Source: Mytilinidion resinicola (taxonomy: Eukaryota; Ascomycota; Dothideomycetes; Mytilinidiales; Mytilinidiaceae). From it: DNA of 64,000 bases. The stretch spans positions 2,414,786-2,478,785 of the forward strand of contig NW_022985438.1 in assembly GCF_010093595.1 (NCBI RefSeq), in the 5' to 3' direction. Of this stretch, positions 1 to 64,000 are shown piece by piece. A program made the translations under genes and the position numbers. The notes beneath the pieces were generated by a model, which saw nothing but the letters and a program-made list of their open reading frames with translations, was not told the origin of the DNA and did no database searches. Position 1 is the stretch's first letter. Every line of letters starts with the position of its first letter.

Positions 1-267
1 AATACGGGGCGGCATGCCACGCTGGTCCATCGACAGAATCCTCTGTACAAGAACCTCTTCTTGTACAGGTGTAAGACGGCGATTTTTGGAGATAGCACCG
101 CGTTGTGGAGGAATACCACGGGCGCGACGCGTAACCGTCTTTCTGGGCACATCGTATAGTTTCTCAACGCCTCGGAAGGATGTAATTTGGCCGGTCTTGT
201 AGGCTTGAACGCCTAGAATAACTCTGCCTTCTTGAAAGATGGCTTCTTGTTGTTGTGGTGCTGCCAT
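1..267 (-). CDS. Pogo-family DNA transposase, N-terminal fragment (runs off the left edge)
   Basis: The 89 codons visible run from an ATG at 267 to the window edge without a stop. The protein starts MAAPQQQEAIFQEGR and contains a psq-type helix-turn-helix region (about residues 10-55, including VEKLYDVPRKTVTRRARG), followed by RLTPVQEEVLVQRILSMDQRG. This layout is typical of fungal pogo/Fot1-like transposases, in which an HTH-psq and CENP-B-type DNA-binding region precedes a DDE catalytic domain. The catalytic part would lie to the left of the window. The first codons and the outward-facing terminal repeats at 307-350 fit the 5' end of one element. The reading frame is intact in the visible part, so the copy may be recent, but its activity cannot be judged without the DDE domain. 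A domesticated CENP-B-like gene is less likely because of the flanking repeats. Confidence 0.8.
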   Translation of the reverse strand, partial: MAAPQQQEAIFQEGRVILGVQAYKTGQITSFRGVEKLYDVPRKTVTRRARGIPPQRGAISKNRRLTPVQEEVLVQRILSMDQRGMPPRI

Positions 268-306
268 TGGGGTGGTTGTTGGACGACGCGTCGCGTGTTG
301 AGTTGA

Positions 307-350
307 GTGGGCCACTAGCTTGTGCGGGCCACTAACTTGTGGATTACGTT
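307..350. repeat. Subterminal direct repeats and probable terminal end of the pogo-like element
   Basis: Two near-identical units lie in tandem just upstream of the transposase start: one at 307-324 (core GGGCCACTAGCTTGT) and one at 324-342 (core GGGCCACTAACTTGT). The sequence then passes through GGATTACGTTA into a TA dinucleotide near 350. Pogo and other Tc1/mariner elements insert at TA and often carry such subterminal repeats. The exact outer boundary is an inference, because the other end of the element is outside the window. Confidence 0.55.
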
Positions 351-975
351 ATAATGATTCTTTGAGTAAGTACGACCCTTTCGAGCTCCAGACTCATGCC
401 AGTGCATGAGTTGTACCGTGCTTTCTCGACTTCACGAGGTATCATATTCTAAGCCGAATCTTCCGACCTCGGAATTTGGCTTCATGCGAAAAGTATCTCT
501 GGGTTTGTCTTCGCCGCTTTGCAGACTGGTAAGCTAGGCCTCAAAGCGGTCCGAAGTTTGTAGTTTGGTGGTGAGGGCTTGGTTGCTCTAAAAACCCTTG
601 CTTGCCTATTTCGCCAAACAAGGTATATTCTAGCCTCGCGGTTTACGAAAGCAAATGTACAAATCCAACCTCCACGGTGAGTACCCTTTCGGCTCTGTTT
701 AGAAAAGTTGCATCCTCTCCCGCTGACCAAACTTCCCAAGTACCAATTGTCGCTTATTACTCATATCCTAAATCATCTTATCCTATTCAATCGCATTGAG
801 CGTTGTCAGAATGTTGCTTTCCCAATGCAAACACAATTTCAGATTTCCTATGTATGGTCCATCATGTTGCATCTCTTAAATGTCACCATAGCCTGAGAGT
901 CTCCTCTACAAAGATCAACTCTACCATCAAACATCAGTCCACGCACAAACGCCTCCCCTTCAATCTTTAGCCAAG
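351..975. other. Intergenic region, no gene supported
   Basis: Short open frames are present (for example on the minus strand around 482-739), but none has a recognisable domain or a convincing start. The last 80 bases before 976 are pyrimidine-rich and A/C-rich, as expected for the 5' leader of the dehydrogenase gene. Confidence 0.5.
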
Positions 976-2203
976 ATGCCTTCCGAATGGCAGATCCACA
1001 ACGCTACTCGCACGAGCTGGACCTCCTTGGACGCCTTGAGTAATCTCCGTCTCAACACCAACGTCCCCAAACCCACCGTCATTCCCCCCAAGACAGCGCT
1101 CGTCCGCATGAAAGCTGCGGCACTCAACGCTCGCGATTTCATGGTCCTCGCACACGACCCCATTTACCCAGGAAACCATGTCAACGACCTCGTCCCCTGT
1201 GCTGATGGTGCTGGGGAAGTCGAAGCCATCGGAGAGGGCAGCCAGTGGAAAGTCGGAGACAAGGTCCTCGTTCACCCGAACGCCTGGATTGATGAAGGGT
1301 TACCAGGACCGATTCCTTTCGAATGCCCTCAAAAGGGGGCAGATAACGAGCAAGGTACTCTGCGCGAGTATGCTGTTTGGGTATGTACTTTCTGGTTTGT
1401 AAGCGGTGAAGGATATTGACATAAGTTTTGCAGGAAGACAGCCATCTGATCTCCGCGCCTTCGCATTTGACGTTCGCAGAAATGGCTGCGATGCCGGCCT
1501 GTGGCGCTACGTCCGTGAATGCGCTCTTCCATGGGCCTGAGCCTTTGAAGGCGGGCATGACGGTGCTCACGCAAGGCACTGGGGGTGTCAGCTGCTTCGC
1601 TATCCAGGTAAGTCCTCGCTTCCACTTAAGTCTTTGCTCTATCATGCAAAGTTTTGACATGAATCTAAGCTGGCCTCCGCAATCGGAGCCAGGGTGATTG
1701 CAACATCTTCGTCAGACGCCAAACTTGAGCTCGCGAAAATGATGGGCGCTACGCATCTCATCAACTACCGAACCCATGCAAATTGGGAACAAGAAGTGTT
1801 ACGCCTCACCAACGGGAAGGGCGTCGACCTCGTCGTTGACGTAGCAGGCTCCGGGACCATCGAGCAGTCTCTTGCGGCAGTTAAATTCGGCGGGCAGGTC
1901 TCCTTAGTCGGCTTTATGTCCGAAAGTAAGAAGACTGACCTTGTCCTGGCGATTATTCTTGGTGGAAAGACTGGTAAGTGACCACCGAAGACGCGTTGGA
2001 GAATTCAAGCTGACTGGTGGCCTGCAGTCCGAGGAGTGGCAAATGCTGGGAGCAAGGCGATGGCGGAACAGGCAGCTCAGTTGGCTGAGAAATATAAGAT
2101 CCATCCGGTTGTTGCGACAATCTTTGAGTGGGAGGATGCGAAGGAGGCATTCGCGATGCTTAACGCTCAGTCTGCTGTCGGGAAGATTGTGATCAAGATC
2201 TAA
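976..2203 (+). CDS. NAD(P)-dependent zinc-independent medium-chain dehydrogenase / quinone oxidoreductase-like
   Basis: Four exons (976-1380, 1434-1607, 1670-1973, 2028-2203) join in frame to 352 codons plus stop. All introns are GT-AG and 53-62 nt long. The N-terminal half is a GroES-like fold with ALNARDFMVL and GAGEVEAIGEG. The nucleotide-binding Rossmann part has GTGGVS, followed by the ATHLINYR and DLVVDVAGSGT segments typical of the MDR superfamily. The cysteine cluster that binds structural zinc in classical alcohol dehydrogenases is not seen, so a zinc-independent quinone-reductase or crotonyl-CoA-reductase-like member is most likely. It probably catalyses a soluble NAD(P)H-linked oxidation or reduction; the substrate cannot be read from the sequence. 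It has no functional link to its neighbours. Confidence 0.9.
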
Positions 2204-2568
2204 TTCATCGGAGTCTGTTGATTCGATCCATACAGCAACCACAGAAACAATGACATTATAAGACGTTTATACCTTTGACGCATTGAACAAAGCCATATAT
2301 GAGATTTGTTTTGGTAACCCTCAATTGACCTGTGCAGCAGCCCAATGGGTCTCCTGCTCCTCCGAGTAGAGCATAAATGTAACGAACCTGCAGTCTTACG
2401 GGAGGGGGAGGAGGCCTGGGTAGTTCGCTTTCGGAAGGTGACAGAAATAATTTGATATATGCCATCTGAACAATCTACTGCCGCCTGAAGTGCACAACTA
2501 AGAGTAAATGGTCGAAACGAAAGATATGCGGCTCTAACTCTCACGGCAGCAGGCCATCACCCACACAT
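2204..2568. other. Intergenic region between convergent genes
   Basis: This holds the 3' sides of the dehydrogenase (plus strand) and the acetyltransferase (minus strand). No gene, repeat or RNA feature is supported. Confidence 0.5.
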
Positions 2569-3279
2569 TCACTTCCCCTTTACCTCAAATAGACCCTCTA
2601 ACCACTCCCTCAGCCTCCCCTTATCCACCTCAACGTGCCCACCCTTCTCCTTCACAAGGATCGCAACTACAAACTCCCGCCTACTCCCCCACGCACCCAC
2701 TGGCGGTACCATCTGCAGAACATCACCATACCCCCTTCTCCGCCAATACGCCCCGATCCTCTCCTCATTACACATAATCCACATCCGCAGGCCCTCACCC
2801 CCTCCCACCATCCGCGCTCGCAACGCTTCCTCAACCGCAGCACACGCGCGGCTCGCAACCCCTTGCCCGCGGTACTCAGCCTGATCGAGGCTCGCTACGC
2901 ATTTGACTTCCCAATCCAGCCATGCAGAACCATCAGCCGCATCCTCCGCAGCACCGTCGGTTTTCACAGCGCTGAAACCAGGCCAGCGGGTCACAGACGC
3001 GGAAGCGACGACGGCTCCGGTCTCGGCGTCGCAGACGATCGCGCACAATCCGTCGGCGCCTAGGACGTTGGCGAGACCGGGGTCGACGGGGCGGGCGCTG
3101 GGCGGGAAGCGCGAGATGGTGTTGTCCCAGGCGTCTGGGTCACGGGATTTGTGGGTGGAGAAGGCGGCGTTGATGAGGGAGATGGTGGCGTTGTTTAGGG
3201 TGGGTTGGGAGAGGAGGTCTGATTTAGTGAGGATTTGGGTGGTGAAGGATTTGGGTGGGGGTGGGGTCGTAGAGGACAT
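2569..3279 (-). CDS. GNAT-family N-acetyltransferase-like protein
   Basis: A single-exon frame of 236 codons starts at the ATG at 3279 (MSSTTPPPPKSF). The frame stays open further upstream, but only from a GTG codon, so the ATG was chosen. The C-terminal half has a GNAT arrangement: a strand with VKCVASLDQAEY, then the acetyl-CoA-binding loop YRGQGVASRACAA (Q/RxxGxA type), then MWIMCNEERIGAYWRRRGYG, which matches the conserved late helix-strand with 'ayyrrrGF'. The first about 35 residues are Pro/Thr/Ser-rich and probably disordered. Fungal relatives of this layout are mostly uncharacterised, so the acceptor (small molecule or protein) is unknown. It is convergent with the dehydrogenase. GC content is clearly higher than in the flanking DNA. 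Confidence 0.75.
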   Translation of the reverse strand: MSSTTPPPPKSFTTQILTKSDLLSQPTLNNATISLINAAFSTHKSRDPDAWDNTISRFPPSARPVDPGLANVLGADGLCAIVCDAETGAVVASASVTRWPGFSAVKTDGAAEDAADGSAWLDWEVKCVASLDQAEYRGQGVASRACAAVEEALRARMVGGGEGLRMWIMCNEERIGAYWRRRGYGDVLQMVPPVGAWGSRREFVVAILVKEKGGHVEVDKGRLREWLEGLFEVKGK

Positions 3280-4000
3280 TTTGGGTGGGATGGTGCTGGG
3301 GAGGACTTGTGAAAGGGGTGCAATTAATATACGTAGTGTAGTTCTCGGATGTAGATAGGGCGCCACTAATCGGATATACGCCCTATAGATATGTACTTCG
3401 GAGGAAGGATCGCTAGTAGTTACGAAGTACCTACACGAGTCAGCTATTCATCCTAGTGATGAGCTAGTTTTTGATTGGTCGAAATGCTCCGTTCTTTAGG
3501 AAGGGTCCGATCGCGGCATGTAAGAATTTGTGATGTAGAATATCTAGTCTGTCTGCTTTAAGGGAATGCTAGAATCATAGGACGAGCAACCCCCACTTCT
3601 AGTAGATGTACACCAATCTTTTGAGGTGGCGACACGAGTCTCCTAGTTGTTCGAAACGCTCAACTTCCATCGCATTCACATCTCAGCAAATACCGAGAGA
3701 GAGAATTAGGAGCAGCAGCAGCAGCAATAGTAGTGAGTAGAGGAAATGTGCGGATGTTCGTAGTGAGACACTGTAGAGAAATGAAGCGAATGTGGAAGAT
3801 CATGTGGATTTATCGATCGTATAATAGCCTTTAGATGAAGACCGTTTGATTGTTCAAGGGGTATCGCAATTTTAGCTAGAAGCCTGCCCGCAGGGCTGTC
3901 TCGTCACCCTTCCATCGTCGAGCCAAGTTTGCATCGTATCGTATCGTACACTGGAAAAGCTACCACCATTCGATTCTCGTGGCCTGTGCTGGCTGGTCGC
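3280..4000. other. Intergenic region with a short AGC microsatellite
   Basis: This includes the promoter side of the acetyltransferase gene and the 3' side of the next minus-strand gene. A short (AGC)n run lies at about 3710-3726. No gene is supported. Confidence 0.5.
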
Positions 4001-4374
4001 CTAGTTGAGCTTCTTGTCTCCAACCTTGACAGTACGGCCCTGGTTGCGCTGGTATTGTAAGAATCCGAAGAAGGCGACGGCAAGGACACCGATGATGAGG
4101 ATGTTTCCTGAGAAAAGCAAGTCAGAATAAGAAGGGAGTTGGAGTCATGGTGACTGTTCAGGTTGGGCTTACCGAAGACAAATCCGACAACGCCGCCAGT
4201 CAGTTCGACCAATCCCTTGAAGAAGTCAAGAACCAGATTAATGGCGCCAGAAAAGAGGTTCACGATCATGGCGAAGACACCGTAGATGAGGTCGAAGAAG
4301 GTCTTGAAGAAGGAGCCAATCACCTCAAACAGGGAGGTGACGAGATCTGAGAGGGACTGGAAGATTCCCGACAT
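4001..4374 (-). CDS. Small multi-pass membrane protein, unrecognised
   Basis: Two exons (4374-4173 and 4107-4001) joined across a 65-nt GT-AG intron give 102 residues starting MSGIFQSLSDLVTSLFEVIG. Splicing extends a hydrophobic run through GNILIIGVLAVAFFGFLQYQ and ends with a short basic tail (RNQGRTVKVGDKKLN). The first 65 residues are a chain of amphipathic or hydrophobic segments punctuated by Asp, Lys and Glu (DLIYG, NLVLDFFKGLVEL). The C-terminal segment looks like a true transmembrane helix. I do not recognise the family. The clean splice, the conserved-looking hydrophobic pattern and the ATG context support a real gene. It lies head to head with the GH16 gene, about 380 bp apart. Confidence 0.7.
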
Positions 4375-4752
4375 ATTTGAGGGCTGGTTTGATTGGGTGT
4401 TGCTTTGGTGGAGTGAAGTTGTAGAAGTGGACTTCGTGGAGTGTGGAGAGCGTGTGGGGAGGACTGTGGGGAGGCTTTATGTGCCACAGTGGTGGCTACG
4501 TAGTTTGTGGTTCATAAGGTATGCGGGTATGACGTTCTTCCAAGGTGCTGGCCGGTTCTTGATCGATCTGGACAGCCACACAGCCACATCTGGGTCATCG
4601 AAGAATCGCAGAAAACGATGACATCACACGGAAAGAGAACATGCGCAAGTCTCAGCATGGCACACATTTATCATCACGACCTGTACAACCTTGGAACCAG
4701 CCAGGGCCAGCCTTTGCTTCCCTCACAGCTCAGTCTGCACTTCAAGAGCGCC

Positions 4753-5670
4753 ATGTCCTTCCGCCATGCTCTCGATAGTGCTTTCGAGAAAGGGAAAGCA
4801 AAGCTGAATGAATTCCAGGCCAACAACAACCGTCCACCAGTACCAGCCCGCCCGCATTCCAACCAACCTCCTCCCGTTCCAACCTCCAGCAAACCCGGGT
4901 CCTCCGCACCAGCTGCTGCATACTGGCAACCGAACCTCCACGCTAGCAGAGCTGTAACAGAAGACTTCCGTCACGAATTGGGCGACCATGGCTGGGGGAA
5001 TAACGAGTCCCAGAACTACACGAACAACCCCGCAAACAGCTTCTACACCCCGGACGGCAAGCTTGTTGTTCGTGCAATCGCGGACTCAACTCAACAACAG
5101 CGCTATACCAGCGCGCGCTTGACATCGCACCAGACTCTCTCTCGCCCTCGAGGCTTTCTATCCGTGTCAATCCAGGCCCCATGTGCGTCTGGAATCTGGC
5201 CTGCGTTCTGGTTGCTACCCGCCGATCCATTTGTATGGCCCACAGACGGTGAGGTCGATATATTCGAGTCCTGGAATGGGGACCTCGTAAACCATAGCTG
5301 CCTGCACTGGGGCTTCTTCAATGGCGAGGACTGGAACAAGCATCGAGTCGTAGAGACGCATGTCCCATCTATGCCACACAGCGTTCATACATTTGGATTT
5401 GCTTGGAACCAGGACACTGGGAAGCTGCTGTGGTATATTGACGGTGCGCCGGTCATGAAGGCGAATATACCACCGGGCACGCGGCCGATGGCGGATTTCC
5501 GCATTATCATCAACGTTGCTATGGGCGGGAATGTGTGCGGCGGGAAGCTACCTGATAATGGTTGGTACGATCTTGTCCTGAGTGATCTGAAAATGGTAGA
5601 TGACCCTGCTGGTGGTTGGGATCGATTTGAGCATGAGTGGAATCAGACAAAAGAAGGGAGGGCTGGATGA
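4753..5670 (+). CDS. Glycoside hydrolase family 16 protein without signal peptide
   Basis: A single-exon frame of 305 codons starts at ATG 4753 (MSFRHALDSAFEKGKAKLNE). Residues about 25-55 are Pro-rich (PPVPARPHSNQPPPVP), and then a GH16 jelly-roll follows. The catalytic signature ExDxxE is present as EVDIFE at residues 167-172, preceded by SGIWPAFWLLP and followed by HTFGFAWNQDTGKLLWYIDG and FRIIINVAMGG, all standard GH16 landmarks. Family members cleave beta-1,3(4)-glucans or remodel cell-wall glucan. Unusually, no N-terminal signal peptide is visible, so the protein is either cytosolic or exported unconventionally. Open sequence extends upstream of 4753 but offers no better start or hydrophobic leader. 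It is divergent from the small membrane protein gene. Confidence 0.88.
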   Translation: MSFRHALDSAFEKGKAKLNEFQANNNRPPVPARPHSNQPPPVPTSSKPGSSAPAAAYWQPNLHASRAVTEDFRHELGDHGWGNNESQNYTNNPANSFYTPDGKLVVRAIADSTQQQRYTSARLTSHQTLSRPRGFLSVSIQAPCASGIWPAFWLLPADPFVWPTDGEVDIFESWNGDLVNHSCLHWGFFNGEDWNKHRVVETHVPSMPHSVHTFGFAWNQDTGKLLWYIDGAPVMKANIPPGTRPMADFRIIINVAMGGNVCGGKLPDNGWYDLVLSDLKMVDDPAGGWDRFEHEWNQTKEGRAG

Positions 5671-6170
5671 TGGATATGTCTATTTAATGATTAACGAATA
5701 CCTGTCAGAGACCTTAATTGTACATTAGACCCTTAAAGGCTCGTATTCTTCTGCTGTGCTTACTTGGAGATTGCAAGCTCTCTACAATTTAATCTGATCT
5801 TGGCATCACGTGATATGAAGCGCTATCTTACGTACGCCTCAAACACTCTCATCCTTACAACACCATAGAAAGAGCATATACGTTGACAACACAAAACATT
5901 TATGATTCATGCGCAAAACTCTGGATGTTGGTATACTTACTCCAGCCCCCCATGCCCATCACCAGGATTCAGGATTAGGATCGCGTTCATTGAATGCGGC
6001 TGAGTCTTGCCCTCGGCCCTTTTTCATAACGTCACAGCCCTTCGACTCATCAGGTGGTCTCCTAGCTAATAACCTGCAGCTTACCTCTCTACTAACCTAC
6101 TTAACACACCACCATCAAACGATTCGCTCCTCGTTCAGTCCTCTTAGTTGAGTCAACTGAACAACCAATC
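5671..6170. other. Intergenic region, probable promoter of the next gene
   Basis: No gene is supported. The last 100 bases before 6171 are C/T- and A/C-rich with the sequence ACAACCAATC immediately before the ATG, a plausible leader. Confidence 0.5.
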
Positions 6171-6929
6171 ATGCCTTATTTCGATGCCTCACCCACCTAT
6201 TCCAACCCAATACTCTCCTCAACAATCCCACGCTCTCTCGAAACCTCTATGAACCACGCCGGTCGCAACTCCGCTCACGACTTCCAAGACCTGCGCTCGG
6301 CCCACCGCGCCGTCACTCACACGCGCGCGCGCGCCGAAAAGTACTATAGCTTCAAAGGCCTCTCTCCCTCCGACCTCTCGTCTCCACATTACGTCGCTGT
6401 CTGTTGCGTACGCGGCTGCAAGACCGAGGGCAAGCTTGACAGCTGCTGGCCTACATCTTTTCCTGCTGATTTGTCGACTGCGCCGGTGCGGCAGTTTTCA
6501 AAGCGTGAGGCATACAAGGAGGCGCAGCGGTGGCCTAGGCCACCGACGTATCATCATACGTATCAGAAGGATAAGGGGAAGAGGGATAGGATGGGTGAGA
6601 CAAGTAGGTGGGAAAAGAGAAGGTGGAAGAGAAAGTGGAACGCGAGGGTTGCTAGGGGTGAGATATTGGAGGACAATATGTCGATAATGTATTTGGAGGA
6701 GGAAAAGGGGATGCTTCTTCTTCGCCGTTCTTTGCAGCTAGCGCTGGAGAAATATTGGTTAGAACCTCGTAACGATTATGGCGGTGAAGAGGAAGACGAA
6801 GACGAAGTAACAGTACAAGTCAAGAGTATGGAAGCTAGGATACCCAATGGGGCCCCGGAAGCAGAAGAGGAAGACGAGGATTGGGACCTCGCATCCGTTT
6901 CTACGGCTCTTTCTTGGATAGAACTATGA
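6171..6929 (+). CDS. Hypothetical protein with basic middle and acidic C-terminus
   Basis: A single open frame of 252 codons starts with an ATG in good context (CAATCATGCC). No domain is recognised. Visible features are two Cys residues in VAVCCVRGCKTEGKLDSCW (about residues 75-95), a strongly basic stretch (WEKRRWKRKWNARVARG, about 147-165), and an acidic tail with GGEEEDEDE and EAEEEDEDWD (about 205-245). It could be a nuclear or cytosolic protein with disordered ends. Codon use looks like that of the neighbouring genes, and the length without stops supports coding. Confidence 0.6.
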   Translation: MPYFDASPTYSNPILSSTIPRSLETSMNHAGRNSAHDFQDLRSAHRAVTHTRARAEKYYSFKGLSPSDLSSPHYVAVCCVRGCKTEGKLDSCWPTSFPADLSTAPVRQFSKREAYKEAQRWPRPPTYHHTYQKDKGKRDRMGETSRWEKRRWKRKWNARVARGEILEDNMSIMYLEEEKGMLLLRRSLQLALEKYWLEPRNDYGGEEEDEDEVTVQVKSMEARIPNGAPEAEEEDEDWDLASVSTALSWIEL

Positions 6930-7337
6930 TCCAGAGTGTAATGGTAAGTACGAATCAAAGCTTACTCTTTACCAATCTTGAAATCTTCGAAATTCTTCCT
7001 CTCCTCATTTTAGTATCGAAAAACAGTAAAGCACTGTAGATGAAGCTTCCACTGACCGATCACCTTATGATTCGCCAATGGCATAGCGAACTTGACCCAA
7101 AGTGCCTGCTCAGAGAAATCTCAACCCTTCAATTTCACAACAAGGTCACGATTGGACAAAGGCATTCTTTGCAGCCGTCCTGGTCTTTGTCCGATTGTGT
7201 TTTGGTTTTTGGCCTCTTTGTGATATCGTTGCCTTTATTCCATTGATCAATTCTACCATACGCTTGCCAGGGCCTCCCAAATTTCTCAAGTTTTACATAC
7301 CACATTTCATGCCGTATTGCTGTATCAAGCGTTAACT
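6930..7337. other. Intergenic region
   Basis: This is about 400 bp of AT-richer sequence between two plus-strand genes. No feature beyond the expected terminator and promoter is supported. Confidence 0.5.
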
Positions 7338-8552
7338 ATGGACGACCCAATGGAAATCGACACTACAGCTACTATTAAAGACAGGCTCATAGAAGATCTG
7401 AGTCCAGATCATAAAAAGTGCATAGAAAAGGCTGCCTCGTACTATCACTCTTCCATTGATGACCTACAAAAACATGGCATCCTAAGCCTGCAAGCTCCCT
7501 TTACGTCCAATCTGCAAGGTAATGTCCACTCTTTTGTAGCTAAGGACAAAATAGTGCCTGCCATTATGACATCAGAAACCTACGAAAAGCTGATGCCCGC
7601 GTGGCTACTCTTCACCAAATTCGTCACAGAGCCATACACATTGCGATATTACGCCACAAACGCCGTGTCCAATGTCGGGTACTATACTCCCAAAGCAGAT
7701 ACTACTGCTGAGCGTTTGATTGACCTGAGTAACAAGGCGGAGATAGCAAAATGGGTGAATAACGAATACGACTTTTCGCTCAGCTTTGAAGACAAGAGAG
7801 ATGAAGTTAACAAATACCACAGAATCTATCTCGCACCAGTTGATCCTAATGACAACGTCAACATTGTCGTCGCGACGTTCAAGACCATAAACCAACTCCA
7901 CCAGTACACTAGATATGTCGTAAATGCGGACGTAGCACGAGACGTTTTCGCACAAGCTGACATTAACAGGAAGCGCACCCTGGTTTCGGACTCGATTGAA
8001 ATCCAATTCAACCCTACTCTACTCAAATACGCAGCTGATATCGATCCAAGTCAAGACTATGACCTGTTCCTCCGCCTCTGTTGGATATTCGCCACGACGA
8101 TCGGCCATGAACTTATCCATGTCATCAACTATATCCGTTTCCACGATACCGAGTCCGGACATGACATCAGCCTCGAAGATGAATATGTAATCTGGAATTC
8201 GCGTCAAAACAAACAATGTGAAGATGGGTTTGCATGGGAAGTCAGCATGTTCAAGCTCAAGGTTGAGCCGCTTCCTTATCCAGAGTATTACGAAACGAAG
8301 AGATCTCCTTGGAACCCTGTTACATCGGAGCTCATTCCGAAGTACGGACTATATGCTTATGAATGGCCGGAAGGAGGCAAACTTCTGGATAGTCACAAGC
8401 GCTGGGCCGTTCCTATGAATTACATTGCGCAGTGGTTCTCGGAAGAAAATTGGAAGCATATTGGAAGCACTGGTAAGCCCATGATAGAGGATCCTAGAAG
8501 CGGTCTAGAGATTGAGTACAAAAGACATTATAGGGACCGTATACTCGACTGA
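7338..8552 (+). CDS. HExxH metallopeptidase-like protein (gluzincin-like), uncharacterised
   Basis: A single-exon frame encodes 404 residues. The ATG at 7338 (MDDPMEIDTTATIKD) is preferred because the frame upstream has only a TTG. The protein has a zinc-protease signature HELIH at residues 257-261, within a hydrophobic helix (CWIFATTIGHELIHVINYI). Downstream lies EDGFAWE at residues 295-301, in which a glutamate could be the third zinc ligand, as in gluzincins. No signal peptide or transmembrane segment is visible, so it is probably intracellular. The first 250 residues match no domain I know. Several fungal protein groups with HExxH followed by an ExGxxWE-like motif exist without a known substrate. 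The activity is inference; the motif is observed. Confidence 0.7.
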   Translation: MDDPMEIDTTATIKDRLIEDLSPDHKKCIEKAASYYHSSIDDLQKHGILSLQAPFTSNLQGNVHSFVAKDKIVPAIMTSETYEKLMPAWLLFTKFVTEPYTLRYYATNAVSNVGYYTPKADTTAERLIDLSNKAEIAKWVNNEYDFSLSFEDKRDEVNKYHRIYLAPVDPNDNVNIVVATFKTINQLHQYTRYVVNADVARDVFAQADINRKRTLVSDSIEIQFNPTLLKYAADIDPSQDYDLFLRLCWIFATTIGHELIHVINYIRFHDTESGHDISLEDEYVIWNSRQNKQCEDGFAWEVSMFKLKVEPLPYPEYYETKRSPWNPVTSELIPKYGLYAYEWPEGGKLLDSHKRWAVPMNYIAQWFSEENWKHIGSTGKPMIEDPRSGLEIEYKRHYRDRILD

Positions 8553-9826
8553 AAGACCCTTGGGGATCCGACTCGCACATCGAAAAAGAGTGCCTACAAG
8601 ACCAGGCTACCTGAGCGATTCCCGAGACCGTTGGTCGAATCAGATCCACGGACACGATAATCGTAAGTATGCACATTTTACACAGGTACAATGCGTCTTC
8701 TCGGATTTCTATACACTTTCCTGGTACTGCTTGTGGTGCGTCAGGGTAATTTCATAACGTCCGCAAAATTAACAACTAATAGACTTAGGAGGTCACCCCA
8801 GACAGCGGCAGAGAGGTGTAGGGAGATTATAAGTGCAATCCGTCGCCCCGGGTTTTCATTAGTATGATAAAGCCCTACAGTCACAAGGAAGGCGAGTGTC
8901 CGGATATTTATGAGCCGGCACGGTAGGTAGGCAAGTAATCTCTAGTACGCATAATGTCTTAGCCGCATCGTAGGTAAAATGTGAATCATCCATAACGTGC
9001 ATCCACCTCTAACGGAACAACCACCGTGACGGAACAATGTATGGGTATTTCGACAGTAAAGCAATCAAACATATGCCCACGACTCCGAATCCTACTACTT
9101 TCCTCAAGATTTCTTGTTAGAGCATTCAGAAACTTCCCCAGTCCTGTAGATACGAAAAGTACATTAGCATCAACGCCATACCGCCTGTTCGGCGATAGGT
9201 TCTTCCTCATAGCGACAACTCGCCCTACCCATAGAGCACCACCATCGAGCTTAGACTACCGTCGCAACACCTAAAGAGCACTTATATAAGCTGAAGAATC
9301 AATCAGCATCGCGAGAAGTCGTAAATCGCCGTGGGGCTGCAGATAGTGCTGATTTCATGTGGGGTCGCCATTCCAGTCCGTACTTCGATCTTAAGTCGTC
9401 CAATCAGAGAAGCAGAAGGATACTGCCGAGCGCCTCAGCACGCTTTGTAAAATACTGTATTTAAGCTTACGCTGTAACTATTCAGCACGTCGATAACAGA
9501 ACCTTTCGTAACAGCCAGGGCCTCTAGTGACCCTAGTGACTGAAGTATTGTCAGACGTTAGGTGACATGAGGCAGAATATTGCCATGTGGTACATATGGT
9601 CGCTGATGCTCTTAGGTTTGGGAACATGGCGCGATTCCCATCCACGGCGTCGAGTGGTCTCCATATTCTCCATCAGCTGAAGAAAAGAAAATTGGTCAGC
9701 CATAGCTGGTGCTGGTGAGAGCGAGATGAGCGTGCGCCCCCCCCTCCCGGGCTAGCCGCTGTGACTGTGCCAGCTGCTGGGCCTGCCGCGGGGAGTGGCC
9801 AGCCGCCTATGCAGGCACCCAGACGC
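8553..9826. other. Gene-poor sequence with a GC-rich island at its right end
   Basis: No gene is supported. The last 100 bases (about 9735-9826) are abruptly GC-rich and open in one plus-strand frame (reading ...GLAAVTVPAAGPAAG...), which continues a few codons into the adjoining MITE arm. This could be the relic of a coding end or chance. Confidence 0.4.
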
Positions 9827-9828
9827 TA

Positions 9829-10102
9829 CAAGGGGCGCGGCCAAGTGCATATTCCGGTTACGTAAGCATCTCACCCAAATCTTGAAAGTTGCTTCGCACC
9901 ATCCAGTATCGGTTAATAAATTTGTCTTCTTCCATAATTATCACTAAGAGACATAGACAGATACATCTACCCACTTGGATCGTAATCGATGGCTGTAGTT
10001 GTTGTGGTATAGCTCCTCCAATGCACCAAAAACTAGTAGTTTTGATGTTCCTCGCCTCGCGTAGCTGGTAGGTCCGGAATATGCACTTGGCCGCGCCCCT
10101 TG
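9829..10102. mobile_element. 274-bp MITE with perfect 29-bp terminal inverted repeats and TA target duplication
   Basis: The left arm (9829-9857) begins CAAGGGGCGCGGCCAAGTGC and continues ATATTCCGG. Its perfect reverse complement forms the right arm (10074-10102), ending GCACTTGGCCGCGCCCCTTG. Both ends are flanked by TA (9827-9828 and 10103-10104), the target duplication of Tc1/mariner/pogo elements. The interior has no meaningful coding sequence and is AT-richer than the arms. The structure is a non-autonomous miniature inverted-repeat element, presumably moved in trans by a Tc1/mariner-type transposase. The arms differ from the repeats near the pogo element at 307-350, so that element is not obviously its partner. 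Confidence 0.85.
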
Positions 10103-10278
10103 TATGATAGACTTAGCTCAGCGATCACGCGCGTCCACCCTGTTCAACACGTGCTATGAACTAAAATGGTTACTTGATCTTAATCATTCATGTCGGTGAC
10201 CGGCGTGGGATGACCACAAACTCCGTATCCTTCAATAACGGATCAACATTCGCCTGTAGCTATCACGCTAGGTAGATC

Positions 10279-10473
10279 ATGCCTGGCAAAAAGAGCTCCC
10301 AATGGTTAATTGGAAATCTAGAGGAAGAGAAGGTAATCCTCGACGATGAAACGCGACCACTGGACTCTGCGCATGAGAAGAGAATTCAAGCATACTTTGA
10401 CCTGTTCGACGAGGCCGCTGAATCACCGAATGCAAAATCGCCGCAACACCGCCATTTGAGGTTGCGGGTTTAA
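10279..10473 (+). CDS. Possible small ORF, 64 residues
   Basis: An ATG-initiated frame (MPGKKSSQWLIGNLEEEKVI) has a protein-like, acidic composition (FDLFDEAAE) and ends with a basic tail. No family is recognised, and no intron or neighbouring exon could be built. It may be a small gene, an exon of a decayed gene, or chance. Confidence 0.25.
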   Translation: MPGKKSSQWLIGNLEEEKVILDDETRPLDSAHEKRIQAYFDLFDEAAESPNAKSPQHRHLRLRV

Positions 10474-11745
10474 CCATGGAAGTAGACAATTGTTCATCAT
10501 GGATAGATCGAGCATTAGTTGATCAATGGGCACACGTGCACAGCGTCTCGTATGCAGAACCTGTCATTATTTGGCTATGTGATGCCCCTGGCATTACACA
10601 TGTCATGCCGGATCGTGGCTTAAGGACTCTGCCAAGCATGTGTGACCTGATATATATTTCCTGTATTACATGATCTCTCCCAGCGAGGTGCCTAAATTTA
10701 GGTCAATTTGATTTTGATAATCAGGAAGAAGTTCTCACCTGTTCTGAACGGTGTTGGGGTAAAGTAACATAGATAGTCTATCGAGTACTCGACAATGATG
10801 GGGCTGCATGAGGAACTCTTGAGCTTTTCGGTGAAGACATGATCTATCATATCAACTCCTATTCTCCCGAAAGATGAGGACAATAATCGCCAAACGAGAG
10901 ATGGGACGATAACCACCAACGAAGATCCATTCATCAAACCTGCTCATCGTAACGTGCGACGGAGTACGACTAGCCTCATCTACAATAGCAACATAGTACT
11001 GATGAGGCTATAGGACCCTGCCTGGCTGCCTTGGCCAAATCCAAGGACATTGTAACTGGTCGTCTCTTCTACAACTTCCAAGTACTCGTACTTAGGCAAG
11101 CTATAGGTCAAGTCGTCGTCGGGGTGCGATAGTCTTCAGGGGGAAAGGCAAAATCAATCTCAGGCAATAAGACGGGTTACTTCCAATAGGTAGTACTGAA
11201 GTCTTGAGTTGAACACGAGGTTCCTATCTACGAGAACGAGCGTGCTTAAATACAAAAGGCAACTCCTAAGAAATCTATGTGCTCGTCCGCTCGTCGTCGA
11301 GCTAGCGAGCCCGGCTCGTCTGCTCGTCCACGATCCTGCTCGCCAGCTCGTCCTGCTCGCTACGAGCTGCTCGATCCTTCATGTGACCCTCTGGTCTCGT
11401 GACCTCGTAGCTAGCCAGGGGAATCCAACACACCAAGGCGTCGGACCCTCGTGCCCCTGGGACCCGTATGCAGATTATGTGTAATCAATCTGATCTGCTT
11501 ACATGCTTCCGCGAATACCTCAGTATGCGCGTCTTGTGTGTTATGATCTGTAACAGACATGGACCATTTGCTTGAGCTGGGTTATCAGGGTAGCAAGAAA
11601 TCTTCGTATAGATAGCATATTAGATATGCATTACGATCACGTCGCATCGGCGTGTGTGTTTGGATTAGTATTATTTAAAGTGTGCAGACTGGCTTGTATA
11701 TTCTGAAATGGTACTGCATTAAGCCGAGTCTACGGTGGACAGAGG
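10474..11745. other. Gene-poor sequence
   Basis: No gene is supported. It contains the GCTCGT-rich block listed separately and otherwise shows nothing recognisable. Confidence 0.5.
11278..11372. repeat. Low-complexity GCTCGT-rich block
   Basis: The hexamer GCTCGT and close variants (GCTCGTC, GAGCTAGC, GCTACGAG) recur about ten times in 95 bases, giving a local palindromic, GC-rich patch. It looks like a degenerate short tandem repeat. Confidence 0.55.
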
Positions 11746-12349
11746 CTAGCCATCGTCGCAGTCCTTCTCTGCCTTACAATCTAACTCTTTCAGCTCCTCG
11801 TCCACTGGTGCTTCGAGCCGACTTCCATTATCGTAGACCGGCGGGTTGCTTTCATCTATGAAGTATGGCCGGGGTCCTGCGTCTACGCTCTGAATGTGCA
11901 ACAATCTACTTGCGACATATGCATCCATGCTCGGTTCGCGTCGTACGAGAAAGGTGTCCTCCTTCTTCTGGACATAATATATAGGCCGCTCGCAGCTTGA
12001 GTCAATCTCTGCTCGAATTAGGTGGTCGCACCCCTCAATGTATACATCGAAGCAGACGAATGCCCGGTTCCGGGAGAGGACGACGGAGCTCATTTGCGTA
12101 GCGAGTCCACCAGATTCTAACCCGAGGACTGCTGTCAGCGCTAAGTTGATCTCTTCTGTCACATTTTGCGCCCAAGTGATGACTTCTTGACTGTGGCGAC
12201 TAGCGTTGTATTTCAACTTGCACAGACACCGCAAGGTAGCTTGTGTCTCTATAGCAGTTCGAGATTCAGGAGATAGTTGAGCTTTTATTTCTCCGCTACG
12301 CACGAGTCAGCTTATGAGTGCCATCGGATCCGGCGCAATGACTACTTAC
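11746..12349 (-). CDS. Hypothetical protein, 3' part; 5' exon unresolved
   Basis: The last exon (12295-11746) is open for 182 codons and reads like protein (TWAQNVTEEINLALTAVLGL, YFIDESNPPVYDNGSRLEAP). A 54-nt GT-AG intron (12349-12296, donor GTGTAAGT region, acceptor GCGTAG) joins it in frame to an upstream fragment reading ...RTIIGESGV. A stop lies a few codons further upstream, so at least one more intron, or decay, must be assumed. No start codon was fixed and no family is recognised. The C-terminus is acidic and Lys/Asp/Cys-rich. It could be a lineage-specific gene or a relic in the gene-poor island. Confidence 0.35.
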
Positions 12350-12566
12350 ACACCACTTTCTCCTATTATGGTTCTTGCAAGGCTTTAGTAGGTTGGACGC
12401 AGAGGGCGGGAAACGGCTGTAAATCAGGCTGCCGGTCTAGAGATGTCTTTGACGGGCGGAAGGAAGAGCCTAGTGGTTGACCGGGAGAATCGCAAGCCAG
12501 CACAGTGGAGCCTGGAGGGGAATCGAGACAGGGCTGGGATGTTACGGGGAGAGCGATGGGCATCAT

Positions 12567-12664
12567 CCCTGCGGCAAAAGTAACTGGCCTGTTTTGAGGC
12601 CCCTGCTCGCCTTACCTAATTCAAGCACGGGCCTTAAAAAAGGCGGGTCTCTTTTGCCGCGGGG
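12567..12664. repeat. Imperfect foldback (inverted repeat) of about 98 bp
   Basis: CCCTGCGGCAAAAG (12567-12580) faces CTTTTGCCGCGGGG (12651-12664), one mismatch apart from being an inverted repeat. Inside it, GGCCT...AGGCC (about 12586-12601) makes a second short hairpin. It may be the remains of a small foldback element. Confidence 0.45.
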
Positions 12665-12761
12665 GTGGAATGGTTATATGGTATTAGTCAGCACTAAATA
12701 ACTAACTAACTAGTGCATCAGTGCTTCAGCTGAAGGTATTTTATCTTGCACGTGCCTTGTC

Positions 12762-13229
12762 CTATTTCGTCACATGTCCGACTCTTTGTTGCATTGAACG
12801 GCAATGCGTACAGCAACGCTTCGCGCGCGCTTTAGTAGCAGCAGCACAGTAAGTAGCTATGGACCAAGCCGGCCAGGCACTCTCGCTGGACCAACGTCCA
12901 GACCTACGGGCAACCCACCTGGCCTTGACAGAACGTAAAGTCTCTCGCACCACTGCTTGGTATCGCTCCCGCGGACGACCTTCGAGGAAGACGGGAGTGT
13001 GCTGCGTCTTCAGGACGAACGTCAATGCACCGCGAATAATGTCGCCGGCGAGGTCTGCTGGCACGGACTGGCTACCGTTGCGCTCAACGAGGTGCAATAC
13101 ATCGTGGAGAAAGGTGCTGAGGCATGTAAGCGTGCTCGCGAAGCGGGGTAGGTTATGTCGCCCTCCAAGGCCACGGCGTCGCCATGGCTCTTCGGTAGCA
13201 GTGGGCGCTGCTGCTGAAGTGCTGGCTAG
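12762..13229 (-). pseudogene. Coding-like open frame without start, probable relic
   Basis: A 155-codon minus-strand frame stays open and is protein-like in its middle (STFLHDVLHLVERNGSQSVP, DIIRGALTFVLKTQHTPVFL), then turns low-quality near 12880 (RRSGRWSSESAWPAWS). There is no ATG in frame, only a TTG. I recognise no family. The absence of a start and the change in quality suggest a truncated or decaying gene rather than a functional one. Confidence 0.3.
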
Positions 13230-13250
13230 TCAATTGGCGTCTTAAGCGGA

Positions 13251-16200
13251 CGTTTGCGTGCAATTAACTGCGTTAATTCCAAAAATTGAAATTCTAGCTT
13301 CAGCTACGGCGATCAATGAGTAGCGTGTAAACTTGATATCGTTTTGATACTTAGCCAATACCATAGCCGAATGCGCTAACTATGTTGATCCACAAGCAAA
13401 GCCATGTGGCGCGCCCGCTTACTCCTGTCCCTACGGAGAAACTCTCGGTCTCTTCAACTTCTATTCCTCATTGCGTCAAAGCCTCGGAAACTGAACTTCA
13501 TCGATCGTTCTATATTTCTAGTAGTCCGAGATTCGAAGAACTGCCCAGACTTGGGGTTCGACAGGGGATAACAGCTGAGGCGCGAACTATCCCCGCGAAC
13601 AGAACGATCGACAGCGTACCCAGTACTACCGTAAATTTCTAGTTAGAGCATATGACTGTGTGCAGAATGAGTGGAATTTGATGAGGTACTCTCTGCAGGA
13701 TTATACTATTGCTGAAGTACATTAGAGATACTTCGGAAGGGAATAGTGTTCCGTTACAGTTGGTGTTCCGCTACGGGTGGATATACATTATAGATTTCTC
13801 TTTAACTACACACACACCCTCACATGTCAAACCAAGCCTCCAGCTGCACCTCATTCCCAATCCTTCTCTCCGGACCTCGCCCCTCTTCACCTTCAACCCT
13901 TGACAAGTCATACCAAACACACGACATCGCCGACCACAGCGTCAACGTCACACATTCGTCTCGCTGCCCCCGGTCCACGTGCTCCCTCACCTCAGCTATG
14001 CACGCCGCCCATCCAAGAAGCGCCCGCCGGGTGGTCTCGACGCCACCGCTTGCGGCGATGCCGTCAGGCATCCAACGCCTTCCCGTGGTCGCATCGCATT
14101 GCTACTTTCGGGCCCTCCAGCTCCCTCGAGTACGTAGTCGCCGTCTACCCTGCCTTGCGCGTGAACGAGCACGTAGCACCAAGCCCGGGCTGCGCGCCGT
14201 ACTACCATGGGGCCCAGGCGTGCCAGGGTAGCTTTTGACCATCCTCCACCTCAGATACCGCCGAATCTGGCGCTGTACATGGTCAGTCTCTCACAAACGT
14301 CCAGCATGTTCAACTCTGTTCCCTGATGGTGTTTCTCATCCATATCGCGAGAACGTGACAGTCGATGATGACGAGGTCTAAGGGATGTCCATGGTCGCAC
14401 GTGGGAATCCAGTCTTATCAATCGCATCGCCGTCGTACCTCGCCGGACGGCTGGTGACCCCCACGCACAAGACGGCGACGGCCAGTGTCTAGAACGATTG
14501 TGCACCATACCACGAGAGGATACCACCCCTTAGAGACGGTAGCAGGGGCGCTTTTTTGTGGGAGGCGGATGAGCACCGCAATGAGCGTTGACGCCCGGTT
14601 TGTGTTGGTGTGTGGGCTGGGTTCTGGGCATCGGGGGAGGATGTTGTAAAGAAAAATGGGGCTTTCGAGAAATTCGTGTATTACTCAACAGACGTCAAGG
14701 CTTGGCCGGCTTTTCGTGGCTTTGTGATAGTAGCTTTTTATCAGGGTTTAGAGGTGCGACGTGAGATGAGCAATTTTTGGGGCAAGTGAAAAAGAGCTGA
14801 GTGTGCCGTGTAGCAAGGTCAGGAAGCAGAAATCTCAAGGAGAGGAACGTAGGATTGTCATCCTTGATCTGTTTATCCTTAAGAGGTCATATAAGGTACT
14901 CTAAAGAAGGACGAAAGGCCGTGAATATAGCGAAGGACGAAGGGCCGTGAAGATAACGAAGGAAAAAGATTACCCATGGATGAAACGTGATACCAACATT
15001 CAAGACTCGAGGACGTAGTAGAATTCAAGAGACCCCAGTTCTGCGTTCAAGCCTCTTCCTTGATGTCCCACCTCTTTCTTGAGATCACGAGGTTCTATTT
15101 GTCCTACGCTCGTGAAGCAGTATGCGGGGAACATCTACAAGAGGATATGATATGAAAAGATAATGATGTCATTACAGAGGACAAAAAACCGAAATCATGT
15201 GGGTGAACATTGACAGCAGAGACCCAAATAAGATATTCCAGCATGTACTTCTTGGGCCCTGAGGTATAGGCGATGGGAAGTGACGTCTTTCTGTGCGGAG
15301 CGCTGGAATTCGGACCGCAGGCTCGGGAATGATCAAGAAGTGCGAGAGAAAGGTTCCCACCGTTGGCCGAAGGACGACCTTCCTAAGGTGCTCCGTTATT
15401 CCCCTGTGTTCTGTTTGCGACGCATGCAGGCTCTAGGCAAGGGTCTGTGATGAACCCTTTACCATCACATCCAACGCAAGGGGTACTGGTGGGGCTACGC
15501 CATCTACCATGATTCTTAGCAGATATGAAAGTACAGAAGAATAAGGCCTACGTTTTATCATTTCCTGCACAAGCGCTGCATGTTGCCCTAACAATGTAGC
15601 CGTTTGTGCAAGCACATCTGAAGTATCCATGCTGCTGAGCCGGGGATAGGGGCGGAGTGGAACCTGCGGAAGCCATCTGGGTTTGTGAAGCAAAGTCCTC
15701 TTCTGGCGGAGTATAATTCCAATAGCGAGGCTTGTCCGGATCGGTGCTGAGCGTACGTAGTCAAAACGGATTCACGCTTCCGATTGACCAATTGGAGAAT
15801 AGACCAAAATAGAACTATCTGAATGAAATAGATATGATGTTTGAGATGTGGTTGGAGCGCGCCAAGAGGAGAATCAGTAGAGGAATAGCCTACCTTTATA
15901 CCTACGCCCTTTGCTCAATTCCCAGACATCCCAATTCCCCAGACCATAGAATACCGCAATGTACACGAAGCCTCACAGCATTGCCTTCTTCCGAGATGGC
16001 CACGATGGTGGCACCTACAATCCCTGTAGCACGCTCCCACGCCTCTACTTCGTACCTTGATCACAGCCCAACTCAACCCCCCATCCCCGGCAACAAGAAT
16101 CTTCGTGGTTCTCCAAAGCTAGCCAGCGCGCCTCTTAAGAGTCAGCAGACTATGCCTCGTCCAGGGATGGACCTCACCGCCGCACCCGGGCGCAACGGTA

Positions 16201-17100
16201 ACCTTACCTACTCAGCCGTTTATCGACTGACACTTCCAGCGCAGCCCTACAATGAACACCTTCGCTCGAGGTTATAGGTGGCCAGCGCCGGAGGGAGTAG
16301 CGTAGCAAGCCTCGGACATGATTCCGCGGGACCAGCGCACAAGGCTCTTAGTCCTATGTAGTTCCGAGACGCTATGGCGTCCTATAAAAGGCGCTGGCGA
16401 ATTTTGTGTCTGAAACGCGCCCACGAGAGCGGTGAACGGTGAGCTGGCGTGGCTGGGGCACTGAAAAGGGGAAACCGTTGCAGCATGGTCGTGTGGACGG
16501 CTTCGCGTAAGGGATGTCGTGAGCGGGCTTAGCGGGAGAATAGCCATCACATGTGACTTGTTTTTCATTCATTTCCAGGTCCGACGGTGTGCGACCGCCA
16601 CCGAGGGGATGGCCGCTATTGGATGCCGGGAAGGTCGTTGGGCAGAGTAACGACACTACTCAGCCTTGCATCGGGCCAATGGGCGGATGGGGATTCAGGG
16701 AATCAGGGGAACGGTCACCGCCATTCTATTATTCTTTTTTCCCCTGAGGTTCTACCAGATATTCATCCACGTTGTTTAGTTGCGTCCAATTTGTCATAAA
16801 GGGCGTTACGGCATTCTCAAGCACAGATGACGGAGCCGGACTTGATGATTTAAGGGTTCCGTAGGGCTGTGTAATGTGATAGCTGCTTGGCTGGACGTAG
16901 TTGTGATCCTTCTGGATAAGAGACCGATACCTATTATTAGCATTATTAGCTTTCCTGAGATTAGAGTAGCCTCATGAAGAATGAAATTGTAGATAAAAGC
17001 TTAAGGAATTGACGTAGTGTCACCACTAACTCGCAATGAAAGACAGTCTACTCAGGTATATCTTCCCACTACCTCCGCTAGATGCTACGAAGTATCTTGG
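13251..17100. other. Long gene-poor stretch
   Basis: About 3.8 kb without a supportable gene. Short open frames with protein-like stretches occur (about 13820-14230, 14250-14530, and 15995-16277 plus strand starting MATMVAPTIPVARSHASTSY), but none has a domain, clean splice sites or a convincing start. A 26-bp tandem repeat is listed separately. The sequence is a mixture of relics and noncoding DNA. Confidence 0.45.
14906..14963. repeat. 26-bp tandem repeat, about 2.2 copies
   Basis: Two copies of GAAGGACGAARGGCCGTGAA followed by KATARC (14906-14931 and 14932-14957) stand in direct tandem, followed by the start of a third (GAAGGA). Confidence 0.7.
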
Positions 17101-18046
17101 AGAGTGACTGGACGGGTTATTTAGTCGTGAGGTCCGACCAGCAGCCGCGCATGCTTTCTTTCCATAACGTACCGTAATGACGGTTATCTGGAAAATAACT
17201 CTGGTGCGTTTTCATCAAACCAGAATCAAGCCAAGAATTGCCAATCGCCGATCTAACTCCAGCGCAATGGTAAAGCTGTGACCGCCATCCGAGTTCATGG
17301 GCAACATCGTCCATCCATTTAATTTCGTTGATCCTGCTGTAGTCCGACTGGTTCGACCTACGCACTCTATGAAGTGCCACAGAAAGGAATCGAGGCGTGA
17401 TGGCAGTGCTAGCTCGTTTCAGGCGGTACCTCGAACCTCCCCTCAAAATGTCCAAAGGGCGCTCCTACGTGATATTCGCCGTCCCGATCTAGGAGAGCAG
17501 CAAAGCTTTCACCGCTATTTCATGTCCTTGGTGACATCGGCACCAATCTTCGTAATCGTAGAAGCCCATCAAGTAGTACCGCAGTTTTAGGTAAGAAGCC
17601 TAAGCTAGATACTAGAAGAAACCCTGAATGATCATCGTTAGGGTACGTAGAAAAAAAATGGGCCATAACCCATCTCTTGTCTGTGCTGCGTTGCAAAAGA
17701 ACTCACGGGTCGTCTGATATTTCCGGTCGGGGGGGACCTGGTTGCGAGCTGCTGACCTGTCTTCATGATAGATGGATCCAGCGCATCCAGAGTGGTAGTA
17801 TAAATCAGCTAATGATGGACTGACTGCACATCCACATGGCATTTATCGATGACGACGTCGAGCCGGACATGTACGTCAGCAAAACCTTTGTGGTAGGATA
17901 AGCCCCTGGTGTAGGGAATGCAAAGCGTCAATCGGGATAGCTGAGCTTGAGCTGGACTCAATATTTCGTCCCTCACATTCAATAGACCTGCCAAATCTTG
18001 TTTGACTCTTCTCATTGCTTAAATGTACCTAATGAAAACTTCTAAA
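17101..18046. other. Sequence with coding-like minus-strand fragments, no gene model
   Basis: On the minus strand, fragments around 17455-17117 (containing WMDDVAHELGWRSQLYHCAG) and 18015-17809 (containing MRRVKQDLAGLLNVRDEILS) read like protein, but stops separate them and no consistent set of introns joins them. I treat the stretch as decayed coding DNA. Confidence 0.3.
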
Positions 18047-18418
18047 TTAGGAGAAGAGAGGAATGCATAGCAATAAAAGCTTGATCATGGGTTGCTCAGA
18101 GTGATCGCAGAGATTGAAAATTGCCGGGACATACTTGTAACTCCCGAACCCAGGAAAACCGGCGCAGATCCCCCGTACGCACACACCTGACCGGTCACTA
18201 CCACACATGAACTCCGGTGAGTAGGACGCCGCCACGTAGAAAGGGCTGTCGTTAGAGTTTGCAAAATGATACTCCTGTGTCCGCCGTGATGCATACCGTA
18301 TTACCTTGGAAGATGGAGAAGAAGAAGCCTTCCATAAAGCCGCAATGAAAAAAAATGTGGTCTTGGTCCAAAGCCTCTGTTCAATCGATATGCTGTGTAA
18401 TTGAGTTTCACTCCAGAA
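18047..18418 (-). pseudogene. Orphan open frame directly behind the FHA gene, no start codon
   Basis: A 123-codon minus-strand frame runs from a stop at 18419-18421 to a stop at 18047-18049. Its middle is strikingly protein-like: ANSNDSPFYVAASYSPEFMC, then CVRGICAGFPGFGSYKYVPA and IFNLCDHSEQ. It begins only 8 bp beyond the stop of the FHA gene on the same strand, so there is no room for a promoter and first exon of its own. The Cys spacing recalls secreted fungal metallopeptidase-like proteins, but no HExxH is visible and the resemblance is weak. It is either a 3' fragment of a lost gene or an alternative 3' exon of the FHA gene. Confidence 0.35.
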
Positions 18419-18425
18419 TTACCAA

Positions 18426-20780
18426 CTACTGGAAGAACACATCTGGAAGGAAGGCCAAAGCCCCAACAGCACTGACAGTACCAATCAAGATGCCAGCCAT
18501 AGTGGTGGCAGTTTTGCGGACTTTCGTCCTCTTGATTGGACGCGGTGATTGAGTTACTTCAACGACCGGCGCAATGTGAGAAGGCGGTTCGTTTTGGGCA
18601 ACCATGGTAGACTGCACATCCGCTGAGTCAGCGTCTTCGGCTTCGACTGTGGATAATTTCCGCTTTTTCGACTTGACTGGCTCGTCCTCTTTGGAGACGG
18701 CAGCTTCCACAATCTCGGATATTGACATTCCGGTCCGCTCCTTTTGCTTTTCGTCCACCGGTAGCGCGATTGTAGTAGGCTGGCCCGATGTTGGGACAGG
18801 ATAAGTTGACTTTTGGTGAGTGTCGAGCCCGTTCAAATGGCCGACTTGTCCTTGGCTTAGCTTGGGCGGCATCGATTGCGTATTCGCTGTAGGCGTGGGG
18901 GCAAATGTGAAAGGGGAGTTTGACGACTGTTCGAATTGGGGTGAACATGCTAGACGAGTATACGGACCGCCAGATAGGCCTAGATAGGGGCTCGGTGGGC
19001 TAACATACGGATTATCGAACCGAGAGCTTGTTGTGGCAAAGTTTTCCATATCTTCGTCCCTATGCCCAAATATGTGAGGTACAGCACCTGTCGAGTCCCA
19101 CGGGTCTTCGTATGCATGGGACCAGTCCCACGGGTGACGACTGATCGGCGTTGAAGCAGCTGCTTTTCCCAGCATAGATGAGATTGTCGGTTTTGCGTCT
19201 TTGTCTTGATGAATGAAGTTCTTCAGAGCCATTGAGACAGAGGCTTGCCCTCGCTGTTCATGCACGGGAGACTTTCGCAATGAAGGGAGAGACTCAAGGG
19301 GCCGAGTGAGAGTTTGGGGAGGGGTCGGTAGCGTTGAAAGTTGCCCCTTGGATATGTCCTTAGCTTGGGCGCCGGATGGTGTTTCCGGGTCAGCGGCATT
19401 CGGGTCAGATTGGCCACATGTTCGCTCTTCTTGTGGACGCTTTGCATGATCTAACATCTCGAGCATCTTGACACGCGCTATATCGGACTCATCAACTTCG
19501 CTGGCAAGATCAGCCTCATCAACATCACTGACAATGTCGCCCTCAGCAAGGTCGACCTGGGACTCAATCTCAGAGGTCTCGCTGGCATTGTCCGAGTAAC
19601 CATCGAACTCCGTAGCGGCCTCCTGAGGTACGTAATCATTCACAGAGGCGTCAGAATCGGAATATCCAGATTCGTACTCGTTATCTTCACGAGGGGAGTA
19701 GTGGCCAGAGGAAGCCTCGCTGGGTGATGCTGGAGCTGAGCTACCGGCGCAATCAGACTCTGCATAGTCATTGCGTGATGGGCTTGGACTGTTGACCACA
19801 TAGCCGTATCCCCTCTGTGTATCTAGGACGATAGATGAAGGTCGGTCGGTATTCAGATTCGGTTGATCGGAGCTGTCAGGCGTGCTTTGCAATGGTATCT
19901 TTGCTGTCTCGAAGCTGGCGCTAGCATCTTCATAATTGAAGGCCGCCTCCTTTGCTAGACGATCATCCTCTTCGAGTGGGTCCAGGTCAATGACGACGGG
20001 CTTGTGAGGCTTTTCCTGCTCATCATCGGCGAGGTTATAAGGATTGGATTGGGTGCCAAGACGCTCGGATTTGGGAGTAGACGATAGGGTGATGGTGGGA
20101 TGAAGGTCGTCCGCAAGCTCGCTCTGGGGATAGGCATCCACGGCCGATGAAGGGCCACCATAGTCCGAAACGTCGCTATTAGCATCCTCGTCGTCAGATG
20201 CCCAAGCATAATCAGAGTCTGGGAGGCCAAAGGTGCCGGAGGAGGTGTATGGCTTGGCGTCAAAGCGGAACTTGGTGGCAGTATACGTGTCTGGATAGGC
20301 AGAAATATTAGCGAGGTGATCAGGCGGGGAGAGGCTCATAAACGTACGAGAGTCCCGAACCACGTCAGCACCGAACTGGACGACGTCTCCGTTCTTCAGC
20401 TTCATGTCTTCGTCCTTGTGGAGAGTGTGCTCGTTGACGGCGGTGCCGTGCATGGATCCAACGTCTCGGATGTATACGGCTGGAATCTGCGATGATGGGT
20501 CAGGACTGGGGTGGAGGGGAGGTGGGAGGCAGCTTACTCCGGTGGTTGGCGCGGCTGTTAGGAGGGCGTGGTCACGGGAGACGACGGGCGAGTCGATGTA
20601 TGCATTACTCACAGAGGAGCGGAGGTTCTTGTGGGCGCTCTTCGAGGCTCGGCCCACAGACACCGTAGTCGAAGGCTCCATGATGAGGATGCGTTCTTTA
20701 TGCTCGACGTCGGGGTTGAGCGAGCGTAGGGTGACTTCGACGGCGGCAGGGGTGGGATGAAGGTCGGAGGGAGAGGCCAT
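18426..20780 (-). CDS. Tail-anchored FHA-domain protein
   Basis: The start is ATG 20780 (MASPSDLHPTPAAVEVTLRS). An FHA domain covers about residues 12-125: VSVGRASKS, SPVVSRDHALL, VYIRDVGSMHGTAVN and KNGDVVQFG are its standard phosphothreonine-binding landmarks. Inside it lies a 51-nt stretch (20537-20487) with donor GTAAGC, a CTGAC branch-like site and a CAG acceptor. It has no stop and a length divisible by three, yet removing it restores the FHA core, so it is very probably an intron; the protein is then 767 residues. The long middle is acidic, Ser/Asp-rich and disordered. The C-terminus is one hydrophobic segment (MAGILIGTVSAVGALAFLPD), a tail anchor after a basic KRTKVRK. Tail-anchored FHA proteins of STRIPAK (SLMAP/Far9-10 type) have this outline, but the long coiled coil is missing, so orthology is uncertain. 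Confidence 0.85.
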   Translation of the reverse strand: MASPSDLHPTPAAVEVTLRSLNPDVEHKERILIMEPSTTVSVGRASKSAHKNLRSSVSNAYIDSPVVSRDHALLTAAPTTGVSCLPPPLHPSPDPSSQIPAVYIRDVGSMHGTAVNEHTLHKDEDMKLKNGDVVQFGADVVRDSRTFMSLSPPDHLANISAYPDTYTATKFRFDAKPYTSSGTFGLPDSDYAWASDDEDANSDVSDYGGPSSAVDAYPQSELADDLHPTITLSSTPKSERLGTQSNPYNLADDEQEKPHKPVVIDLDPLEEDDRLAKEAAFNYEDASASFETAKIPLQSTPDSSDQPNLNTDRPSSIVLDTQRGYGYVVNSPSPSRNDYAESDCAGSSAPASPSEASSGHYSPREDNEYESGYSDSDASVNDYVPQEAATEFDGYSDNASETSEIESQVDLAEGDIVSDVDEADLASEVDESDIARVKMLEMLDHAKRPQEERTCGQSDPNAADPETPSGAQAKDISKGQLSTLPTPPQTLTRPLESLPSLRKSPVHEQRGQASVSMALKNFIHQDKDAKPTISSMLGKAAASTPISRHPWDWSHAYEDPWDSTGAVPHIFGHRDEDMENFATTSSRFDNPYVSPPSPYLGLSGGPYTRLACSPQFEQSSNSPFTFAPTPTANTQSMPPKLSQGQVGHLNGLDTHQKSTYPVPTSGQPTTIALPVDEKQKERTGMSISEIVEAAVSKEDEPVKSKKRKLSTVEAEDADSADVQSTMVAQNEPPSHIAPVVEVTQSPRPIKRTKVRKTATTMAGILIGTVSAVGALAFLPDVFFQ

Positions 20781-21848
20781 GGCGGAGAAGAAGAGGAGCG
20801 AGAAGCAGCTGCAGCGCAAGGTGGTGGGAGAGTGATTGGGAGAGAGGCGTGGCGCGGCTGGCGAGGACCCAGGTGAAACCACGGGTGATGAATGTGGGTG
20901 CGGGGCTCGGGCAGTCCCAGCGGTGGAGCGGGCCTGGCGGCCAACACGGGTGCGAGCGGTTGCGGTCGACAGCAGCGATGGAGACGCGCAGTCTGAGCGA
21001 GCGGGGTGGGAGAAAGACGGTGGTGAGGTGAGGCTCTGAGGGCGACGGGGGAGGTGCCTAGGATGAGGCAGACAGACCGGCAGCAGTCGTGCTGGCGATA
21101 GAGGGCGCAGCTCTTATCGCTGGCGGGGCAGTGGCATGCGGAACCACTGCACCGTCTTGCGTGAGTCAACCAGCGCCAGGAGCGTGTAGCCATTCCAGGA
21201 GTCTGCTCTGCTGCTAAATGCCAATGAGCGAAGGGCTCCGCATGCTTAGTTTCTCTATTGCAGCAACCTCAGGAGCTGACAGGAATGGGCTATACACTGT
21301 TCTGCGGAGGCTCTACACAGGCATCATCAAGTCTGCTTGCACTGGTTGACGACTCCGGACAAGCTGGTACGAAGTAGAGGGGCCCGTCTAGATGGCCTGA
21401 AGGCTCGCTGCGCTATTGCTAGTCAGCCCTTAATAAGAGCAGTATTATATAGACATGCTATCTAACACTCATGACGCCCTGGAGTTGTCGAAGCTGGAGA
21501 GTTTCTGGTGCCTAGAACAAGCTCTCCAGTGCCACTTCGCCCCTGCCACTTGCCCCACCCAAATTTTTGCCGACATCGTGAGTCGACAGCAGGAGTGCAG
21601 CAGAGCTCCATCCACCGTCCTGCCCATCATTTCAATTTCCTGACGCTCCAGGACCTTATAATCGGCAGTCAGTACTCTGAATATCACCAGGCGGCTCCCG
21701 CGACTGCTCCACAGCTGCCTCGTCCTCCGCGCGGAGCTGCTCCATCCGCCGCTCGCCAAACCTTACACCAGTATCCAGTCTGCGAGAGACTCCTCCCTCT
21801 CGACCTTTTTATACCACTCCATGCCTCGTCCCCGGTAGCGCGAACGCC
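20781..21848. promoter_or_regulatory. Bidirectional intergenic region between the FHA gene and RPC1
   Basis: Two divergent genes share this 1.07-kb gap. The half next to the FHA gene is very GC-rich; the half next to RPC1 is pyrimidine-rich, with TTATATAGAC near 21444-21453. No further gene is supported. The control sites themselves cannot be identified from sequence alone. Confidence 0.45.
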
Positions 21849-24800
21849 ATGGATTCCGAGCAGGTCCAGCCTTCTCTAAAGCTGACTAACGTCGTCGACA
21901 ATGTCCCCAAGCGCATCACCCAGCTCGAGTTCGGCATCCTGTAAGCTCTACCATCCCCGCGCCTAGCTTCTTCTCTGACCTCTCCCAGCTCCAACCAGGA
22001 TATTGCCAACCAGTCCGTCCTTGACGTCTCCGACCGCAACATCTACGACCTCACCACCCAGGGCCAGACGCGCGCTCTCACCCAGCATGGCCCTATGGAC
22101 CGCCGCCTGGGAACCTCCCAGAAGAATGTCGCCTGCGAAACTTGCCATGAACCCCTCCAGACTTGCAACGGTCATTTTGGCCAGATTCGTCTCGCCCTCC
22201 CCGCCTTCCACATTGGATATCTGAAGAACATCATCGATGCATTGCACAACGTCTGCAAGGTATACCATACCCGCTTGCCCTATGTCTGCGGTCCGCCATC
22301 TGACTTTCTAGGATTGCTCCAACATTCTGCTCGATGAGAACCAGCGACGATCCTTCCTTCGCAGCATGCGCCGCCCCGCTTTGGACAATCTGCAGCGCAC
22401 CCAAATCTCCAGAAAAGTCTCCGACGAGTGCAGGAAGCGCAAGGTCTGCATTCACTGTAATGCTGTCAATGGCCCTATTCGGAAAGTCGCTGGGCATCCC
22501 CTCAAACTCGTCCATCTCAAGTATGACGCCTTCAACCGCTCCACCGCCAAGTCAAAGGTCACCCCAGAGTCCAAGATCGAATTTGATGCCTCCTTCCAAA
22601 CTGCAAAAGAGGGAAATATTGACCTCGAAAAGAATCTCAGGAAAGCCGTCGATGATATGCATCCGTTGAGAGTGCTAAATATCTTCCGTCGTATCTCCAA
22701 TTCAGATTGCGAGCTTCTGGGCCTGAAACCCGGACTGGGACGGCCCGAGCTGTTCATTTGGCAATACGTTCCTGTACCGCCCGTGAGTATTCGACCTTCC
22801 GTCGCCCAGGAGTCCGGAAATACCGAGGATGACCTCACCAACAAGCTTGGTGATATCATCCATATGAGTTCCCTCATCAGAGCCGGCCTCGAGAAGGGGC
22901 AGCCAATTCAGAATCTGATGGAGCAATGGGATTTCTTACAACTACAGATTGCCATGTACATCAACAGCGAAGTTCCTGGTCTTCAACAGCCTGGTTTCGG
23001 CAAGGCCATGCGCGGTTTCTGCCAACGCCTTAAAGGCAAGCAGGGGAGATTCCGGCAAAACCTTTCTGGCAAGCGCGTCGATTTCTCTGGGCGCACCGTT
23101 ATTGGTCCCGACCCCAATTTGGGCATAGACGAGGTGGCAGTACCGATGCGTGTAGCCACTAACCTGACATTCCCTGAGAAGGTGTCCCGTTACAATATCG
23201 AGAAGCTTCGAGCCTGCATCAGGAGAGGCCCCCACAAGCATCCTGGAGCGAACTTTATCGTCAAACCAGCAGAGAACAAGAAAATTTCTCTCCCCGTCCT
23301 CGCTAAATCTAACGCAGCCGACAAACTGGAACGCGCAGCGAAGCAGCTTCAAATTGGAGACATAGTAGAAAGGCATCTCGAGGATGGAGACATTGTGCTC
23401 TTCAATCGACAGCCGTCGTTGCATAAGCTCAGTATTCTCAGCCACAAAGCTAAGATCCGACCTTGGAGGACTTTTCGGCTCAACGAATGCGTCTGCAACC
23501 CGTACAATGCCGATTTCGACGGCGACGAGATGAATCTACACGTCCCACAGACCGAGGAGGCCCGCGCAGAGGCTATCGAACTTATGGGTGTGAAGCACAA
23601 TCTGGCCACGCCGAAGAACGGGACCCCCATCATTGCAGCCATCCAGGACTTCATAACCGCGGCCTACCTTCTTAGCAGTAAGGAAAACTTCTACGACCGG
23701 AAATCCTTTACGCAAATCTGCTCCTTCATGTTCAACGCCGACTGCGTTGTCGATCCGGACACCGGAGAACAAATGCCTATCGAGATTCCAGAGCCGGCGA
23801 TATTCAAACCCCAGAGGCTGTGGACCGGCAAGCAGGTTTTCAACGTACTTTTGAGGCCAAACAAGAAATGTAAAGTGCTAGTCAACCTTGATGCTCCATG
23901 CAAACAGTACAAGCCATCAACAAAGTGTCCAGCACCCGACCTCAATGAAGACGACGCATGGCTAGTCATTCGCAATTCAGAAGTCATGTGTGGTGTCATG
24001 GACAAGTCGACGGTTGGTGACGGCAAGAAAGATTCCGTCTTCTACGTTATTATGCGAGACTTTGGCCCAGACCATGCCGTTCAGGCTATGAATAGACTCT
24101 CGAAGCTGTCTGCTCGATGGCTTAGCAATCAAGGGTTCTCCATCGGCATCAACGACGTCACACCCGGCGCTGAGTTGGTTCAGAGTAAGCAAAGGCTAGT
24201 GTCAAATGCATACGAAAAATGCGACAAATTGATCGCAGACTTCAAGAATGGAAAACTCGAACGAGATGCTGGATGCACACAAGAACAGACAATGGAAAAC
24301 AAAATGGGTGGAATCCTCAGCGGCGTTCGACAAGACGCTGGTGAGATCTGCTTCAAGGAATTGAGCAAATGGAACGCCCCCCTCATCATGGCAAAATGTG
24401 GGTCCAAGGGCTCGAACATCAATGTATCCCAGATGGTTGCATCCGTGGGACAGCAGATGATCGGGGGCAAACGCGTCGCGGACGGTTTCCAAGACAGAAC
24501 TCTTCCGCACTTTCCAAAAGCAGCTCGTCAACCCGCTTCGAAGGGCTTCGTTAGTAACAGTTTCTACTCGGGTCTGAACCCAACGGAGTTCATCTTTCAC
24601 GCCATGAGTGGCCGTGAAGGTCTCGTTGACACCGCTGTCAAGACTGCCGAGACTGGCTACATGAGTCGCAGGCTTATGAAATCACTCGAGGACCTTTCTT
24701 CGCAATACGACAATACAGTCCGCAACTCTTCGGCTGGCATCGTCCAGTTTCAGTATGGCGACGACAATCTTGATCCGGTGGACATGGAAGGGAAGGCAAA

Positions 24801-26468
24801 ACCAGTGAATTTCGAGCGAACGTTCTCGCATGCCATTGTACGTAAACCAACCTTCTCTAATCTCTTAGGACTAGCGTCGCTAATCTCTGACAGACGTCTA
24901 CTTGGGATAATTCCGAGAATACGCTCCGACCGGACGACGTGAAAGAATATTCGATTACCACACTGAATGCAGAACGAAGCAAGTATACCCGCATGTCTCT
25001 GGATGGCACAAAAAAACTCGACTACCATGACGAGAGCCACCATGGCGTTGATCATTTGGAGAGTATTCGAGACTTCCTAGATGCCGTCCAGGATTTCATA
25101 TATGAGAAAGCCGACAAGCTCGCCAAAGCTATGGTGTATGTGGGTATCTCCGATGCTTTAAGCAAAGGGGAAAATTCCTCTGGAGGAAATTCGAGCGCAT
25201 TCAACCTCGTAGACGGAATGGCCAAGATCTCAGCTACCGCGCTCAGCACGTTCATTCGTCTTTGCATCACCAAATACGACCGTTCAAAAGTTCAACCAGG
25301 TCATGCTGTTGGTGCCGTTGGCGCCCAGTCCATTGGTGAGCCAGGTACACAAATGACGCTAAAGACTTTCCATTTTGCTGGTGTCGCCGGCATGAGTATA
25401 ACGCAAGGTGTTCCCCGAATCAAGGAAATAATCAACGCTTCCAAAGCCATCAGTACTCCTGTCATATCTTGCCAGCTATCGAACAGAGTCTCCGAAGACT
25501 CAGCGCGCATGGTTAAATCGCGCATCGAAAAAACTTACCTCCGCGATATCATCGTGCATATCGAGGATGTGTACCACCGGCAAGGGGGCTACCTGAGTGT
25601 TCGTATCGACTGGGACACAGTCCACAAACTGCATCTGGACCTTACGCCGGAAGCGGTAGCCAAGGCTATCATTCAGGCCAAAAACCTTAAGATGGCCAAA
25701 GACGGATCCACTTGGAACACCAGCCCGAGAGGAAACTATGTACGCATCTACCCTGCAGACCCGGCTAAGAGAGCCAAGAAGGGACGCTCTACTACGACCA
25801 AAGCGAAGACGGAAGAAGATTTTTTCATTCGTATGCAAAATCTTAAGCGACTGATGCCGGATGTCGTGGTCAAAGGCTATCCCGATGCTCAGCGCGCCAT
25901 CATCAAGAAAGATGAGACACCAAATGCAAACGGTCAATACGAGTTAGAGCTTCTAGTCGAAGGTTACGGTCTCAGAGACTGCATGACCACTCCTGGAGTA
26001 GAGGGGCTGTCAGTTTATTCGAATTCCGTTTTAGAAGTGCTGAGCGTTCTCGGCATCGAAGCCGCGCGAGATACCATTGTCAAGGAAATCAGCTCTGTGA
26101 TGAAGGGGATGGACATTGACCCTAGGCATATGCAGCTCTTGGCTGACGTTATGACTTTCAAGGGAGACGTCCTGGGCATTACCCGCTTCGGCCTCGCGAA
26201 AATGCGCGACTCGGTGCTCCAGCTGGCAAGCTTTGAGAAGACACCAGATCATCTGTTTGAGGCGGCTAGCAAAGGCAAGGTAGATGCCATCGAAGGCGTG
26301 AGTGAGTGCATCATCATGGGCCAAAGCGTGAAGCTTGGGACAGGCGCTTTCAGTGTCATTCGAAAACTCGGGTTGAGTGAAGATGAGGTCGGTTCTAGTG
26401 CACAGAGGAGGTGCTTGTTTGAGGAGGGTTGGGCTTCCGCCATGCAAGGTGTCGCCGCTGCTGCTTAA
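21849..26468 (+). CDS. RPC1 (RPO31): DNA-directed RNA polymerase III largest subunit
   Basis: Four exons (21849-21940, 21989-22259, 22312-24837, 24894-26468) with short GT-AG introns give 1487 residues, close to yeast Rpc160 (about 1460). The N-terminus has the zinc-binding clamp ([16 protein letters not shown], and later CIHCN). The active-site loop NADFDGDE lies at about residues 520-527, whose three Asp hold the catalytic magnesium. [17 protein letters not shown] and the bridge-helix/trigger-loop region ([20 protein letters not shown], then [18 protein letters not shown]) are intact. There is no heptad CTD, which excludes RPB1, and the length and sequence fit the Pol III rather than the Pol I subunit. 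It transcribes 5S rRNA, tRNA and other small RNAs in the nucleus. It appears complete and functional. Confidence 0.97.
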
Positions 26469-27110
26469 GGGCTAGGCACAGTCTTTCATAGTAGGTCGAT
26501 TGGTCATTTCCTGCATAGCGAGGATTCAAGCATATGTTTGCATAGCGATGGCGTTCAAAATGTTGGACGGTGGTCATCTTTGGGCTTGGTTCCAGGTGAA
26601 TACCTGGGTAGGGCGCGTAAAGAAATCAAGTTTTCTTGTGTCACCTTTTGCGACCTATGGACTCGTTTCTATTGGGCAATCTCCACAATCTCCCGGCCTT
26701 TTCTTAGTCTCTAAGACCCAGATCTAATGCATGTCCACGTCTTCCAATCTCAATTTATGCGGAATTGATCGACAGTGGGAAGGCACTCCAAGGGCTGGGC
26801 TGTTCTGCTATATTCACTTTGTGACTAGTGTTGACTGACTACTCAGAGCACGTGCTAGTTACGCAAGACGCAACTAATGCCAGCTGACGATCCCTAGAGC
26901 ATCTAGATACTCCACGAAACGATCGGGCGCCTAAGCCATAAATGGCATCATTTCGGGGCTTAATTCGATTGAAATTGCAACAATGAAGGGATCCTCTCAT
27001 TTCAGCCTTTGAGATATCATGTACAACTAATACCCTCCCTGCCGCGATTATTTTTGTTCTGCTATCACTTCCTTTCGCAACTTCAGACACTCTGAAAATT
27101 CACCTCTACA
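26469..27110. promoter_or_regulatory. Intergenic region, probable promoter of the acetate-transporter-like gene
   Basis: This is a 640-bp gap between two plus-strand genes, AC-rich just before the ATG at 27111. No gene is supported on either strand. Confidence 0.4.
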
Positions 27111-27993
27111 ATGGCTTACTCTACATCAAACTCCGACGACCTCAATGTTAACAAAAACCAGTCGATTGGCCTCCGAGAGACTAATACCCTCACCAATGAC
27201 CAGGAGAAGCAGCCATTCAGTACTTTCCGCGCGCCTGCACTGCCGAATTCGCTCGGGTCTGGGGTGAGTTAACGTCCAGATTTCTCGTCGTATCACTGAA
27301 TGCTAACGAGAGACGCTACAAAAGACGGCTCTCGCCATCGGCGCTTTCGCAACTACCCTAACGACCCTCTCCCTCAGCTTGATGCAGTGGCGCGGTGTGG
27401 TGATCACAAACGTCTACGTCGCCAACTTCTTCTTTGTCGCCGTTTTCGGGCTTCTCATCACCGCGCAATGGGAGATGGCAGTGGGAAATGGGTTCGCATA
27501 TACGGTGTTCAGTGCTTTTGGTACGTCAATTTATATTCTTTCAAACTCGACCACCTCTCACATCAAATTCTAATGTTCTCAAGGCTTGTTCTACGCTGGC
27601 TACGCCGCCATTCTCACGCCCTCGTTCGGCATCGCAGCCGCCTACGGCGATGACCTCGTCCAATATAACAACGCCCTCGGCTTCTTCATGACGCTCTGGA
27701 CCATCTTCGTACTCACGTTCCTCATCGCATCCATACCTACGAACGTCGTCTACATCGCTATCTTCTTCCTCGTCGATTTAGGCTTCTTGACCGTCGCCGC
27801 GAGCTACTTCGCCGCTGCAGACGGCCATGCCGCAGCGGCTGTTAGGCTGCAGAAAGCGGGGGGCGGATTTTGCTTCGTGGCAGGGCTAGTGGGCTGGTAC
27901 TTGACGACGCATTTGTTGATCAAAGACTCGTTATACGAGCTGCCGTTGGGGGATACGTCGAGGTTCTTTGCTAAGACGAGGAAGGTTGAGTGA
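27111..27993 (+). CDS. GPR1/FUN34/YaaH family membrane protein (acetate/ammonium transporter-like)
   Basis: Three exons (27111-27263, 27325-27520, 27584-27993) join in frame to 252 residues. The N-terminal about 45 residues are hydrophilic. Six hydrophobic segments follow, beginning TALAIGAFATTLTTLSLSLM and including FGLFYAGYAAILTPSFGIAA and ALGFFMTLWTIFVLTFLIA, which match the family fold. The family motif NPAPLGL near the first helix is degenerate here (PALPNSLGSG), so it may be a divergent paralogue. Relatives such as Ady2/AcpA take up acetate or export ammonia at the plasma membrane. The short hydrophilic C-terminus is also typical. Its exact substrate is inference from the family. Confidence 0.88.
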
Positions 27994-28779
27994 TTTTTAC
28001 TTAACGCTTCTGATTCACTCCGTACTTTTAGGTACTTCCGCTCGTAAGGGTGACAATACTGGAGCATGCAGGAGGGACGCGTGGTGGATAGCTTGGCGGA
28101 CGATTGTGTAAGGGGTGGAAATGCCGTGGAGAGATGACGTCGAGAGGTGTGCAGAGTGATAGCTTGGTAGAATGGTGTCAACCCCAGAACGAGCATGATT
28201 GGCTGAACTCTAATGCTACCCCGTCTTCTTGCAGGCGTTTATGCATCAGACTCAGTCTTTGTTTTTATTGCTCCGCAAAGACGTGCTCTATCGTCATTTA
28301 AGCTTAACGCCACCCGTTACTATTCGGTGTCCTTACCTAGCATTGATCGCCCGCAGTGCCAGAGACGGTGCCGGAGGCTGTGCCGGATGCCTCGATTCCC
28401 GAAAAGCTTGTCGTCCCGCCCCGTGGTTGCGTCTCTTAACGATCGGCTTAGATAACGCAACAATTGTGAATGCAAGCTATTGCGGTCCAGCCATTTATAC
28501 CTTCTCGCTATACCAATAAGCAGCTATTGATGGCACTTGGTGGCTTCGAGCACATTGATTCGACATCAACGCCAACAATGTAGTATTCTCGTCGTTGTTC
28601 AGCTTCCCTCCCAGCCATATGCATGTTCAAACGTTGCCATATTTCGCCATCTCGACGCACGGTTGCGTGCCCCGAATCTCAGTGCTCAGCTATGTACATC
28701 TATCTGCGTATAGTCGTCATGTTTCCGTCACATCCTAGATCTCTAAAGCATCTGCAATCATCTATCCTAAATACTCAAA
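27994..28779. promoter_or_regulatory. Intergenic region between two plus-strand genes
   Basis: No gene is supported. The final 40 bases before 28780 are AT-rich and A/C-rich, as in the leaders of neighbouring genes. Confidence 0.4.
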
Positions 28780-30222
28780 ATGACGGACACCTCCGGAGTT
28801 CCTCTCAATGGTGCGAGCGCAACCAATGGGAAGAAGTTTGGATCCACAGACCCAGCTGTATACGATGAGTACAGCAAGAAATGGTCTGAACTGCCAAAGG
28901 ATGAGCAGGGATGGATTGCTCGCGCCAAGGAAGTATCAGAGATTCTTTCCAGAGACGTTGTCAAACGCAATGCCGAAAATAAGGCTCCTTTCGCTGAAGT
29001 TGCTCTGCTGAAGCATGCTGGGCTTCTGAAGGTTCTTGGCCCGAAGAAGTATGGCGGTGGAGAGCAGCCGTGGAGTGTGGGATACAAGCTCATCCGCGAG
29101 GTGGCTAATGGTGACAGGTACACTCCCCGAATACTCCAATAACTTTCGTTTCAAGCCTCTAATACTTGCATAGCTCCCTCGGAATGCTCTTGGGCTATCA
29201 TCTCCTTTGGTCAACTACAGCGAACGTCGTCGGAACCCCCGAGCAGGCCGACCACGCGCAAGACCTCATCATTTCAAACAACTACTTTATCGGCGGTGCT
29301 GTCAACCCCCGCGACGAAGATCATAAGATCACTAGCGACGGCGACTACATCGTCTTCAACGGCTTCAAGCGCTTCAACACCGGCGGTGTGGTCTCCGATC
29401 TCACTGTCCTCGAGGGAGTCTACGAAGGGACTGAACACCACATCTTCGCCTTCGTCAAGACGCAGCAGTTCGGCATCGAGTTCCAGCATGACTGGCACAA
29501 CATCGGCCTACGGCTGACCGAGTCCGGAAGCGTGAAGATCAACAACGTCCGCGTGCCATGGGTCGATGCACTGGGTTGGTCGGCGGAGAAGAAAGAGCTG
29601 ATCCCAGAGATCCTCACAATTCCCTTTGCAACCCTCCTATTGCCCACGTAAGTCCCTCGCTCTCCCCACCTCTTCAAACCCAAATACATTCTGATTTTCC
29701 TCAAGCATCCAACTCGTCTTCTCAAACTTTTATCTCGGGATAGCCCAAGGCGCCCTCACCGCTGCCGCCGCTTACACCAACAAAAACACTCGCCCCTGGC
29801 CCTATGCCGGAAACGACCCCAAAAAGACCGCTACAGACGAATTTTACATCCTGGAACGCTACGGCAACTTCCACGCGCATGTCAACGCCGCCACTGCGCT
29901 GGCTGACCGCGCCGGTGATCTTGTGTCCTCCATTTATGCGACCCACACCGCCGATCGTAAAAGCCTCACACCAACCCGCCGTGGCGAGCTCGCAGAGGAG
30001 GTTGCGAGTGTAAAGGTGGTGACGACGGACACCGGGCTCCGGGTTACTTCGGGGGTGTTCGAGGTGACGGGCGCGAAGGCGACAGGAGAGAGCGTGGGAT
30101 TGGACCGGTTCTGGAGGGATCTGAGAACGCATACGCTCCACGATCCTGTAGCGTACAAGAACCGAGAGTTGGGCAGGTGGAGGTTGTTGGGCGAGGCACC
30201 GGAGCCGACTTGGTATACCTAA
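28780..30222 (+). CDS. Acyl-CoA dehydrogenase-like flavoprotein (DszC/SfnB-like monooxygenase type)
   Basis: Three exons (28780-29117, 29174-29647, 29706-30222) with phase-matched GT-AG introns give 442 residues. The N-terminal helical part (RDVVKRNAENKAPFAEVALL, HAGLLKVLGPKKYGG) and the following SLGMLLGYHLLWSTTANVVG belong to the acyl-CoA dehydrogenase fold. The middle beta domain carries FIGGAVNPRD and YIVFNGFKRFNTGGVVSD. The C-terminal helices have LGIAQGALTAAAAYTNKNTR and GLDRFWRDLRTHTLHDPVAY, the latter typical of the desulfurising DszC/SfnB branch rather than true fatty-acid dehydrogenases. It probably uses reduced flavin and oxygen on a small organic substrate. No neighbouring flavin reductase is seen. 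Confidence 0.9.
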
Positions 30223-30909
30223 GGTCGTGGGGCTGGGCCTAGAGGGAGGACGAGTGCGACAGCGGTCGGTGACTGCGATTTGTCTTGGAGGTGGTCTTGC
30301 TGGTTTACGAGCTCTTTTATGAGTTATGATGCTTGCGAATATTGAGTGTTAATCCTGTTGGAGAGAAAATGTCTGGTGACTTGGTGACCTCAATGACTAA
30401 TATAACTCTGCCTCGCCCTCCAATGTTATGAATGGAGTAACTCAACAACCACACCTCCGGACTCAGATCTGACACCGGGAGGTGATTCGCCAGGGCTGAA
30501 AGTGTTTTTGAGGAAGTTCTAGTCGATGAATCCGTCCAGGTTGTTGGACTAGCGGTGCTCTATTCTTCGACCGGCCACAGAACCCCCCACTAACTGGATG
30601 AAATTGGGAAGATTATTCTCCAAAATTTCACGAGTCATTCTACGTACCTAGAAGAGTCCAGTCCCGATTTCAAATTTGTAGTACAAGGTGTGGTTGTTGA
30701 GTTATGTGCAGAAAGGTGGTTGTGGCCTCGAAATCGCCAAAAATTCAGAGGCTCTACGTTCAACAGCTGCGCGAGTCTTGGCGGCCAAGAGTTGCCATTT
30801 AGGGAAGCGCGGACTATACGACGTCATTGAGTACTGAAGAGGCTCCGTGCGCGTACTGTCCACGTAAATGTAAATGCCAAGTGGTAGTTTATGAAGTTTA
30901 CGCCTTATT
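30223..30909. other. Intergenic region between convergent genes
   Basis: No gene, RNA or repeat is supported. It contains the 3' ends of the dehydrogenase-like and methyltransferase-like genes. Confidence 0.5.
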
Positions 30910-32513
30910 TTATGAGCTCGGCACCTCATACCCCTTCCTTATGGAATCCGAAGATTCAGCCTGCGTCGATGTCACCTTAGCATCCTCCATCTTCTTCCGC
31001 CGTCCCGCAAGGAACTCCTCATCGATCTCCAGCTCCGTCTGCTCAACCGTAATAGTCTGCTCGCCCACATCCTCACCCGGAACCGGTTTGCGTGCATACC
31101 AGAAGACCCTACATACACACATTAGCACTACAATCTCCCATCTCAACCACCAAGGCCCACACGAAGAAACTCAATGCCACTCACACGTTCTGCCACACAC
31201 CCTCAACCCCTTCTCTTAACTCCTTCCTCACCCCAGCATTAAACACCTCCACCTCCTCCCTACTCCACCCCAGCACCCGCGTAAAGAGCGCCAACGTACT
31301 ACTCCCCAACCCATCATTCAAATCCTGCCTCGCATACTTCCCTAATAATTTGAACTTGTCGCCTTTAGCCCAGGGCCCGTACGGCCACTTCAGCTTCCTC
31401 TGGTGGATGTCGACGAAGCCGGCGGCTTGCAGTAAGAGGCCGAAGGAGGCCGCGGCGGAGAAATCGAGGCCGATCTTTAAGCCAGCCGAGGAGAGATGCT
31501 GGCCCCATGCTATGATGGGGTTTGGGGAAATTGCGGGGTAAGTGTTGAGGGAGGCGTTGGAGGCGCAGATTGGGGGGAGGTGGAACTCCTGTAGTTCAAG
31601 GAACCCGTTGGGATTGAGATTACTAGTGACAAGGTGTGGGTTAGGGCTACATGGTATGGAGAGGGGGGAGGGAAGGTAACGATTGAGTAGTGATACGCAG
31701 GTCTGGCAGAAGAGTTTGAGGTTAATATGGGGATGATCAACCTACGCGAAAGATTGTTGGAAGAAGCGTGGCCAGTCTTTGAAGGCAGCCATCATGGCAC
31801 GGGCATGGATGAAGTCGAATTTGGTTCGGAAGAGCCACTCATGGTCGGCGTCGTCGATTAGGAAACTGCAGTTTGCAGGGACGCTGGAATGGGTAGATGA
31901 GTTTGATTACTTTGAAATGTACGATGGAGACTCGTCGAGAATCTTACCTGTCTGGCTGGATAGGACTGTGAAGTCGTCAGTCTAGAGTCTCTTGAGCAAT
32001 CTGAGCTGCTGATATACGGTAATAGGTCTTATCAAGCAGCAATACCTACCTCAGGTCGGTGCCAAGTACTGTAGCGCTAGAATGCTCGTCGGCAAATTCG
32101 ATTGCCCAGATGCCCGTGCCCGTGCCTACGTCAAGGACATTTTGGACGTCTTTCGGGATGGGAGCTATGTAGAGAGCACCGTCTACAGTCAGTCTAAAGG
32201 TGTGATGTTGTAAGTCTGCCAATGCGTTAGTGATATCGGTCCGCTAGTGGTGCGGGGACGGGTACGGACCGAGCCGATCCTTCTCTAGCTATATGGTGTC
32301 AGTATCGCAAAAAAAGTGGATAGGTTTTTCGTAGCGAAGAGTTATTGACGTACTTCATCGTTTGGAACGAGATATGTCTACCAAGTTGAGCGGTCAGCAT
32401 AGGTGTGATTTGCTACAACGATTATGTTACAGTCTCCTTACCCCCTCTGAGTAGGCATGGTACCTGCGTCCGTTCTCATATCTGTAATCGTAGACGGACG
32501 AGCTGACCGACAT
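30910..32513 (-). CDS. LaeA/UMTA-like S-adenosylmethionine-dependent methyltransferase
   Basis: Eight exons were assembled (32513-32442, 32377-32354, 32288-32270, 32215-32050, 31965-31948, 31883-31746, 31622-31185, 31108-30910), giving 357 residues in one frame. Three exons are tiny (24, 19 and 18 nt). The start MSVSSSVYDYRYENGRRYHA and the segment TYLVPNDE-LEKDRLDLQHH are hallmarks of this fungal family. Motif I is VLDVGTGTGIWAIEFADEH, followed by GTDLSPIQP and CSFLIDDADHEWLF, where the other SAM-contacting residues lie. The C-terminus is acidic and hydrophilic. Family members include the secondary-metabolism regulator LaeA and many cluster methyltransferases. The acceptor is unknown. One donor is the unusual GTCCGT (after 32270). 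An additional 5' exon cannot be excluded. Confidence 0.85.
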
Positions 32514-33045
32514 AGTCCGTCTAATGAGAGTAAACAGTTAGTACTTGAGAGGCCAGGGACAAGGAGACGGTCTATGTACGCTTATACGTAGACCGCAATC
32601 GCCAGAGGAAAGGTGGGTTTACATGGATTCATTATCGCCCAGGGCGGAATCTCAGTCATCGCTCTATCCGAGGAACAGTTAGCGGTGTGCCAAGTGGAGG
32701 GGCAGCCTGTCCGCAATAGTGAAGACTTGCATCAAGGCTGGTATACTCATCCTCCTCGATCATGGCGTCAAGTAGAAGAGCGTGTATGAATGACACTGAA
32801 GTGCTCTGTGCAGGGCGCTACACTCGTCCCACTTCCCCAGACTCCAGATTTCCCTCGCTTTTGATTCTGTGATACGAGTCATGCGAGCGCATAAATGAGA
32901 TAAATGCATGAGCGTGGCACATAATCTCGCCTAATCTCTGTGACTGCACAGTAAGACCAACGTGCTAGCAATAATGTTTGACATTTGTCTTATTGCGTCC
33001 ACCGTATGTCGTATACATACACGAGGCTGAGCCCCGAGCCTCAAC
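32514..33045. promoter_or_regulatory. Intergenic region upstream of the methyltransferase gene
   Basis: A 530-bp gap between two minus-strand genes holds the promoter of the methyltransferase and the 3' side of the transporter gene. No gene is supported. Confidence 0.4.
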
Positions 33046-34093
33046 TTACTCAGCTCCCGCAGCGTCGAATGCTTTTACTAACCCCATGGCTGCACCGGCC
33101 GCGATGCTACCCAAGACTAACATTTGAACACCTCCTTTGATACAGGGTAAAATGGCGACGGACGTTCCCTGGAATCCGTCCACTTCACAGTCTAAATTCC
33201 TGTTCAGGCCTTCAGCACTTCGCAAAGTCAACCATACCTTCCCGCTCCCGAACATGAAGAGGGCCACGATCATGATCCCAAAGCTCCAACACAAAGCTCG
33301 ACCGACCTCTCCAACAAAGAAGTAGGGTACAAGTGGGGTGAAGCCTCCAAGGAAGTAACAGCCTCCCATGGTCACCGCTGAGAACCAGGCGCCTCGTGTG
33401 TCGGCTGGCTCCGGCAGATTATGGTGGAAGCGCATCAGAAACTGGGCGAGAGAGTTGACATCAATTGCGATGTCCGTGGGAAAAGAGTCGTGAAGCAGAT
33501 ATGGCTGCAAGGTCGTATGTGCGAGGTTCATGGCCTTGGACGGGGAGTGCTGAATAAAACGTTTGGTAGAGCGTAGACATGATCGATAGGCTTTGCTGTA
33601 GAACGGTCAGTTACTAATAGCTACATATCAAAGCTTTCATTTTAATATCTGGGTAGCCGAAAGATTCTGGACTTTGTGTTTTGGAGGGATAAACATACGC
33701 CTCTCCACTCGCCGCAAGCCATCCGCCCAAGCCCATGCTTATGGCGCCTGCGATGAGCTCTGCGAGGCCTGCAAAAATGACAATTTTGCTGCTTCCGAGT
33801 GTTGAGAGCCCCGCAGAAAGAGCGAATGGCACGGTAAGGCCATCACTCAGCCCGATGGTAGCATCCGAAACGACTCGAGGATCGGATAGCCAGCCCAAGA
33901 TGTCTGACGCATGGCGGGGATGATCAAGACTGTGAAGTTCGGACTTAACACTGCGGGCGTCGCCAGGAGAGTAGTTGTCTAGTAGACTCTCCAAGGCAAA
34001 AGAAGACTGGGAGCGGTCGGCGTCTAGCGTAGAATAATGGTGGTTAAAAGATGTCCTTGAAGGAAAAAAGAGATTCCTGAGCGATACGAGCAT
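33046..34093 (-). CDS. CCC1/VIT1-type vacuolar iron/manganese transporter
   Basis: Two exons (34093-33699 and 33595-33046) joined across a 103-nt intron give 314 residues. After a hydrophilic N-terminus comes the family core SDATIGLSDGLTVPFALSAG, with the Asp residues of the first helix conserved, then ELIAGAISMGLGGWLAASGE. After the splice, the cytoplasmic helical linker follows, and then three more membrane segments (AVTMGGCYFLGGFTPLVPYF, ALCWSFGIMIVALFMFG, QMLVLGSIAAGAAMGLVKAF), making five in total as in Ccc1. Such proteins move Fe2+ or Mn2+ into the vacuole and protect against metal excess. The linker is longer and less acidic than in yeast Ccc1. The start at 34093 is the first ATG in frame; an upstream exon is possible. 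Confidence 0.88.
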
Positions 34094-34568
34094 CGTGGTG
34101 AATTGAAAGAAGTAAGAAAAGAAGTGCTAAAGTATAGAAGGCACTGGGAGATCTGCGAGGCGCCATACTTACCACCCCGTTGGGATCAGCGTCCGTGTCG
34201 ACCGAGGACGTGAATTCAATGCGGGTTGTATGATGTATGTTATTTTTCAACCATGGGACGTGCCTCAGCTTCAAATCTAATGGGCTAAGAGGAGACCGTT
34301 CAGCTCTAGGAACGCTATTCATTGGGTGAACGACGCCTGTGCAGGAATTAGTCTTGGACTCTTTACGAATGCCCACGGTGTTGCTGGGTTCGCATAGCCC
34401 GCTGCAACGGGTGTCCAGTGTTAGAGATAGAAGTCACCACGTGCTCCGAAGACAAGCACTCGCTAGATCCGGCTAGACTCCACCTCTTCCACTACCACCT
34501 TCCTTGTCGAACTTAAGCATCCACTAGCGACATGTTGATTTGAAACCGTCCTGCGCATAAGATAGTTA
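34094..34568. promoter_or_regulatory. Upstream region of the CCC1-like gene
   Basis: The minus strand here has an open stretch (about 34376-34180) ending at a donor-like GTAAGT near 34173. It could be an alternative 5' exon of the transporter gene, but I found no acceptor that keeps the frame, so it is left as upstream DNA. Confidence 0.35.
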
Positions 34569-35006
34569 TTGAAGCCAATAATTGAAGCAAGCCTGGGTCG
34601 TGATGGGTCACGTGATGGGTCTTACCTCACTCGAACAAGCGGCTCGCCAGGAACTTCGTCTTTGTTCCCACCGCAGACTTTCTCCTCTAACAACATCTTT
34701 TCAGATGCTTCAGACAATCCAAATACAGGACATGCAGAGTTGTATTTGTCTCCTAACTCCTCTGCATCGTCTAGCCTATCAATCCATGCTCCGGTATGGG
34801 CGCTTGCCAGAGAATGCGCTGCCAAGGAACCGCTCACCCCAGATCAATCTCCACATCGTCCAAACGTGGTGGCTGAATCTCATCGATAAACCGGGAGAAA
34901 ATTCATTCAAGACTGGCCTTCCGCTAAAGCCCTCTTGGAGAATTGCCCAGCCTTCGAGCCACTATGGCACACGCTGTTTGAGTCCATCTCGTATCCCTTT
35001 TCTTGA
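34569..35006 (+). pseudogene. Coding-like frame broken by one stop, unrecognised
   Basis: One plus-strand frame reads as protein (SIHAPVWALARECAAKEPLT), meets TAA after ...VVAESHR near 34888, and continues in the same frame as protein (KFIQDWPSAKALLENCPAFE, then PLWHTLFESISYPFS) to TGA at 35004-35006. No ATG opens it and no plausible intron removes the stop. It looks like a decayed gene; the family is unknown. Confidence 0.3.
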
Positions 35007-35833
35007 AGGGGGTTTCGGCCCTACAGATGCAGCCAGCTGAATTAGAGGAGCGTATCGCCATGTCTTACCACTGGGTCGAACGACTCAGATGAGATGGATC
35101 TCTGCACAAGTCCCGCAAAATTATGGGGTGCGTTCACTATCTCTATATGAGTACTGTAGGTGGGCGCAAGCCTTACTTATTTTACAGTCTTGCAAAAGGC
35201 ATGATGTCGATTGAATCGCCTTTTCTTATTCGGTCCATCCAAGCCCGACGCGGGGGGGTTAGGAAAGGGTTGAGAAAATTCTCCTGACATGGCACAAAGT
35301 TGCAATAATTCTTTTCCTCCTCTGGAATAAGGATAGTGTTCCCAATTCTGGCTTCTCAAGTCCGTATTCCCGTCTTATTTATTTACACATAGGCTTCTTG
35401 GCCGAAAGGCAAAGTTCAGCTTGAGAGGCCAAGTCTCTTCCAAGTGGAGTCCTCGAAGCGTCTAGTGTGCTTTCCTTGCCTGCATTAAGCTAGGACTGCA
35501 GGCTTGGGGCATTCCACTCAGCCACAAGAGACGCCACGAGAGTCGCGAAGTCCTTCTTGGCCACCTTTTCGATAGTTTCATTAGCAACCTCGACCGCATC
35601 GCGCCCGTCGTAGCACACGTGCTTTTCCAGATCTCTCCACCCTCGCTAGAAAATTGACTCTCGCTTTCCTGGCGCTTTTAGTCGATTTGAGGCTGGAACA
35701 TCCGCATCTCGACTCAGCCCTCATCACAGATGCAGAGCGACTATATAACTGCTCAGTCTCCTTCTTCTTTCCTTTGTGCTAGTAATGATCACTGTCCCTC
35801 ATTTTGTCTTTCGTCTTTCTATACCTGAACACT
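35007..35833. promoter_or_regulatory. Upstream region of the WSC-domain gene
   Basis: About 830 bp without a supportable gene. The last 90 bases are strongly pyrimidine-rich (CTCCTTCTTCTTTCC and similar), a common feature of strong fungal promoters. Confidence 0.45.
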
Positions 35834-37423
35834 ATGCGTACCTCAACACTCCTTCTTCCAGTACTCTCGGCGCTCCTTGCAAATGCCTGTGATACAGAGC
35901 TGCCATGTGATGGTGACTACGCTTTGAACACGACCTCTGTTCGGAAGCGATTTACCGGTCCTGTCCAAAGTGGCCCTGTGCATCTCACATCTTACAAAAC
36001 ATGGACGGCATCGACCAGTAGCTGCTGGAGGTATTCTCTGCACTTCAATCTCTTTCCGAACGGTGCTGATAATGCTGTCAGTGATCTTACCGATGGTCTT
36101 CGTGCCCTTGATAGCGCCGCCAGCGGAATCGATCAGGATCACTTAACTGTCGAGTCTTGTCTGGATGCATGCGAGGCGGCTGGCTATAGTCTTGCTGGTG
36201 TCGAATACAGCCGCGAGTGCTGTAAGTATTCGAAGCTCTATTCCTGCTCAATGTCCGCTGATTAACATACCCAGACTGCGGTAATACTCTGATTGGAAAC
36301 AACCAACCAATTTCCGATGCCACCTGCAATATGCCTTGCTCAGGTAAAATCCAGTCTCTATGGCTATAAAGCTCTCTCTGACCCAATAAAGGCAACGCAA
36401 ATGAGCTATGCGGCGGCCCGGGTGCTCTCAACCTCTATATCAAGGACAACTACCCCTTCACCACCGGCCCAGCTTTTGCCCTCGCAAGCTACAAAGGCTA
36501 CGCAAAGACCCAATGCTGGGAGTGAGTCCACCGCTAAACCCCTCCCCCAACCCTCCGAACTAAGCCAACCTAGGGACCCAGATATCTCAAATCGCATCCT
36601 CCCCACCACCCCCTCCACCCCTCTTAACGGCAACGCCATGACCGTGGAAAAATGTATCGACGCCTGCACTGCTGACGGCTACTCCTCTGCTGGCCTCGAA
36701 TACGCCCGCGAATGCTACTGCGGCAACGTCGCCTACCCCATCGGCCAGAGCACCGACATCTCCGACTGCGACATGGCCTGCTTGGGCGACGCATCCGAGA
36801 ACTGCGGCGGCCGCAACCGCATGATCGTGTACAACAAGCCCGACACCCCCGTCACCGTCACCAAGCACGGCATCATCCAAGTCTCCAACAGCGCCACCGG
36901 CGCATCGCTGGGCTACCTGAGCAAGAACGCGCTGAACGCCGCGCAGTACGCCTACACCCCTCTCGAAGGCAACGCCCTGACGATCCAACTCGACGTCCCC
37001 ACCACCGGCACCACCGCCGCGGGCCTCCGCATCACGGCCCTGAACGGCAACACTGGCTTCCCCCTGCTCGGCCTCGTCCAGGGCCGCGACTCCACCTCCG
37101 CCTCGCTGGCCGCCGGCTCCTACAACTACGTCTACGTCGCCGGCGTCAACGGCGCGCCGGCGGGCAGTGTGCCGCAGTCCGGCGCCAACTCGTACTCCGC
37201 GGTGACGGGCCTCGCGCGCTCGTCCGAGTCGGATGTGTGGACGCTGACGCTGGCGACGGGCGCGCTGGTGCCGCAGTGGGTCAACCCGGATGGGTCGAGC
37301 CCCGATTTTGCGCTGTTTGGGCAGAGCACGGCGGTGTATGGCGGCGGGGACGAGGCGCAGTTTCTGGCGAAGTATCCGGCGCCGGTTACGCCGCTGAGCT
37401 TGACGTTTGTGGAGACGACATGA
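35834..37423 (+). CDS. Secreted protein with two WSC domains
   Basis: Five exons (35834-36030, 36082-36221, 36275-36343, 36392-36521, 36574-37423) give 461 residues. A signal peptide (MRTSTLLLPVLSALLANA) is followed by WSC domain 1, which starts near SYKTWTASTSSCW and contains VESCLDACEAAGYSLAGVEY, RECYCGN, CNMPC and ELCGG. WSC domain 2 starts at SYKGYAKTQCWED and contains VEKCIDACTADGYSSAGLEY, RECYCGN, CDMAC and ENCGG. The last about 190 residues are a Gly/Ser/Thr-rich, beta-type region (SNSATGASLGYLSKNALNAA) without transmembrane segment. WSC modules bind carbohydrate; the protein is likely a cell-wall or extracellular glucan-binding protein. The last exon is much more GC-rich than exons 1-4. 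The cut of domain 1 across four exons and of domain 2 almost within one suggests separate histories. Confidence 0.88.
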
Positions 37424-38287
37424 GGGAAGGGGAGGGGGAGGGAGAGGGGTGGAGTGGGTTTGGTGGTGCTGTAAAATGGAATCGGTGATAGGGTGATTTG
37501 AAAATACTTACAAAGAGTTAGGCGATAACTATGGGTGTGAGATGTGTGTCAAAAGACTAGTGTCTGATTTAGAGCCTCATGAACTTGACATTATAGGAAA
37601 CTGTGAAGCGATACGTGCAGAGGTGTCTTGGTCCTGTGCACACCTTTTCCGCGCCGTCTGAGGTGGCCTAGAGAGCTTACGCACGGTTCAAAAGCACAAT
37701 ATCCAGATTCGTAGACGCGTCACAAGGTACCTCGGACAGTGGTAGAAGAGTATACATACATCAATCGTAGGAGAAGATGAACGAAAGAAGTGTGAAATCA
37801 AACGTGTAACTAAAGCTAGTTACCGTAACACTTTAAACAGTGAAATTTGGCCGTGACGGACTAGCATTTCCACTCTGTGTACAGCTCTTCACCACTATCT
37901 GAGGTGGCCTAGCGAGTTTACCAGGCGTTCAAAATGCCATCCTGGAAGCGTATTTAGATTCTTGATAATGAGTTGGGGTACCACATTCAGTGGAAAAAGA
38001 GTTGTACACAAGTTCACGAGTCACTGAATCTAGAAATGAAGCCAATATAATACTCGAATTGTGTGTAATTCAAAAATACCTATTGCTACCAGGGACCAGG
38101 TCCCCTCGCCCTATTAAGTGGCATGCCACTAAAGACGAAAATTACTCGCAATCTAGCTACTGTTATACTACAGACAGAACTTTTTCTCGCTATGCAATTT
38201 AACAGGGGGTATAAGACATGGCATGAGAAGAAAGAAGACCGGAAGGGCCAAGTCAAAGTACAAGAAGGGGGTGCATGCTGCTGTGTC
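37424..38287. other. Intergenic region between convergent genes, with a diverged repeat
   Basis: Convergent genes flank this 860-bp AT-rich stretch. It contains a dispersed, diverged direct repeat (listed separately) and no supportable gene. Confidence 0.5.
37657..37936. repeat. Diverged direct repeat pair, units about 240 bp apart
   Basis: TCTGAGGTGGCCTAGAGAGC...CGGTTCAAAA (37657-37695) recurs as TCTGAGGTGGCCTAGCGAGT...GCGTTCAAAA (37898-37936). Preceding sequence is also similar (TGTGCACACCTTTT against TGTGTACAGCTCTT). The pair probably marks an old duplication or element remnants. Confidence 0.6.
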
Positions 38288-40279
38288 TCAATGGGGCGAT
38301 GTTGGGGGGCTAATGCCTGCGAAGAGGAAATAGGAGAGCTCTTTGACTCTAGGCGGCGTAGAACCAGACTGATCGGACTCGTCAGATGGTGGGGTGGGCA
38401 TACCGTCTAAAATGAAATCCATATTGCCCGTATCATGCTGACGCAATGGGCTCGGCTTGGTTGGTGTGTAATTCTGCTGGAGGGAGGAATACTTGCGCTT
38501 GGTCGGTTGGGTGGAAGGTGTTGGTGCTGCTTGATGTCGAGGAGTAGTAGACAGTGCAGGGAGCTCTGCATGAGCAGGGATCGGGGCTGGGGGAGGAGAC
38601 TGCGTCCATGATGGCTGTGAAGAGCGGACCGGAGGAGCGATCGCAGAAAGTGGAGGTGAAGAAGGCGGAGTCGTGGATTCTGGAGCAGATGCAGCTGGGG
38701 GGAGGGAAGCTGAAGCAGATGGAGCTGAAGCAAATAGAGCCGGAGCAGATGGAGATGGAGCAGATGGAGTCGAGGCAGATGGAACCAACGCTGGTGAGGC
38801 TGAAACAGATGACGCTACGGTAGCAGAGGCGAAAATATTACCAGCCTTTGGAGCGGGAACATTTGGAGTGGGAGCATTTGGAGTGGAAGCATTTGAAGTA
38901 GTCGAGGTAAAAGCGGAGGGCTGGGGAGTGGCCGAGGTGAAAGCAGAGGGTCGTGGAGTGGACGAGGTGGAAGCGAAGGGTCGTGGAGTGGAAGGGCCGC
39001 GTCTGCTCGGTGTCTCTATCACGGTGTCTTCGTCAGAGAATAATGTGTCGTCGTCGAAAAGGCCGTATCTTCCATCAAAATCATCTGGCGCCTTGGCCAC
39101 AGACGTCGCAGCCCTGTCCTGATCAAAGACATTGCCACCCTGGTATTCAGCCTCAACGTTGTCGAAGATAGGTGATGGTATGACCGCTGAACGTGGTCGA
39201 AGATCGTTGATCGAGACTGAAGCGCCAAGCGAGTTCGCGAAGGCAGGCCGGGGAGTAAACACGTTGAGAGGTGTAGATGTCATGTGATTCATCTTGCGTC
39301 GCTTGATTGGACGCTCGTGGGGTAGCCTGGCCAACTGCTCCATCTTCCAGACGTAAATAAACTCCTTGGGAAGCCCGTCATCGGTCACGGTGGTATCGTC
39401 ATCGGAGTCGTCGATGAAACCGCCATAAAGGCTGAAGGTACCGCATCCTTCCTTCCACGGAGGGTTGGCGGGTATCGACTCCATGTCGTCCAGGTCGGGG
39501 AAGTCATAACGGTTGGTGGTGTTGGTCAGGAAAGCGAACAGATGCTCGAGTTTCAGCACGCTGAGCGTGTTATCCAGCCAAGCAAGGGCCAGCTCGTGAT
39601 CTGCCTCGGGCACTTTTCTCAGGATATCATTTTTGAAGGAGATCCTCAGGAGTGTTTTGAGCATCTTGCGATCCTTTTGCTCGTAGGCCAGTTTCGCCTT
39701 TTCCTCTGTTGACATTCTCCGCGCCGGTGGGAGGGCGCTCGCGGGGTGGGGGGGCGTCTTGGCCTTACGGGCGCTGCGTAGCGGTGCGGGTGCCGTCATG
39801 GGTGGTGGTGGAGGTGTTGATGCGGCATGCGCCGCAATGGGCGTCGCCGGCGCTGGTGTCCTGAGCGCTGGGAAGGGCAGGCTGGCGGTGACTCGGCGCA
39901 CTGTTCCTGTGATCAGGGCGCTCACAGAGAAGCCCCAGTTCGGCGTCGTTGGGGGGTGTGGCGGCGACGGGGGAGGAGCAGGCTCCTCGGCGACGATGGT
40001 CTCCTCATCCGGCGCAGCAGCTGGGCGGACATTAGTGATGTGCGGGGTTGCTACGAAGTGAATTCGTCGTCGAGAATAGCATTGCTCACCCGGCTCTGGC
40101 CCTGGCTCTGGCTCCGGCTGCTCAATCACTACCGCAGGAGCGGCCTTCGCGGTCTTGCGCTTGCGCGTCACCTTGGGCGTCGGGCCTGGCGGTCCCAGGG
40201 GCTTCTTCGCAATGCGCGTCGACCTCCGAGTCGGCACTGGAGCGGGCTCCGAGCTGTTCTTTGAGCGTTTAGGAGCCAT
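38288..40279 (-). CDS. Low-complexity Pro/Ala/Ser-rich protein, probably nuclear
   Basis: The frame from ATG 40279 (MAPKRSKNSSEPAPVPTRRS) to 38288 is open for 663 codons. The N-terminus is basic (TRRSTRIAKKP, VTRKRKTAKA) and looks like a nuclear signal. A 69-nt segment (about 40087-40019, starting GTGAGC, containing CACTAATG and ending CCCAG) fits an intron but has no stop and keeps the frame; without it the protein is about 640 residues. A more globular part lies at about residues 190-330 (ADHELALAWLDNTLSVLKLE, WKMEQLARLPHERPIKRRKM). The C-terminal half is repeats of Ser-Thr-Pro/Ala (STPRPSAF, SAPSPSAPAL) ending with KRKYSSLQQNYTPTKPSPL. I do not recognise the family. An antisense reading is also open over parts of the repeat but has no merit. 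Confidence 0.7.
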   Translation of the reverse strand: MAPKRSKNSSEPAPVPTRRSTRIAKKPLGPPGPTPKVTRKRKTAKAAPAVVIEQPEPEPGPEPGEQCYSRRRIHFVATPHITNVRPAAAPDEETIVAEEPAPPPSPPHPPTTPNWGFSVSALITGTVRRVTASLPFPALRTPAPATPIAAHAASTPPPPPMTAPAPLRSARKAKTPPHPASALPPARRMSTEEKAKLAYEQKDRKMLKTLLRISFKNDILRKVPEADHELALAWLDNTLSVLKLEHLFAFLTNTTNRYDFPDLDDMESIPANPPWKEGCGTFSLYGGFIDDSDDDTTVTDDGLPKEFIYVWKMEQLARLPHERPIKRRKMNHMTSTPLNVFTPRPAFANSLGASVSINDLRPRSAVIPSPIFDNVEAEYQGGNVFDQDRAATSVAKAPDDFDGRYGLFDDDTLFSDEDTVIETPSRRGPSTPRPFASTSSTPRPSAFTSATPQPSAFTSTTSNASTPNAPTPNVPAPKAGNIFASATVASSVSASPALVPSASTPSAPSPSAPALFASAPSASASLPPAASAPESTTPPSSPPLSAIAPPVRSSQPSWTQSPPPAPIPAHAELPALSTTPRHQAAPTPSTQPTKRKYSSLQQNYTPTKPSPLRQHDTGNMDFILDGMPTPPSDESDQSGSTPPRVKELSYFLFAGISPPTSPH

Positions 40280-41485
40280 TCCAGCGCTATCTGTGGTGGT
40301 TGCGTGCCAGGTGAGTTAGCGATGTTGTGAGGACGTATTGTTGACAACGACGGAAGGTGCGCCGGGGAGTTGTGCACAAAATACCTTGAGCCTCGCATGC
40401 CTGGGCGGTGAGGCGCTTTGGTCGCCCGATGGCTGAGCTCCTGTGGCTGTCGTGGCTAGTGAGCGTCCGCACGCCACCCGCCGTAGCCTCAATGGGACAA
40501 ATATATTCAACAGTTGAAGGTGGTGGTTGCAGTTCGTGGGAAAATGCGACATCATGTTTGGCAACTTAGGCGAAAGTCGTGCCCTTTATATATACGTGCG
40601 GGCTGATCTTCGATCATTGTGAAACAACCCGGCGGGGCCCGAGTAGACTTTGTGGACGATTTTAACGGTCCTCTGGCAGTGAATCCACGCAAAGAGGTGC
40701 CAGATAGTAGTGAAAGACGCACATCAAGGCTACAAGGGTATCAAAGCCTAAACCCGCCCACCGTTTGAGTTAGATTGCGTGTTCATTCACTTTTCCAACG
40801 TATATCCGGCTTTGATATACCCCGAATCGTGCAATTAAAATCCTTCACGGATGCAAAGATTCTAAGCTCGTGTCGTGTATAGAATATCCAGGATTCTCGG
40901 TTTGTATTTTAGCCTCCAAGAAAGCAATCTACAAGTATCAAAGAGGTGTCAAGGGCACACTGACAAAATATGCATGAGCTTGAGATACCCCCGAATCCTA
41001 AAGTCAGGGTCTTCCATGGATGTGAAGATTCCCAATCCGTGTATGGGACATCCAAGACAGCAATCTACAAGCCCTCACCAAGGGCATCTACATGCAAAAC
41101 ATGCAACATTTACAGTCACGGCACGGCGGGACACATGTGCCCCTTTACGCTGCCAAAAAGGCAGACCCTGGCATCACATCGTGTCAGGTCGGGTGCGACG
41201 ATGCAACAAGTAGGAGGCGCTTCTGAGACTGAATGAATCTACGCTCCGCCCGCAACCGAGCTGAGCATCAATCGTCCGAGCAGCCAGCCTTTGAAAACCG
41301 CCTGAGTAATATTTCTTACACAGTGCCCGTGTCGCGAAACTTACCGAACCCTTTGAGTTTCTGATTCTCGTGCTCGGTGCACACCAACCGAACGCCTTGG
41401 GGATGAGTAAGTTGGTACAAAAGTCAAGGAAACGACAGCCATGATTACTCTCTAATTCCGAACCACAGAATTTTCCGGGGATGCT
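40280..41485. other. Intergenic region with a diverged tandem duplication
   Basis: This holds the promoter of the low-complexity-protein gene (right of 40280) and the 3' side of the PRPP synthetase gene. No gene is supported; the repeat at 40809-41106 is listed separately. Confidence 0.5.
40809..41106. repeat. Diverged tandem duplication, two units of about 130-165 bp
   Basis: Unit 1 (about 40809-40974) and unit 2 (about 40979-41106) share, in the same order, GATATACCCCGAATCGTG / GATACCCCCGAATCCTA, CTTCACGGATGCAAAGATTC / CTTCCATGGATGTGAAGATT, AGAAAGCAATCTACAAG / AGACAGCAATCTACAAG and TCAAGGGCA / CCAAGGGCA. Many substitutions separate them, so the duplication is old. Confidence 0.7.
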
Positions 41486-42917
41486 CTAGTTGTAGTCGAA
41501 CAACACGCTGATGCTCTCGCCGTGGTGCACCCGGCGGATAGCCTAAGGGGAGTTAGGGGAAACGGGGGTTTGAGAACAAGGGATGATGCTAACCTCAGCA
41601 AAAACGTTTCCAACCTCCAGGACCTCAAGCTTGGGACACCTCCTTTGGTGTTCCGCCTGGTCCACGCTGTTGGTCACGACGACCTTGTCCAGCGCGCTTG
41701 CGTTGATCCGATCAATGGCATCGCCGCTGAGGATACCGTGAGTGACGAGGGCGTACACAGTGGTCGCGCCCTCTTTTTTCAAGAGCTTCGCCGCTCGAGT
41801 AATGGTGTTGGACGTGTCGGCCAAATCGTCGATAAGAACAGCAGTGCGGTTTGCAACGTCGCCGACTAGCATCATGGTGGCATTTTGGCGTTCGCTGATT
41901 TGTGTCGGGCGGCGCTCCTTGGTGTTGGGTTAGCTGCAGCCGTCGGGCACGAGAAAAAGAGATGCTACAAACCTTGTGAATCAGCGCAAAAGGCATTCCA
42001 AGAGCGTCCGCAATCGCCGTTGCTCTCTTCGCTCCTCCGGCGTCCGGACTCACAATGACAGCCTGCTGGTAATTGGGTATGCTGTATTGTACATACTTCC
42101 TGAGCATATGGCGGCCATACAGATTGTCGACGGGGATGTCGAAGAAGCCTTGATACTGGGGGTCGTGCAAGTCCATGGTAATGACATGGTCCGTACCCGC
42201 GCAAGTAAGCAGGTCTGCGACCAGCGTACCGGCCTGTGCCACCCACTGCTTGTATCCTGGCTGCGGTTCGAATTGAGGGGGCTTGGTGGCCTGCCTGGTC
42301 ACGGAGTTGGTCCCGTTGACACCATTGGCGTGGTTAGACCCCTTCTCAGACTTCTCATTGTAGTCCGATTTGTCGGACCTGGACGAGTCCAACGTGTCAC
42401 TGCGGCCAGGCTTGACTGGGCTGTTGGGATGGGGGCGATCCTCCATCCTGAGACGGCCGAGTTTATTGTGCAGGGCGTCAGTGCCCGTGTTGAGACCAAC
42501 ACTTTCCTGCTGCCCCGGGTAAGGGGTCTGCGGGCGGCTATCAAAAGTGTAATTGCCGGCCCGCGCGTTGGAATTTGAGGCCTTTACGAGTGGGGCGCCG
42601 GTCTTATTGTAGGGTATGTCGCTTTGCCTCGAGTACGGGAAGAGCGGCAGCACAGCTGTGATGCGCTTTGCAGAGGCAGTCCGGCAGGCGGAGATGGTGA
42701 TGAGCAGCTCCATTAGGTGGTCGTTGACCTTGCCGCCGCCCGACTGGATGATGAAGACATCCTTTCCGCGCACCGAGTCCATGATCTCGACGCGGGTCTC
42801 GCCCACGGCAAACTTTGCGAGCAAGATTTTGGCCTGCGGGATGCCGAGGTGGCCACAGATGGTTTCGGTGAGGTGGGGATGGGAGCTGCCCCCAATGACG
42901 ACGATGTTGCGAACCAT
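41486..42917 (-). CDS. PRS1: Ribose-phosphate pyrophosphokinase (PRPP synthetase), PRS1-type
   Basis: Three exons (42917-41973, 41917-41594, 41542-41486) give 441 residues from MVRNIVVIGGSSHPHLTETI. The enzyme makes PRPP from ribose-5-phosphate and ATP for nucleotide, histidine and tryptophan synthesis in the cytosol. Family landmarks are FAVGETRVEIMDSVRGKDVF, ITAVLPLFPYSRQSD, the metal-binding VITMDLHDPQYQGFFDIPVD, VIVSPDAGGAKRA, and the PRPP loop VLIDDLADTSNTI; the C-terminus is AIRRVHHGESISVLFDYN. Between NKTGAPLVKA and QWVAQAGTLVADLL lies an insertion of about 110 residues, hydrophilic and Ser/Asn/Lys-rich. Yeast Prs1 has a comparable non-homologous region, which supports the PRS1 assignment among paralogues. 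The third exon codes only 18 residues. The gene looks intact. Confidence 0.95.
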
Positions 42918-43686
42918 GGTGACGAGAGTGCCACGGCTGGTGAGCGGTGAGTGGAGAGGAGGAAGTAGAGCACGAGTGAAGATGTATGGCGTGCTTGGGG
43001 GGTCGAGATTGCTTCTCGTCGTGGGGAGACAAAGCGAGGCTGGGGGTTGCGGCGCCGGTGGGGATTGGCAGCTACTGGAGAGCAGTAGACAGGCTGCACT
43101 GTGGCAGGCAGTCTGAGGGGGAGACTGGGCTGGAGGTCCGGGTCATGGTGTTGAGTGAAGTGAAAGGCGAGTTGAGACCAGAGTGGGAGAGCTTGGATAC
43201 TTGTTCGGTGCCGAGTTAAAAGGGCCGATTTAGGGCACCATGCACACCACGCCAAAACGGATACAGCCCACCCAAATCTTCATTGAATTGTACTCTGAAA
43301 GTCAATAACGCGAGGTAAGCCAAGAGGCTTTGCTTCTGTCTACTTTTCTCGGAGACTTCATCTTAAATTTGGGCGGTTGTGTTTGTTTGAGTATGGTGTA
43401 TACGGTGCCTTAACTCGGCCTTTTAATCGGCACCTACGGTTGACTGCACGGCGGTGAAATTTTTTATACGCGCGGCTGGAGCAGCCATTTCCAAGGTTAC
43501 AAGACGCACAACACAGGCACCTGCAGCGAGGTGCATGCGACGGCTAAGACCTCTCCGCATTCTGGCGTTCCCTAGACGGGGCTCCCAGACGGGGCTCCCT
43601 GGGGGGCCTTCTGCGGCGCCAGAACGATTGGGAGTCGCATTGATATGCGTTTCTATTAGAGCTGCCCCGCGTCCGCCAGCCCCGCC
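42918..43686. promoter_or_regulatory. Upstream region of PRS1
   Basis: The first 300 bases upstream of PRS1 are highly C/T-rich on the coding strand. Near 43574-43601 the motif AGACGGGGCTCCC occurs twice in tandem. No gene is supported. Confidence 0.45.
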
Positions 43687-44278
43687 TTTCATTATCCATC
43701 AGCCTCGTCCATATCCATCTGCAGCCTCGCCGCATGGCCGTCCGCTTGCAGCTCTTCGTAGCCCTCTCGTCGCCACATCGTCAATCCCTGGACCGATACC
43801 GGCCTGCGGTCACCGAATCCGCTGTGCAAGGTGCCGACATTAGTGCGTGCGGACGGCACCGCCCTCTACGACTCCCGTGTCATCGCCGAGTATCTCGAGA
43901 CCCTCTCCGCCCGCCGCTGGCCGCACGTGAGCCCGGGAGCAGCGATGACGGAATCTTCGTCTCTGCTGCCAGGCGTCTCTATGCCGCTGAGCGGGATCCG
44001 AGGGGTCTCGATGCGTTGCAGGCCCAGCGGGAGCGGTTGAGCGCTGCTGTGTCCGCCACCATGGACGTCCTCGAGAACGAGACGCTCAGCGTTGAGCAGT
44101 GGCAGCTAGGAGACATGTGTGCTGCCATCCTGCCAGGCTATTGCGAGTTCCGCTTCCCTGACCGCGATTGGAGAGAGGGTAGGCCCAACCTTCCCAAATT
44201 CGTCAAGAGGACGGAGAGCCTAGCAGTATTCCGGGAAAACCCTCATCAAGGATAGCTACCACGCGTGTATGTACCTCA
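43687..44278 (+). pseudogene. Glutathione S-transferase, disrupted by frameshifts
   Basis: GST sequence is spread over all three plus-strand frames. The N-terminal thioredoxin-like start (YPSAASPHGR) is in one frame near 43708-43740. NPLCKVPTLVRADGTALYDS and RVIAEYLETLS, the glutathione-site region, are in a second frame (about 43818-43910). The C-terminal helical domain (AAERDPRGLDALQAQRERLS, LGDMCAAILPGYCEFRFPD) is in a third (about 44005-44235). An extra A near 44238 shifts the very end from a FRETLIKDSY-like ending to a premature stop. Part of the N-terminal domain is also missing. The shifts do not sit at plausible introns. This is a recently dead gene: the fragments are still well conserved. 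Confidence 0.75.
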
Positions 44279-44670
44279 CAACGAATACAAGTCGTACTAT
44301 TCGCGACTCAATGTCACTGCTAGACTTCGTTAAATAATGCAGCATCCACGTTCTGCTCACCTAAGAACTACGATCAGTCTTAGACCATACGAAATCGTAT
44401 CGTACATAATCAAGGGTCCCAGCATTACTTCGTAGGCAAATTCCAACTCATTAACCACTCATTGATTCTCATGCCCGATGCACACTTTCCTCGTCACCAT
44501 TAGACCGCGTTTCAAATGCCCTCTCCACCAGGATTCCCTTCGACGGCACCGTGTTCAGAGCCTCCCACGTCTTCAATGGTAGATGCTCTATACTCGTTCT
44601 TTGCACTATAGTATCCCTATGACTCGAACATTAGCTTGAGCACCTTGATACAGTTTTCGAGACCTTGTTC
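44279..44670. other. Intergenic region
   Basis: About 390 bp between the GST relic and the 3' end of the rhodopsin-like gene; nothing is supported. Confidence 0.5.
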
Positions 44671-45968
44671 TTACATCCCATACGAAGACGTCGATGAGTA
44701 CATCCCTTCGTGAGACGAAGGAATCTTCCTACTGCTATCATCGCTGATGATGTATCCAGACCGATTTCGTCCACTACTGCCAGACTCGGATCCTTGGACG
44801 CTCGGGATGAGCGGGCGCAGCATTGGTAAGCATGCGCCGATGATCTGAAGTGCGGCTTGGATCATTGGCCAGTAAACTATAGGAGTGAGGAAGTAGGATA
44901 CGTCGGGCTCGAGCTCGAGTTCTGTACGGTGAATAAGTTCCTAAGAGTAAGCGCTTAGTTTGATGACTTACGGTGGCCGACGAAGTTGAAGATGATCATC
45001 TTGGCGCAGCTTGCTGCTACAGCCCTACGATACGTCAGCGTCCTGTTAAAAGGAGCTTTGGGGCGGCTTACATGATTCCTAGCAGGAAGATGCAGCACAC
45101 TGCTATCTTCTGCTTCACTGGTAGATGCAGCTTCCATACTATCACATGCGACGTCAGTTCAGAGCGTCCAGACGAGAGATACCGGAGCCATACTTAGAGG
45201 AAGAGGCACTATCAGAATCAGAGCATCAAGGACTAGATCCGAATAGACTTGCGACAAGTACATCGGGACGGCATCGATACAGTGTTTGCGGTCGAGGTTT
45301 ATGCCCGGCGCATTGATAAAGGAATGCGAAATCGGGACACACTCGAGCAGGTTCGCAAAGAAGTAACCAATCATCCATATCGAAACAAGGGCGATGAGTG
45401 CCCAGTTGATGATGTTGAAGGTGCGGCCTCGAAATATTCTGTTGTAGAATAGCAAGACGGAGATCTTTGTGGGGCCGATAGCAAAAATTTGACTGAGCTG
45501 CCCTGCCCAGAGCATCTAGCGCGGATGAGTATAAAATCATACATACACCGACAACACATACCTTCAAGAACCAGATATACCTTGGATCATCGAAAACAGG
45601 ACGACCATGATCATCGAACTTCATATGCTGGCCCTGATTCCCCAAAGCCGTACCTAAGACAAGTCAGCGCCGTCGAAACCATTGTACGAGACGCCAAAAA
45701 GGAATGAATGCTTACCTATAACCATGAACACGCCTGTAAGGTAAGTGAAGAACTAACACCCCCCGTAAGCAGCCATCTACATCAAGGCGTCTTACTCGAC
45801 TCGACTCACCAGCGCCACCACGATCAGCCAATCGTCCCACAGCAGGGCGTTCTTCTTCAGCCTCCGAGCATAGAATCGCAGCGCCGTGAAGAGTGTCGGC
45901 AGCAGTGACAGCACAGCCGCGAGCGCATACTGCTGGCCAGGGGACTGAGCCGGCGTCGAGAAACCCAT
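44671..45968 (-). CDS. Fungal rhodopsin-like (SAT4/PTH11-related) seven-helix membrane protein
   Basis: Seven exons (45968-45810, 45752-45716, 45653-45562, 45515-45194, 45138-45072, 45024-44972, 44921-44671) join in frame to 326 residues. The order of landmarks fits the fungal rhodopsin-like domain: FTALRFYARRLKKNALLWDD WLIVVAL in the second helix, FLKMLWAGQLSQIFAIGPTK then ISVLLFYNRIF, CVPI after YFFANLLE, and SDLVLDALILIVPLPLIWKL. The last helix carries YFLTPIVYWPMIQAALQIIG ACLPMLRPL. The tail is Ser-rich and hydrophilic. There is no CFEM domain. Members are thought to act as receptors or sensors, but few have known ligands. Start is the ATG at 45968. It lies beside the UstYa genes but need not belong to them. 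Confidence 0.87.
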
Positions 45969-46906
45969 CAGCACAATGCAATCAGCAGCAGGTGCTTTTT
46001 TGTGTTGGAGGAAATTTTGTGTGCTGGGGAAATTTTGTGTGTTGGAGGAAAGAGTGAATGGGAGGGGGAAACGGCTCAACACGGCACTGGAGTATCGGCA
46101 GGTCGCAAACGCGTTTGTCGATCGCCAGCTCAGGGCGCGCCGGCAGGCTCCCTCATATGACGAAAGGAACAAAGTGATAAGGGAGATACAGGGCACACGG
46201 TCTGGCGTGGCACAGACGAGCGCCCACCATCCTCGTGACTGGCGCGCACCTGGTGATGGAGAGACAGGTCTCTTGGAGAGTGGGACAGGCGTTGGGAAAG
46301 GGCACCTCTAGTAACATGTGCGACGGAGGTAGCTGACGACCAATGGTATTACGATCGCGCTGGCATGGTGCTGCTGCATTGCAAGCTGCCCGCATCGGCT
46401 GCGCGCATTGAAGCCGCACAGGGCGGCTATATGGGGGCCACTCAGGAGCCTGGTTCAGGAATACGACGGAGATGCTTGCTGGCTCGATGTCCGCGGTATT
46501 CGGTAGCCAACGGGCGACAGGAGATGTATGCTGGCAGCGGTGTGCAGGAAAGGGAGGCAGCGGGGTTGATGTTGTGCAACATAGGACGTCCGCTTTAGGT
46601 TTGGTCATCTGGTTTAATCTATGCATTCCAAGGGTACCGGCATGCAAGGACGGGTCGCACGACGACGGTTACGGTGCGACGACGCTGCAAGAGACGACGT
46701 GCCTGGTCCATGGCCGTAGGCGACTACAAGGGTGTTGGCTGTCGAGTACTCTAATCGATGATGAACGTGAGATCCCTCGCGTAGCCAGTAACACCGCTGC
46801 TACTGGATTATTGGTTGAGAGAGCTTCCAAAGGTTGTTTGCTGTGTACTGGTAAACGGGCTGTTACCCGGTCTGTGATGCTTCGTCCTCCACCCTCGAGT
46901 TGCAAG
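45969..46906. promoter_or_regulatory. Divergent intergenic region with a short tandem repeat
   Basis: The gap separates the divergent rhodopsin-like gene and first UstYa gene. At about 46000-46050, three imperfect copies of a 19-bp unit (core GAAATTTTGTGTGYTGG) lie just upstream of the rhodopsin-like start. No gene is supported in the gap. Confidence 0.45.
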
Positions 46907-47730
46907 ATGCGAATTCCATTTACTGGACCGATTTCCTCGAATTACGAGTCCTTGTCTGACCGCGAACTCCATCCTGAACCCAGGTCGAACCCTCGAAATG
47001 CGACTCTTATCATAGTTCTTATAGCCACAGCGGCTTTCGCGTCGGCATTGGGGTTCTATGCTGGAAAAAGCTCGATCAAAGCCACAGACGAAGGATTGCT
47101 ATGTGCGAAATTCCAACACTGCGAGACAAGATAAGAATAATTGACCCTGATCAGTACCACCGGGAAACGTCCACCAAATCTGGCATTACAATGAAACATT
47201 CTCCCAAAAACCTACTCCGCAATCGGAAGCAGCGTGGAATTCTTTAGCCCCAGGTAAGATCCTTAGCCGGTGTTGAGTGATAGAAATTAATGGAAAGCTC
47301 CACAGTCGGACGTGGATTCGTCTACCACCCCTTTGTATCTCCTGTCGTTTCAGGAATCGCCGTCTTCCACCAGCTGCACTGCGTAGTACGTTTCTCTACC
47401 CGCATCTATAATCTACCCTAACAGTACCAGCACGGCCTCCGGCTCGCATACTACATCACTACCCATCGGCTGCAACTCTTGAACGGATCCCACACGAACG
47501 ACACATACCTTGACAGCATCGCCGCGCGTACCAACATCGAGCATATCCGCCATTGCTTCGACTACCTCCGCCAATCGATCATGTGCACCGCGGATACGAA
47601 CCTCGAGACGGTGAATCAGGAGCATCACACCGTGAATGGGTGGGGATCGGAGCGGCAGTGTCGAGACTACGGCGAGGTTATGCGGTGGGCGGAGCGGTGG
47701 CGGAACGATTCGTCTAGTGGAATTCTCTAA
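46907..47730 (+). CDS. UstYa-family (DUF3328) protein 1
   Basis: Four exons (46907-47102, 47155-47253, 47306-47385, 47425-47730) give 226 residues starting MRIPFTGPISSNYESLSDRE. A single transmembrane segment (ATLIIVLIATAAFASALGFY, about residues 32-52) precedes the lumenal domain with PPGNVHQIWHYNETF. The family's double motif is intact: HQLHC at 120-124 and HCFDYLRQSIMC from 168, which are proposed metal-binding and catalytic sites. UstYa-type proteins perform oxidative cyclisation or cross-linking of RiPP peptides (ustiloxin, phomopsin, asperipin) and act in some other mycotoxin pathways. The first donor (GTGCGA) is weak, so exon 1's end is the least certain point. The stop lies 55 bp from that of the second UstYa gene. 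Confidence 0.85.
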
Positions 47731-47785
47731 ATAGACAAAGATGCTAGTGATGGTGGTAGTAGTAGTAATGCGTAACTGCATATGA

Positions 47786-48779
47786 TCATCTCCTGCTAGC
47801 GGGAACGATAATGGACCAGTCCGACATGTCTACCATTTTGCCCCTTGCCCAAGTATCTAGAAGTTCCCAGTTGACGCATTCGTGGTCACTATAGACGGTT
47901 GAAAAGGGTTTGTTGTCGGCCCATCGGAAAGTACTAGGATGTATGAGCGTAGGACTACAGCCATTGGCTGGCGATGTACCTTAGAGTTGTGTCGCCCCTG
48001 CACATTGCGGCCTCTCGCCAGTATTCCAAGCAGTGATCTGAAAGAAAGTTGAGACATAAATATACGGTCCGAGACTTGAGTATCCGCCCTACGCACCGAT
48101 GTGAGGTCCTTCTCGGAGTCGTTCATCTTCCGTCATGTTTGGATAGTAATGATCAAGGTAGAGATGCCGTCGAATACGTTTCTATGAATGTGTCAGCCAG
48201 TACCTACTCGTACACAAGCTCTTGAGGAGACAAACGATGCAGTGAAGTTCATGATATACTGCCGTCTCAGCGATATAACCAGAGCCATCTCTGAGCGCGA
48301 TGGAAGTTTCATTGATTTTAGCAAGCTCGTCCCGGGAGATTCGAATAGTCATTGCTGCATTACACATCAGTCCACTTCCAGGATTTTGTAGATGAGTTAA
48401 GTTTACGTTCGATCAAACGACGCCAAGCGTGATCATGCTCTGGTCGTGGAGCACCGGTATAAACATTGTTCTCGATGTTTCTGATAAGTCTTTTCTTCTC
48501 GTAACGGATTACGCTCTTCGCTGGTGCTTGACGGATATTAGACTTGGTGATAATCGGATTTGTCGAGGACAAGCACTCACAGTAAACGAGTTGTGGACGG
48601 ATGCATTCTGACGGCGATGCGTTCAACCAAAGACTGATGAACAAAAGATTGGAAAGACTCAAAAGAGCAAAGATAAAGATATGTTTAGGAGACCTCCGGA
48701 AGATAGGGGGCGTTAAATGGTCAAACTTTCTATCGTCAAAATCGACACTGGAGAGTGTTCGGTATTCCTCCCTATCCAT
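47786..48779 (-). CDS. UstYa-family (DUF3328) protein 2
   Basis: Six exons (48779-48581, 48520-48407, 48354-48236, 48181-48097, 48037-47980, 47933-47786) give 240 residues from MDREEYRTLSSVDFDDRKFD. A transmembrane segment (HIFIFALLSLSNLLFISLWL) lies at about residues 33-52. Both family motifs are intact: HELHC at 139-143 and HCLEYWREAAMC from 174, followed by RGDTTLSTFRWADNKPF and the typical HECVNWELL. It is clearly a different subfamily from protein 1, so the pair resembles the UstYa/UstYb pairs of dikaritin clusters rather than a recent duplication. The two genes are convergent with only 55 bp between stop codons. The substrate is unknown; see the repeat precursor at 52214. Confidence 0.87.
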
Positions 48780-49346
48780 ACTAAAGACACTGAAGACAGA
48801 GACCAACCTCGTCGAATCTTGAGGTCATTGGGGTAGGCCCCGCTGACAGCTTAGCCTGGCTAGATATGGCACGGCCCAGCCCTTTGGATCCTACTGCTCA
48901 CCGCCGACCATGCAAGTCACTCAATTTATAGGGTTGCATGGAACCGTTGCCGAGCCTTTCCGCACTCAGGGGGGCAGGATGGCACAGGATTACATCAATT
49001 TGTAGGATTGCATGGAACCGTTGCCGAGCCTTTCCGCACTCGGGGGGCCTTGCTGTGCCACCCGAACCTGCCCAATTGGAGGGTGACGATAGTGCTTCGA
49101 AGGCGCTGCGGCTTTGGGAGGGTGGTGTCGGTACATTCACTATTTCGAAGAATCGAAAAGATCAAGTTAACCTGGTGCGGCGTGGCTTCCGCGCTGGCGG
49201 TGACTGTCCGTGCCAGCTTTCCTTAGAGGCAGGCGCACCGGCGTTGCGTTGAGCACTCCTCACAACACTGGAACCCACATTTAGTTGTTGACGTGCAACA
49301 AGAACACTGAAGAAGCAGACTTAAGACCGGCATCAAGGCAACCACC
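48780..49346. promoter_or_regulatory. Divergent promoter region between UstYa 2 and the aldehyde dehydrogenase
   Basis: The two genes are transcribed away from this 567-bp gap, so control sites may be shared. It contains the 74-bp-spaced direct repeat listed separately. No gene is supported. Confidence 0.45.
48921..49047. repeat. Direct repeat of about 54 bp, two copies with 74-bp period
   Basis: Both copies (48921-48974 and 48995-49047) read TCAATTTRTAGGRTTGCATG, then GAACCGTTGCCGAGCCTTTC, then CGCACTCRGGGGGGC; only about four bases differ. The 20 bases between copies are unrelated. Their place between two divergent genes of a possible cluster makes them candidate regulatory sites. Confidence 0.8.
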
Positions 49347-51073
49347 ATGACAGTCTACCAGGAGCCCAACGGCACCGACGCAATCGTTGTCCCGCTCTGG
49401 ATCAACGGTGAACAGAAGACGAGTTCCTCGAGCTTCAAGGTGATCAGTCCTGGCTTGGGCACCGCTTGTTGGCGAGCAGCGACGGCGAGCAAAGGGGATG
49501 TGATCGAGGCCATAGACGCCGCGCAAGGCGCCTTTCCTAGCTGGAGCAAGACGAAGCCCAGCATGCGCGTTAAGATCCTGCTCCGAGCAGCCGACATCAT
49601 GGAGCACAACATCGACGAGTACGCCGGCTTCATGGCCACAGAGATGGGCGCCGACATAGGGGTCGCGAAGTTCTTCGTGACGCCCTTGAGCATCTGTATG
49701 CTTCGAGACATCGCGAGCCGCATATCGAGCATCTGCGGAACGGTACCCGTGTGCCAAGACGAGGGAACCAGCTGCATCGTGTACAAGGAGCCGTATGGCG
49801 TGACACTTGGGATTGTTCCTTGGTACGCAAACTCTTAAGACGAGAAAAGTCTCCGGATGCTGATACTGAACAGGAATGCCCCCTACGTCTTTGGAATCCG
49901 CGCCGCAGCCACCGCTATCGCCACGGGAAATACGACCATCTTAAAGGCGTCGGAACTTACGCCTCGCTGCTACTGGGCCATTGGCAAGGCCTTTTCTGAG
50001 GCAGGATTGCCTCCGGGCGTGCTCAACATTCTGACCTGCCCGCCATTTGATGCCCCAAATATCGTGAATGCTATGATTGCGCATCCCGCTGTCAAGAAGA
50101 TCAACTTCACTGGAAGCGCTAGTACCGGCAGGAAGGTAGCCCGAGCGTGTGGCGAGAATCTGAAGCCATGTCTTATGGAGCTGGGAGGGAAGAACAGTGC
50201 TATTATACTCCCAGATGCCAATCTTAACAAGGCAGTGACTGAGTGCATCGCTGGCTCGTTCCTCAATGTAAGTGTCCTTTACCCATAACTCCCTCGTATT
50301 TCCAGGGACTGCATGTGCAGTGCTACGTTTTTCCCCCTGGCTTCTGTGCTCACCTCTCTTAGGCTGGGCAGATATGCATGGGAACCGACCGTATCATCCT
50401 CCACGCCGAGATTGCCCAACCTTTCCTCGCAGGCTTAAAAGCCGCGCTGACAGCGATGAGCAAACAGCCTGCTCCACTCCCACGGGTGGTTAGTTCGGCC
50501 TCCAAGGATCGTCTCCAATCCCTTGTATCCAGCGCCCTGGCGGCCGGAGCAGAGATGGTGTTCCGCGGGGATACTGATGAAGTGATCGATAAAAGCGGAA
50601 CCATCTTCATTCCCGCAATTCTAGGTGGCATCAAGGACGACATGGAGATCTGGACCCAGGAATCGTTCGGCCCCGTCGCAGCTTACATGGTGGTTCAGGA
50701 CGAAGACGAGGCAGTGAGACTCGCCAATACCACCGAGTACGGCCTGTCGGCTGCCGTGTTCACGAAAGATCTCCGTAAAGGTCTTGCCATTGCGAAGCGA
50801 CTGGAATCAGGGTGAGTGATCTTCCTTCATCGTAGTCTTGATTTCCTCGCCAGGAAACCCTGAGATTTCTCCGCGGACGTATTATTTTTGATCCAATCAG
50901 CATACTAACTGGCCCGTCTTAAAAATAGAGCGGTGCATATAAATAGCATGACTATCCACGACGAGCCTGCCCTTCCGTTTGGTGGTATCAAGAGCAGCGG
51001 ATGGGGAAGGTTCAATGCGGCTAGCGGTATGGAGGAATTCCTGGTCACGAAGTCGGTCACTTGGGACGACTAG
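49347..51073 (+). CDS. Aldehyde dehydrogenase (ALDH superfamily)
   Basis: Four exons (49347-49822, 49874-50267, 50363-50811, 50929-51073) give 487 residues from MTVYQEPNGTDAIVVPLWIN. It should oxidise an aldehyde to an acid with NAD(P)+. The cofactor region has GVTLGIVPWNAPYVFGIRAA and KASELTP; KKINFTGSASTGRKVA is the coenzyme-loop motif; ELGGKN holds the general-base Glu, and AGQICMGTDR the catalytic Cys. ESFGPVAAYMVV and NTTEYGLSAAVFTKD follow, and the end has PFGGIKSSGWGRFNAASGME EFLVTK. It resembles the salicylaldehyde/vanillin-dehydrogenase-like branch, which is common in aromatic catabolism and in biosynthetic clusters. It is divergent from UstYa 2 and upstream of the repeat precursor. 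Confidence 0.93.
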
Positions 51074-52213
51074 ATTCCCAATCTTCCATCTGCTATAACG
51101 ATGGATCTTGGCCGATAGCTTCGACGGACCAAGCGAGCAGTGAGGGAAATGGCTTTTGGAACTCTGATGTATGCAGTGTGCCTAGGTGGAAATGGCAGAT
51201 AAGTCATGCACGAAGACGGCCAAGCTAGGAATAGAAATTATTTGCCATCAGTCAACGATGATGCCATACCCCGCATCCGCGCAATGGAGTATTGCCTTGC
51301 GATACGATACCTAGTATTAGGGTTTCGTTCTGTGCCGTGTTCCGTTGGTGTCCAGGCTGTTAAACCTCGGAAGCCGACCTGGGTGTGTTGTTGCAGCAAG
51401 GGATTACTCGATGTCACACTGGGTATGCAGGTCGGTCCTGCAGCGGGCCAACCTTCCTTCCCTCCCGCTGCCGCATTTTTAAGTGGGTCAGCCCAATATC
51501 TTCTCTCGTTCTGCTGACTCTCATTTTCCCGATCAGGCGCCGTCCTCCCTGAGAGTAGACCCCTAGGCGAAGTCGGTTTCAAATATCTAGAGGAATAAGC
51601 TAGCCGAGTAACGGTATGTGCCATACACGTCTGGACTGGCGCGCGGGTCACACGCCAGAGCAGCATCCCACTCCAACGAATGGCTATGTCTTAAGTTCTG
51701 GATATGTCCGTTTCCCATGGGATCGCGGTCGCAGGTCAAGGGCATACGTAGGATTCAGGTAGATGCCGCCCATCCGCTCTCCCTGCGCCTGTTAAATTAA
51801 TCGAGAGCCTGCCGTACGACATGTCCACTGGGCATGCGCAGTTCCAGCGCGATCCTCCATGCCATCATGGTAAGTTTTTGATCGCTTCGACCGCCTTTCC
51901 TAAGAAGAACGCGTAAGTGGGGTGGCACAGGAAAGCCAATGGATGACGATCAGCGGGCTTCTTTGGCGGTCAAAGGGAAACGGAAATAATGGTCCCGAGA
52001 TCTAGATACAACGTTGTTATGCGCGGGTGGCTCGACGCTGAGTATTTAGATGTCGGGAGCGCCGTACTGTAGATGACAAGCAACCTTCTTGAGCTCGGGT
52101 CAATACAAGAACTCGACATATCGTTCTGAAGACGTATCTTTCATTCACTGAACCGTCAAATCGATTTCATTCGCCAGTCGGTGCGAGGGACATACGAGAC
52201 AAACCGAAACATT
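51074..52213. other. Intergenic region upstream of the repeat-precursor gene
   Basis: About 1.1 kb without a supportable gene. The last 100 bases are the likely promoter and leader of the secreted repeat protein. Confidence 0.45.
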
Positions 52214-52586
52214 ATGCGCCTCAGCTTGTACATCACTCCACTCATGGCTCTCATCAGTGGTGCCTTCGCATTTCCCATTCCAGAAGGTAAACCTTTGCAC
52301 TGATTGAAGGTTGTTTCGAAATTCTGGGCTAATCATATCGAAAGGCGCTGGGACTGTTGACGCAGACGAGAATGTGGGAAACAGCTGGCACGAAAGGAAC
52401 CCTGCCAACAGAGTGTCGCGCGCCAAAGCCGATCCCGATGAGGTTGTAGGCAATAGTTGGCACGAACGAAACATTGGCAACAGAGTCTCCCGCGCCGAAC
52501 TCGACGCCGATGAGCAGGTGGGCAACAGTTGGCAAGAACGGAACCCTGCAAACAAAGTCGCTGTGTGGATAGACAGCAAAGATTGA
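52214..52586 (+). CDS. Small secreted tandem-repeat protein, candidate RiPP precursor
   Basis: Two exons (52214-52286 and 52345-52586) separated by a 58-nt GT-AG intron give 104 residues. A clear signal peptide (MRLSLYITPLMALISGAFA) is followed by a short spacer (FPIPEGAGTVDAD). The rest, residues 33-104, is exactly three 24-residue units with no remainder. Their conserved core is VGNSWHERNPANRV (variants VGNSWHERNIGNRV and VGNSWQERNPANKV), separated by acidic linkers (KADPDE, ELDADE). Units 1 and 2 end in RVSR-A, a minimal RxxR-type processing site; no KR or RR is present. The last unit ends differently (AVWIDSKD). Each core has one Trp and no Tyr or Cys. The layout is that of fungal peptide precursors (dikaritins, repeat pheromones). 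It could also be an effector-like repeat protein. Confidence 0.8.
52368..52583 (+). repeat. Three in-frame 72-bp repeats within the precursor gene
   Basis: The units are 52368-52439, 52440-52511 and 52512-52583. Synonymous differences between them (for example AACAGCTGGCACGAAAGG, AATAGTTGGCACGAACGA, AACAGTTGGCAAGAACGG) are frequent while the protein core is kept, which indicates selection on the peptide. Confidence 0.9.
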
Positions 52587-53028
52587 ATTAGCAATGGCTG
52601 ATCGGAGGAGAAGGTGCAGGAGACCATACCAGGTGGTCAAGTCTCTTGTTGGTATTTGGTGGTGGTAGAGAAATTCTGGAGGGTTGAATGCATTCGTTCT
52701 GCTGTATGGATGACTATCTGCTATGTCGGTTTAGCGATAGAAGTTTACGACTTGCATTTTTCGGACCAGATTGGAGCATGTCAAACTTACCAATGAAGCG
52801 TTGCGAGCAGATCGAATCTGTCGAAACATATCGGTTAGATGAGCGATGTTTTCGAGTAAGATGTGGTGGACAATAATTCATTTCCATTTACGGATCGTCC
52901 AAAGCAACCTAACGCTATTAAACCCTCGACGCCTGCAATGCAATCTGCAAGTCAACGGAGCCAGACGTAGTACCGACCAATGATTCTTTATATGAACATG
53001 GAATAGCTTGCTCCCTTCTGAAGAGTGT
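52587..53028. other. Intergenic region between convergent genes
   Basis: This holds the 3' sides of the precursor gene and the AP-1 mu gene. No further gene is supported. Confidence 0.5.
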
Positions 53029-54685
53029 TTACTGCACGTCCGGAAGGCGGACCGCTATGTCTCCGGATTGTGTGATGTACCGAACCCATGGAAGGGAAGG
53101 ATATTGGAGCTGAGGAGAGGTTTATTAGCCTAGAAGTAAAAGGATGACAAGGAATGAATCTTTTACCTTGGGTTCAATGATTTTGAGGTATCGCACTTGA
53201 ATCCCGCTAGTTGTGAAGTATGGAATCTCAAACTTGACGCTGATAGGCCGCTTGCCCTTCCCGCCAGCCACGCCTCCCATACTACCACCGAAGCCACCCA
53301 TCATACCACCTCCTTTCTCATCGTCGCCTCGTACCGATGGCAAACCGAGCTCCGCCCGCATGAGGAATTCTTTACCACCTCCGAACTGCTTGATCTTCCA
53401 GACTATCGACGACGTCTCTGGTGCATAGTGCACTGTGCCGATGTTGGTCCTGAATCTAGGAGTGTCTGCGTCATCTGGAACCGGAATAGATATCTGCACA
53501 TTGTTCGCCGTGCTCCGTCGCTTGAATTGAGCTTTTGCCTTCAAGCAAATGATTAGCGTCATGTGAACAATGCTAATACCAGGAGAACCTTACCTTGAGC
53601 ATATACTCGATTCTGCTGCCTGAATGGCTTTCGACAATGCATTCTACCCAAATAAGTGGCTTAACCTGAGTGTTCAATCGGTAGCTCATCAACTCAAACT
53701 CTCCGTCTGGAGGAATGAAGCTGATAGTCCTATCGTTTTCGAATCGTGATAACCGCACACATTGGTGGAACTTGACATCCTCCATCTCCACCGCCTTGCC
53801 TCGTGTCGCTCGTCCTGTTGTCTCGAACATGACTTTGTCGTTTAGGCCGAGCCGTAGTTCAGGCATTCCCGAAAGGTAGCATTTCATCTTGATTGCGCCC
53901 AGGATCTCAGAGCGAAGTACGTTGCCATTTGCGGACACAAGGAGGTTGAGCGATTCGATGACGTCGAGGAATACTTCGTTCTTGCGGTATCGAATGCCTT
54001 CGCTACGCCAGCTGACGGCGTTTGTGACGGCGATTGGAGGTCGTGCTTGAATTTCCAGTTTGTGAGACTCTTGTGTGATATATCTGCAGACACAACGCAG
54101 TTAGATTACTGCAATCTCGTAACATTAGACCGAAGGCCAAGGGCTCATACTCCTGCAATATCTTGCTCTCGGTGGTTTGTGGGTATCCGAAATCCATCAT
54201 CTCATCCAGTAACTCGTAGATCACGACGAAGTTGTCGCGTATGCTCTCTTCTTCCAGCTCCTTAAAGTACTCAGTGAATACTTCAACTATCTTGTGGAGG
54301 AATAAGAGGATCTCGGCAGCGTTCGTGTTGCGTTTCGTCAGGGCGAGAAGGTAGAGGTTATTGTGTCGGATGTAGAGGTACTTTTGGCCTGTTAGCAATG
54401 AATTATGTACAGATTTAGCCTGGCAGCGACCACCGCGCCCTAGGACCAAGGAGTGGGAATTTCGTACGTTGATGCCTTCGCTGGAGAAACATGGTGGAAC
54501 GGCGGAGCTCTCTTCTTCCGCGTCGCTGAGAAGGATGGGGAACTTCTCGACTGCGGACATGGGGATGTCTCCCCTATAATTCCGCGCCAAAAGGGTCTGT
54601 AGGCCATCAGAGGTCGTCTTTGACTGAGGGGTCTGGCGCATCTTACCTTGCCCTTGAGGTCGAGAAAGAAGATTGCGGAGGCCAT
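53029..54685 (-). CDS. APM1: AP-1 clathrin adaptor complex, medium (mu) subunit
   Basis: Six exons (54685-54647, 54596-54468, 54380-54151, 54083-53594, 53538-53167, 53109-53029) give 446 residues, the usual length of mu1. The N-terminal longin-like domain starts MASAIFFLDLKGKTLLARNY RGDIP, with YLYIRHNNLYLLALTKRNTN and VFTEYFKELEEESIRDNFVV. The linker and mu-homology domain follow with WRSEGIRYRKNEVFLDVIES, MPELRLGLNDKVMFE and FIPPDGEFELMSYRLNTQVK. A Gly/Met-rich insertion (GGGMMGGFGGSMGGVAGGKG) sits in the C-terminal domain. The end is VRYLKIIEPKLQYPSLPWVR YITQSGDI. AP-1 sorts cargo with Tyr-based signals between trans-Golgi and endosomes. The GRATRGKAVEMEDVKFHQCV segment supports mu1 over mu2. 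Confidence 0.95.
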
Positions 54686-55433
54686 GGTGAGGGTGTGGAA
54701 GTCTGAGCTTGATCAGAGACGAAGGTGCGGCTACCGGGACATTGTCTGCGTTCGCAAGGGAGAAGAGTTTAGAACACAGCAGACATCGCGTTGATGATGG
54801 TGTGCTTTGGGAGAGGTGGGCTTAATCGGATCCCAGCACAAACGCGCTAGCTAGATAAGACTAGCGAACTTTTATGCTCTTATGCAGTGACATGAACTCC
54901 TCATGGCTTCAAACACTTTCCAAAGAATCCAGGTAATATGAAACCCCTTGATAAAGCACCTGGAAGGCTATTCTACGATTCAAGTAGATAGGATGCCCTA
55001 TTCTATTGATTTCCGAAATTATATCAAAATTTGCTGGTGACGTTCACTATTTATACTGTTCTCAATCGTTATAACTTTCAAGGCTTGCCAACTGTTCAGC
55101 CTCTGCCAGCAAAAACACAGTGGATATACCGTTCTTAATCGCTGTAACGTTCAAAACTTTCAAACTGAGTGGAGCTTTCAAGACGAGTTCTACAGTGCTA
55201 GGTCATATAACCCAGATAGTAGGTCACAGCTTCGTCAAAAGGTAGTCTAATCTCCACTGAGTGTGCCTGCACATAGTAATTATTATTCCAATAGCCTATT
55301 GAGGTACCCCAAGCAGTTGCAAGGAGTGCCTAAATTTATGGTTTGGTGCTGTACGGTACATACATTGAAGCACACCAAACGGCAGCAGATAGTACGAGCT
55401 CACCGTTCCTCGATTCTAATTTTCCATACACAC
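54686..55433. promoter_or_regulatory. Upstream region of APM1, with a diverged repeat
   Basis: Both flanking genes are on the minus strand. The sequence is AT-rich beyond about 54850 and contains an old short duplication (listed separately). No gene is supported. Confidence 0.45.
55051..55158. repeat. Diverged short duplication, 73-bp spacing
   Basis: TTATACTGTTCTCAATCGTT followed by ATAACTTTCAAGGCT (55051-55085) recurs as ATATACCGTTCTTAATCGCT followed by GTAACGTTCAAAACT (55124-55158), about 74 percent identical by eye. Confidence 0.55.
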
Positions 55434-56309
55434 TCAACCATTCCGACAAACAACCTCCGCACTAACAAAAACACACCAACTCTCATCCCTCCCTTCCCAC
55501 TCCTTCCAAGCCTCCACCATCTCCTCCAGTTCCTCCTCCTTGACTCCCGTCCCCACTGCCTTCTTATACCAATCCGACTCCTTATTCTGCAACATCCCCA
55601 CCATACTCTCAACCCACATCTTCTTCTCCGGCGGCTCACTATAACACCACGAACTCGCCCCCGCCTTAATCTGCTCCCTCCTCCACCCAGCCCCCAACGC
55701 AACCTCCAACAACCTAGGCCCAAGCCCCGACACCGGCCCGCTCTTCTGCGCGCCAATAATCTCACCCGTAAGCTTCTGCCACGCAGCTATCCCCGGAAGA
55801 AGCGGATAGAACACATCCCCATTCGTCGTCGTCGCCTCCCTTGCCGCAACCAGCCCTCCATCCGCCCTCGCAGCCCCCTTCATCGTCTGCATCGCCGCCA
55901 CTGCCTCTTTAATGTGGTTCAGCACCTGATGGCAATGCACCACGTCGAACGTGCCCCACTTGTCCCCGAGGACTTCCTTCAAGCTCTCCACGGCTCCTTT
56001 GATGAATGACGTGTTCGAACTAACGCCCCGCTCTGCAGCCAGCGCAACGGCTTTGTCGATGAAGAGTTGCGCGGGGTCAACGCCTGTGAAATGGGCATCT
56101 GGGAAGCGGGACGCGAGGTCAGCGGTTATGGAGCCGGGCCCGCAGCCTAGGTCCAGGAAGGTGAAGTTTGGGGGCAGGGCGGACAGGTAGGGGAGGAGGT
56201 AGGTGCAGCATGTTTGGACGTTGCGGAAGGCGTAGCGGTCGAGGGACGCTTTGTTGTAGCCGGTTGTGAAGGTGTCTTTTGGAGGAGGGAGGGTGGATGT
56301 GGATGTCAT
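55434..56309 (-). CDS. Class I SAM-dependent methyltransferase (UbiE/COQ5-like fold)
   Basis: A single exon of 291 codons starts with ATG 56309 (MTSTSTLPPPKDTFTTGYNK). Motif I is FTFLDLGCGPGSITADLASR (about residues 49-68); the acidic residue binding the ribose is in FTGVDPAQ, and the post-motif segment is TFDVVHCHQVLNHIKEAVAA. The C-terminal half (SGPVSGLGPRLLEVALGAGW, then ASSWCYSEPPEKKMWVES) matches a group of fungal methyltransferases of unknown acceptor that resemble ubiquinone/menaquinone methyltransferases. No targeting sequence is visible. It is likely a small-molecule methyltransferase in the cytosol. The gene is markedly GC-rich, unlike the AT-rich flanks. Confidence 0.88.
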   Translation of the reverse strand: MTSTSTLPPPKDTFTTGYNKASLDRYAFRNVQTCCTYLLPYLSALPPNFTFLDLGCGPGSITADLASRFPDAHFTGVDPAQLFIDKAVALAAERGVSSNTSFIKGAVESLKEVLGDKWGTFDVVHCHQVLNHIKEAVAAMQTMKGAARADGGLVAAREATTTNGDVFYPLLPGIAAWQKLTGEIIGAQKSGPVSGLGPRLLEVALGAGWRREQIKAGASSWCYSEPPEKKMWVESMVGMLQNKESDWYKKAVGTGVKEEELEEMVEAWKEWEGRDESWCVFVSAEVVCRNG

Positions 56310-56689
56310 TTTGGTTTGGGTTTGGACGTGGTTGATGTTAGATTAGAGCTAGAAGAGAGCTATGTGCTCTATGTCAAATTTGCTTGAATTTGAATAGATG
56401 AATATACGCGCAGGTGAGCGGCTATGGCTTACCTACATAGTTACGAGCGCGGTCGCCGTAGCACGTGGAGATAACAACGGAGATTCGGACGGAGTTAGGT
56501 ACCCTGAAAGGCGTGGTGGAGTTGTTGATCATTGCGAAATTTTGGGATGTTTTTAAGTAGTCATATAAACATATATTTAAGATAAGAAATCCACCAATAT
56601 AACATCATTGCGCCGTTATGCATTCTTACATTCTCGCATTTTCACGGTAGAAGATGCTCGCTTTGGAAGACAGAGACCCATCGGACCGT
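56310..56689. other. Intergenic region upstream of the methyltransferase
   Basis: AT-rich sequence with no supportable gene; both neighbours are on the minus strand. Confidence 0.5.
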
Positions 56690-57493
56690 CTACAATGCAA
56701 CAGCAAAGCCCAACATCGCAGCACCAACCGCAGCCCCGACGCCCGCCGTCCTCATTGCTCCCGCACCTGTACTTGTCGACGTCGCCGCTGCAGCCGTCGC
56801 AGTTCCACTTCCCGTTTTCGCCGCTGCGGTGGCTGTCGCAGCAGCTACTTGAATCCCGTACTGGGTATTAACAACCGGTGATCCCGAGATAATGCTTGTC
56901 ACGACGTTGGTCGCCGTTGTCTTTTCAGTGCAGCCAGACCTAAAAAAGATGTTAGCTATGGCTTTTTCATCGAATATCAGGGAGTACTAGCCAAGTTGTC
57001 CACGGAGCAGCTGTACCCCAGGGCCCTTGAGTCCAACCAGACCATGTGCTGAAAAAGCTGTTAGCAATGGCTCTTTCATTCAACCTAAGGGCTAGTAGCT
57101 AATATCTCACCTGTCAGGACAGTCGCTTTTACCCCACCACTGAGTCCATGGGCCTGATTGCCATGCGCCGCTGCTTGCCCATGGCCCCCAGGCGGTGTTC
57201 GAGGCTCCGCCGAATGGCCAGTCACCCGACTTAAAGTCGTTCCATGGTCCACTCTTTGTGCTCCAATCCGAATTCCAGGGACCGTATTTGGTAGTCCAGC
57301 TTTGCCAGTCTGAATTTGATCCCCACGGGCCGTTGGGACCGTTACTCAAGTGACCTGGGCCCCATCCATCGCCGCTCTTGGTAGGCCAGGGAGCATCAGA
57401 TGTGAATGAAGTTTCGGGGGATGCGGTAATGGTGGCAGCGAGGGCGGAGGTAGCAAAGGTTGCGACGGCAGCAGCGGTGGTTTGGAACTTCAT
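56690..57493 (-). CDS. Secreted Trp-rich (GPW-repeat) protein, probably GPI-anchored
   Basis: Three exons (57493-57111, 57048-56992, 56939-56690) give 229 residues. A signal peptide (MKFQTTAAAVATFATSALAA) is followed by a region of about 110 residues with about 20 Trp, built around repeats such as GPWNSDW, GPWNDF and WGPWASSGAWQSGPW. Exon 2 adds WSGWTQGPWG and PWTTW. The last exon is Thr/Ala-rich and ends in a hydrophobic stretch (AAVGAAMLGFAVAL), as expected for GPI attachment. The second intron must use a GC donor (GCTAGT) to keep the frame. Introns 1 and 2 resemble each other strongly in their 3' halves. No family is recognised; a cell-wall or surface role is inferred. Expression level and function are unknown. 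Confidence 0.72.
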
Positions 57494-60400
57494 GATGAGG
57501 ATGTTGATGGTTTGGTATATGGAGAGTAGAGATAGGATTGGATAGCGATAGACAGAGCTTTCAATCTGATGAGAAGGAAGTATGTAGGAAACGCTGCATT
57601 CTAAATACCTCTTGCGCGGCCCCACACACAGTTGGGCCTGCCACCCCGGCATCGTCATCAGCAGCCACAAGCCCGGAGGGGTCCCGTGAGGCTGAGTGAA
57701 GGGTCTACTGTTGCTAGAGTTTTGACCGACAGGGCGCTGACGCGTCGAGGCGTGAACGGCGCGGGGCACAGCAGAAGCCATGGCGCAGGCAGGGCGCAGA
57801 TTGGCTCAAAAGACAACTCAGAAGGATCGTCAGCCCTACAGCGGCCGGGAGGGGCTTAGGAGGGCGCGGATGTGCCGGCGCTTGGCATCTGAGATGCTCG
57901 GGCTTGATTTCGGGAAATGGGGTTGCCCCGGAGGAGCACGCACCGCATGCTCGCAGGCTGCGTTCATCATTGCGCTTGGCTCCAGTCGGGAACATTAAAG
58001 ACGGCATGCGAGAGCTTGTGCTGTCAGTCAGGCCCTTGCGGAACGCGTATACAAGACGTCCAAGGGTCCCTACACCCTGGATCGCAGTGGCATCGAGAGA
58101 GAGGTGTGGAGATGTTGAAGAGCCTACCTTCTTGTAGCGAAGCCATCGGGGACCCGCGTCGATCTCGGAGGATAGCTCCTCTCAAACACGAATTCCTTAC
58201 CTCCATGACACCATCTTGAGGCGGATGTGAGATCACTCACAACCTCTAACTCAGTTCAGCCAAGGCCTCCATCACGATCATCCTTCAAGAGGCTTTGAAG
58301 GCGCGCACTGCAAGCCCAGCTGCCACCTCCGAATGCCCACATGCCACACCCGACCCGACGGCCCATTCACGGGAAAGGATGGAAAATATCCAATCAAGTC
58401 ACTGGAAGCCTTGAAATGCTTATGCAGGGCTCCGCAAGTTTGCGGCTTACAAGTCCCATCCTTCCTTCGACTACAGCTGCGCCTCTCGTATATCTTTAGG
58501 CTGGTTGCCTGTCACTTGTCGCGTCCTTGTCCAGTCTCGTGGGTAAGACATCCATTGGCTTGATGATGAGAAAGGAATGCCAGGCATGTCAGTGAAGCCG
58601 CGTCATACGAAGGTAGGCAAGGGAAAACAGTGAAGCGTCTAGGGTACCTAGTGTTGGAGTCATACAGTGCCTTGCCATAGATATCCGCACATTTTCCTGC
58701 CACTGTCTATAGAAACCGAGTGCAGTGGATAGAATATTCCAACCTGCGTACGCCCTGATGACGCTGTCTGGGGTAGTCTCACGAATTTACTAGTGGTCCA
58801 AAACACCGAGTCTCTTTCCCATGTGGAATGTTGAAATACTATGAAGCTACTCATGCAGCGGTAAACGAGTGTACGAATTTCTATGACGAGGCAGTGCGAA
58901 GTTCTGAAAAAGGTCTCATCGATTGGAGCGATTTCGGGTCTGAACTCGTCAGCCTCTCTGAATGATGCAACACTCATAGAGTCAGCTGTGGGGACGTCCT
59001 CGAAGCGTTTCACCTCCATTACAATCAACTTTCAACTTAACGCCAAACCACAAGAACGACGCACGCGGAGCATGGAAAAGGTGGCACACTGATCCTAGAA
59101 CAAGCTGTCTCGTGTGCACACCTGTCTGCCACTGCTTGGGTTGCTTCAATGTATTTTCAGGAATTTAAAGAAGATAGATGCTCTTCGCCTTGGGCTATGT
59201 GAGAACTTGTTGAAGCACTTCCTGCAGTGGTAAACAGGTGTACACACGGGCAGAGTACTTGCCTAGCGTGCGACGCAGTCCGTGTATATACCGATGCATT
59301 CCTATGGTTCTCTATGGTCCGACAGCTCTTCTGCCCTATCACTACCCGGACGGAGCAACCTATGCTCAATAATGCTGCCATGAATGCTCCTTGTCCCGAC
59401 TGCATCCATATGCAGACTTCCCCCAGAACCAAAACATAACAGCCATGGTTATACCAATCCAACCGTACGCCGAATCGGACAATGCACGAACAAATAACGC
59501 TTATCCCGTATGCGCCGAGGGAGATGCCAGCGCAGCGATTGCGCAAAATTATGCGATAACAAAGGAAAAGCTCGCAGGTGTATGCTGCTGAAGCGTGTGC
59601 GATGGGCGCATGCAACGGGGGATCTCGAGTCCAAGAGGAGTAGTGGGGCTAACTCTAGCATTTCGGCGAGGGGCTGAACTCAATGCGGGGTCTGGTCGAA
59701 CAACACTAGTCAGTAACGCGCTGGTAAACATCCATGAGACAGGATCTGTCCGTACCTTGTGAGATATGACCCATCTCTCCTTGTCCTCCGAGTTTCTAAA
59801 AGTGGCGGCACGAACGGCAGTGTGAATGCTCCGACGAGGTAGCAGCTCATAAGGGACGCTTTCAGCCTGAAGTGGGGGTCTCGCGGGGCTTGTTGCGAAT
59901 AGCGGCGGATGTGAGGGACAATGTGTGTTGCGATGGCCATTCTTGCAGTTATTTGCCCGAGCTCGGGTGCTGTGATGCTGTATAGAGTCTCGCGAACGGT
60001 GGAGGTAGTGAGGGTGTATGTTGACTGTAGTAATAGTAATCAGTATTGCAGACTGCGCGTATGGCTATACTTGTAGCAGGGTTGGTAATAAGGGTTTAGA
60101 GAGTGCATCCTACGAACCTGAAATGCGCGGCCGACAGTGCTGTGGCTTTCTGGGGCTGTTCTGGCGCGTTCAAGGGCTGCAGGCAGGGCTGCAGGGAAGC
60201 GGGTCTCAAGGAGGGTCCGAATGCTGCTTGAAAATGCGGTTTTGCGTCTGGCAGAATGTCGATGTTATGGCGAGAAAGGCGAGCGTGGAGAGGAGGAGAG
60301 AGGCCTTTGTAGCTGTAGGCAAGAGTGTTTGTGGGGTATAGGCATGAGTCCACGGTGAAGTCTGGAATCAGGCCACAGTCGTGCGAGCATTGTCGACAGA

Positions 60401-61407
60401 TACCCAACAAGGCTGAGTCGCGAGCCCCAGCGCGCGAATCTCCGAGAATTCTGGACGCACATTGGCTGCAGCCAGGCAGGCAAGCACGTTTCCAGCTATC
60501 TGATCCGGCTTTGGCCGTTACGCCATCGCGACATCTGACAGGGGGCCGTCAGCATCAATACCCGCGCTCTCATTGGCTGGATGCTCCGCAGTCCTCTTCC
60601 CCTTTCCCAAGCAGTATCAAGAGCTCCAGGTACATACATACAGCAAAAAAGACGACGGGTTCATTGAGACAGGCTCATTTCTTATTCTATATGTTCAAGA
60701 GCTATGTAGTATGTCTTCTATTTAATTATTCTGTTTGGGTTGAGATCTTTCCAACGAAGCACGCAATTCTAAAGCACCAAGACGACACTGGCTTGTGGTG
60801 TACGCCGGATTACATCGTGCTATCTGTCGACGACCGCTGCAGAGCGAATGCGGGATTCTATTCTCTCCAATGTTAGGGTAGACATGATTGTGCCTGTCTC
60901 GTTGGGAGATCTACCATTGGTTGTTCCAAGTGCCTTCCATGGCGATTCTTTCCCGACATTCTACTAGCACTAGGGCAAGTCTCTCGCATCAGCTATAGCC
61001 TATCTGCAGCTCCGGAAGTTAGTATCATGACCAGGCCGGGCATACACAAACGTGGACTATGCGCTGGTAATGCTGGCCATGATGAACTGGAGTACAAATA
61101 GTGATTTGCGCCGCAACAACCATGGAGTCATTATTATTGGTGTTACCGAGTTTCTGATTACAGGCGACGTAAGTCAGTGATCAACGATTATAGGAGTACA
61201 TTTTTCAAGCGATAAACTTACTCTCTGAGATTTTGTCGATAATCCTTGATTCTGTATTGCGGTCTTGTCGTCGACTTCTCCGACAACAGCGGGCCACTAT
61301 GACTCCCTCGGAGAATCGCTAAGAAAGAACAGTGGTTCTGGCATCAAGGTACGTTAAGAAGAATCGTTTTGGCTGGATCCAAATCCCATTGAGTGGTAGC
61401 GCTAAGA
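57494..61407. other. Long gene-poor stretch
   Basis: About 3.9 kb without a supportable gene. On the minus strand at about 59940-59745, a frame reads like a membrane-protein loop and helix (RDPHFRLKASLMSCYLVGAF), and further fragments at about 59615-59300 are hydrophobic, but stops interrupt them; a decayed transporter is possible. Short similar passages occur at about 58850 and 59222 (GCAGCGGTAAACGAGTGTAC, GCAGTGGTAAACAGGTGTAC). Confidence 0.4.
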
Positions 61408-61758
61408 TTACAATGCGTCAACACTAAGGCAGTCTCGCTTGATACCGAGGATACGAAAAGATACGTCATCTTTTATGGTAGCGGGAAGATGAGATGGTAC
61501 TTCGGACGGACGGATTTTAAGGAATTTGAAAGGTGGAAGAGTTAATTCGGACCCAAGCCGAACTTTAGTAGCATGTCCAACTGTGTCGTCAGTTGATTGG
61601 AACTCGATGCATATTGGCGGCATACCTAGCTGGGTATGAGCGGAATCAATAGATTGGGGTCTGCATACTTTTTTATTCGAGAATGAGAGAAGGATAGGTG
61701 ACTCGATAAAGGTAACTTCCTGCTTGTTTATTGAGAGGCGCTTGTGAGACCACAGCAT
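61408..61758 (-). CDS. Possible small hypothetical protein, 116 residues
   Basis: An ATG-initiated frame (MLWSHKRLSINKQEVTFIES) with protein-like composition (MPPICIEFQSTDDTVGHATK, ELTLPPFKFLKIRPSEVPSH) ends at 61408. No domain, signal peptide or family is recognised. It lies alone in a gene-poor area, so it may be a small lineage-specific gene, part of a spliced gene, or chance. Confidence 0.3.
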   Translation of the reverse strand: MLWSHKRLSINKQEVTFIESPILLSFSNKKVCRPQSIDSAHTQLGMPPICIEFQSTDDTVGHATKVRLGSELTLPPFKFLKIRPSEVPSHLPATIKDDVSFRILGIKRDCLSVDAL

Positions 61759-62100
61759 GTTATTTGTAGCAGTTTGATACCCACTGGCGTTTCTAGGATG
61801 TCAAAGTAGCTGTTATTACGGTTCCAAACATCAAGAAAAAAGCCTGGCAGGTGCACTGATTCCGAATGCATGTAAAAGCTTAGACCACCGTAATAACCCC
61901 ATCACCTACGTTAGAGTGTAGGTAACTTCGTAAGGGCCAGGGGGCACGACGTGGAGAAGTCTCGGGAATGAAAACGCCACTAGAATAGCGCCCTTTCAGC
62001 CCTACAACCAGCATGTTGAACTTCTGTTCATCATGACCTGATGTCAAACTCCTCCCAACTCCAATTCTCCTCCCACAACCCTTCCACCACGTAATCAACC
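61759..62100. other. Intergenic region upstream of the DUF4748-like gene
   Basis: No gene is supported. The last 60 bases before 62101 are pyrimidine-rich (CTCCTCCCACAACCCTTCC), a likely leader. Confidence 0.45.
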
Positions 62101-62618
62101 ATGAATACAGTAAGCTCCACCCATTTCACCACACATTACAGCTCCTCTGACCATACACCAGGTGAAATCAGTATAGTCCGTCCACCCGCCCCTCCCTCCA
62201 CCTCCAAGCTCTCAGTCCCCTCCCACGAGCTTCCCAACTAACACACCACAGCTACGGCTGGGGCACCCTCATCGTCGCAGGAGGCGGCGCCTACTTTTTC
62301 GCCAAAAAGTCCATCAACAAGGACAAAGCACAGAAAGCTGAAGCCGAGCGTTTGCGCAAAGAGCAACAGCGTCAAATGGAAGCGCACTACATCCCACCCT
62401 CCTCGGCCACGAAACAGAGCGTCGCGAGCGGCGGATCACGACCGAATACCGACTGGTCGCAGAGCAATGATGACGCGGGAAATCCGAGCAAAGAGGCGAG
62501 CCATGACCCGGCGCCGACGAGGCATGAGCCCGAGACGGCGGAGCAGCGGGTGTGGGAAAAGAGCAAGTATGAGAGTTCGGATCCGTGGAGGAGTAAGAAG
62601 GGCGATAGGCTTAGTTAG
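62101..62618 (+). CDS. Small DUF4748-like membrane protein
   Basis: Three exons (62101-62109, 62162-62175, 62252-62618) give 129 residues: MNTVKSVYYGWGTLIVAGGG, then AYFFAKKSINKDKAQKAEAE. The first two exons are only 9 and 14 nt; this is the only splicing I found that opens the YGWG segment from an ATG. The second donor is GTCCGT. One N-terminal membrane segment is followed by a Lys/Glu-rich helix and a hydrophilic tail (DPAPTRHEPETAEQRVWEKS). Fungal proteins of this type are short, single-pass and probably mitochondrial or ER-associated; no function is established that I know of. The exon 3 frame is certain, the two micro-exons less so. Confidence 0.7.
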
Positions 62619-63004
62619 GGGCGGTTGATATGGGATGAGTAGAGGCATGCTGCGGTCCTGGGAAACCTGTATATTATGAGCTGGGCGTACACGCAAAGAT
62701 AAGAGTTCATTCAATCGGGGGTTCGGCGTTTATACAAGTCGCGGGTCACAAATGTGCACTTCTGTCAAATCTCAACTCCATGTTTCCCAATTCAAAGGTA
62801 ATGCTAAGGATAAATGGTTGAAGCTGTTTCATTTGTATTTCGCGTGCCACGCCGGGAGAATTTACACCTGTATCTTCCCTTAGAGAAGCCATGCTCGCAT
62901 GAACTGAAGTTGGGTATTGAACGCGTAACCCTTGCAACGATTCTCCGTATGCGCCGCGCCTTTACCTACATGCCGTCTGGCTCCAAACTCATGAAACCCG
63001 CCCA
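62619..63004. other. Intergenic region between convergent genes
   Basis: About 390 bp; no gene, RNA or repeat is supported. Confidence 0.5.
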
Positions 63005-63886
63005 TCAAGCGAAGAGACTCCTGCCCGGACTGCCCCTTCCCTTGTCGTATAACCACTTGTTGTTAAGTCCTACAGATGCTTTTGAAGGCGCTGGTGCTGG
63101 TGTGGGCGTGCCTGGCGTGTTGGATGCGCTAGATTCTCCGAAATAACTGGTCGACAGGGGCGACTGACCGGTCCCAAACAGCCGTCTCTGAGCTCCACCG
63201 CCAACAGCCTTATGTAGCAACGGACTCGATGGTGAGAATGGCGAATTCGATCGGCCAACGGGGCTGCCGGATATTGGGCTTCCTGAAAGCGGAGACTGGC
63301 TTAGCTTTCGCCCGCTGTTGTTGCTCATACTGCTTCGCGGTGTAGAACGCGAGTAGCGTGGCGGTGTGACGTATGATGAGTCTGGCGTCTGAGGAGTCCG
63401 AATGTTTGGATCTAGGCCCATGGCTGCGCGTTGAGAGGGGGTGAGAGGGATGTCGGAAAGGTCATCCTTTGGCTTGAACAGCGGCCAGAACTGGATACCA
63501 ATGCTGTAGAGAAGCACTAGCCGCACGGCTAGCATGACATAAAAGTCGTATGGGGACATGGATCTCGTGAGGTGGAAGATCGGGGAGCTGTGTCTGCGGT
63601 CAGTATTTCGGTCCCAATGAGATGGGAGGCGCGCTTACAATATCCTCCATCCCGAAGCAAATGACGGTATTATGAATGTGCTGACAAGGTAGACCGTGTT
63701 GACGAGAGCCGCCGTCGCGTTCTGCTCCGAAAAGGTCCTTGCATGCTGCCGTCTTGTGATCTCGTCGAATTGCGGGTGTCTCCAGGCGCCCGGGGTCGGC
63801 TTAGGCTTCGCGACTGTCTGGCCTACTGGAGTCGAGGGCGTTGCAGGAGCCACGGATCGTGTCACGGAACGCGAAAATGAAGTCAT
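63005..63886 (-). CDS. POM34: Nuclear pore membrane protein POM34 homologue
   Basis: Two exons (63886-63639 and 63593-63005) joined across a 45-nt intron give 278 residues. Before the first membrane segment is PGAWRHPQFDEITRRQHART; the segment NTVYLVSTFIIPSFASGWRI and the second one (FYVMLAVRLVLLYSIGIQFW) flank a short loop, as in fungal Pom34. The C-terminal half is Ser/Pro-rich with SGSPISGSPVGRSNSPFSPS and ends LNNKWLYDKGRGSPGRSLFA, a conserved tail of this family. Pom34 anchors the nuclear pore complex in the pore membrane together with Pom152 and Ndc1. Start is the first ATG in frame. A 5' UTR intron (GTAAGTTCG near 63970) is possible. Confidence 0.85.
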
Positions 63887-64000
63887 TGCTGACTCAATTG
63901 TATTCCAATATAGCGTCGATGAGAGCTTCGAATCATCAGCAGCTGTCGAACAGTGAAAGGGGAAACGAACTTACTGACGAGAAACGAGATCTAGTCAATC
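63887..64000. promoter_or_regulatory. Upstream region of POM34 to the window edge
   Basis: On the minus strand a donor-like CAGTAAGTTCG (about 63976-63966) and an acceptor-like CGACAG (about 63950) suggest a leader intron. Nothing else is visible. Confidence 0.3.

Follow-up and report, generated by a model that had tools for sequence, protein, structure and literature searches.

Two UstYa-family genes and a secreted repeat precursor without dibasic sites in Mytilinidion resinicola: a candidate modified-peptide locus

In this study we analysed a group of four genes of Mytilinidion resinicola (genome of 47.1 Mb in 44 contigs), situated in a window, by which we mean the whole analysed stretch, of 64,000 nucleotides (C2:2414786-2478785). 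On balance we favour, by a modest degree, the reading that this locus makes a UstYa-modified secreted repeat peptide with the core VGNSW[H/Q]E, released by cutting after single arginines. The signal peptide would route the 104-aa precursor into the secretory pathway, and we infer that both UstYa proteins, co-expressed with it, act on it there. A single N-terminal helix would anchor each of them, the HxxHC domain being predicted to be lumenal, and they would oxidise the repeated core VGNSW[H/Q]E, with Trp, a neighbouring residue or both as the most likely target. A Golgi protease would then cleave behind lone arginines, namely at the [RK]-V-S-R|A that joins one copy to the next and perhaps also at W-[HQ]-E-R|N; three core-bearing peptides would be freed as the product and the acidic spacers trimmed away. 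The first-pass annotation had described the region as a candidate RiPP-type locus, by comparison with dikaritin pathways. The UstYa pair together with the repeat gene does fit the ust-RiPS pattern, while the dikaritin label in its present form does not hold, since neither the dibasic Kex2 feature nor the Tyr core is there. The reading as a RiPP is thus kept as the likeliest one, still unproven.

All four genes were confirmed in place and are intact by hand splicing. The ustY-A gene (46907-47730, plus strand) encodes a UstYa-family protein of 226 aa and has three introns (47103-47154, 47254-47305 and 47386-47424), and ustY-B (48779-47786, minus strand) encodes one of 242 aa and has five. The spliced models match Pfam PF11807 with E values of 1.3e-22 and 1.5e-54, respectively, so the earlier claim of two complete UstYa genes holds. 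The aldehyde dehydrogenase gene (ALDH; 49347-51073, plus strand, 487 aa, three introns), of aromatic-aldehyde type and a doubtful member of the locus, was also correctly placed (Pfam Aldedh, E 8e-131). In the spliced model the repeat precursor gene (52214-52586, plus strand, 104 aa) is composed of a signal-peptide exon (52214-52286), a single intron (52287-52344) and a repeat exon (52345-52586). The two UstYa genes are convergent and 55 bp apart, ustY-B and ALDH are divergent with a common promoter of 567 bp, and, counted from the precursor, ustY-B lies two genes and ustY-A three genes away. The spliced repeat protein and the spliced ustY-B protein have 100% identity with P0001 (BDZ99DRAFT_494303) and P0048, respectively, among the public proteins of M. 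resinicola; no 100% match to ustY-A was present among the 45 matches listed, and for this reason the gene may be without public annotation. The first-pass annotation had found neither a tyrosinase nor a Zn2Cys6 regulator, and the same was obtained here within the window: tyrosinase had no match there and 16 in the genome, Zn2Cys6 no match there and at least 149 in the genome, the latter count being a lower bound from 150 of 296 candidates scored. A tyrosinase gene is needed for ustiloxin and phomopsin and is absent from some dikaritin pathways.

The assignment to the UstYa family is supported by scores of 81.2 (ustY-A) and 185.7 bits (ustY-B) against the Pfam cut-off of 25, as well as by two HxxHC motifs in each protein: HQLHC and HIRHC in ustY-A, HELHC and HIDHC in ustY-B. 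The structural model of ustY-B (alignment of 38 of 91 matches; mean pLDDT 81.3) consists of one N-terminal helix (residues 31-53) followed by a mixed folded domain, with the HxxHC motifs carried on helices of this domain. The N-terminal helix is read, from the model, as a probable membrane anchor. For ustY-A the modelling was carried out through its relative from Lophium mytilinum, P0003 (alignment of 34 of 45 matches), with a result similar to the ustY-B model (mean pLDDT 76.4). Solved structures related to ustY-B were not found by sequence at E <= 1, and Foldseek with the ustY-B model gave no match at E <= 0.001. Elsewhere in the M. resinicola genome neither gene has a close copy; the best other matches by E-value share 31% (ustY-B) and 39% (ustY-A) identity over part of the length.

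The precursor is a predicted secreted protein with three near-exact repeats of about 24 aa. Its signal peptide, predicted by eye, is MRLSLYITPLMALISGAFA, and the repeats, with coordinates assigned by hand from the spliced model, are copy 1, VGNSWHERNPANRVSRAKADPDEV (52374..52445, plus strand), copy 2, VGNSWHERNIGNRVSRAELDADEQ (52446..52517, plus strand), and a shortened copy 3, VGNSWQERNPANK with a divergent tail (52518..52583, plus strand). Tandem Repeats Finder reports a 72-bp unit in 2.5 copies with 75% matches, and the array has the top tandem-repeat score among the 14 arrays of the window (206 vs 124 for the next). Of the earlier description as a signal-peptide protein of exact tandem repeats, the secreted repeats stand and the exactness does not. 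No Pfam family matched the protein at E <= 0.01. Across M. resinicola and Lophium the pattern VGNSW.E....N is invariant in six of six copies, and VSRA and D.DE in four of four internal copies. Contrary to the Tyr core expected for a dikaritin, the core has Trp and His and no Tyr. The calculated unmodified [M+H]+ values are 984.4646 for VGNSWHER, 1536.7414 for VGNSWHERNPANR and 2706.3455 for AKADPDEVVGNSWHERNIGNRVSR.

Comparison of the copies at codon level gave, for copies 1 and 2 (24 codons), 8 silent and 6 replacement changes (dN 0.19, dS 1.27), of which 7 silent and 2 replacement changes fall within the first 16 codons. Copies 1 and 3 (13 codons) differ by 4 silent and 2 replacement changes (dN 0.07, dS 0.93), copies 2 and 3 (13 codons) by 3 silent and 4 replacement changes (dN 0.18, dS 0.89). 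The dN/dS ratios, calculated from few codons, are 0.15, 0.07 and 0.20, respectively. Since all three are well below 1, we read the copies as old duplications that appear to be kept by purifying selection on the peptide.

No KR, RR, KK or RK pair is present in the M. resinicola precursor, and processing of the dikaritin type by Kex2, assumed earlier, is therefore not sustained; the Lophium precursor has one RR, at the C-terminal end, and none between repeats. Kex2-processed repeat proteins (KEPs) are defined by at least three repeats, each of at least 8 aa, between KR, KK, RK or RR (PMC7329392), and a second survey likewise demands dibasic pairs (PMC6339444). By the rules of both surveys, as excerpted, the precursor fails because dibasic pairs are required; without such a Kex2 site it falls outside the published KEP definition, and it is not a dikaritin precursor of the textbook kind either. 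Candidate single-arginine sites are nevertheless regular. At the junction of copies 1 and 2 stands RVSR|A (52410..52421, plus strand) and a second site of this type lies at 52482-52493 (plus strand), both putative points of cleavage; [RK]VSR|A is found at every internal junction in both species. The other candidate, W[HQ]ER|N, is found in five of the six copies that the two species have together, the exception being Lophium copy 2, which reads WHEQ|D. The published record, in the excerpts available, points both ways: KEPs expressed in Pichia pastoris gave peptides apparently ending at single arginines (PMC9769878) and Glu is named as one of the best alternatives at Kex2 P2 (PMC8528282), while a Kex2 scoring matrix sets any P2 except Lys/Arg, including Ser and Glu, to zero (PMC2515848); according to one KEP survey, unusual Kex2 sites in some fungi are not excludable (PMC6339444). 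The same facts could be explained by decay, if a former dikaritin precursor had lost its Kex2 sites (KR to ER) in a locus on its way out, as in an alignment by eye WHER takes the position of WWKR in the precursor of another UstYa locus of this genome, L017. We find this highly improbable: the alignment with L017 lacks significance, 253 of 1000 shuffles doing as well, the copies evolve with dN/dS well below 1, and the Lophium precursor is likewise devoid of internal dibasic sites.

In a search for relatives of the precursor, only 2 of 22 candidates matched at E <= 1, namely the protein itself and one protein of Lophium mytilinum (P0002; 74% over 104 columns), a fungus of the same family, Mytilinidiaceae. 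The best non-self matches of the UstYa proteins are also from Lophium, P0003 for ustY-A (83%) and P0049 for ustY-B (81%). In all three Lophium records the longest contig has 2,251,244 bases, which suggests that the three genes are on one scaffold and does not imply neighbourhood, equal contig size in protein listings being the sole stand-in for synteny outside M. resinicola. In the viral and genome contig collections searched, no relatives of the UstYa pair with genomic context were found.

By the same measure, 14 of 45 ustY-A matches are on a contig of exactly the same size as one of 91 ustY-B matches; a common contig does not equal adjacency, because some such contigs run to millions of bases. 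Consecutive record numbers of the A and B proteins were noticed in 6 of the 14 pairs, from Aspergillus pseudocaelatus, A. oleicola, Xylariaceae sp. FL0255, Hypoxylon argillaceum (515174/515175), Penicillium chermesinum and Apiospora aurea (PG986_009314/009315). The remaining 31 of 45 ustY-A matches show no sharing, in part because clustered or short records mask it. With M. resinicola added to the 14 pairs, both HxxHC motifs are present in 13 of 15 A proteins and in 14 of 15 B proteins, the exceptions being two A proteins (205 and 192 aa) and one B protein (199 aa). The distances of A and B proteins are correlated (r 0.36, p 0.002, 15 species), also without M. resinicola (r 0.30, p 0.03, 14 species) and after two fragment-bearing pairs were dropped as well (r 0.67, p 0.0001, 12 species); we do not count this as proof of interaction, because common species history gives the same pattern. 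The UstYa pair is widespread and older. The first-pass annotation had regarded its retention in relatives that lack the repeat gene as evidence against the proposal, and half of such a picture was found: many distant fungi keep the pair, and beyond M. resinicola the search for homologues of the repeat protein found one in Lophium and no other, though this distribution would also fit fast-changing precursors.

To place the locus within its own genome, the 19 other places matching the UstYa model were taken as loci of 9.9 kb (one shorter at a contig end; 3132 bases masked in L017 and 139 in L021). Six of them, L012, L013, L016, L017, L018 and L022, contain a secreted repeat precursor, about 1-2 kb from the UstYa match and laid out as here, with a predicted signal-peptide exon, a short GT-AG intron and a repeat exon; the upstream signal-peptide-like ORFs were chosen by eye. 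Introns in the top models measure 50-76 bp, and splice-site scores are weak in L016 and L017. Dibasic sites separate the repeats in five of the six (L012, L013, L016, L017 and L022), and L018 has a PHHKG-type repeat, its top model containing one dibasic pair, near the N-terminus. Left out of this count were L021, with a longer protein of 42-aa repeats, and L011 and L030, with low-complexity repeats, L030 being a flank without a UstYa match of its own. Common ancestry of the present repeat with the dibasic-bearing repeats was considered and rejected, as none of five alignments was significant, the best being the one with L017 described above.

A very small random control of five 9.9-kb regions, drawn from 14 of 44 contigs, gave repeats in one (L033, a long Pro-rich ORF with overlapping frames), and the Fisher test of repeat genes, 6/19 UstYa loci vs 0/5 random regions, was not significant (p 0.28). 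Set against the published survey, in which 69,264 of 14,491,621 proteins were secreted tandem-repeat proteins (PMC7329392), 6/19 has P ~5e-5, assuming 8 genes per locus, a rough value because detection methods differ. On this basis the link between UstYa and repeat genes looks general in M. resinicola, and at a single locus it may be due to chance: from the same counts, any 8 genes in a neighbourhood would include a secreted tandem-repeat gene with a rough chance of 3.8%, or 0.75 expected for 20 loci. This bears on a rather unlikely reading, in which the product of the repeat gene, a secreted peptide or surface protein, stays unmodified while the UstYa pair acts on another substrate. Such a reading gains from these chance figures, from a repeat that has neither Kex2 sites nor Tyr, from the ALDH gene intervening between the pair and the repeat gene, and from the proportion of KEPs without a UstYa neighbour, 78% in the excerpted survey (PMC7329392); it loses by the richness of UstYa loci in repeat genes and by the single contig figure common to the Lophium relatives of all three genes.

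The ALDH, named earlier as a partner in the locus, has become doubtful in this role, because the solved structures closest to it belong to a salicylaldehyde dehydrogenase (6qhn) and to a vanillin dehydrogenase (9ihb), and because only 1 of the 19 other UstYa loci has an ALDH-like stretch (E <= 1e-3, 31% identity). NCBIfam matches, among those listed (25 of 43), were all far below the cut-offs. The ALDH is probably a bystander outside the pathway, and its membership is conceivable at rather low probability. A promoter motif common to the locus genes was likewise rejected. A 36-bp element in the ustY-B/ALDH promoter, present at 48932..48967 and, with one mismatch, at 49006..49041 (both plus strand), is confined to it: these were the only two copies reported in 47.1 Mb at <=3 mismatches, and shuffled sequences matched it as well as the regions upstream of ustY-A and the repeat gene did. 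Words of 9-12 bases common to the ustY-B/ALDH and repeat-gene regions were within the shuffle range, and none occurred in all three regions.

If the ALDH degraded aromatic aldehydes and the UstYa pair tailored the product of another cluster, for instance a nonribosomal peptide, the genes would be mere chance neighbours. The block indeed lies between a fungal rhodopsin gene, on the left together with an ORF with a GST N-terminal domain, and an adaptor medium-subunit gene, on the right together with a methyltransferase, without typical cluster genes; the ALDH resemblances agree with this, and UstYa-type proteins are also reported from cyclochlorotine biosynthesis (excerpt of PMC12048977). We consider it distinctly unlikely, given that the UstYa pair and the repeat gene show the same picture in Lophium and that no other core biosynthetic gene was found among the 12 window proteins or ORFs scanned.

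Taken together, intact genes, repeat structure, purifying selection, the Lophium relatives, the wide distribution of the UstYa pair and the 6/19 loci make the modified-peptide reading the likeliest. Counting against it are the missing dibasic site, whereas five of the six other repeat precursors have them, the lack of Tyr in the repeat, the ALDH gene seated between ustY-B and the precursor, only three repeats, no common promoter motif, a window devoid of tyrosinase and Zn2Cys6 matches, more replacement than silent codons between copies 2 and 3 (4 vs 3), no repeat homologue found outside Lophium, and a random control too small for significance. It is possible, though doubtful, that the locus represents a UstYa-dependent RiPP class with a non-dibasic, single-arginine cutting code, a Trp-centred core and a widespread two-gene UstYa module. 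Members of such a class would have been overlooked by the two KEP surveys, as excerpted, because these demanded dibasic sites (PMC7329392, PMC6339444). Should UstYa enzymes act on precursors with single-arginine cutting as well, fungal modified-peptide pathways are at present undercounted, and UstYa loci in which no precursor is seen, two lichen clans among them (PMC12048977), could merit a search by looser rules.

A literature search by the repeat sequence gave nothing relevant, its lone match, by title on malaria-vector spraying, being taken as chance. In a separate search by the names of both species, none of the papers listed (20 of 54) joined either species with UstYa or DUF3328. A pheromone precursor was rejected, having in mind that fungal alpha-pheromone precursors carry KR sites and then XA/XP-type dipeptides before a short repeated peptide (PMC6339444), while here there is no dibasic site and no Pfam match. 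With the KEPs the M. resinicola precursor shares its short length, signal peptide and three repeats, and unlike them it fails on the dibasic sites (PMC7329392, PMC6339444). In the excerpted survey, Tyr occurs in 65.6% of repeats of UstYa-linked KEPs and Trp is not enriched in them (20.5% vs 24.5%; PMC7329392). The precursors of L012, L013, L016, L017 and L022 resemble it in the order of signal-peptide exon, short intron and repeat exon and in a UstYa match about 1-2 kb off, and differ from it by dibasic sites between repeats and by the lack of significant similarity to the present repeat. The closest known systems are the dikaritins, or ust-RiPS (ustiloxin B, phomopsin, asperipin-2a, victorin), whose features are given here as background, in part from PMC7329392, PMC12048977 and PMC10512285. 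In contrast to them, the M. resinicola precursor has no KR, RR, KK or RK between its repeats, only three repeats and a Trp/His core without Tyr, and its window is without a tyrosinase or Zn2Cys6 match. What the two have in common is a signal-peptide precursor with tandem repeats and, near it, UstYa-family genes with two HxxHC motifs. The locus may work like the ust-RiPS with a different cutting code.

Protein matches to the two UstYa-family genes of the window placed ustY-A-type and ustY-B-type proteins on common contigs in Aspergillus, Penicillium, Xylaria and Hypoxylon, as well as in Apiospora, Podospora, Periconia and Lophium, with consecutive record numbers for some of the contig-sharing pairs. 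Judged from these listings, the two types represent a predicted two-gene UstYa module, which is widespread among fungi.

The divergent promoter between ustY-B and the aldehyde dehydrogenase gene contains two copies of a 36-bp element (window 48932-48967 and 49006-49041) differing by one mismatch, and the genome search reported no further copy beyond this pair. We also noticed an ORF on the minus strand (window 57107-57805), with a signal-peptide-like start and numerous imperfect, Trp-rich GPW/SDW repeats, for which Pfam gave no match.

Elsewhere in the M. resinicola genome, five more candidate precursors of the ust-RiPS type, bearing dibasic sites, were observed near UstYa matches (loci L012, L013, L016, L017 and L022), their repeats being built around SSYAEKEKR, QYSHLY, ARIGYKDKR, GSGLWWKR and FWQSGDWKR. 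At L016, a KR-bearing repeat precursor accompanies three UstYa matches located within about 6 kb (G000:C20:696428-702554), one of which scores under the family cut-off.

Dibasic sites are nearly absent from the UstYa-linked repeat protein of another locus (L018:7283-8134), the second such UstYa-linked case besides the secreted repeat precursor of the window. Its PHHKG repeats contain single arginines and cysteines, and an unusual cutting code may be common to both proteins.
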